DNA from: a virus
Strand: one strand, 5' to 3'
DNA: 35,327 nucleotides
Virus record (IMG/VR): IMGVR_UViG_3300046467_002355
Location: 1 to 35,327 of that record
Shown here: positions 1 to 35,327 of the stretch, piece by piece
How positions within the stretch are numbered: the first letter of the stretch is position 1
How the letters are laid out: every line of letters begins with the position of its first letter
The notes under the pieces: generated by a model
Database searches by the model: none
What the model saw: the letters and a program-made list of their open reading frames with translations, nothing else
What the model was told of the DNA's origin: nothing
Translations under genes and position numbers: made by a program

Positions 1-315
1 GATGTCCCCTTCATCTTGAATTACTTTTTCAGATGCTTTGTCTTCGATGGATCGAGGTTCACCCATTTTAAGTACAGCATCTTGTATCTCATCAGCATCA
101 TCTTCACTGATGTTACTTTTCTTTGGAAGGTCCTTTAATAAATTTTCTAATTTAGAAAGTAATTTCTTTTCTTTTGCGATTTCATCCATGCTGCCGTAAC
201 CTAATTTCTTGACAAGATCAAGTATACCCGCGCCGTATGAATTGGTTAAAGATTCTATAAGCATATTAGTGTCTTCATGCTCTAGAATAGCGGAGAATTT
301 TTTAAGTGGTTTCAT
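1..315 (-). CDS. Hypothetical protein, 3' end missing (cut by window edge)
   Basis: An open frame of 105 codons runs from an ATG at 313-315 off the left edge without a stop, so the gene is partial. The N terminus reads MKPLKKFSAILEHED and is followed by a charged, probably helical region rich in Lys, Glu and Asp. I do not recognise a family. It lies 55 bp downstream of the UvsW helicase gene, and an AT-rich promoter-like motif sits in that gap, so it may begin a separate transcript. The MKxxKKF start resembles the first residues of the amidoligase-like protein at 31002-32330. The reading frame is clear; the function is unknown. Confidence 0.75.
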   Translation of the reverse strand, partial: MKPLKKFSAILEHEDTNMLIESLTNSYGAGILDLVKKLGYGSMDEIAKEKKLLSKLENLLKDLPKKSNISEDDADEIQDAVLKMGEPRSIEDKASEKVIQDEGDI

Positions 316-330
316 ACTTTTTGTTTTCTT

Positions 331-344
331 TTTTTTATATATTC
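331..344 (-). promoter_or_regulatory. Candidate phage promoter motif GAATATATAAAAAA
   Basis: On the minus strand the gap between UvsW and the left-edge gene holds GAATATATAAAAAA, 15 bp before the ATG at 315. Nearly the same string occurs before gp32 (4649-4662) and before gp25 (30123-30137). It is similar in composition to the T4 late promoter core TATAAATA but not identical. In DNA this AT-rich, chance matches are possible. Confidence 0.35.
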
Positions 345-370
345 AACTCTTGTGTCTAATATATTATACT

Positions 371-1879
371 TCAAAATCTTAGTGATTGCACCTCACATGG
401 GAATTTTTCTTCTTTGTATATTTTTCTTCTTTCTATGCCGTGACGATAAACATAATTAAGCCATTCCGAACCTTCATTTGTATATCTAAAGTCATCTACA
501 AAATCATATATCTTAACATGAGACTTGGAGTGATGTTTTCTTAAACCTCTACCAATGCTCTGTCTTATTATCACTTCACTCTTGAAACTTTCAGTAAAAA
601 AGATATTGTGGATGTTCTTAATAGAAATACCAGTTGAAAAGGTACCATAACTTGCTACAATGATAACATCTTCATTGTTTTCCATACGGTGTTTGAACTC
701 TTCACGGATGTCTTTATTTATACTCCCATCTACATAATAAACCTTCTTATCAGTTGTCTCCCTGAGTTTATTATATATTTTCTCTCCGTATGCAATCTTA
801 TGAAATAAGACTAACGAATTAGTATTTGTTTGACCTATGACTTTACAAATAAAATCTAGCCTCTTATCATTTTGATTAATAAAGTTTTGTTCTAAATTAA
901 ATAAATTTTGTCTATCCTTGTAATTACGTGATAATTGCCAAAAGGCATCCTTCTGTTCTTTAGTTGCATATTCCATGTGGAGTTGGACAACTTTACAATA
1001 TGAAATGAAACCCTCATCTTGTAATTTAGCCGCTTTAACCTGTGTAACCAAGGGTCCCATTGCAGACATTAAAGTTAACCTATCTACAGTTCCTCTTTTA
1101 GGAATTGTTCCTGAAAGACCAAACCTATAATCACAATGCCAACACTTATCCATTATCTTTTGTATTGAAACTGCTTTAGCTTTATGTGTTTCATCTACCA
1201 TGACTGCATCGAACTGAGAAAAATATTCAGCATCTTTTTTAACTAAAGATTGAAATGTTCCTATTACAATGTTCGAACTCTTCTTTATCTTAACACCCGC
1301 ATAAATCTGTTGAATTATTAAAGGAACTCTACTTTTGTAATTATATTGATCAAAATCTCCAGTAGCCTGTAATACCAATTGTACATTAGGTACCACTATT
1401 AATATCCTCTTCTTTTTCAAGACTTCCATGAGATAAGCAACAATCATAAATGCTATAAGGGTCTTTCCTGCAGATGTGGCTAATTCTGCTAAACACCTTC
1501 TATACTTAAGTATCTTAAAGGCTGCATCTATTTGATATTCTCGGGGTTTAAATTCAGGATGATCTTGGAAAAAATCAGATACCCATGCTCTAAAAGAAGG
1601 TTCATCAATTTCTTTATCAAAAATGTCAGTAACATTATTAATCCCAAGTGGAAGTTCATATTCTTTACAAACATCTACAACTTCTTTCCACAGTCCTGCT
1701 GGAATACGATTTCTTTTAACAAAGGATATATTACCATCCCAGACTTTCTTTTTGACCAAAGGGTGAAATCTCCAACCATCAATCTTCTTAGTGAGACTAC
1801 TTTTTAATTGCTCGTATTCAAGTTCAGTACAAGCATCAATAATTAAAAATTTTCTGTTATCAGCTAATGAAAGTTCCAT
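371..1879 (-). CDS. uvsW: UvsW-type DNA/RNA helicase
   Basis: This is a superfamily 2 helicase of 502 residues, almost the length of T4 UvsW (503). A Walker A motif ATSAGKT lies at about 134-140, motif II is DETH at 229-232, motif III SGT at 256-258 and motif VI QSIGRGLR at 440-447. The roughly 100 residues before the helicase core match the position of the UvsW N-terminal nucleic-acid-binding domain. UvsW unwinds R-loops, D-loops and branched DNA, regresses forks, and in T4 helps switch from origin- to recombination-dependent replication. The gene starts one base after the UvsY stop, the same neighbour relation as in T4. DETH instead of DEAD or DEAH is a common variant and should not abolish ATPase activity. 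Confidence 0.93.
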   Translation of the reverse strand: MELSLADNRKFLIIDACTELEYEQLKSSLTKKIDGWRFHPLVKKKVWDGNISFVKRNRIPAGLWKEVVDVCKEYELPLGINNVTDIFDKEIDEPSFRAWVSDFFQDHPEFKPREYQIDAAFKILKYRRCLAELATSAGKTLIAFMIVAYLMEVLKKKRILIVVPNVQLVLQATGDFDQYNYKSRVPLIIQQIYAGVKIKKSSNIVIGTFQSLVKKDAEYFSQFDAVMVDETHKAKAVSIQKIMDKCWHCDYRFGLSGTIPKRGTVDRLTLMSAMGPLVTQVKAAKLQDEGFISYCKVVQLHMEYATKEQKDAFWQLSRNYKDRQNLFNLEQNFINQNDKRLDFICKVIGQTNTNSLVLFHKIAYGEKIYNKLRETTDKKVYYVDGSINKDIREEFKHRMENNEDVIIVASYGTFSTGISIKNIHNIFFTESFKSEVIIRQSIGRGLRKHHSKSHVKIYDFVDDFRYTNEGSEWLNYVYRHGIERRKIYKEEKFPCEVQSLRF

Positions 1880-1880
1880 T

Positions 1881-2324
1881 CTACATACTATCTTCTAGGT
1901 GTATTCTGTTTCTTATTGCAAATGCCATATTATCTAAAGTACGAATACACTCTTGGTAATATTCAACATGAGATTCTATCAAAGATATTTGTATCTTAAG
2001 TGAGGATAGGTCAGCTTTAACAAACTGGGCCTTTTCACCGTTACTTAATTTCATATCATAGTTGAGACTGTATTCCCTCCAACTTTCTTTGAAGTACTTA
2101 TCCCACGTTGCATTCCGTTTATATATTGTAGATTTGAATTCACCAAGCTTATCCAAGAGAATTTGTCGGTATGATAACATATATACCTGACACTCTGATA
2201 ATTCATTGAAATTTTTACTTTGGTGTATGAGGTCTTTTATCTTATCCTTCCATTCAACTCGGTCTTGGATTAGTCTCTCTTCCAACAGAATGTTGGCTTC
2301 TTTTATTTTAGTATCATCAAACAT
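1881..2324 (-). CDS. uvsY: UvsY-type recombination mediator
   Basis: This is a 147-residue, mostly helical protein (T4 UvsY is 137). The C-terminal third aligns by eye with T4 UvsY: a segment KADLSSLKIQ followed by an aromatic helix and then LDNMAFAIRNRI, corresponding to SADKDVLKVD and LDAIKSRGFAIKHI in T4. UvsY binds single-stranded DNA, destabilises gp32 on it and helps load the UvsX recombinase. The start ATG overlaps the stop of the preceding gene (TAATG), and the stop lies one base before uvsW. An AAAGGGA run about 10 bases upstream is one of the few Shine-Dalgarno-like sequences in the window. The adjacent uvsW makes the call firm. Confidence 0.82.
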   Translation of the reverse strand: MFDDTKIKEANILLEERLIQDRVEWKDKIKDLIHQSKNFNELSECQVYMLSYRQILLDKLGEFKSTIYKRNATWDKYFKESWREYSLNYDMKLSNGEKAQFVKADLSSLKIQISLIESHVEYYQECIRTLDNMAFAIRNRIHLEDSM

Positions 2325-2545
2325 TAAAATATCCCTTTATCTTTGTTCTTTGTCATTATGGTAATCTTTGGTTTAAATTTTTTGATAGGCTTCCCCATAT
2401 CAAAAGATGTAGTAACTTCTGTATCTTTAATGTCACTCTTAAATTTAGGGATGAGCTTAAGTTTCTTTTCACTGTCCTTTAAGTCATCAAAGAATCCTTC
2501 TAATTCTTCAGCTTCATTCACAAAATCTACGAATGTTTTTATCAT
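2324..2545 (-). CDS. Small hypothetical protein with capsid-targeting-like N terminus
   Basis: This 73-residue protein overlaps both neighbours (ATGA with the primase stop, TAATG with uvsY), so it is probably translationally coupled. It begins MIKTFVDFVNEAEELEG, then has an acidic stretch followed by a strongly basic C-terminal half rich in Lys. The start resembles the capsid-targeting sequence of T4 internal proteins (MKTYQEFIAEA), which directs proteins into the prohead and is removed by the prohead protease. That resemblance is short, and the position between primase and uvsY does not suggest a head protein, so the role is open. No known domain is visible. Confidence 0.7.
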   Translation of the reverse strand: MIKTFVDFVNEAEELEGFFDDLKDSEKKLKLIPKFKSDIKDTEVTTSFDMGKPIKKFKPKITIMTKNKDKGIF

Positions 2546-3612
2546 AAGAAAACTATATCCATCGGATCATTGCTAAAATATTCATCAATAACATCTAAGC
2601 ACCCTGTCCTTTCTTTATATTCAAATTTAATAAGATCATTAAGATCTTTTATCTTTTTTCCTTTTATGTGATGCTGTTCTAAAAACTTGCTCCATAAAAA
2701 AATCTTTTGTCCGTTCTTTATTTTTTCTATCATTTTTATCTTACCCTCTCTATCATTATCTAACATATAACGAGCGGTTGGTATTTCATCAAAATCAACT
2801 ATCTTCTTTTTAACACCAGTGAGTCCTATGGAATTACTCATGAACAGTGCATCTATGGGTCCTTCAAATATTGTAAAATCTCTACCTAAGTCGGTTCTTA
2901 AAATACCAAATAGCATTGATATTTTATTTATTGAGTCTACTTCCTCAACTGGTAAATTTAAGGGTATCCTAAGTCTATCATAAATTCTTTGGATATTCCA
3001 TGTCTTATATTTAGGCCCTTTACCTTCTAAGTCCCTAGTTTGAAATCCTACTATCTTCCCTTTAGTATCTAAATTAAAAATGTATAGTTCTTTCATCTTA
3101 GGATCAAACCCAAAGTGTTCCAACTTATGATGAAGTAATCTACTCTTAAGATAAGGGTAAGCACGATATGTCAATTCATTGATAGGATAAATATTAAACC
3201 CTTTACATAGTTCATCAAAAGATAATGATAATTCACTTATCTTTTCAAATAAGTAAAAATCTAAGCTCTCACCTAAACTAAAGTGAGTCTTGTTCTCTTT
3301 GATGTAATTAAGAACATTAATCCTTTCATCTCCTTCAAAGTTTTCTTTGAAATCTATAAGAAAGTTATCAAGTGATTTATGTTCACTACAGTTGTAACAG
3401 TGAAAGTACAGATCGTTCCAATAAAGGTTCCCTCTCTTCTTTCGTTGTACAACAGTTGAATCACCACAATAAGGACATGCAAAATTAAGTCTTCCTCTGC
3501 TTTCTAAGTACTGTCTTTTTTCTGGGTGACTATGATTACGATAAAGGACTCGAGCTATCTTATCGATAATTCGAGTCCTCAAATCTGAAGATATTGATAC
3601 CTCTTCCGTCAT
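2542..3612 (-). CDS. 61: DNA primase, T4 gp61 type
   Basis: This 356-residue protein is close in length to T4 gp61 (342). An N-terminal zinc-binding domain is visible with Cys46, Cys49, Cys72 and Cys75 (CPYC and CYNC). A TOPRIM catalytic domain follows: the motif IFEGPIDALF holds Glu250, and YMLDNDREGK holds Asp285 and Asp287. Such primases make short RNA primers for lagging-strand synthesis with the gp41-type helicase, which is not in this window. The gene begins four bases after the gp32 stop, so single-stranded DNA-binding protein and primase are probably co-expressed. Start ATG at 3610-3612; no Shine-Dalgarno sequence close to it. Confidence 0.9.
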   Translation of the reverse strand: MTEEVSISSDLRTRIIDKIARVLYRNHSHPEKRQYLESRGRLNFACPYCGDSTVVQRKKRGNLYWNDLYFHCYNCSEHKSLDNFLIDFKENFEGDERINVLNYIKENKTHFSLGESLDFYLFEKISELSLSFDELCKGFNIYPINELTYRAYPYLKSRLLHHKLEHFGFDPKMKELYIFNLDTKGKIVGFQTRDLEGKGPKYKTWNIQRIYDRLRIPLNLPVEEVDSINKISMLFGILRTDLGRDFTIFEGPIDALFMSNSIGLTGVKKKIVDFDEIPTARYMLDNDREGKIKMIEKIKNGQKIFLWSKFLEQHHIKGKKIKDLNDLIKFEYKERTGCLDVIDEYFSNDPMDIVFL

Positions 3613-3616
3613 TATC

Positions 3617-4516
3617 TTATAGATCTAAACCTGCAATAAAATCATCAAGATTATCATTGGATTCAGCCGCTACAGCTTCTACCTTTGGTGCTTCTTCTTT
3701 CTTTGCTGCCTTTGGTGCTTCTGCTACAGTTTCATTAACAGTTGGTCGTGTTACAACTTCTATAGAATCACCTGGTGAAGAGAATTGAGAAAGTACATTA
3801 AGTACCTTTCCTCTAATCTCATCGTTCCATGCAGAATATTCAAAGTTACTTAAATCCGGTGCATCTTTAAGATATGCCAAAATTGCTTTACGTGATTCGT
3901 CTGTGTTAGTAACAGCCTCACCTTCTAAAACCATAGCACTTTTGGTACCTTGGAATTTTGAAGAATCATAATTTGGAAATCCTCCTTTTTTAGAAATAAC
4001 CAATTCAAAGTTCTTTCCATCAAACGGATCAAACACTTGAGTAGGTTCATCGAATTGTGGATTCAATTCCTCTTCAATTTTTGTCTTAATTTTCCAACCG
4101 AATTTGTAAACTTTAATCTGTCCCTCTAAATCTCGATTTTGTGGATCTTTTACGATTTGAACAAGAGCATAGAAATTCTCTCTTCTCTTTAAAGACTCAG
4201 ACATCTTTTTATCAACTGCTGATTCTGAGTTTCTCAACTTAAAGAACATGTCCTGTACTGGACATTTATCACCTACCGTTGATGGTGAGTCAGCATAAAA
4301 ACCATTCCCGTCTCGGTCTTCTAACCAATACACGAATTTTCTGATAAAAGGTTTTCTGGGATTTGTTGGGTTCGGTAAGAACCTAATTAAAGAGCGGTAA
4401 ACACCGTCTTGTCCTTGATCTGGTTTAGGAGTGTATAAATCGCTACCTTTTGAAGGTGCTTCTCCAGTGTCTAAATCATTTACACTTACGTTAAAAATGT
4501 CGAATTCATTTGCCAT
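3617..4516 (-). CDS. 32: Single-stranded DNA-binding protein, gp32-like
   Basis: This 299-residue protein (T4 gp32 is 301) has the layout of gp32: an N-terminal region, a central DNA-binding core with alternating basic and aromatic residues, an Ala/Lys/Glu-rich linker at about 260-285 and an acidic C-terminal tail ending DNLDDFIAGLDL, which in this family contacts replication and recombination partners. Two features differ from T4. Only one cysteine (Cys85, in GDKCPVQ) and no histidine are seen, so the His-Cys3 zinc site of T4 gp32 is absent. The N terminus MANEFDIF also lacks the basic KRKST motif used for cooperative binding. A 162-bp leader with a hairpin and a promoter-like motif precedes it, and primase follows directly. 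Confidence 0.85.
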   Translation of the reverse strand: MANEFDIFNVSVNDLDTGEAPSKGSDLYTPKPDQGQDGVYRSLIRFLPNPTNPRKPFIRKFVYWLEDRDGNGFYADSPSTVGDKCPVQDMFFKLRNSESAVDKKMSESLKRRENFYALVQIVKDPQNRDLEGQIKVYKFGWKIKTKIEEELNPQFDEPTQVFDPFDGKNFELVISKKGGFPNYDSSKFQGTKSAMVLEGEAVTNTDESRKAILAYLKDAPDLSNFEYSAWNDEIRGKVLNVLSQFSSPGDSIEVVTRPTVNETVAEAPKAAKKEEAPKVEAVAAESNDNLDDFIAGLDL

Positions 4517-4623
4517 AGTATTGCCTTTATTTATGTTATTAATTTTGGATTAACACATAGCGAAGCCATAATTGAATTGCCTTAAAAACTGCCAATTTAC
4601 TTGCCTATGTTAATGCCGTTTAG

Positions 4624-4648
4624 CAAAGGTACTATTTTAATACCTTTG
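4624..4648 (-). promoter_or_regulatory. Perfect inverted repeat in the gp32 leader
   Basis: The minus strand reads CAAAGGTA, a 9-base spacer TTAAAATAG, then TACCTTTG: an uninterrupted 8-bp stem. It directly follows the promoter-like motif, so if that motif acts as a -10 element the hairpin would sit at or near the 5' end of the gp32 mRNA. No U-run follows, which argues against an intrinsic terminator. TACCTTTG also fits the Bacteroidota -7 consensus TAnnTTTG, but I found no -33 element at the usual distance. Confidence 0.6.
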
Positions 4649-4662
4649 TTTATTATATATTC
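4649..4662 (-). promoter_or_regulatory. Candidate phage promoter motif GAATATATAATAAA
   Basis: The motif lies 133 bp upstream of the gp32 start and immediately before the hairpin. It is identical in its first 14 bases to the motif upstream of gp25 (30123-30137). The position, in the longest intergenic gap before a highly expressed gene type, supports promoter function. No experimental signal is available from the sequence alone. Confidence 0.45.
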
Positions 4663-4678
4663 ACAAAGACAGTTTGTT

Positions 4679-4981
4679 TCACTCTATTGTAATATTTTTT
4701 TCAATGATTGCTGCAATGTCACGTTCTCTAATATTGTAAATTTTTTGGCCTTCGTATTCAAATTCAAATCCTGCCAAATCATGAAAGAGTACCCTTACCC
4801 CAGGTTTGTAATCTTCATCTTCTACTTTATTACCAACCGCAATAATAGTACCAGTGTAAGGAGGTAAATTGACATCTTCACTAGTCAAAAGTAAGATACC
4901 ACCTAGAGATTCAGAAACGATATCTTTTATCAAAAATACCCTTTCTCCTATTGCTTTAATATTTTTTAATTTTTCTTTCAT
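4679..4981 (-). CDS. GroES/gp31-like co-chaperonin
   Basis: This 100-residue protein has the length and pattern of a chaperonin-10 (E. coli GroES 97, T4 gp31 111). It starts with a core strand (IKAIGERVFLIKD, 8-20), has a mobile-loop-like segment ending GGILL (27-31; canonical GGIVL), the pattern GTIIAVG at 44-50, KPGVRVLFHDLAGFEFEYEG at 59-78 and a C-terminal strand RERDIAAII. Such proteins cap host GroEL. T4 gp31 replaces GroES to fold the major capsid protein, and this is the probable role here. It lies between the RuvC-like gene and gp32, with a 64-bp upstream gap (4982-5045) in which I see only an AT-rich TTTTATATT run and no hairpin. Confidence 0.85.
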   Translation of the reverse strand: MKEKLKNIKAIGERVFLIKDIVSESLGGILLLTSEDVNLPPYTGTIIAVGNKVEDEDYKPGVRVLFHDLAGFEFEYEGQKIYNIRERDIAAIIEKNITIE

Positions 4982-5045
4982 TAATCTGAAACAAATCTCT
5001 CAAGCACCAATATAAAATTTAACTAAAAACCCGAAAGAAATATAT

Positions 5046-5690
5046 TTAATTAGCTTGTAGGATTCCAGTCTGAACAATGAAGTAAGCATCTACAAGATCG
5101 TCAAGAGGTTTTGGTATTTTTTCTGAATAGTCCTTTCCTTGGACATATTTCCATAATTTAGTTTTTTCTAATAATTTGTCTGCTAAGACATTCTCCTGAA
5201 AGGCTTTAATCATAAAGTGTTTATTACCATTTCCTTTCCCAGCAGTCTTCTTAACTTGCGAAGGTTGATACACAGAAATTTTATCCTTGCCCCATAAGCT
5301 CATTAATTCCTTTCTTAAAAAAGAATTATATTGAATAATGTCAATGAAAGAGTTACCTTTAGAGCCATAAGAAAAACCTTCTAAGTAAACTTTCGTATTA
5401 TATCCCCACTTCCTTATATTTCCACAAATGAGATCTGATAATAAAGTAGCATCTCTCATTTTTTCACGTTCTCTTTTCAAAAATTCTTTACTCTTAACAC
5501 ATCTATTGTACATGAGAGAAATGATTGTATCATCCTCGTCTAATTCAAAGTGTAATTGGAAAGCTTTAAGAATTTTCTTATTGGGAGCTCTACCCCCGTA
5601 ATTGAAAAAAGATATGAAGTGATACCCACCCTCATCTAAGATACAGACTCCTGGGCTGTTCAGAGAAAAATCAATTCCTATATGTGTCAT
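5046..5690 (-). CDS. RuvC-like Holliday junction resolvase
   Basis: This 214-residue protein has the RNase H fold of RuvC nucleases. The acidic residues are in the expected order: Asp7 in GIDFSLNSPG, Glu104 in VYLEGFSYGS and an Asp cluster at 197, 198 and 201 in PLDDLVDAY. The typical RuvC segment before the last acidic motif is also present (VYQPSQVKKTAGKGNGNK, 140-157). The enzyme would cut four-way or branched DNA so that replicated DNA can be packaged. T4 uses the unrelated endonuclease VII (gp49) for this. The stop of the preceding gene lies three bases upstream of the ATG. Exact substrate preference cannot be read from sequence. Confidence 0.8.
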   Translation of the reverse strand: MTHIGIDFSLNSPGVCILDEGGYHFISFFNYGGRAPNKKILKAFQLHFELDEDDTIISLMYNRCVKSKEFLKREREKMRDATLLSDLICGNIRKWGYNTKVYLEGFSYGSKGNSFIDIIQYNSFLRKELMSLWGKDKISVYQPSQVKKTAGKGNGNKHFMIKAFQENVLADKLLEKTKLWKYVQGKDYSEKIPKPLDDLVDAYFIVQTGILQAN

Positions 5691-5693
5691 AAA

Positions 5694-6047
5694 TTAAATG
5701 CGTTTACCTAGGGCGGCTCCAAGGGCGGCTCCAACTAAACGGCTTGTTAAAAGGTCATATAAAACTCCCTTGGTGATACCTAAAACTTTGGCAATCATTT
5801 TGCCTGCAGATTTTCCTAAAGCAAAGCCAGTAAGACCTCCTAGTATAGAACCTAAAAAGCCTTCCTCTATAAGCCTGTTCATAGTTTCTTCTAAATCTTT
5901 ACCATCGTGATGATCCAAGACTAATTTATCAACCGCCTCATCTATTACCCTTTCTTGTTCTTCAGTCCAATCTTCAGCCTCTATCATGTATTGTTCAAAG
6001 AGTTTATTATCAGTACTATCCATTAAGTGTTCTAAAAAAGTTTCCAT
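5694..6047 (-). CDS. Glycine-zipper virion or membrane-active protein (hypothetical)
   Basis: I place the start at the ATG 6045-6047 (METFLEHLMDS; 117 residues). An in-frame ATG at 6101 would add 18 residues but overlap the upstream gene by 32 bp, whereas 6047 is preceded by an A-rich GATAAATATAAAAACAAA spacer like other starts here. The first half is acidic and helical. The second half has small-residue hydrophobic segments, GSILGGLTGFALGKSAGK and LVGAALGAALGKRI, separated by an amphipathic stretch: a glycine-zipper pattern that often inserts into or crosses membranes. It follows a tail-tube-fold gene, so an internal virion or tail protein that reaches the host membrane is possible. No family recognised. 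Confidence 0.65.
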   Translation of the reverse strand: METFLEHLMDSTDNKLFEQYMIEAEDWTEEQERVIDEAVDKLVLDHHDGKDLEETMNRLIEEGFLGSILGGLTGFALGKSAGKMIAKVLGITKGVLYDLLTSRLVGAALGAALGKRI

Positions 6048-6069
6048 TCTAGGTTTGTTTTTATATTTA

Positions 6070-6627
6070 TCAGTCCAAGTTAACAACGATTTCCAGATCA
6101 TTATATGTAAAGGTCATATCAAAGGTCTGAAATTCTACTGTATTACTAGAGAAATTTAAGTCAAGTGAAGTAAGACCAGAGAGTAGCATTCTGTGCATTC
6201 TTGCAGTCACAAAGATATTTCCCTCAGAATCCATGATCTGTATTCCTACACCTTCGGGTACATAGGGTGTCTTTCCATCAAGGGCATAATAGTGATCAAA
6301 TATTTCTACAGCCATCCAATAATTAACATAACCATCAAATGCCTGCATAGTGATGGTACATTCTTTTGGAGCACGTGTTGTAGAAAGTGGTAAACTGCTT
6401 CTCCATTTTCTAACATTACCAGGAAAGTCCGTCTGTTCAACAGGTTGAAACGAAGGTCCAGGTAAGTTAAGTGACTGTATTCCATAGTTCAAAAAATCTA
6501 TGGGTTCTGTTATCATATTTCCAGGCATCTTATTAAGATAGGGTCTATACTTATCAGCAATATATTTAGGTATAAAGTCCCTTGGGAGATTAAAAAGAAA
6601 CTGATTATTACGTGCGCTTATTAACAT
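6070..6627 (-). CDS. Tail-tube-fold protein (gp19/gp54-like)
   Basis: This 185-residue protein ends with a segment that aligns by eye with the C terminus of the T4 tail tube protein gp19: LTSLDLNFSSNTVEFQTFDM here against VGELQLDWDSNNEIQTFEV in T4. The middle holds QAFDGYVNYWMAVEIFDHYY, a helix-rich insert as in tube proteins. The N-terminal 60 residues (NQFLFNLPRDF, then a Pro-rich LNLPGPSF) differ from gp19. It sits among baseplate and tail accessory genes rather than beside a sheath gene, so a baseplate-tube junction or hub protein of the same fold (gp54 or gp48 type) is as likely as the tube itself. Confidence 0.6.
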   Translation of the reverse strand: MLISARNNQFLFNLPRDFIPKYIADKYRPYLNKMPGNMITEPIDFLNYGIQSLNLPGPSFQPVEQTDFPGNVRKWRSSLPLSTTRAPKECTITMQAFDGYVNYWMAVEIFDHYYALDGKTPYVPEGVGIQIMDSEGNIFVTARMHRMLLSGLTSLDLNFSSNTVEFQTFDMTFTYNDLEIVVNLD

Positions 6628-6628
6628 T

Positions 6629-7531
6629 CTAAATTATATTTACATTTAAGGCAGCCAATCCTGCTAAAAATTGAGGGCTGTCCATTTGAGATGCTACTAA
6701 AGTTTGTACTGCTTCTGTTTGTTGTGTTAATTGAGTCTGTAAATCTGTAGCGGCTGCATTGGCTTGAGCAGCGGCTGCATTGGCTATTGCTGCTTCTGCA
6801 TCTGCTGATGATACTTCTGTATTTAATTGACCTATGATATTAGCCATTTCACTATTACTGTCCGCTAATATATTGTTAGTGGTTTGCATAGCAGCGAGTG
6901 TTTGATCGGTTTGACCTACTTTAGATTCTAATACAAGAATTTTCTCATTTAATGCAGCTATTTCGGTTGTTGTAGTTTCTAATAAAGTTTCATACTTACT
7001 AGTCATACTCTCCTGCGCTTCATCCGCAAAAGAAAGAAATGTTCCTGTATAAAGTATAGACTCATCGGACTCATCTCCTGTCTCACTTACCATCAGTGTA
7101 GAAACATAAAAATTATTATTATCTAAAGCTAGGATCTTTTTAGAATCCGATTCACTTATTCTAAATAATACTTGCCCTTGTGATAAATCTACTTCCTTTA
7201 CATTAGTATAATAAGGAATTCGAATAGTATCATTTTCTCCTATGAAACTAAGATATACTTTACCAACATTTGAAAGATCAATGGGATTAGATTGTTCTTT
7301 TACATCCTCGTATAAAGTAAAGAGAATGTAATCATCAAATGGAGAAATGCGAATAGTCCCATCTCCTTGTGGCAAGAGTTCTTCACTTACAGAAAGATTT
7401 TTAAACCTCTGATATACTTGAGCCTTCCTAAGCCCTATGGCTAGATTTGTTTGAATAGTTTTTGATACTCTTCCCCTTTCTATATTTCTAGCTTTATGTT
7501 CTTCATATGTTTCTTTCCCTTGTCCGTGCAT
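6629..7531 (-). CDS. Structural protein with beta-rich head and Ala-rich coiled coil
   Basis: This 300-residue protein has a short basic N terminus (about 1-45), a beta-rich region at about 55-165 resembling the N-terminal domain of baseplate upper (BppU-type) proteins in general pattern, and a long C-terminal helical part (about 170-290) with heptad-like spacing and an Ala-rich core ANAAAAQANAAA encoded by a DNA repeat. Such proteins often trimerise as fibre or baseplate attachment parts. It lies one base from each neighbour in the tail cluster. The BppU likeness is a weak visual impression. Confidence 0.6.
   Translation of the reverse strand: MHGQGKETYEEHKARNIERGRVSKTIQTNLAIGLRKAQVYQRFKNLSVSEELLPQGDGTIRISPFDDYILFTLYEDVKEQSNPIDLSNVGKVYLSFIGENDTIRIPYYTNVKEVDLSQGQVLFRISESDSKKILALDNNNFYVSTLMVSETGDESDESILYTGTFLSFADEAQESMTSKYETLLETTTTEIAALNEKILVLESKVGQTDQTLAAMQTTNNILADSNSEMANIIGQLNTEVSSADAEAAIANAAAAQANAAATDLQTQLTQQTEAVQTLVASQMDSPQFLAGLAALNVNII
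6749..6785. repeat. 16-bp direct repeat inside the Ala-rich coiled coil
   Basis: AGCGGCTGCATTGGCT occurs at 6749-6764 and again at 6770-6785, offset by exactly seven codons, so each copy encodes the same part of one heptad. It probably arose by in-frame duplication within the coiled coil. Confidence 0.85.
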
Positions 7532-7532
7532 T

Positions 7533-8894
7533 TTATTCAGTTATGTTTTGTATTTTAACCGGAGAAATTGATGCCTTTACATTTAACCTATCTCTAAATG
7601 AAGTAACATATCTAGTTTGGACCACCAACTTTTCGGTTATTTTATCACTAGTATCAGCATCATTTGTAGAACTATTGGTAATTATTATCTGATTTCCGGA
7701 ATCATCAGGTAATTCATTGTAAAGTTTAGCAATAGTAGGAACGGTGCCTAAATTTATTTTCATTATCCTTCTTCCGTATTTTTTAGGCTCGTAAGATACT
7801 AATCTTGCTTGTTTAATTATTTGTGTGTTGTCATCTTTATTGTAAAGTCTCATATTGTAATTAATAGCAAATGATACAGCTGTAGCACTATGTAAGATGA
7901 TTGGCCTAAATAAAATAGGATAATCAAAGTCTTCGGTTTGAGTGAACATCTGTTCACTTGTCTTTTTAAAGGTTAAGCCTAACTGTTCACTCACAACAAT
8001 CTGGTGAAAAATCATATAGTCACCTCCTGTACTATTAAGTTGAGCTATAAAGTTTGCAAGTGTTGATCCTACTACTTGCCCTGTTAATTCAAAATAATCA
8101 CCGCCCTCAGATTGTTTTACTTCTGCATATAGGTTATCATAAATATCCCTTGCATTTATTTTAGCTGTATCAATATCTTGTACATTGTAAATTGAATACC
8201 CATTTTCATTGAGTGTTTGATATATGCCTCGAGCCTTGATAGTTATTGGGCTTGAGCCAATAAACCCTTGACCGTTTGTAAACCTGTATGCAAGACCATT
8301 AGGATCAGTAGGATCGTATGTTTGCATCATATCATAAAGTGCAGGTACTCTAAATTCTATATAAGTAGCATATAACTTATCTGCCAATAAAAGAGGATCG
8401 GGAGAAAAAACAGGTGTATCACTTCTAAGAAAATCTATAGAAGCCATATTAATAAGTACACCATCACGACGAGTTGCTTGTAATTCAAAAATGATGCCAT
8501 CATATTGACCTTCAAAATTAAACCCGGCAATAAAGTGGATTCTTACCCTATCATATTCAACATCTACATTAGGTGCAAATGTTTGAAGTAAGTTTACACT
8601 GTCGGTTAATTCAGGATCGTAATCATTGTAAGGTACTCCCACATCTGTATTTAAAAATGCGTACTGAGTATCATTAGGTGTTATAGAGGCAGCTGAAATG
8701 TCTCTATAGTTTCCCATTGTAGTAGCAACAGCCTCGGTATTAAAAAAATAAATTCCTCCAGTATGACCATCTTCCATTAATTCAATGGGAGTGGTGGCTG
8801 TGTTAAAAACAGTAGGGTCTGCTTGGTCGGTGTAAATGTACTCCAACAGCATTTGATTTGATATTTGTATAAACCTAGATGATTCCATATACAT
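7533..8894 (-). CDS. Structural protein of the tail cluster, unknown role
   Basis: This 453-residue, beta-rich protein has no transmembrane segment. The N terminus reads MYMESSRFIQISNQMLLEYI. Two start codons are in frame two codons apart (Met1 and Met3). The sequence upstream of the first is AAATAAATA directly before ATG, the typical context here. Its acidic character, even strand pattern and place between envelope, fibre and tube genes make it a virion component, perhaps of the baseplate periphery. I do not recognise its family and cannot match it to a T4 gene product with confidence. Confidence 0.65.
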   Translation of the reverse strand: MYMESSRFIQISNQMLLEYIYTDQADPTVFNTATTPIELMEDGHTGGIYFFNTEAVATTMGNYRDISAASITPNDTQYAFLNTDVGVPYNDYDPELTDSVNLLQTFAPNVDVEYDRVRIHFIAGFNFEGQYDGIIFELQATRRDGVLINMASIDFLRSDTPVFSPDPLLLADKLYATYIEFRVPALYDMMQTYDPTDPNGLAYRFTNGQGFIGSSPITIKARGIYQTLNENGYSIYNVQDIDTAKINARDIYDNLYAEVKQSEGGDYFELTGQVVGSTLANFIAQLNSTGGDYMIFHQIVVSEQLGLTFKKTSEQMFTQTEDFDYPILFRPIILHSATAVSFAINYNMRLYNKDDNTQIIKQARLVSYEPKKYGRRIMKINLGTVPTIAKLYNELPDDSGNQIIITNSSTNDADTSDKITEKLVVQTRYVTSFRDRLNVKASISPVKIQNITE

Positions 8895-8897
8895 TAT

Positions 8898-9722
8898 TTA
8901 TTTACCCCACTGAAGCCACTTTGGTGAGTAACTCAGTCCAACGCCAAAATAAGGTGAGGGTTTTGTAGCAGCTAACGAAAAACCATAACCTACATTAACA
9001 CCAAGGCCCCAAGTTTTTCTAGCTTCTTTCCACATTTTTTTATTCTCCACATCATCCAAAATGCTAGCACCCTTTATGCTAGAAAATGTCACACCTGGAT
9101 AAGGTGTTTCCACATTTATCATAATCTTCCCACTCTCCTTGTCTTTAGTCAAATATGTAGACAGTGAAAGTGATTGGCCAATCTTAAATGATCCCTTTCC
9201 TGGTATCAAAGGATTGCCACTTTCCTGGTTAAGAGTATACGGTATTATTCCCGATAAGTTCCTCCAATTACCTTCAGCAAAAAAAGTTGAATCTTTAAAG
9301 GTTAGCTCTCCACCTGTACTATCACCTATGGAATTAACATTAACATTTAAAATGCTATCCTTTATGACCGTGACAACTTTCGTTATCGTAATAGGCGGCT
9401 TATTTTTTAGGTCCTCATAAACACCAAGTAAGTTAGCATACTTTCCATTAAGTTCCTCAACTGTCAATTCGTAACCTTGTATCTGTCCTATTAGATTGCC
9501 CTCTTTGTCCCTGTACATTTTGACAGTGTCTAAAGAAGCCTCATAATTATTAATTGCCCTTTGTCCCTCCTGTTTATTTTTTTCTATCGTTAATTGCAAA
9601 CTATTTGCTCGATTACAAGTAGAAAATAAAAAGAATAGTAAGACAATGAAAGCTACCGCTACTATAAGTGAACGGTTCTTTGGATCAAATATCCAAGAAA
9701 GTATATTCTTTATTATTAGCAT
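8898..9722 (-). CDS. Membrane-anchored envelope protein with coiled coil (spanin-like architecture)
   Basis: This 274-residue protein has one hydrophobic segment at about 18-36 (VAVAFIVLLFFLFSTC), preceded by basic residues, which places the N terminus in the cytoplasm. Residues 40-105 look like a coiled coil; a beta-rich region follows. The C terminus has amphipathic aromatic strands (SPYFGVGLSYSPKWLQWGK) resembling outer-membrane strands. Cys36 ends the membrane segment but the preceding FST is a poor lipobox. The build recalls DUF6808-type proteins of Bacteroidota phages, and would suit a protein bridging the inner and outer membranes during lysis. Spanin function is inference. The start overlaps the upstream gene by seven bases. 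Confidence 0.6.
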   Translation of the reverse strand: MLIIKNILSWIFDPKNRSLIVAVAFIVLLFFLFSTCNRANSLQLTIEKNKQEGQRAINNYEASLDTVKMYRDKEGNLIGQIQGYELTVEELNGKYANLLGVYEDLKNKPPITITKVVTVIKDSILNVNVNSIGDSTGGELTFKDSTFFAEGNWRNLSGIIPYTLNQESGNPLIPGKGSFKIGQSLSLSTYLTKDKESGKIMINVETPYPGVTFSSIKGASILDDVENKKMWKEARKTWGLGVNVGYGFSLAATKPSPYFGVGLSYSPKWLQWGK

Positions 9723-9952
9723 CTAACAATGTTCATTAATTTGTTTGGAGTAATTTCTGATGCACCGTATTTTTCAATCAATCCTTCTAGAAAATCTTTT
9801 TCCTTTTCTTTAAGATCATCAACTGTATCAAGCAATTTAGTCCTCTTTTCTACTAATTCATTAATAGTCTGTTGCATTAGGTCCATCTGTTCATGAATCC
9901 CATCATATTTTTCTACAAATTCTATTAACATCCTCTTATCTTCGTATGTCAT
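9716..9952 (-). CDS. Small coiled-coil protein
   Basis: This 78-residue protein is almost entirely helical and charged. A heptad-like pattern runs from about residue 18 to 58 (MDLMQQTINELVEKRTKLL). No membrane segment or known motif is seen. It begins two bases after the fibre gene's stop and overlaps the following envelope-protein gene by seven bases, so the two are likely co-translated. It could be a partner of the envelope protein or a fibre assembly chaperone; both are guesses. Confidence 0.6.
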   Translation of the reverse strand: MTYEDKRMLIEFVEKYDGIHEQMDLMQQTINELVEKRTKLLDTVDDLKEKEKDFLEGLIEKYGASEITPNKLMNIVRC

Positions 9953-9954
9953 AA

Positions 9955-12933
9955 TTAAGATTTTTCTTCTAACTGTTGAAGCCTAGCTTCTAAGTCTTCT
10001 ATTGTTTTTTGTTGTTCTTGCATAGCCTTAACCAAGTGTGCAGTTAATTCAGGATACTTAATACTCAACCCTTCTTCCTCTTCTTCTTTTACCGCGCCAG
10101 GAAACACTTTTTGGACATCTTGAGCAATGAATCCTACCTGAGTTCCATTATGATAAGCTCTCATCTCTTGTACGGTTTCACTATCACCTTCTTCAATAAT
10201 TCCAGACTTCTTAACTTGTAAATCTTTGTAATCCTCATTCCATTCAAAAGATACTGGATTTAATTGTGTTATTTCATTTAAGCTTCCACTTAGTGAGTTA
10301 ACATTCTTTTTATACCTTTCGTCTGATATCGATGTCAAAAAAGTCTGCGACCCCACATTGGATCTTTCAAGCCTAAACCAACTCGTTCTACACTTAACCA
10401 TCACGCGTGATTTGTATGAAGGACCTATTCCACCTGAAATTCCCGGGCAATCACCACCCATCCATATACTCCCATCACCTCTAACATCAAAGAAACTAGT
10501 TGTAAGTGGTGCATTAGAGGGTATTGGAGTGAATGGGTTAGCAACTGTAGGTGCTGTTCCTACAATTTTAAGAGGGTGAGTGAATCGGCTATCAAGCCCG
10601 TTTGTATAATCTATGTATATACCCCCAGTTAAATCCTGCTGTATCCCAGTTCCATCATCCAACCGTTCTACCCTAAGTGCATATGATTTATCCCCATGGA
10701 CATGGTCATATTGTTGATCACCTCTAATCAATACCGTTGCAGAAGAAGTTGATGTAAGATTTGTTGTGCCTAAAACAGTTCTTCCAGAAATATAATTTTT
10801 CATTACAATATCCGGATCCAAAGTATTATCTTGTACGAATATCCCTTCTTTAGTATTCGATCCGCCACCTGTTAATTGGACGTTTATCCCTTTTTGATAT
10901 GATCCTCCAGTTATGTCTACAATATGCCCATACGTTCTTCCACTTCCATTACTTTCTATCACTATTTTAGTACCTACAAATTGAGATGAAGATGTGGCTG
11001 GGGTTGGTGCGCCTGTAGCGAAACCTAAATCAATATCTAGTCCATACTGATCACCATACACAGCCCATGTTCGCCCTTTGCCATGAAAGCAGTAATCCGT
11101 CCCAACGGCATTGAGAAAATTCTGTAACATTTGCACCTGGCACCCAAAATTATCCACTTTCCCATAATGGGATACATTGGCAGCCAAGCCGATTCTTTTT
11201 CCTGTAGATAAAGGTACATTGATATTATCAGTAACATATGCATATATGCCATTCTTCGATAGAGGATTATTATCTTGGCTTTCATTATTATATGTAATAA
11301 GACTAAATGTGGAGCTACCGGCGGTATATTTTCCATCCATTGAAATACGAAGACCCATCCTATCACTAGTATTATTTGGGATAATATTACCAGTAGCATA
11401 CCCTTCAGGAAGACAATCACCGATTGCAAATCTTTCTTGTACCCATAAGGAATTACTTTTAGTAATTATTGTTGAATCAGAAGAATCACCTATTGCAACT
11501 CTATCATTAACACATAGATTATTATTTAAAGGATTAGTTGGATCAAAGCCTATTCCCACGTTAGGTTGAACTCCAACAGAATCATAAATGTACATTGCTC
11601 CATTCCACCTAATATCAAATTCTACATTACCCTCACCAGGTATACCTGTTCCATTACTTCCAGTTTCCACCAGCAATTTACCCTTTGGCGCAAAAATTTC
11701 TACATTCTCCTTCTGAGATGAAATGAGAACCCTTTCTTTACCTGTTAAAGATATTGTTCCTCCTGTATTGACTGCGTTAACTACTACATCTTGACCATTA
11801 AGTTGAAGAGTGGTTCCAGCAGTCTCTATGATACCTCCTGCAGGAGAATATATGTGAATTGAAGTTGCTGCTGCATTGTAACTTTTCAATGATATTTGTG
11901 CTTCTGCCTCTGTATAATTGGAATAGGAGCGGGCATGAATATTGCCCTGAAAAGCCCCAGAGCCTGAATTAGTTTCTTGTGTTCCTACTTTAAAGATTGC
12001 ACTTTCAGATACAATTTGATTTTGAAGAACAATTTCCGCTTGTGTAGTAATTCCAGCATTAGCTAATATTGTTAACGAGATGTCTGCTTGAGTAGTATAA
12101 GCGGATCCCGGTAGTCCAAAGTTATTACCAGTTGTAAGAGAAAAACCACGACTTGCCTGTATACCTATATCTCGGTTTCTAGATTTTAGTCTAACACCTT
12201 GAGAATTAGCAGCATTCCCAGTATCCCGGTAGTCTTCAATTACTAATGAATCACCTTCAGCAAGTCCTATTGAAGAAAGTTGACCATAAACATTTGAAAA
12301 ATCTCCAACCACTCCCATTCCTCCACTAAATTTAATAGCAGAAACAGAAGTATCAGCGGTATGTATCCATAGAGATGAACGTGAACTGTTCATATCTTTT
12401 GCTAAATTAGTATCAATCTCATAATTAGATGCGGCACCAACCCAAATTCCATCAGGAACTCCTCCGATTGAGACTGAACGAACTTCTGTAGGAAGAGAAG
12501 CTTCTTGGACAGGATAAAGATTTTCTTCTCCTCCAATTACAAGAGCTCCTCCAAATGTACCCCAATCTTCAGATACACCAGGATCACCCTGGTCTCCTTT
12601 TAAATTAATTCCAGTCCATATCCAAGTAGTTCCATTATATTCCCAAACATCACCATCACCTGTCTGAAAGGAACTGATAGGACCTTCTAAATACATATCA
12701 TGTTGGTGAAGGGTTGGAAAGGTTATGCTAGGATCAATTGGTTCCAAGGGTCCATCAAACCATTGTGAGCCTCTAATACCACGACCTCCTATTGGGCCTG
12801 GGGGTCCATCTGGGCCTGGGGGTCCAACGGGCCCACCTCCGTTTAATAAGAGCTGGTCAAAGTTAAAATTAATTTTATTAGCAGCTTGTGAAATGGTATC
12901 TGCTGCTAGAAGCTCTTTTATCGTTATTGCCAT
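9955..12933 (-). CDS. Collagen-containing tail fibre with S74 chaperone domain
   Basis: This 992-residue protein starts with an anchor motif (MAITIKELLAADTIS) shared with the gene at 23651-24298. Residues 34-57 form about eight Gly-X-Y triplets (GPPGPDGPPGPIGG), a collagen-like trimeric stalk. A long beta-rich region follows, probably the shaft and receptor-binding part. The C-terminal 123 residues are an intramolecular chaperone of the peptidase S74 (endosialidase) family: SDERYKKNV holds Ser870 and Lys875, spaced as in the catalytic dyad of the K1F endosialidase; the conserved VGFIAQDVQKVFP follows, and a coiled coil ends the protein. The domain helps trimer folding and then cuts itself off just before the serine. 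Confidence 0.88.
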   Translation of the reverse strand: MAITIKELLAADTISQAANKINFNFDQLLLNGGGPVGPPGPDGPPGPIGGRGIRGSQWFDGPLEPIDPSITFPTLHQHDMYLEGPISSFQTGDGDVWEYNGTTWIWTGINLKGDQGDPGVSEDWGTFGGALVIGGEENLYPVQEASLPTEVRSVSIGGVPDGIWVGAASNYEIDTNLAKDMNSSRSSLWIHTADTSVSAIKFSGGMGVVGDFSNVYGQLSSIGLAEGDSLVIEDYRDTGNAANSQGVRLKSRNRDIGIQASRGFSLTTGNNFGLPGSAYTTQADISLTILANAGITTQAEIVLQNQIVSESAIFKVGTQETNSGSGAFQGNIHARSYSNYTEAEAQISLKSYNAAATSIHIYSPAGGIIETAGTTLQLNGQDVVVNAVNTGGTISLTGKERVLISSQKENVEIFAPKGKLLVETGSNGTGIPGEGNVEFDIRWNGAMYIYDSVGVQPNVGIGFDPTNPLNNNLCVNDRVAIGDSSDSTIITKSNSLWVQERFAIGDCLPEGYATGNIIPNNTSDRMGLRISMDGKYTAGSSTFSLITYNNESQDNNPLSKNGIYAYVTDNINVPLSTGKRIGLAANVSHYGKVDNFGCQVQMLQNFLNAVGTDYCFHGKGRTWAVYGDQYGLDIDLGFATGAPTPATSSSQFVGTKIVIESNGSGRTYGHIVDITGGSYQKGINVQLTGGGSNTKEGIFVQDNTLDPDIVMKNYISGRTVLGTTNLTSTSSATVLIRGDQQYDHVHGDKSYALRVERLDDGTGIQQDLTGGIYIDYTNGLDSRFTHPLKIVGTAPTVANPFTPIPSNAPLTTSFFDVRGDGSIWMGGDCPGISGGIGPSYKSRVMVKCRTSWFRLERSNVGSQTFLTSISDERYKKNVNSLSGSLNEITQLNPVSFEWNEDYKDLQVKKSGIIEEGDSETVQEMRAYHNGTQVGFIAQDVQKVFPGAVKEEEEEGLSIKYPELTAHLVKAMQEQQKTIEDLEARLQQLEEKS
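12793..12826. repeat. 16-bp direct repeat encoding the collagen triplets
   Basis: TGGGCCTGGGGGTCCA is present at 12793-12808 and 12811-12826, an 18-bp period that equals two Gly-X-Y triplets. The segment is much more GC-rich than its surroundings because of Gly and Pro codons. Such repeats can expand or contract by slippage and change stalk length. Confidence 0.85.
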
Positions 12934-12940
12934 CTTCTTT

Positions 12941-15900
12941 TTATTTTTTCTCTAAGGTCACACTTAATCCTATCTGCTCAGAATAGCCGGACCTTTTGTT
13001 ATATATTAGCCTTGTATCAAATGGATTTGTGTTGAGTAATTTTGAACTAAAGTTATCAGTTATAGTTAGCCCGGCAGCAAATTTAGCACTATCATCTAAT
13101 TCAGCTGTTGTATAATCAGTAGGCTGTTCAGCACGTAAAGCTCTTGTAAAAAGTTCAACTAATTGTAATTTGTAAAGTGGTAAAATGTTAAGTGTAATAT
13201 ATGCTCTCACATCATCATCAATAGTAGTTAAATTTCCAACTCCAAAAAGAGGGTTTACATACCTTGCAAAAACTTCTTTAACTGGTCCAAAGAAATATTC
13301 TATGAGTCTCTTTTCTATGAATAAGTATAATTCAATCTTTACATCATCTTCTTTGTGTATAAAATCACCTATAGTATATAAAGGTTGTTTAATTCTAGGA
13401 GAGTTTAAAGATACTATGCCTGGGGATATCTCTCCAGGTTCAAATGTTTGAAGAGTTACATTCTGAGGGACTTTTAAATATTTAGAACCAAAGAAGGATT
13501 TCTTTTCTTTCATAGAACGGGTTCCAATTATATCTTGAATGACAGCCTTATCAATACTTTTTCTAAAATACCCAGGATCCCAATTTGAAGAAAAGATATA
13601 AAAGTCCCGGTAATCTATTCCAACTTCATTGATGAGTGGATAAAGACTTTTAAAAGCACTCTCATTAGATAATTCTAAAATTGTTGAAGGATCTTCGGTA
13701 TTAACTTTATGGTAAAAGAAATTATCAATTTGACCAAATGCCGGTTCATCACTATAGAATTGTGTATTAGCATATCTAGTCAGATCCAAAACTTTTATTT
13801 TATAGGTTTCATCAGGTATGATTGAGCCACCGCCAGTTGAACCTGTCAAATTCCCAGTTACCCCACCGGCATTAAAATTAATGTCTAAATAAGGATCCCT
13901 AAAATATAAGAGGTCGTGTGTCAATGGATCATAATTACCTGAATGTCTTGAAAATGGAACTATACGAGGTCTTTTTTGTAATGAAAGATCATAACCTATA
14001 ATGTCAGTTAGATTAAAAATAGTAGGTTTGTTAGGATCAGGAAGAACACCTACATAGATGGACTTTAGAAAAGTATCCTGCCCTCTGAGTTCTACAATAA
14101 AGGTTTGTGCCAAAGTGTCATCATCATTTAAAACCCTAGAACCATCTTCATTTATAGTCTCATAAATTATTGAAGGATCACCATTACTAACTTTATCTAA
14201 AACCTCTGCAAACGAAATGCTAGTCATCCTTGTTGAAAAAGCCCCGTATCCTCCGCCTATTATTGTATAAATAGCTTCCCTTTGTTCTGCTGGTGTTGGG
14301 TTAAAAGCCGGAGGCCACATAGGCCCACTTGGCCCACTTAACCCATTTAAATCACAATGTAATTCAGTATCAGAAATAACTTTAAAAATACCGGAAATAC
14401 TATATATTCCAGCATCTGGTCCCGTGAGTATTTCCCACTCTATATCATTATAGTTTCCATTAGCTCCTACAGTAACATCCGTTAAAAATTGTGTGGGAAC
14501 TCCATTTGAGTCTGGGGTTCCTATAATCTTTAAATAAGTGCCTTCATTAGAACTCCAAGATAGTGAGATTGCTCCCTGCATCGGATTATTTTCAAATGCA
14601 TCTGGAATAACTTCGGTACCTGATGTTTGATACCTGTTGTTTAAAGAATACAGTAAAGTCCTATCTATACTTTGTCTATTACCATCTACATAATCCCAAT
14701 CAATAGCCACAAAAATTACCATCGTTAAAGTTTTCCACTTATCATTCTTAATGAACTTTATTTCCACATTAGGTTTATCCGGAACATTAGGAACTAAGAT
14801 AGCCGAAAATTTATAGTCATTAAAACTTCCATTTCTTACATAGTTTAAAGTTCGTGCATTAAAATTAGGAATAACTGAAGGATCAGCTTTTGGCTTAGCA
14901 ATAATTTTTACCCCTCTTAAAAAAGTCTGTGCAAAGTTTTCTTCATCTCCACCTGAAAATGTACCCCACCTTAACTGTCTATTAATAAGAACTATTTCGT
15001 TATTGTGATCAAACTTATCTACAATAAAATATTCCATAAAACCATCAGATGTAACCTTTTGGAATGTACCTGGAATATAAGGTGTGCCTGCTAGAATATC
15101 TTCTTCAACTTCATCTACTGGAGCTGTATTAAAATAACTCCATGATTCTTCTATAGCTTCTCTTGTAAAATATTCAGGAACTTCACAAAGATAATACCAT
15201 TCATGACTAAACCCTAAGGGTACTTGTCCTATATCAAACTGAGATGAGCTGAAATTAGAAGGGCCAAATGCTTCGGATACATCTAACCTATAGGGATGGT
15301 TCCTAACATCTTTACCTTCTTGGTAATAGCTCCATTTATTAATATAAGGTGTGATGCGAGAAGAGACTGCTTGTGTCTTAAGATAATTTTCTTCTAACCT
15401 TTCATATTCCGAACTTATGAAAGTATCAAAATCTATATTAGGATCTGCTTCTCTTAACAGTCCCATGAGATTAGCAAATCCGCCATCATCATAAAAATCA
15501 ATAATATCAGGATCACTACCAACACCAATATGTTCTTGTATAGAAGCAGTCCCAGGGCTTAAAATATTATATTCATCATACTCAAATTGTAATTCTCCCT
15601 CTTGGCTGTATAGATCACTGTAAAAGTCAAAGTCAAAATCTTTAATAGGAAAAAACGAAAATCTACCAAAAGAAGGTTTGTAATCTACATAGAGGGCGGC
15701 TTGACTTGTACTTGTAAGATAAATTTGATCAATTGATAATTGAATCATCATATACTTATCAATATCAGTATACCCAATAATGTTATTTCCAGTAGGATCA
15801 TAAATAGGTTCTAGGAGGTAAGGCGTATAACTTAAAATATCGGCATACCCTCCATTTGTTTTAACAAATCTATTAGGGCTAAATCTTTCTTCATCTCCAA

Positions 15901-17590
15901 ATTTTACTCGGAGTTGTGCATTCTTAATATCATTACCTCCTATGAAATTTGCAAATTGTTGTGTTGATGGATAGGATATTATATTTACTTGATCCAAATA
16001 AGCAGTATCTAATTCAAACCTTAATTGATTAAAACGAGAACCCCCATATCGACTTCTTACATATGTTATATCATCATTATATGAAGCATCAAAATATCGC
16101 TCTCCTTCAGGGATCCCTCCGTTTATTGCTCCTGCCATTGCTTTAGCTACCTCTTGGAGGGTACCATTAGGATTAAAGAATTGTTCATAAGATGTTCCTG
16201 GTCCATTGGTAAGTGTTATGTTTGCTGCTATCTCATCAATGAATTTATTCCCATCATAAAATCTGATACGATATCCTACAACAGGATTGTTTAAAAATTG
16301 AAAGCTTGCCATTGCTTGTCCCTTATCTTCTTCAATGGAAGATGTGGCAAAAGCTGTCGGTTGTTTAAACCCAGTTAAAAGAGATATGTCTATCTTTTTA
16401 TCAAAAAGTCTAATCTGATCCTTGCCCCAAATAGAACCTTTTTTAATAGTATGAAAACTATCTTCCTTATCTTTAACATAAAATATAGATTCTACCTCTT
16501 CCACTCTTTGTGATGTAGGAAGTCCTGTAACAGTTGATATGGTATCTTTGTCTAGGTATAGAAGTATTCCTAATGGGTTTTCTATTTCAAAGGGTGTATT
16601 TAAAGTTTCTGAAACTTCTTCTATTGTTTTTATCTTAGGTATCTGTGTTTTTTCAGTTCCCATATAAAAACCTGTTCCAGATAAATCAAAATCACCTTCA
16701 TCTATAGAATTAACATATAACCCAAAGTATCTATTATAGGAATAGTCAGGAGCATTATCATCTGTAAATAAAAATTGCATATTAAGTAAATTAGCAGCAA
16801 TGACCCCTGTTCGTTGAAACCCTTGGGTAATAAAATATTCATCTTGAATAATTGTCCCATCCTGAGCAACCAAACCCTCATATGCATATTCCCCCTTAGT
16901 TACAAAGCCTCCTTTATCATAAGAAATTCCACTCCACTGAAAAGGTTCATCTTTACGCCAACTAGTGGTAAGAGGGGCATCCGGGAAATCGATATTAGAT
17001 TTGTAATTGCGGATGTAAGAACCGATATTACTTTTTTCAGTAAGATCAAAGGTTTTAATAGCAGTACAATTTTCTAAAACTTTTTTGGTAAATTCTATAG
17101 ATGTCTGAGCTACATCTTCCCCATCTAAAGAATTTGTAGCATTAACATTATTTACAGCAACAGGTTCTTCTAACCTAAATATAACAAAATAATTGGGAAT
17201 TTGATTATTTAACCAGAGTGGTGCTAAAAATCCCAAATCTTCTGTATAGGATTCTGATGCTATAGAAACAGCACCTGCATCATAAAACATTTCATACTGA
17301 TCTCCGTATTGAGAAAGAACTGCTGTGTCCTCAAATTGTTGAAAGGCTTCGTATGCTATATCCTTTGGGACCTTTCCTCCTTGGAAAAATCTATGAATAT
17401 CCTTTTCATATGAAGAATCAGGACTTATTTTAAATGCTTTAAATGCAGCAGAAGATAATGTTGTATTAGCACTAAATGATTCCAAATAAATGCTGTCACT
17501 ACTATCTACTACTAACTTTACATTTGTACTAAGTTTAGGGTTTGTTCTAATTAAACCGTATGATGCTTCGTCAAGTATTTTCTCGACCAT
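12941..17590 (-). CDS. Giant virion protein, 1549 residues, unknown role
   Basis: This is the largest gene of the window. The start MVEKILDEASYGLIRTNPKL follows a 52-bp gap with a promoter-like A-rich motif. The protein is beta-rich and acidic, contains no transmembrane segment, and ends near residue 1549 in a helical region (KIELYLFIEKRLIEYFF) with an unstructured-looking tail. It precedes the fibre gene in transcription order and lies in a row of tail genes, so it is most likely a baseplate-peripheral or fibre-network component. I see no enzymatic motif and cannot assign it to a T4 counterpart such as gp10, gp12 or gp34 from sequence patterns. Confidence 0.75.
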   Translation of the reverse strand: MVEKILDEASYGLIRTNPKLSTNVKLVVDSSDSIYLESFSANTTLSSAAFKAFKISPDSSYEKDIHRFFQGGKVPKDIAYEAFQQFEDTAVLSQYGDQYEMFYDAGAVSIASESYTEDLGFLAPLWLNNQIPNYFVIFRLEEPVAVNNVNATNSLDGEDVAQTSIEFTKKVLENCTAIKTFDLTEKSNIGSYIRNYKSNIDFPDAPLTTSWRKDEPFQWSGISYDKGGFVTKGEYAYEGLVAQDGTIIQDEYFITQGFQRTGVIAANLLNMQFLFTDDNAPDYSYNRYFGLYVNSIDEGDFDLSGTGFYMGTEKTQIPKIKTIEEVSETLNTPFEIENPLGILLYLDKDTISTVTGLPTSQRVEEVESIFYVKDKEDSFHTIKKGSIWGKDQIRLFDKKIDISLLTGFKQPTAFATSSIEEDKGQAMASFQFLNNPVVGYRIRFYDGNKFIDEIAANITLTNGPGTSYEQFFNPNGTLQEVAKAMAGAINGGIPEGERYFDASYNDDITYVRSRYGGSRFNQLRFELDTAYLDQVNIISYPSTQQFANFIGGNDIKNAQLRVKFGDEERFSPNRFVKTNGGYADILSYTPYLLEPIYDPTGNNIIGYTDIDKYMMIQLSIDQIYLTSTSQAALYVDYKPSFGRFSFFPIKDFDFDFYSDLYSQEGELQFEYDEYNILSPGTASIQEHIGVGSDPDIIDFYDDGGFANLMGLLREADPNIDFDTFISSEYERLEENYLKTQAVSSRITPYINKWSYYQEGKDVRNHPYRLDVSEAFGPSNFSSSQFDIGQVPLGFSHEWYYLCEVPEYFTREAIEESWSYFNTAPVDEVEEDILAGTPYIPGTFQKVTSDGFMEYFIVDKFDHNNEIVLINRQLRWGTFSGGDEENFAQTFLRGVKIIAKPKADPSVIPNFNARTLNYVRNGSFNDYKFSAILVPNVPDKPNVEIKFIKNDKWKTLTMVIFVAIDWDYVDGNRQSIDRTLLYSLNNRYQTSGTEVIPDAFENNPMQGAISLSWSSNEGTYLKIIGTPDSNGVPTQFLTDVTVGANGNYNDIEWEILTGPDAGIYSISGIFKVISDTELHCDLNGLSGPSGPMWPPAFNPTPAEQREAIYTIIGGGYGAFSTRMTSISFAEVLDKVSNGDPSIIYETINEDGSRVLNDDDTLAQTFIVELRGQDTFLKSIYVGVLPDPNKPTIFNLTDIIGYDLSLQKRPRIVPFSRHSGNYDPLTHDLLYFRDPYLDINFNAGGVTGNLTGSTGGGSIIPDETYKIKVLDLTRYANTQFYSDEPAFGQIDNFFYHKVNTEDPSTILELSNESAFKSLYPLINEVGIDYRDFYIFSSNWDPGYFRKSIDKAVIQDIIGTRSMKEKKSFFGSKYLKVPQNVTLQTFEPGEISPGIVSLNSPRIKQPLYTIGDFIHKEDDVKIELYLFIEKRLIEYFFGPVKEVFARYVNPLFGVGNLTTIDDDVRAYITLNILPLYKLQLVELFTRALRAEQPTDYTTAELDDSAKFAAGLTITDNFSSKLLNTNPFDTRLIYNKRSGYSEQIGLSVTLEKK

Positions 17591-17601
17591 TTAACTTGTC
17601 A

Positions 17602-17617
17602 CTTTTTTTATTTATTC
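17602..17617 (-). promoter_or_regulatory. A-rich promoter-like motif before the 1549-residue gene
   Basis: The 52-bp gap 17591-17642 holds GAATAAATAAAAAAAG on the minus strand. It differs from the motif at 331-344 mainly by A for T at one position, and contains AATAAATA, one base from the T4 late core TATAAATA. It could be a late promoter or simply the A-rich leader that precedes many starts here. Confidence 0.3.
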
Positions 17618-17642
17618 ACCAACCTAATGTTACCTTTTACCC

Positions 17643-20600
17643 TCAAGTAGAGCGGCGATCAGTAAGTGCATCTTGGTTGACTTTAGTCTCAGTGACAGAT
17701 GGAGCAAGAGAGGATACAATTTTTTCTAAATTAGAAAGGCTCTTAGAAATTGTAGCTGCTGGGAATGTTTCAATATTAAGTCTATCTGATTTGTAGGTTG
17801 CAAATATTTCTACATCAAACTGAAACACCTCATTTATTGAAGTATATAGGTCAAAACCAATTCTTTTAGCATAAGTCACATTAACTGTGGCTCCTGTATT
17901 ATCTCCAGCAATACTGCCACGTCCTCCGCCGCTGGACCCGGATCCAGAACCAAAATAATCGGTCATTCGGTATTGAAAGGTAAGTGGGATATTTAAAGAT
18001 TGAGTATTTCCAAACACTATATCTTTTGTAGATAAACTTGAATCCCCTGTTACTTGGATGAGTGTATGATCTTCAGGAGCAATAAAAAGATAAGCCCCAC
18101 AGCTTTTTTGTCCTAAAAGATATTGATCAAGTGGAGAAAAGCTATTTTTAATATTCCTAGAATAAGAATCCCCACCTGCTATACTCTGTAGATTAGCAAC
18201 ATTTAATGTTGGGCTAGCCTCAAAATTTTGTGGTCCTCCACCTGGGGTAATTAATGAAGCAGGATAAGGTGAAACACCAGCAGGTGGAAATTGAGCCACA
18301 TTTTCATTAAGATAGATATTCTGTGTCTTACCTTTTGTCTCATCAGACTTTAAGGGTGCAAATTTAGATTGTCTAAATAAAACTTGATCTGGCGATGAAG
18401 CAGCAGCAATAGGATGACTTGCAGTAAAATCGAAAGGAGGCCCAAGAGCTGTTATATCAGTTATTGTTTGAATATCTCCTAGGGGCGCACCTTCTACAGT
18501 AGTTAGAGTTTCATATGCCTTTGCAAAAGCAAGCATATTTTTAACATAAGGATGTTCTATATGAACTTCTAATGTATCACTATTCCAACCAACTTGTGTT
18601 GCTGTATCGGGAGTATTAATATCAACAAAACCACCACCCCAAATAAATTCTCCTCCTGTAGCTATACCTGTGGCTATACCTCTTCCATAATAATTTTCAG
18701 CATTATCTAAGTTAATTACAAAATCACCATCAGGATTAACATAATTGTAAAAAACTTCTTCAGAAGCAACATCCTTCAATCTACAAAATATGTACTGCCC
18801 TTTATTCTGAGCAGATTGGTAAGGTGCAATAGAAACATCTTGACCAAATTTATCCGCAGCTGTAACAGATGGGTTAGCTAAAAGAATAGGTGTTAAATCA
18901 TATTTACGAAGTGTATTGTAATCACTGTCATCTGCTGTATATGTAGCTATACCATCACTTTGGTTAATTGCACTGTCATCTAACCAAGGATATGTTGCTG
19001 GTAAAATAACAGCTCCTGTATTATTTAAGAAGGTTGATGGTCCTGGAGCAGGATTTTCAGATTGTTTGGTCATTCTTGTTCTATTCCCAGTAACCCGAGA
19101 AATTAATTGAAGAACAGTCTGTTCTGCATTAGCTAAATTAATATAATAAGTCTTACTTACTATGGCTCCCCTTGGATCATCCAAATCAGCCACCTCATTT
19201 AAATAAAAACCTGCAAAGAATTTAGTCAAAGTATTTTTTTGTAAAGGCAAAGAATTACCTTGGTCATCTACTAGTGTAACTTCTAACAACCCAGCTGCCC
19301 TCTTAAGAATTTCCTCAAATTCCAATAATTGATTAGACATGTCCACTAATTTAGAAAATAAGTCAATAGGTGTTTGGTTTTCTGATAAAAATCCAGATGC
19401 TATTGTAGGAGCAGTGTGTGCGAAATATTTTTCATTAGCAACAAATGAAGAACTTAAGTGTTCTTGTATTCCCATTTCATTAAGATCTTCTTCTAATGAT
19501 ATCTTAGCTAAATCTTGTTGATTTTCTTGTAAGATAGTTTCAACAGCACTATCAGAACTTAAGTTTGCTGGAAATTCTATTCTTGTAGCTAATGACCAAT
19601 TACTCATTAAAGGATTTGAAGGCCAACCTGCTTCAGAAACAGATTTGACCTGTACTTCTACAATTTCTCCCTTCCTAACAGGAATGTCTAATTGGTTCAT
19701 ATTTACAGCTTCTGCATTATCATCATTAACAGGTTCCCAGTAATATAAACCTGTAACAGAATCCTTTTCCCTAGGTCGTATGGCTGTTTCTACTTGAACC
19801 CAGTTAGAAAATGCACCTTGGCTTGTACCTACACCATCTTGAAAAGTAAACTCATCTACTGGATTTGCTGCTCCGTCTGCTGAAAGATATCGATATCTTA
19901 TTACAAATTTGATAATATCTTGTTCTCCTGTTTCTGGGCTTACTTTAGGGGCAGGAACTTTCCAAAAACCTCTGGCTCTATATTTTGGTAAAATGCTTTC
20001 TACTGAATTATCATCAGCCTTTGCAGCTATCTCTTTAACAACCGAAGAATATAATTCAGATGTAGAACTCCTCTCTGTAACTAACCCTTGTAATTCATTC
20101 TTATCTGCATCTCTTTCAACTTCTGTTGCATAATTAGTAGTTTGTATCTTGGTTCGTTTTTGTACTATAGCTGTATCTAACTGTTTAATCTCAGCCTCTA
20201 AAGTATTCTTTTGATCATTAAGTTGTTGTAATTGTACAACTGCATCTGCATTAGTAACTTGTCCATTAATTAATACAACCCTAAAATCATTAGCTTCTAA
20301 AATAGGTGCATTAGGTTTAATACCTTGTTTAGTAGTAGGCATCTTATCTTGTGCAAAAGATAATAAGAACCGTCCAAAGTCTACAGCCTGTTGTTGATAA
20401 AAAGTAGCCAAAGTCTCTTTAGTTCCAGCATTATCTATGGTTGTTAATTCACTCGTATAGAATCCTGAACCTGGAGACCAATTAACCGAAGGAATTTTTG
20501 AATTAGGATCTATAGGTTTAATAAAAGTAACACAACGTTCGCCAAAACCTATACTTACTTCTAATTCAACAGTATTATTAGCACTTGATGCAATTTTAAG

Positions 20601-21515
20601 TACATCCGCTCCAATAGTTACTGGTTGAGAACCTTCAATTAAGTTTAAGATAACTGAACTAGTACTTGCATCAATTTGAATAATTTGATATCGTGTATCT
20701 ATAGGATCTGAAATAACCTCTAAAGAATCTCCAACCTTAAGACCTATGCCATCAGGAAATGCTGCTTCTACATCAGAATAAGTAGTCTTATTAAGTTTAT
20801 ATAATTTCTTTGTTGTAGTAATAGAAACTCCATTTATCTCTTGAGTCACTTCCTCATCGGCTATACGGAGTACACTAAAAGTTCCACTGTATTGTAAATT
20901 TCTAGGTGGAAGATCAACAACAGCCTCATCTAAAACATAAGCTATATTATTATTAACAAGGTCTAATAAATATTCATCATAAACAATATCGGACTTTGTA
21001 TTAAAATTATTGTTGAAATAATTTATTTTACTCTGTGTATTGCAATCTAATATGTAACGACTTACTATAGCTCGTTCTGTGTCTATAGGAACTTGACCTG
21101 TAAGATCAAATGTTACATATAATAAAGGGTTGATTAACCCTTCAAAGAACCAATTGGATTTTGTATCAAATGTATTAATAGTATTAAGTCCTGTGAGGTC
21201 CGGAGCTTCTACAGGCAATTGTGCTAAGACTAATTTTCTAAAAGTTCCATCAGCTAATCTTATGGAACTGTCTCCGCCACCAACATTAGTGATAGTTTGG
21301 ATATTACTGTCTAACCTATCAACAGAATTTTTAAGGTACCCAAAACTTGGTATAGTGACCCTAGAAATTGTATTGTCATTATTTTGTATATTGACAGTTA
21401 CTGAATCTCTACTGGACGTTATGGCTTGGTTAACCTTTTCAAAACTTTCTATGGAATTATTGAACATCCTTAAAAATTCAGGTAGAATTGTTTGTATTGA
21501 ATTTTGTTCTGCCAT
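17643..21515 (-). CDS. Giant virion protein with coiled coil and FN3-like domain
   Basis: This 1290-residue protein begins MAEQNSIQTILPEFLRMFNN. A coiled coil is predicted by eye at about 425-500 (QLNDQKNTLEAEIKQLDTAI). A fibronectin-III-like stretch lies at about 510-650, ending with VQVKSVSEAGWPSNP and MSNWSLATRIEFP, the type of pattern seen in tail fibre and baseplate proteins. The last quarter includes a Gly/Ser-rich loop (GSGSGSSGGGRGS) and beta-rich sequence. No catalytic motif is seen. It is one of three consecutive large genes and is probably part of the same peripheral baseplate or fibre assembly. Stop and start of neighbours are 21 and 52 bp away. Confidence 0.75.
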   Translation of the reverse strand: MAEQNSIQTILPEFLRMFNNSIESFEKVNQAITSSRDSVTVNIQNNDNTISRVTIPSFGYLKNSVDRLDSNIQTITNVGGGDSSIRLADGTFRKLVLAQLPVEAPDLTGLNTINTFDTKSNWFFEGLINPLLYVTFDLTGQVPIDTERAIVSRYILDCNTQSKINYFNNNFNTKSDIVYDEYLLDLVNNNIAYVLDEAVVDLPPRNLQYSGTFSVLRIADEEVTQEINGVSITTTKKLYKLNKTTYSDVEAAFPDGIGLKVGDSLEVISDPIDTRYQIIQIDASTSSVILNLIEGSQPVTIGADVLKIASSANNTVELEVSIGFGERCVTFIKPIDPNSKIPSVNWSPGSGFYTSELTTIDNAGTKETLATFYQQQAVDFGRFLLSFAQDKMPTTKQGIKPNAPILEANDFRVVLINGQVTNADAVVQLQQLNDQKNTLEAEIKQLDTAIVQKRTKIQTTNYATEVERDADKNELQGLVTERSSTSELYSSVVKEIAAKADDNSVESILPKYRARGFWKVPAPKVSPETGEQDIIKFVIRYRYLSADGAANPVDEFTFQDGVGTSQGAFSNWVQVETAIRPREKDSVTGLYYWEPVNDDNAEAVNMNQLDIPVRKGEIVEVQVKSVSEAGWPSNPLMSNWSLATRIEFPANLSSDSAVETILQENQQDLAKISLEEDLNEMGIQEHLSSSFVANEKYFAHTAPTIASGFLSENQTPIDLFSKLVDMSNQLLEFEEILKRAAGLLEVTLVDDQGNSLPLQKNTLTKFFAGFYLNEVADLDDPRGAIVSKTYYINLANAEQTVLQLISRVTGNRTRMTKQSENPAPGPSTFLNNTGAVILPATYPWLDDSAINQSDGIATYTADDSDYNTLRKYDLTPILLANPSVTAADKFGQDVSIAPYQSAQNKGQYIFCRLKDVASEEVFYNYVNPDGDFVINLDNAENYYGRGIATGIATGGEFIWGGGFVDINTPDTATQVGWNSDTLEVHIEHPYVKNMLAFAKAYETLTTVEGAPLGDIQTITDITALGPPFDFTASHPIAAASSPDQVLFRQSKFAPLKSDETKGKTQNIYLNENVAQFPPAGVSPYPASLITPGGGPQNFEASPTLNVANLQSIAGGDSYSRNIKNSFSPLDQYLLGQKSCGAYLFIAPEDHTLIQVTGDSSLSTKDIVFGNTQSLNIPLTFQYRMTDYFGSGSGSSGGGRGSIAGDNTGATVNVTYAKRIGFDLYTSINEVFQFDVEIFATYKSDRLNIETFPAATISKSLSNLEKIVSSLAPSVTETKVNQDALTDRRST

Positions 21516-21536
21516 GCAGCTAAGTTCTTTATTTAT

Positions 21537-23636
21537 TTATTTTAGTACATCATAGACGAAACTAAGTGTAGCACCATCAGTACATATTATTTCAATTATT
21601 GGGGTAGAACTTAAAAGTTCTGAATTATCTATGTCCGCCATTAGGATTCCATAAGAACCCGAATTAAGTCTACTTAATGAATCAGTGTATAACTTAATTT
21701 TTTGAGATCCTATATCTAATGTAGTATCAAAAACTAATCTGAGTGTCTGACCAGTTTTAAATGGTATTGCAGAATCATCTACCTTAAATATGAGATCGCC
21801 ACCAGCCTGATTAACAGTATTCATCCTACACATATTAGTATAATATTGTAAAGGGAAGTATACAGTAGGTATAGCCACATTAATATTAAGTGGGGCAGTA
21901 GAATCAATTACAACACCATTCTCATCAACAGGAGTATCAAAGGCATATTCTTGAGTACCTAAGGAAAGTGTAATCAGATTAGGAACACTCTTGTCTACAA
22001 TAATACCAGAACCCGCTCGTACAACATCAGTATTATATTGAAGTTGTAGTGATGTCTTCCCGTTTGCTATATTTATTATTTCATCTGAATTTTTGGCTAT
22101 AAGATCAAGTAGTGTAGTATCACTTGCAAATGCCAAAGAGGCATTATCTATTTGCCCTTGCATATTAGTTACTTGATCTTGTAAAAATTCAACTGAACTT
22201 ACAGAAGAAATAACATTTTCTAAGGATTGAACTTTAAGATCGAGTTCAGAGATTTCTAATTGTTGTCTTTGGAATATTTTAGCCGATTCTTGTAGTTGCG
22301 CAGTTGCATCACTAAAGAGGCCCATCGAAAACGTATTGTAGTCGTTAACAATGGTATCGATCCCAGTAGATCCAGGAGAAGCATCGAATCTTAAATTAAT
22401 TTTAAAACCAAAAGAATTACCGTTTTGTCCAGTTACTTTGTTAGGTTTATATTTTGGGTACCTCTGTATATATCCCCCATCTGTGGTCGGAGTTATATTA
22501 TCTAAAAGAAGAATTCCATAAAGATTAGTAACTGTGTTTTCTGAATTATTTACATCGACCAAATCATAATAAACTAAGACGACATTAAATTCAAAATTAC
22601 CAGATAAGTCTGACCCATTAAATTGAGGTATAGTAGATAAGGTATTATTATTTGTTATCTGTTCATAATCGTTAGGATTCCAATCTAATGTTATACCTCC
22701 TAAATTATTTCTTCGATAAGCCACTCCTGCAAAACCAGCAGGACTTCCATAATCGGCTGGATATTTTCTTATGTCTACATTACTAGAATCAATAAATGTA
22801 GTAGGTTCGGTAAAATAAGCGTCATTAGTTGTGGTAGGTTGAGGTTGATCCATCCAGTTAGCATTAGGATCAGTATAAGTTATAGGATTATCTACATCAT
22901 AAAAAGCTAATATCGAAAGTGCTTGTGGGTGCACAGTTGCAGCATTTCTACCTTCTATGAATTCATTTTCTCCTTGTATAGCTAAACTAGGTTGATAGTT
23001 TGCATCTTGGACAGCATCAAATAAAATCGTGGGAGTGTTACCTACTTCAGTAGGAACATTAATGTAAACCTCAGTATAAGCCTCTCCAGCTTTTTCAACA
23101 TTATTTACCATGTCAATATCTCCAAGATATCTTACAACCCTTTCATAGTGTACGGTTCCTGTACAACTTGCATCTTCCTCAACAAAAAGAGGTCGTGTTA
23201 CACTAGGTGCTTCTTCAATATCAGTAGCACCCCTAAACCTCATTGCCCCGGTTTCTTTAAGCCACTTAAAGAATATTCTTTCTGCTGGGCTTTGTTTTAC
23301 ATCTGGGTCATAATCTGCATCACTAAGAATTAACTCTTCTAAATTAAGAGCATAATTTTGTAAACTTTCTGTCCAGTTAACATTAGGATCTGCCTTAAGT
23401 CCTCCATTCCAAATCATCCCATCAATTGTATCAAATTGCATAAAATTATCAAATGTACCGAAGTCGGTAAATGATAACTTATTAAAATCGGGAATATTTA
23501 GCAAGGCAAATTTTGAAAAGACCAATCTAGTGTTCTCATTGTTAAGAGTTTTAGAAAGGTCTCTAGCTGCTGACGAGAACGTATAAAATGTCCCGCCGTC
23601 TGCTTGCGGTGTTCTTATTAAAGGCGTGGTTGCCAT
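21537..23636 (-). CDS. Tail/baseplate structural protein with coiled coil, 699 residues
   Basis: The N terminus MATTPLIRTPQADGGTFYTF leads into a mixed region with many aromatic residues; a coiled coil occurs at about 447-505 (LEISELDLKVQSLENVISSV), and the C-terminal 190 residues are beta-rich with a final strand SFVYDVLK. A trimer with a central coiled coil and a beta-rich tip is plausible. Its place between a gp7-like wedge gene and the giant tail genes suggests baseplate periphery. I do not recognise a T4 counterpart. The preceding gene ends 14 bp upstream. Confidence 0.7.
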   Translation of the reverse strand: MATTPLIRTPQADGGTFYTFSSAARDLSKTLNNENTRLVFSKFALLNIPDFNKLSFTDFGTFDNFMQFDTIDGMIWNGGLKADPNVNWTESLQNYALNLEELILSDADYDPDVKQSPAERIFFKWLKETGAMRFRGATDIEEAPSVTRPLFVEEDASCTGTVHYERVVRYLGDIDMVNNVEKAGEAYTEVYINVPTEVGNTPTILFDAVQDANYQPSLAIQGENEFIEGRNAATVHPQALSILAFYDVDNPITYTDPNANWMDQPQPTTTNDAYFTEPTTFIDSSNVDIRKYPADYGSPAGFAGVAYRRNNLGGITLDWNPNDYEQITNNNTLSTIPQFNGSDLSGNFEFNVVLVYYDLVDVNNSENTVTNLYGILLLDNITPTTDGGYIQRYPKYKPNKVTGQNGNSFGFKINLRFDASPGSTGIDTIVNDYNTFSMGLFSDATAQLQESAKIFQRQQLEISELDLKVQSLENVISSVSSVEFLQDQVTNMQGQIDNASLAFASDTTLLDLIAKNSDEIINIANGKTSLQLQYNTDVVRAGSGIIVDKSVPNLITLSLGTQEYAFDTPVDENGVVIDSTAPLNINVAIPTVYFPLQYYTNMCRMNTVNQAGGDLIFKVDDSAIPFKTGQTLRLVFDTTLDIGSQKIKLYTDSLSRLNSGSYGILMADIDNSELLSSTPIIEIICTDGATLSFVYDVLK

Positions 23637-23650
23637 CTACATGCTATTTT

Positions 23651-24298
23651 TTAGGATATGGTATACCCGGTTCCTCCAATTATGTACCAATCACCATTTC
23701 CAGTTCCATCATCAACACTAAGTAGATGTACAGTCTGCCCTTGGTCATTCATAGATATTATGGTACCTCCGCCAGGAAGTACAAAATTTAGCCCAGGGCT
23801 CACAATATCAACTTCTCCACCAGCAGTACCTGAATAGACAAAGAATATTTCCTGTCCTATTTTACCATCCCATAATTGTACAGTGAGTGGGGCACTATCG
23901 GAATTAGCAACTCTTTCTACTGTGTAAGGGGGTAATGCAGTACTTGTACCTACATTTACCACCATTGCAGAACCTGCAAAAATATCATCTAATGTTTGAG
24001 GGTCCACATTATTTCTAGTGAGTCCGCCTCCGTTCAGATTAATATCACCTCCTTGAACATTTACATTTGCAATAACATCAAATGTACTAGCATTAATATC
24101 TAGCCTAACCGTTGAAAGACCGACCCTAAGTGCATCTGTTTGTAAATTATTCAAATTAGTGATGGTTCCTGCTGATGGAGAAAAATAAACCTCCATTGCA
24201 TTAATTTCGCTAGCCAAGATATTAAAATTATCATTGATGACTATACGTGATCCAGATAGTGAATCAGTACCGAGAATTTCTGTTACGCTTATTGCCAT
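23651..24298 (-). CDS. Small virion protein sharing the fibre anchor motif
   Basis: This 215-residue beta-rich protein begins MAISVTEILGTDSLSGSRIV followed by INDNF. Twelve of the first 28 residues are identical to the start of the 992-residue fibre (M1, A2, I3, E7, L9, D12, S15, I21, N22, N24, F25, L28). The remainder is Gly-, Asn- and Thr-rich with short strands, typical of a short fibre or tip protein. The shared start suggests the same attachment site on the baseplate, or a common origin. Start ATG at 24296-24298, preceded by an ATAAAATAAG leader. Confidence 0.7.
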   Translation of the reverse strand: MAISVTEILGTDSLSGSRIVINDNFNILASEINAMEVYFSPSAGTITNLNNLQTDALRVGLSTVRLDINASTFDVIANVNVQGGDINLNGGGLTRNNVDPQTLDDIFAGSAMVVNVGTSTALPPYTVERVANSDSAPLTVQLWDGKIGQEIFFVYSGTAGGEVDIVSPGLNFVLPGGGTIISMNDQGQTVHLLSVDDGTGNGDWYIIGGTGYTIS

Positions 24299-24305
24299 TA
24301 CTTTC

Positions 24306-27300
24306 TTATTTTATTATTAAGATATTCTTCTCTTTGGTATATTTATTACCATTAGTATCTTCGAGTTCTAAACCTATCCTATACTTACCCGTATCTTTAA
24401 ATAAGTAAGTAAGGTATTTACTCTCAAAATATATATTAGAGTCATTAGGATCAGTAGTATTCGTTATCGTCCACTTAGGATTGCCTTTTCCTGATATTTT
24501 ACAATTATCATACACAAACATTATCCATGACATTCGATGTAGTGTCTTTTGATCTATAATAAACTTAGCTGTGTTCCATGTAGGATTACTTGCTGTACTT
24601 TGTCCTGTCCTATAAATTATGCTATCACATCCAGTATGAATGATACCTGTAGGTACATCTGCACAAATACGTTGTCCTACATTATTAACAATGTCCACAT
24701 CTTTAAAATCTCCATATTTGCCGTAATACCTTGCAACGGCTTGTACAAAAATTTGTTGATTTGTAGCATCTAAAACTAAATTGTAAATATATTTATGAAT
24801 GATAGGATCGATACTTAAATTAAGTTGGTCAACAGCCATTCGGAGAGTATCAGTAGATCCATCAAAATAATGCTCTCCTATATTACCATGCATATCTGTT
24901 ATGTCTAAATAAGAATTAGGAACCACTTCTGCAAATTGAAAGAATGCTGGGGTATCTCCGGTTGTTGATGTCATATCCCACCATAAGTGGCAAGTATCAT
25001 CCCAATCTCCTTTATCTAAATTATTCCAGAAATAAGGTCCTCTCCAACTTACATTACCATTATCTTGCCAGTTTAGGATGGTAAAATCTGGGTTAACTCC
25101 TAAACCAAAATTATTAAGGATTGCATTAACCCGATCTAAAGATTCATATAAACTAGCCTCCTCTTCATCCCAAGTAGTTTTAGGTGGAATTGGAAGGTCC
25201 CAATATGCTCCATAAGGTTGCCATGAATATTCACCTTCACTATTCCAAGTGTACTCACACTTTCTTGATTGATACCATCCCAAGAAATCACATTCCCTAC
25301 CTTCTATGCAAATTTCAGATAATTTGACTTTGCTTGAGATGTTATTGTATAAATCATAAAGCCTCATCTCTACAGAATAATTCCCTATCCAAGGTAAGAT
25401 GAGTGGAAGCTTTTCATAATCCTTTAGTGGACCTCTAACGTTAAAATAATATTCTGGTGTTTCATCAGCATCTTTGTAAACGGTCCATTCTATCTCATTA
25501 AAATTACCCCTTAGGATGCTATCCCAGGTGAATAAAAGTGACCCAGGTATCTCTTCTCTTCTAAATTCTGCATTACTTAAAGGGGACCCTTTTACTAAAG
25601 TAGATTTCAAAAGATTAGAAGTGGTACCCCAAATTCTAACAACAGGACCAGTAGTTGTATTAACACTTGTGATATCATAAAATATCCAAGGTATAATAAA
25701 AGATGTCCTTAATGCTTGAAGTTGAACAAATAATGCATTTCTTACAGATGTGGCTGTATCTCCACCTATTGCAGTATATGAGACACCTGTACCTGTATCA
25801 GGATCCGTTATTGAAAAGGTATCTCCAAGTGAAGGATCTACAGGTTCAAAATCAAAGTTGTAAAAAACTCCGTTGTCTAATTGAAACCAAGTAGAATCAA
25901 CATCATCCCAAGTTAAGTTTCCAAAACTGGTATTTTCCAATACTATAGGAGCTCCTACAGGGATGTCTGGTTTATCCGGGAGTCTGTGTGAACTCTCTCC
26001 ATCCACCCAATCTAAAGTATTAATGTTAGGAGCATATCTACTAAAATAAGCAAGATACATATTGGCTAATTCTCCAATCGTATAATCTTCACCATCTGCA
26101 GGTGCTCCTAAAACTCCATAAGGATCTGGACCTATAGGAGGTAATGGGACACCATCACTAGTAGAACAACCGATAACACAAGAACCAACAATACCAGTTC
26201 CTACTATACAACAGTCAGCATAAGGACCTAGAACTAAATTTTGAGGATAAGGGCAAAAGCCTGTACTGCCAGGATAGAGTAAACAGCCTATATCACGCAA
26301 ATCTTGTATTAAATTACACCCTTCTGGAGTATACTTAAAATCAGCATCAATACCAGCCGTTACAGAATTAGCATCATTCCTACTTATGGAATTGGTAACT
26401 TCCTGTAACCCAAAATAATCAGCTTCTCCTATGATATCTTTAATATGAGCATTAAGAGGTAAATACTCGTTTTCTAATTTTCTCTTAAGTCCATATAGTT
26501 TTATTAAAACTTCTTGTAAAGAAAATTCAAATACCTCCTCTGTGATAGGGAGATCGTCCATATCAAAAGTATCAGGCTTTATCTTATTAATTTGATAAAT
26601 GAGGCTAAAGAGACTTGTCTTCCTATACTTTTTATTAGGAAGAGTGATAGACATATCATCATAGTTAACTGTAGGGCTAAATGCCTGAATTTCATTACTC
26701 TGTATGTACATCCCAAACATAGGAGAAGCCTTATCTACATTTTTCCAATATTCTTTTATTGTTAAGTTATCATATCCAAAGAATTTAATAACATTAACGA
26801 GACCCTTATATGACCCTAAGAAGGTATAAATGTTCTGGGCTTCTAACATCATTTCCTTTCTCTTAAGATTGACTTCTTGCCAATCAGGCAAAATTTCATT
26901 GATGTCAGTATCTCTAAAAATTGTTGAATCATTAGCCAAAACCTGATATCCAAAATTTTGACACATAACTCTCAACCTTTCATCTTCTTCGACAGTCTCA
27001 CCGTAAACTGTAAATTCTGCTACTAATTTACCGGTACTCTCATCTCTAATGTAAAGGGTCCTCTTGTAAGTATTTTCATGTGGTGATGAAATAGCAAAAC
27101 TTACCGAAAGAACCTCTGATGTAATAACTGATGTTTCTAGGTAACCTTGAGTATTGTAAAATTGATTAGGGTCATAATCCAAATTTACTTTAATCTCATC
27201 ATAGATTTGTATTGTGGGTTTTGGCGGCTCTTCACAAGGTTCAGCAAAATCAGCAGTGAATTGGAATAGAAATATTTCTGTGGGTGTGGTATCTTTCCAT

Positions 27301-27578
27301 TCTAATAACCAACCGCCTTCTCCTGGTTCACCCGTACCACCTGTAGATGCAGGGCCACCACCTGAAGGTTCAATATCATGAGGAAAACCAAATACCTTTG
27401 TACCTGTATTGGTATCAATGAATTCTTCAAGAATAAAAATTTGCCCAACTTCAAAAAGTCCGGTAGATACTAAGGGCAGATATATGTCACCAACCCACTT
27501 ATCATTAGTTTCATCATAATCAAAGTTGTAATACTTACCGTGCTTATCAAAAAAGTGTAAATGTTGCCAGAGGTTCAC
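24306..27578 (-). CDS. Giant baseplate wedge protein, probably gp7-like
   Basis: This 1090-residue protein is similar in length to T4 gp7 (1032) and follows gp25 and gp6 as gp7 follows gp6 in T4. Residues 247-280 (QNIYTFLGSYKGLVNVIKFF, then YDNLTIKEYW) resemble the T4 gp7 segment YDFYSTKGIEASYKFLFKVL. The C terminus (about 1010-1090) has a PKD/Ig-like pattern, FKDTGKYRIGLELEDTNGNK, and an earlier one lies near 735 (GNYSVEMRLYD). Seven cysteines fall between 421 and 471. The start codon is GTG (27576-27578), five bases after the preceding stop; no ATG lies nearby upstream. Position and length support the call; sequence likeness to gp7 is limited. Confidence 0.6.
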   Translation of the reverse strand: MNLWQHLHFFDKHGKYYNFDYDETNDKWVGDIYLPLVSTGLFEVGQIFILEEFIDTNTGTKVFGFPHDIEPSGGGPASTGGTGEPGEGGWLLEWKDTTPTEIFLFQFTADFAEPCEEPPKPTIQIYDEIKVNLDYDPNQFYNTQGYLETSVITSEVLSVSFAISSPHENTYKRTLYIRDESTGKLVAEFTVYGETVEEDERLRVMCQNFGYQVLANDSTIFRDTDINEILPDWQEVNLKRKEMMLEAQNIYTFLGSYKGLVNVIKFFGYDNLTIKEYWKNVDKASPMFGMYIQSNEIQAFSPTVNYDDMSITLPNKKYRKTSLFSLIYQINKIKPDTFDMDDLPITEEVFEFSLQEVLIKLYGLKRKLENEYLPLNAHIKDIIGEADYFGLQEVTNSISRNDANSVTAGIDADFKYTPEGCNLIQDLRDIGCLLYPGSTGFCPYPQNLVLGPYADCCIVGTGIVGSCVIGCSTSDGVPLPPIGPDPYGVLGAPADGEDYTIGELANMYLAYFSRYAPNINTLDWVDGESSHRLPDKPDIPVGAPIVLENTSFGNLTWDDVDSTWFQLDNGVFYNFDFEPVDPSLGDTFSITDPDTGTGVSYTAIGGDTATSVRNALFVQLQALRTSFIIPWIFYDITSVNTTTGPVVRIWGTTSNLLKSTLVKGSPLSNAEFRREEIPGSLLFTWDSILRGNFNEIEWTVYKDADETPEYYFNVRGPLKDYEKLPLILPWIGNYSVEMRLYDLYNNISSKVKLSEICIEGRECDFLGWYQSRKCEYTWNSEGEYSWQPYGAYWDLPIPPKTTWDEEEASLYESLDRVNAILNNFGLGVNPDFTILNWQDNGNVSWRGPYFWNNLDKGDWDDTCHLWWDMTSTTGDTPAFFQFAEVVPNSYLDITDMHGNIGEHYFDGSTDTLRMAVDQLNLSIDPIIHKYIYNLVLDATNQQIFVQAVARYYGKYGDFKDVDIVNNVGQRICADVPTGIIHTGCDSIIYRTGQSTASNPTWNTAKFIIDQKTLHRMSWIMFVYDNCKISGKGNPKWTITNTTDPNDSNIYFESKYLTYLFKDTGKYRIGLELEDTNGNKYTKEKNILIIK

Positions 27579-27583
27579 TAAGT

Positions 27584-27856
27584 TTAATTTATTTTTTGAT
27601 AGTATTTAGGTACTGCGTAATTATAGTATATCCTCAAGAATTTGACAGTGTTAATATACTTAACCATTATAGGTTGGACATACCTTATCAAAAAGGTAGC
27701 TAAATTAGGATTCCTGAACATATTTTTAGACATTGTCCTTTCAAAAAGCTTTTCTCCATAATCAAAACCTTCATTTTTTAAGTCCCACCAATATACCGTT
27801 GAAAATTGATATAGGCTTGGAAAACCTACTCTTCTATTCTGTCCTTCATCTACCAT
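27584..27856 (-). CDS. Small hypothetical baseplate-cluster protein
   Basis: This 90-residue protein is basic and aromatic: it contains many Tyr, Phe, Trp, Arg and Lys residues, for example FSTVYWWDLKNEGFDYGEKL, and ends VPKYYQKIN. Its ATG overlaps the stop of the gp6-like gene (TAATG), so translation is probably coupled to gp6, and the gp7-like gene starts five bases after its end. That position between two wedge proteins suggests a small wedge component. It is too short for T4 gp53 (196 residues), and I see no family motif. Confidence 0.65.
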   Translation of the reverse strand: MVDEGQNRRVGFPSLYQFSTVYWWDLKNEGFDYGEKLFERTMSKNMFRNPNLATFLIRYVQPIMVKYINTVKFLRIYYNYAVPKYYQKIN

Positions 27857-29727
27857 TAATTATTCTTATTTGTTTGACCGCTTATAGCCTTAAGTGTTGG
27901 GCTCCCTTCTAATCTTCCGGTATTTTGCCCAGCTGAATTTTTACCATCTGCTATAGTAGTACCTCTATTTCTCTTAAGATCATTAAAGTTCTTCTGTTGC
28001 GTTTTGGAATAAAGATCGTTTGGAATAGGAACTTTAAAGAACACATTAAGTGAACCTAATTTCTTTTCATTAGGATAAGGCTCATAATAATTATTATTCC
28101 TATCTTCCCAGCCTCCTCTAATAATGGCCAATTCTTCTGGTTCTATCTTTACATCTCCAAAATCATCTAATCCTAATAAGGGATCCTGTCCAGGTATTAA
28201 GACTATCTTTTTATTTTCTATCAAAACTTGTTGATCTGTTGCTGGGTCAGTTCCATAGACAGGTACAAAATAATAACCATCTCTTATAGCAGCTTCATTT
28301 TGTTCAGATATGAAAAAGACATTAACTGAATCCACACCTTCTACATTTTCAATAATAGAAATAATATCTGATCTTGGTATTCTATCTCTTCTATTAACAT
28401 TTAAAAAATAATCATTCAATTGCTTTTCTATCTCATCATTCATGGTACCCTTATCAAAATTTTCAAAGTATCTTAAAACAATATTTAGAGCATATTTTTG
28501 AATTATGGGATCTTTTATCCTTACTTCGGCAGTAACCACTTGTCTACCACTTTGATTAAGAATTTCCAAGACCATCTCTTTTTCTTCAGAATCTAAACTA
28601 AACTCTTCTTCAGGAATAGTAAAATAGGTCTTGTCACTTGTAAGTTTCTTTTTAATATCAGGTATAAGGAATAAGTATATAATATTATCATCATCCAAAT
28701 ATTGATCATCTTTAGTATTATATGCATTAATGAAAGAAAAGAAATCATACTTACTGAGATAATAAATGTAATTATTAGGATTAGCCAAAACAAAGGACCG
28801 TGATGCATAAGGTGCAATTAATCTGGTAAAATCAGGATCTTCAGTGTTTCCCCCAAATGCTGGAGACCTAAGTACTTGTATTGAAAGAACAGGGTTTAAG
28901 TCTACACCAGCACCAAGATAATCAGTCCCTTCATCAATAAATTTAAAAAGCATTCCCTTTCCACCAATATTTCCTGATGCACCATTTGTTTTAAGATATT
29001 CTACACTAATCACGGATCCTAATGGAGGTGCATAACCAAACTGTGTATTCCCAAAGAAAATATCTAATCCTCCAGCCATCCCGGTTTTAAACATACATTT
29101 TTTCTCATTGTAATTCATATCATACAAAGATTCCACATTATCAAATAATTCTCCATTCACTTTAACCTTAACATAAAATTGATCAGTAGCATTTTCTGTT
29201 GTTAAAGAAAAACTTTGTAATGGACTTCCGGTACCTGCAAATTTCTGTTCTTCTATTTCACCTTGAATTATTTCTACATTAACCCACTCTCTACTAGTTT
29301 TTTGTAACCTAAAGGAAGATGAATCAGCCTTAATAAAATATTGAAGTCCGTTATTTTCTAATTGAAATCGTGTATTATTTTGTATATCTACAAAATCACC
29401 TTCTACTAAATTGGCTGCATCTGAGTTTAATCGCAACTTTATCATCCCTTTAGCTGAAATGCCACGTGTTGGGTTATGACCTGTTAGTCTAGAAAGCCCA
29501 TAAATAGATTCAATGTTTCTAGCCCTTGCTATGTTTAATTCTGTTGAGGCAGCTTCAATGTAAAAGAATATCATCTCCCCCATATTAGAAACGACAGTCA
29601 GAACTTGACCAAATGGTGAAGCTGGTGTAAAAACACTTTTTGCCTGATCATAAGTCTTTTGTAAATATAAAAAGGCATCCTCAAATAATTCGGTTGCTTT
29701 AATTCGTGTGTTACTATAAAATGACAT
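27856..29727 (-). CDS. 6: Baseplate wedge protein gp6-like (baseplate J family)
   Basis: This 623-residue protein matches T4 gp6 in length (660) and position (directly after gp25). The N-terminal 100 residues have the wedge pattern: helical start, then ARARNIESIYGLSRLTGHNP (68-87), where bacterial and phage baseplate J proteins carry a conserved helix, followed by beta strands. The middle and C-terminal parts alternate strands and helices, with an Asn/Gly-rich tail. Gp6 dimers form the inner ring of the baseplate and join neighbouring wedges. The upstream spacer of 16 bp holds the A-rich run AAAAAATAAACC. Confidence 0.82.
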   Translation of the reverse strand: MSFYSNTRIKATELFEDAFLYLQKTYDQAKSVFTPASPFGQVLTVVSNMGEMIFFYIEAASTELNIARARNIESIYGLSRLTGHNPTRGISAKGMIKLRLNSDAANLVEGDFVDIQNNTRFQLENNGLQYFIKADSSSFRLQKTSREWVNVEIIQGEIEEQKFAGTGSPLQSFSLTTENATDQFYVKVKVNGELFDNVESLYDMNYNEKKCMFKTGMAGGLDIFFGNTQFGYAPPLGSVISVEYLKTNGASGNIGGKGMLFKFIDEGTDYLGAGVDLNPVLSIQVLRSPAFGGNTEDPDFTRLIAPYASRSFVLANPNNYIYYLSKYDFFSFINAYNTKDDQYLDDDNIIYLFLIPDIKKKLTSDKTYFTIPEEEFSLDSEEKEMVLEILNQSGRQVVTAEVRIKDPIIQKYALNIVLRYFENFDKGTMNDEIEKQLNDYFLNVNRRDRIPRSDIISIIENVEGVDSVNVFFISEQNEAAIRDGYYFVPVYGTDPATDQQVLIENKKIVLIPGQDPLLGLDDFGDVKIEPEELAIIRGGWEDRNNNYYEPYPNEKKLGSLNVFFKVPIPNDLYSKTQQKNFNDLKRNRGTTIADGKNSAGQNTGRLEGSPTLKAISGQTNKNN

Positions 29728-29743
29728 TCACTCGGTTTATTTT

Positions 29744-30112
29744 TTAATAAAGGACTCCTACTACCCTTCTATCATTTACAAATATATCAATATAACATCC
29801 ATTCCTTGTCGGGGTTTGGAAATATTGTACTTGTACGTCTACAGCAAATCCATCACCACCTGTTAAACAATATTCTACTATTTGATTTCCTACTGTATCT
29901 CTAATCATATCTTCATTACTTGTAAGAGAGAAGATTAAGTCATCTAAGTTAGCACCAAAATTAGGGGCACCCAAAACTTCTGTTTTTCGTGTAAAAAGAA
30001 TTTGATCAATCTTAATGATAAGATCATCTAAGGCATCATCTACTTCTAAGCGTGAAGCTTGGTAGTTAGGTGCATCTATGTCACGACTATAAAAATCTCG
30101 AATTGCTGGCAT
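29744..30112 (-). CDS. 25: Baseplate wedge protein gp25
   Basis: This 122-residue protein (T4 gp25 is 132) belongs to the GPW/gp25 family, found in all contractile tails and type VI secretion. The conserved motif is TRKTEVLGAPNFGANLDDLI (41-60), equivalent to the family pattern in which an Arg-rich turn precedes a Gly-containing loop and a short helix. Gp25 sits in the wedge core with gp6 and gp53 and helps initiate sheath polymerisation. The gene is directly upstream of gp6, the usual order. AGGA seven bases before ATG is a weak Shine-Dalgarno sequence, one of the few in the window. Confidence 0.9.
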   Translation of the reverse strand: MPAIRDFYSRDIDAPNYQASRLEVDDALDDLIIKIDQILFTRKTEVLGAPNFGANLDDLIFSLTSNEDMIRDTVGNQIVEYCLTGGDGFAVDVQVQYFQTPTRNGCYIDIFVNDRRVVGVLY

Positions 30113-30122
30113 TAATCCTATA

Positions 30123-30137
30123 TTTTATTATATATTC
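30123..30137 (-). promoter_or_regulatory. Candidate phage promoter motif GAATATATAATAAAA
   Basis: The motif lies in the 46-bp gap upstream of gp25, 11 bp before its ATG. Its first 14 bases equal the motif before gp32. If it is a -10 element the transcript would have a leader of only a few bases, so it may belong to a late class with short leaders; alternatively it is merely part of the AT-rich spacer. Confidence 0.4.
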
Positions 30138-30158
30138 TAGAAACATGAGGAACTGATA

Positions 30159-30998
30159 TTATCCAGTAAAGAAATAATCAACACCCTCATCTCCTTTGAT
30201 TTCTTCGACCACAGCCGCTAATTCTTCAGTACCTTCATTCATCACTAAATCATAATTAATAGTAATGTTTCCTGGTAGATTAAAATTAAATGTACCTAAA
30301 ATTCTGGAAAGTTGTATTTTAGCTTTTGCTATACAATATCGGATAAATGCTTCATCTTCATAAAGATCACAATCAGGGATGGTAGTGAAAACTTGAAAAA
30401 TAACAGAATTATCAGGTAATTGACCAGTAAATCTAAATTTACGTGTAAGTCTATTGTAAGTATATCCGATTTGAGCCTGTAGAACTTGTCTACTAACATC
30501 AAGGAATTTAGAATTAATAACATAATACATTAAGTTCTCACTTCCTATGCCCGCACCATAAACATCACTATAAATAAATTTGTCTATTGAAAAGTCTGCA
30601 TCTCCATACGAAAAACTATTAGAACCAAACCCACCATCTTCTCCAGAAAAACCTCCTATTTCATAAACAGCATTAACAGCATAAACTCTTTTGGGCATCA
30701 TCACTATTCCTCTAGAATTATCTACATTTTTTTTATTTAGAGGGTCTTCTTCCGTGTCTAATCCATGTCTAAAAGATTGTTTCTTAAAAGTAGATCCTGG
30801 TAAAGCCAAATACATTTCTTCTACACTGTATTCATATATTTTGTAAAAATATTTTCGTGCTCTATCAATTATTCGTGCAAGTTCCTTTTTAGGGACTGTG
30901 AAAGGTATTTGGCATGCTACTGTCAATTCATCATTAATTTCTTGAATTAATTGTTCAAGGCATTTTTGATCTCCCGGATCACAATTAGTTACTGCCAT
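30159..30998 (-). CDS. Structural protein, probable neck/connector type
   Basis: This 279-residue protein has an N-terminal helix pair (KKELARIIDRARKYFYKIYE), a central region with the pattern PKRVYAVNAVYEIGGF, and a C-terminal part with TRKFRFTGQLPDNSVIF, helix IAKAKIQLSRILGTFNF, LPGNITINYD and an end motif GVDYFFTG. This order recalls virion proteins annotated as neck (gp13-type) in marine T4-like phages, but I recall that only loosely. It lies directly upstream of gp25. Two cysteines near the N terminus (Cys6 and Cys13) are unusual here. Virion structural protein is a safe call; neck location is not. Confidence 0.55.
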   Translation of the reverse strand: MAVTNCDPGDQKCLEQLIQEINDELTVACQIPFTVPKKELARIIDRARKYFYKIYEYSVEEMYLALPGSTFKKQSFRHGLDTEEDPLNKKNVDNSRGIVMMPKRVYAVNAVYEIGGFSGEDGGFGSNSFSYGDADFSIDKFIYSDVYGAGIGSENLMYYVINSKFLDVSRQVLQAQIGYTYNRLTRKFRFTGQLPDNSVIFQVFTTIPDCDLYEDEAFIRYCIAKAKIQLSRILGTFNFNLPGNITINYDLVMNEGTEELAAVVEEIKGDEGVDYFFTG

Positions 30999-31001
30999 GT
31001 C

Positions 31002-32330
31002 TTATTTTATTTTTTCAAATTCAATCACATCGGTATCAGAAGAAAGGCGAGCGTGATTAGTTATTTTTCCCTTTCTAAATATTCCGCCTTCCATCTCTCC
31101 GCTAAAAACACCATTTATTCCAGATACAAAGCAATTTTCTGCTGTTACACTTCTATTTACATAGCTATCTTCTATCTTAGATCTTTTTATGACAGAGGAA
31201 CCAAATATATTGCATTCCTTTAGAGAGGAATCATTAAGGTCAGAATTAAAAACATCACATTTAGCAACATTTCCTCTTATCTTGCAATCAACCACATCAA
31301 CATCTCTGAGTTCAAAGCATTGAGGAAGATCAGCATCTTTTAATTGTAACTTCCCAATATCACTATCATAATTTATCCACCCTTCCTTTAAACCGGCCTT
31401 AGTGATTATATCAAATATTTTTTCTCTCATTTTAGGATAAAACATTTCTACAATTTGCTGTGATGAGTTAAGGTCTACCATTAACTTAATATCTGGAAAA
31501 TTATCCTTAAACTTTAAATAAGATTTATATCCCTGTATAACTCCTTTGTGCTTTTCTAAAATTGCATCAAGTGTTTTAATATCCTTTTCTGTATACTTAG
31601 GACTGGTAAGTGATTCATAAAGAGATAGAATAAAATGTTCGGTTAGGTGTAAAATTTTGTAATACTTTTCTTCATAATCCTTTCCACCAAGATATCTAAA
31701 TTCAATATAACCTTTAGGGACCTTTCCAAAATTAACGCCGTAATATTTTTCACTTACGAACATATAATTTTTAGAAAGTGTCTTTTCTGGGGATTGTTGA
31801 TGGAAATTACTTAGAGGAACAATGAACTTAATAGACTTAGCATAAACAGAATTTTTCCTATGTGGAAAATGTTCAAATACCTCATCTTCATTAAAGTTTA
31901 AAACGAACTTCCCAATATCTAATTTAGAAATATTACTTTCAGGCCCTAATTTTTTTCCATCAAAAGAAATACTAACATGAATAGAACACTTATCATTTGT
32001 TGAAGCATGTTCTTTTATCCACTTTAAAGTTTTAGCTAATGTTAATTTAGCTTCGGTAAAAGGAAGGGGACCAGTGACAAGTTCGACCATACCACCTCCG
32101 CCAGAATTATCTGGTTCTAATTTAAAAGTCTTATCGGTTGGAATAAAATCACTATGGGCTTTTTCTTCAATTCGAATCTTTTTTTCTAAAGTTCTAGAGA
32201 GAGTATCTTTAATATCCTCTACATCATTTTTAGAAAAGAATTCAAATTCAAAACCTAGCTTGGAAAAATGGATAGCATTGAGCTGCTCGTTAGAATACAT
32301 ATATAACCTGAATTTTTTTATATATTTCAA
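31002..32330 (-). CDS. Putative amidoligase with C-terminal pentapeptide-like repeat domain
   Basis: This 442-residue frame has the signature of the amidoligase (COOH-NH2 ligase, ATP-grasp/glutamine-synthetase-like) family: GFEFEFF near 26-32 (Glu28, Glu30), LEPDNSGGGGMVELVTGPLP at 71-90 (Asp74, Glu83), CSIHVSISFDG at 115-125 (His118) and IEFRYLGG at 209-216. Residues 335-430 form a different domain with repeating short units (VDCKIRG, KCDVFNSDLNDSSLKECNIF), like pentapeptide or beta-helix repeats. The family joins carboxylates and amines, often on peptides or cell wall. The start is uncertain: TTG at 32330 gives (M)KYIKKF, ATG at 32300 gives MYSNEQ. It lies between S1 and structural genes. 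Confidence 0.6.
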   Translation of the reverse strand: MKYIKKFRLYMYSNEQLNAIHFSKLGFEFEFFSKNDVEDIKDTLSRTLEKKIRIEEKAHSDFIPTDKTFKLEPDNSGGGGMVELVTGPLPFTEAKLTLAKTLKWIKEHASTNDKCSIHVSISFDGKKLGPESNISKLDIGKFVLNFNEDEVFEHFPHRKNSVYAKSIKFIVPLSNFHQQSPEKTLSKNYMFVSEKYYGVNFGKVPKGYIEFRYLGGKDYEEKYYKILHLTEHFILSLYESLTSPKYTEKDIKTLDAILEKHKGVIQGYKSYLKFKDNFPDIKLMVDLNSSQQIVEMFYPKMREKIFDIITKAGLKEGWINYDSDIGKLQLKDADLPQCFELRDVDVVDCKIRGNVAKCDVFNSDLNDSSLKECNIFGSSVIKRSKIEDSYVNRSVTAENCFVSGINGVFSGEMEGGIFRKGKITNHARLSSDTDVIEFEKIK

Positions 32331-32346
32331 TTCAAGTACGGCTCAA

Positions 32347-33492
32347 TTACACTAAAGCCATAGATACTTTTTTCTCAACGGCATTTACACCTTTGATACG
32401 AACTTTGATTATTTGTCCTTTGGAAATTTCTACACCTTTTAGTTGAGTTTTGTGTATTAGTCCGCTTATTCCCTTCTCTAATTGAACAAAGGCACCATAA
32501 TTAGTTATCTTTGTAATTTTACCTTCAACTTCTGAAAAGGGTGGGTATTTTTCTGAAGCAATATCCCAAGGGTCTATTGGAGGACCAGTCTGAGTAAGAA
32601 TAATTTTTTTATTGCTAATAATGTCTTTAACCCAAAAATCAATAGCATCACCTGCTTTAATATTTCTTTCATTAAAGTCTGGTAAAGAATTTACAAGTTC
32701 TCCTTTTGGTATAAGACCTGTAAGACATTCATTAAATTCGGCAAATACACCAAAGGCAGTAGTACCTGTAACGAACCCAGTGACCTTCTCTTTAACATTT
32801 TCTCGAAGATCTTCTATTGACTGTGGAACCTTTGTCTGTAAATATTCTCTACATGATACGACGATAGTCTCCTTTTCTCGTGAATATGTAATTGGCATTA
32901 CAATTAGAGTTTTCCCCACAAGGGATTCAAAGTTATGGAGTTTATTCATCCCAGCTAAAGATCCTGGCATAAAGGTTTGTATACCTGATATATCCACCCA
33001 ATAACCTCCATGAATTAATTCTTTGACAGTAGCAGTAAAAGCCAGAGACTTATTATTTATAGCCTCTAAAATTTCTTGTCTTTTACATTCTTCGATAGCA
33101 TCAGAAATACTAGCAGAAACCTCTCCATTCCTTTTAGGTTTTACTTTGACATCAATATTTAATCCTACACTTAATGCATCTTGTATTTCTTGTGGTTCTT
33201 TTTGTACATTAATATAAGCAGTATACTTAGAACCTATGTCTACTAAAACTTCCTTTAAAGTACCGTCTCCATTTTTAGAAATGTAAGTTACTTTTCCTTT
33301 GGTTAAATGTTCATGCCCTTGGTGAACCCGTTGATCTTTTTCATAATTATCAACGATACCGTATTCTTCCAACATTTCGATGGCATACGGTTCTGTTGAC
33401 ATTAATTTAACACCTTTAGGTAATTTGACTGTGATTGTTTCCGTATCAAACGGATCATCGCTTTTTTGAATGGTAACTTCTTGTTCGATCAT
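32347..33492 (-). CDS. Ribosomal protein S1 homologue with four S1 domains
   Basis: This 381-residue protein has about four S1 RNA-binding domains: approximately 63-130, 150-215 (GGYWVDISGIQTFMPGSLAG, a form typical of true bS1), 233-302 (GFVTGTTAFGVFAEF) and 319-381 (GKITKITNYGAFVQLEKGIS followed by GLIHKTQL). Cellular bS1 of Gram-negative bacteria has about six domains and 550-600 residues, so this is a shortened version. The first 60 residues match nothing I recognise. S1 binds the small ribosomal subunit and mRNA and supports initiation on unstructured or leader-poor messages. Here it is a phage gene within the baseplate cluster with its own 72-bp leader. It may steer translation to phage mRNA. 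Confidence 0.85.
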   Translation of the reverse strand: MIEQEVTIQKSDDPFDTETITVKLPKGVKLMSTEPYAIEMLEEYGIVDNYEKDQRVHQGHEHLTKGKVTYISKNGDGTLKEVLVDIGSKYTAYINVQKEPQEIQDALSVGLNIDVKVKPKRNGEVSASISDAIEECKRQEILEAINNKSLAFTATVKELIHGGYWVDISGIQTFMPGSLAGMNKLHNFESLVGKTLIVMPITYSREKETIVVSCREYLQTKVPQSIEDLRENVKEKVTGFVTGTTAFGVFAEFNECLTGLIPKGELVNSLPDFNERNIKAGDAIDFWVKDIISNKKIILTQTGPPIDPWDIASEKYPPFSEVEGKITKITNYGAFVQLEKGISGLIHKTQLKGVEISKGQIIKVRIKGVNAVEKKVSMALV

Positions 33493-33564
33493 TAAGTATT
33501 AATTAAAAAGTGTATTTAGAATGTATTTATTATTTTATACACAATGAATGGTTTTGTTTAAGAA
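33493..33564 (-). promoter_or_regulatory. AT-rich leader of the S1-like gene
   Basis: This 72-bp gap between the 155-residue gene and the S1-like gene holds, on the minus strand, GTATAAAATAATAAATAC, which contains two near matches to the T4 late core TATAAATA, then two copies of TAAATACA (33522-33529 and 33511-33518), then an AT-only run up to the ATG. No Shine-Dalgarno sequence or hairpin is seen. It may contain a promoter for the S1-like and following genes. Confidence 0.4.
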
Positions 33565-34032
33565 TTATTTAAGTCCACCGTTTTTAATATTATCAAGTGG
33601 ATCAAATGTTAACTCAATAGGGACCGGGTTCATGACAGCAGTTGTACCTGCCCCCACAGTTACGGTACCTGCCGGAAGAGTGATATAAATTGAAGATGTC
33701 TTTAGGTGTTTATCAATTGTAGCTGCTAATTGGGGTGCAAGAACGGTCATAAGAGTATCAGTTATATCAGTAGCTATCTTATCAGAAAAGGTCTCTGCCC
33801 ACTCTTTAGCAGTTTCTCTCCATACTCTTTTTTGATAATCATCTACATTTACTGGGGATTCTTGGGGATTTGCTTTAACCCATTTATCAACATCAGAGAA
33901 TGCTTCATATAAACTGTTAGTGCCTAATTTAGGATCTCTTAAACTTATATCTAATGCTGCTTTAAGAGGAAGTTCAATAGTTTTAAAGTCGGCGGCAAGA
34001 TCCGTGGTAAGTGCAGCTGTAATTAATGGCAT
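33565..34032 (-). CDS. Hypothetical spike-associated structural protein
   Basis: This 155-residue protein is helical in its first 110 residues (VDDYQKRVWRETAKEWAETF) and ends with a beta region, SIYITLPAGTVTVGAGTTAV, then ELTFDPLDNIKNGGLK. Its ATG lies three bases after the spike gene's stop. In other myophages small genes next to the spike encode tip proteins or hub components, but I see neither a PAAR motif nor other known signature. No membrane segment. Role unknown. Confidence 0.65.
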   Translation of the reverse strand: MPLITAALTTDLAADFKTIELPLKAALDISLRDPKLGTNSLYEAFSDVDKWVKANPQESPVNVDDYQKRVWRETAKEWAETFSDKIATDITDTLMTVLAPQLAATIDKHLKTSSIYITLPAGTVTVGAGTTAVMNPVPIELTFDPLDNIKNGGLK

Positions 34033-34035
34033 ATC

Positions 34036-34833
34036 TTATTTTGTTGTTACGAAAGGAGGCCCACCACCTGTCGTTAGTTGTACGGGTGTCATAGGAAGTA
34101 CCGGCGGTGTCGTCGGTGTCCCAGGTGCTGTTGTCACGTGAGTGTGGGCATTAAATAAGGTCATAAATTTATTTCCTAATATAACATCTTCCGTTGCTCC
34201 CTTACCTAATTCTATTTTTTGTGCAGCATCAATGATAACTTCTGGAGCTTTAACAGTAACTTTAGCTGATGTTGTGATGTTCATATTTCCATCATTTACT
34301 AATTCTACCTCATCTCCATTCGGATTTGTAATGATGATACTATTATCAGGTAATATATTTATCTGAGTCTCTTTATAGTCCATCATAAGCCCCTTTTCCT
34401 CAGTAAAATAAATCTTTATGCCACCTTCTGTAGTTGTATCATAAAGCACAGAGTGAGCATTTTCATATGAGCCTTCTATTTCAGCTTTAAGATCATCAGA
34501 AGGGTAAACATTATAATGATAGGTTGGAGAATAAAGATCTCCGTTATCAAAAGTTACCTGAACTATAGAATCAATCTTTGGAGCTGAAAGAGTTCCTCCA
34601 CCAGTATCACTACCTCCAGTATTATTATTTCCAGGCCTTGCCCATGGGAGTTTATCAGTAGGTATATTAAAATCACTATCTGGGTTTGAAGAGTCGGCTC
34701 TTCCATCTAACTTACCATGTACACGAACTTTGCATCGACCCTCAAATAAAGGATCTGCATTATCTTCTACTATACCCACCCACTGAGTACCTGTAAGATT
34801 ATCACTTTGAAATTCTCTTGCACCTATTTTCAT
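34036..34833 (-). CDS. 5: Baseplate central spike, gp5/gpV type without lysozyme domain
   Basis: This 265-residue protein begins with an OB-fold (about 10-115): WVGIVEDNADPLFEGRCKVR, then LPWARP at about 83 and a Gly/Ser linker, and VQVTFDNGDLYSPTYHYNVY. After an ion-rich connector a beta-helix follows (about 150-225), with repeats such as NSIIITNPNGDEVELVNDGN and EVIIDAAQKIELGKG. The tip carries HTH (His230, His232), as in the iron-binding tip of P2 gpV-type spikes, then a Pro/Thr-rich tail. The spike pierces the outer membrane. T4 gp5 has a lysozyme domain between OB-fold and beta-helix; none is present here. The start overlaps the preceding gene by four bases. Confidence 0.85.
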   Translation of the reverse strand: MKIGAREFQSDNLTGTQWVGIVEDNADPLFEGRCKVRVHGKLDGRADSSNPDSDFNIPTDKLPWARPGNNNTGGSDTGGGTLSAPKIDSIVQVTFDNGDLYSPTYHYNVYPSDDLKAEIEGSYENAHSVLYDTTTEGGIKIYFTEEKGLMMDYKETQINILPDNSIIITNPNGDEVELVNDGNMNITTSAKVTVKAPEVIIDAAQKIELGKGATEDVILGNKFMTLFNAHTHVTTAPGTPTTPPVLPMTPVQLTTGGGPPFVTTK

Positions 34834-35327
34834 CCATCAAATATATTATCATTACCGTCTAGTGTACCAGGACCCGGGGGTACTTGACCAGTAAAAATGT
34901 TATCTTCCGATAAAATATCTGGTCTAATACTCTGTTCCATAATGTTTCCCCTTACCTCTTTTTCAGGTGAAGGCACTGCTTCAAAGAGTGTTGTACTTTC
35001 AGTAGACCCATCACTTCCACCAGCACCTATACCAGTTCTTTCTCCAAATAAATTACCTCCTACCGCCGCGACAGCTGCATTTATTGTAGAACCATTAACC
35101 TGTGCTACTTGAACCGCTCCACCAATAGCAGCATTAGAGAGTGCTGCTGGATTATTAAGACCGGCCATAAGTTTATTTCTAGATCCATATACATTACCTA
35201 GAGCAAAACTTTGAGCAAAACCAGAAGCTGCTCTTTCAGCAGAATTAAGAGCGCCATTAGCTTGGTTTGCTAATTGATCTTTAGCAAAAGATGTAACGGC
35301 TTGTTTGGCATCATATTTAAAATCACC
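34830..35327 (-). CDS. Unknown tail-cluster protein, 5' end beyond the window
   Basis: The frame is open from 34830 to the right edge (166 codons), so the ATG at 35168 is internal: the 53 codons before it continue without a stop (KQAVTSFAKDQLANQANGAL, SGFAQSFALGNVYGSRNKL). The visible part is Ala- and Gln-rich and helical at first, then Gly/Ser/Thr-rich and disordered-looking, and ends PPGPGTLDGNDNIFDG. The last bases overlap the spike gene start by four. It is probably a tail or baseplate-hub protein given its neighbours; no family recognised. Confidence 0.7.
   Translation of the reverse strand, partial: GDFKYDAKQAVTSFAKDQLANQANGALNSAERAASGFAQSFALGNVYGSRNKLMAGLNNPAALSNAAIGGAVQVAQVNGSTINAAVAAVGGNLFGERTGIGAGGSDGSTESTTLFEAVPSPEKEVRGNIMEQSIRPDILSEDNIFTGQVPPGPGTLDGNDNIFDG

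Follow-up and report, generated by a model that had tools for sequence, protein, structure and literature searches.

Does a reading frame embedded in the tail genes of a viral genome encode a genuine homologue of ribosomal protein bS1, and could its product act on the ribosome of the host? The question is raised by a frame at positions 32347-33492 (minus strand) of IMG/VR record IMGVR_UViG_3300046467_002355, the whole 35,327-nucleotide stretch of which was analysed and is hereafter referred to as the window. The frame, present in the ORF list of the window, starts with ATG and codes for 381 amino acids. The original prediction, based on the sequence alone, described a phage bS1 homologue with four S1 domains that lacks about two domains of its bacterial counterpart.

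Profile matches, a structural model and fold comparison bear out the four S1/OB domains at these coordinates. The Pfam S1 model matched the protein at 4e-20 and the NCBIfam bS1 models matched residues 51-380, comprising all four domains, at 1e-38 to 3e-45, the matches of the same protein to RNase R (5e-9) and PNPase (9e-8) being far weaker. A profile of the phage family (A1) matched E. coli bS1 at 4e-59 with domains 1-4 colinear, and the PNPase S1 domains at about 1e-6. The equivalog cut-offs of bS1 in NCBIfam are far from reached (133-155 bits against 368-624 for the best four models) and PHROGs holds no family for the protein. The tandem S1/OB domains show the order and the signatures of bS1 domains 1-4; the signature of bS1-type domain 2 reads HGGYWVDISGIQTFMPGSL, as predicted, and bS1 domains 5-6 are the two that are absent. 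The S1-domain nucleases and factors (PNPase, RNase R, RNase E/G, NusA) provided neither the best match nor a catalytic domain in the Pfam, NCBIfam and profile searches, and grouping with PNPase, RNase E or RNase G was not seen. The AlphaFold2 model, calculated from 43 sequences (pLDDT 83, pTM 0.57), starts with a beta-hairpin and a short helix, which four OB domains follow, and its top Foldseek matches in the PDB are to bS1 on the 30S mRNA-delivery complex (3.6e-23). Strong purifying selection is indicated by dN/dS values of about 0.07-0.09 for the closest pairs, in which dS is near saturation. Profile and fold matches thus favour bS1 over a nuclease or generic factor, as had been proposed, and support a bS1 ancestry of the protein over one among the nuclease-type S1 proteins.

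The N-terminal region was described in the original prediction as the protein's own, which holds for one part of it. Residues 1-30 (33403-33492; this and all features below lie on the minus strand) form a beta-hairpin which, from the model and the sequences, is particular to the sub-clade of the window. Residues 34-45 (33358-33393) form the short helix, EPYAIEMLEEYG, with conserved Y36 and Y44; on comparison with the E. coli cryo-EM study of bS1 (PMC10123108) it occupies the place of the uS2-binding N-terminal helix. Tyrosine is found at position 0 of this helix in 48 and at position 8 in 46 of 50 phage S1s, the register of Y36/Y44 against E. coli Phe5/Phe9 of the uS2-binding helix being uncertain. 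Five Bacteroidota bS1 genes and PDB 9zcd_A carry DFNW..[FY]E.G or a close form at the N-terminus, a motif seen in none of the bS1s examined from other phyla. Deep-branching phage S1s carry F[DN]W (L090, EFDWDLFE; L093, DFDWDGLQ; L095, EFDWDQYQ; Lak, SFNWTPYE), and the sub-clade of the window has the hairpin in its place. The region is therefore peculiar in its hairpin and not in its deeper relatives, whose motif is of the Bacteroidota type. The N-terminus of the window protein is thus a remodelled form of the segment with which bS1 docks on uS2. The presence of F[DN]W in phage S1s is a separate hint at a tie to Bacteroidota and may reflect either shared descent or convergence.

The ribosome contact residues of bS1 were taken from the same cryo-EM study and counted in 108 dereplicated phage S1 representatives. 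OB1 (residues 62-128; 33109-33309) contains Lys89, the equivalent of E. coli Lys43 in the uS2 pocket, a position with K or R in 105/108 representatives. OB2 (residues 151-214; 32851-33042), with the phage-family motif FMPGSLAGxNKL, contains Tyr164 and Phe174, equivalents of the mRNA-contacting Phe120 and Phe130 (PMC10123108); the former is Y or F in 107/108 sequences and the latter F in all 108. The equivalents of E. coli Phe79 and Lys117 are not conserved in this set. OB3 (residues 235-300; 32593-32790) has the family motif G-V-TGTT-x-FGxF, and in the sub-clade of the window the usual S1-domain His is replaced by Pro. OB4 spans residues 320-381 (32350-32535); Lak phages lack both OB4 and the Lys43 equivalent. 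OB2 and OB3 are the best conserved domains; OB1, with which bS1 docks, is one of the less conserved regions.

The distribution of the gene was examined with S1 and independently of it. In IMG/VR at least 492 stretches, among the 598 listed and scanned, encode a relative. To avoid selecting contigs by S1, others were recruited by the wedge protein alone or by the neighbouring protein W23 alone; S1 was present in 68/68 and 72/72 evaluable contigs, respectively (140/140; the contigs found with W23 overlap those found with S1), on the same strand wherever tabulated. Each of ten long contigs (112-236 kb) has exactly one S1. The expectation that a phage S1 is a rare case does not survive these counts: S1 is a core gene of a large uncultured phage group, nearly every member of which carries it. 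Among annotated phage records, credible S1 matches were confined to huge phages, namely LR756500 (462 kb; 45% identity to the window protein), LR756501-504 and LR745206 (635-735 kb; about 30%) and the Lak phages (25-35%). Records LR756500 to LR756504 are presumably the huge phages of Al-Shayeb et al. 2020. Second, longer S1-domain proteins that are not bS1 homologues occur in LR756504 (449287; 601-aa frame), LR756502 (71423; 646-aa frame) and LR745206 (195391; 644-aa frame). A contig labelled uncultured Clostridium (L109, CAMYZH010000086.1) carries a Lak-like phage S1 and is thus probably phage. Several other matches (H6, H14-H16 and H26-H31) were excluded because they are, or look like, bacterial contaminants among the phage records, of which L014 and L015 were inspected. 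By the baseplate wedge, the closest isolates after Lak are the Tenacibaculum phage pT24 and the Sphingomonas phage PAU, the complete genomes of which contain no S1 domain; the wedge search also matched Chryseobacterium, Flavobacterium, Bacteroides and Rhizobium phages.

In a tree, 25 phage S1s, including those of the huge phages and Lak, form a single clade (100/100) on a long stem, with nearest bacterial matches at about 30% identity. Constraining the phage S1s with Bacteroidota in the tree of domains 1-4 was neither rejected (AU p 0.16) nor positively supported, the clade standing apart on its long stem. The phage S1s resemble Bacteroidota-type bacterial bS1 (rpsA) in the order of domains 1-4, in the uS2 and mRNA contact residues and in the F[DN]W of the deep members, but lack domains 5-6, share only about 25-30% identity and form a separate clade. 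Huge phages with a possible rpS1, for which a role in translation initiation was already proposed, were reported in 2020 along with S21 (Al-Shayeb et al. 2020, PMC7162821), so the phage S1 is of a known kind. The window S1 is homologous to, and in the same clade as, the S1s of the LR7565xx records, and both groups are poor in Shine-Dalgarno (SD) sequences; the family of the window differs in its contigs, which reach about 236 kb, its fixed place in the baseplate block and its far broader distribution. Three BFVD entries share fold and length with the window protein: A0A7S9STL2, an S1 motif protein of Virus NIOZ-UU157 (56% identity), and A0A8D9CG03 and A0A6J5NIG6 (32% and 22%), both named 30S ribosomal protein S1 of uncultured phages. 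These are database names, and no analysis of the genes was found in the literature searched. By its description, Microcystis phage PhiMa05 also encodes bS1, among several ribosomal proteins, and a Vampirovibrio-like host is its reported source (PMC13157829). The literature searches found no experimental study of any phage S1.

The placement of S1 within a baseplate cluster was correctly predicted. Upstream lies W27, a gp5-like baseplate hub/spike gene (34036-34833), and downstream follow W24 (31002-32330; a conserved neighbour with a weak match to phrog_33777), the conserved, head-tail adaptor-like W23 (30159-30998) and the gp25-like and gp6/J-like wedge genes (27856-30112). The order W27, small ORF, S1, W24, W23, gp25, gp6, W20, W19, W18, W17 recurs in nearly all of the best 80 loci. 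W24 begins with LGFEFEFF, which recalls amidoligase-like enzymes; Pfam gave no match and PHROGs only the weak family of unknown function. At 371-5690, next to tail genes, lie genes for replication and recombination of the T4 type (UvsW, UvsY-like, primase, gp32-like, RuvC-like). The huge phages of 635-735 kb keep S1, yet about 100 kb or more from the wedge gene.

In 871 kb, the motif ATATATAAT has 109 forward copies and 3 reverse ones. Of the forward copies, 106 are followed within 90 nt by an ORF, which is S1 in 39 cases, the gp25-like gene in 29 and an unlabelled ORF in 37. In the window it stands just upstream of the gp25-like gene (30127-30135), and S1, which it precedes in most relatives, has the A/T-rich promoter-like variant TATAAAATAATAAATA upstream (33524-33539). 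ATATATAAT resembles a promoter serving a class of structural genes, in which S1 would be the first gene of its own unit. Late expression gains support from gene position and promoter-like motif, the timing itself being inferred. The T4 late promoter TATAAATA was tried as the late motif and rejected for lack of strand bias (80/78). About 60 nt upstream of S1 in loci L017-L096, a further conserved A/T-rich element, GTATAA[AC]TAATA or GTAAAATAATAAAT, lies upstream of ATATATAAT.

A second ribosomal protein, bS21, a neighbour of bS1 on the 30S platform, is encoded by many of the same phages. The Pfam S21 model was matched over its cut-off in a 181-kb contig of the clade of the window (G001), in G012 and G013, in four of the 635-735 kb phages and in 18/44 further records. 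In contigs that include at least 22 kb upstream of S1 and are thus evaluable, bS21 was found in 11/13 of the clade of the window, on the same strand and 19.6-25.8 kb upstream; in a second lineage, five contigs carry it at a distance of 17.9-21.0 kb, again upstream and on the same strand. The window contains 1.8 kb upstream of S1, with no bS21 in that stretch, and ends before the 18-26 kb position, so its bS21 could not be seen. One phage bS21 scores 33.1 with the NCBIfam S21p model, above its equivalog cut-off of 28.95. Pfam S21 found no bS21 in pT24, PAU, T4 and phi38:1; Lak and LR756500 have S1 without bS21. The related huge phages LR756500, LR756501 and LR756504 encode IF3. The bS21 genes (G001:C1 114120-114308, L147; and 18 loci, L332-L349) have no SD upstream, and several directly follow phage tRNA genes. 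The position of Tyr54 is Y in 18 and F in one of 19 phage bS21s, aromatic in all. The Bacteroidetes bS21 phages of Chen et al. 2022 resemble the present relatives in Bacteroidia-type Tyr54 bS21 and predicted hosts; bS21 is described there as expressed late, and the text searched does not mention bS1 (PMC9723584). The S1-S21 pairing in this phage group was stated in no paper found, the literature being partially covered.

The lack of SD sequences in these genes, on which the original prediction had rested part of its functional argument, was confirmed: SD was found upstream of 0/26 window genes (0.06-0.08 expected) and in 2% of genes in G001 (shuffled 4%), compared with 55% in T4 (shuffled 15%). 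The argument itself fails, because pT24 (2%) and PAU (6%), relatives without S1, are equally SD-poor and share with the S1 phages an A-rich patch at -14 to -11. With these controls, SD loss is ruled out as support for the function of S1; it tracks the phage/host group, which weakens the correlation offered in 2020 to back phage S1 function (PMC7162821). The ribosomes of Bacteroidia disregard SD (PMC9976891), and Tyr54 of their bS21 helps conceal the anti-SD (PMC9976891, PMC9723584). The aromatic residue at Tyr54, the F[DN]W motif of S1 and the wedge relatives make a Bacteroidia host likely; the host is probably Bacteroidia, directly for the relatives and by kinship for the window. The Bacteroidota sigma-factor motif TAnnTTTG, present in pT24, was not enriched in G001 and G002 and was dropped as host evidence.

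With moderate confidence, we favour a late bS1 analogue that would dock on the host 30S subunit, compete with host bS1 and select late phage mRNAs. Having kept domains 1-4 of bS1 and lost 5-6, the protein would be made late in infection along with the tail proteins; OB1 and the N-terminal helix would dock it at uS2, positioning OB2-OB4 at the mRNA entry site, where it may compete with or replace host bS1, with the outcome that A-rich, SD-less late phage mRNAs are preferred. The conserved contact residues and the co-encoded bS21 lend indirect support to the putative action on the 30S subunit. In F. johnsoniae, initiation on a single SD-less mRNA rose about 2-fold when bS1 was added (PMC9976891), so the proposed role stays plausible. 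Since many of these phages also encode a Bacteroidia-type bS21, the 30S neighbour of bS1, the two proteins may jointly refit the mRNA-entry platform. Against the 30S reading count the missed equivalog cut-offs, the lower conservation of OB1, the unconserved Phe79 and Lys117 equivalents, the Lak proteins without OB4 and the Lys43 equivalent, the His to Pro change of OB3 in the sub-clade, and the occurrence of S1 without bS21 in Lak and LR756500.

That OB2-OB3 rather than the docking OB1 are most conserved would also suit an RNA-binding protein working off the ribosome, protecting, unfolding or routing late phage mRNA or serving as cofactor of a phage RNase or polymerase. For Al-Shayeb et al. 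the protein may work on or off the ribosome (PMC7162821), and host S1 serves T4 RegB and Qbeta replicase in other phages (PMC9409239, PMC13157829); K or R at the Lys43 equivalent and the co-encoded bS21 nevertheless point to the 30S platform, and this explanation is considered unlikely. The fixed place of S1 in the tail block, invariably between the gp5-like and gp25/gp6-like genes, its constant presence wherever the baseplate genes are found and the promoter-like motif in common with structural genes fit a virion role too, as a part of the tail or baseplate or a factor in their assembly, made up of OB domains, in which the likeness to bS1 would be a relic. Such a role is rather improbable, however, given the distant S1 of the 635-735 kb phages, the conserved mRNA-contact aromatics, the ribosomal bS1 as top fold match and the related baseplates of pT24 and PAU, which build tails without S1.

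A protein without domains 5-6 that retains docking features might instead be a decoy, occupying uS2 and shutting off host translation rather than promoting that of the phage. Four-domain S1 proteins are found in some bacteria, so the truncation alone does not decide this reading; conserved OB2-OB4 and RNA-facing residues would be needless in a pure plug and a factor that shuts off the host would be expected earlier than the late promoter-like motif suggests, which leaves the decoy very improbable. Recent pickup of a host bS1 or a mis-binned host contig deserves mention because bacterial rpsA does contaminate the phage collection (L014, L015, probably H28-H29). It is refuted by synteny and phylogeny, with phage genes on both sides, the same gene order in about 80 contigs, a clade of its own and only distant bacterial matches, and its probability is negligible.

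Returning to the late bS1 analogue on the 30S subunit, the near-universal S1, often with S21, suggests that these phages probably re-equip the mRNA entry site of the host ribosome. Tentatively, and with less confidence than for the single protein, a large clade of Bacteroidia phages may use bS1 and bS21, core or near-core proteins lining the mRNA-entry platform, to make late phage-specialised ribosomes with altered start-site choice in non-SD hosts. To the earlier reports the present analysis adds that S1 is a core gene, that bS21 often accompanies it, that the contact residues are conserved and that the host is likely one of the Bacteroidia; it also corrects the SD argument. Phage ribosomal proteins are mostly scattered single finds; here S1 is a fixed core gene of a widespread uncultured group, often paired with bS21, its contact partner on the ribosome, in probable hosts that choose start sites without SD. 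If the pair acts on the 30S subunit, the two proteins would be a natural tool for separating the roles of bS1 and bS21 in SD-independent initiation, for which an in vitro system from Flavobacterium already exists.
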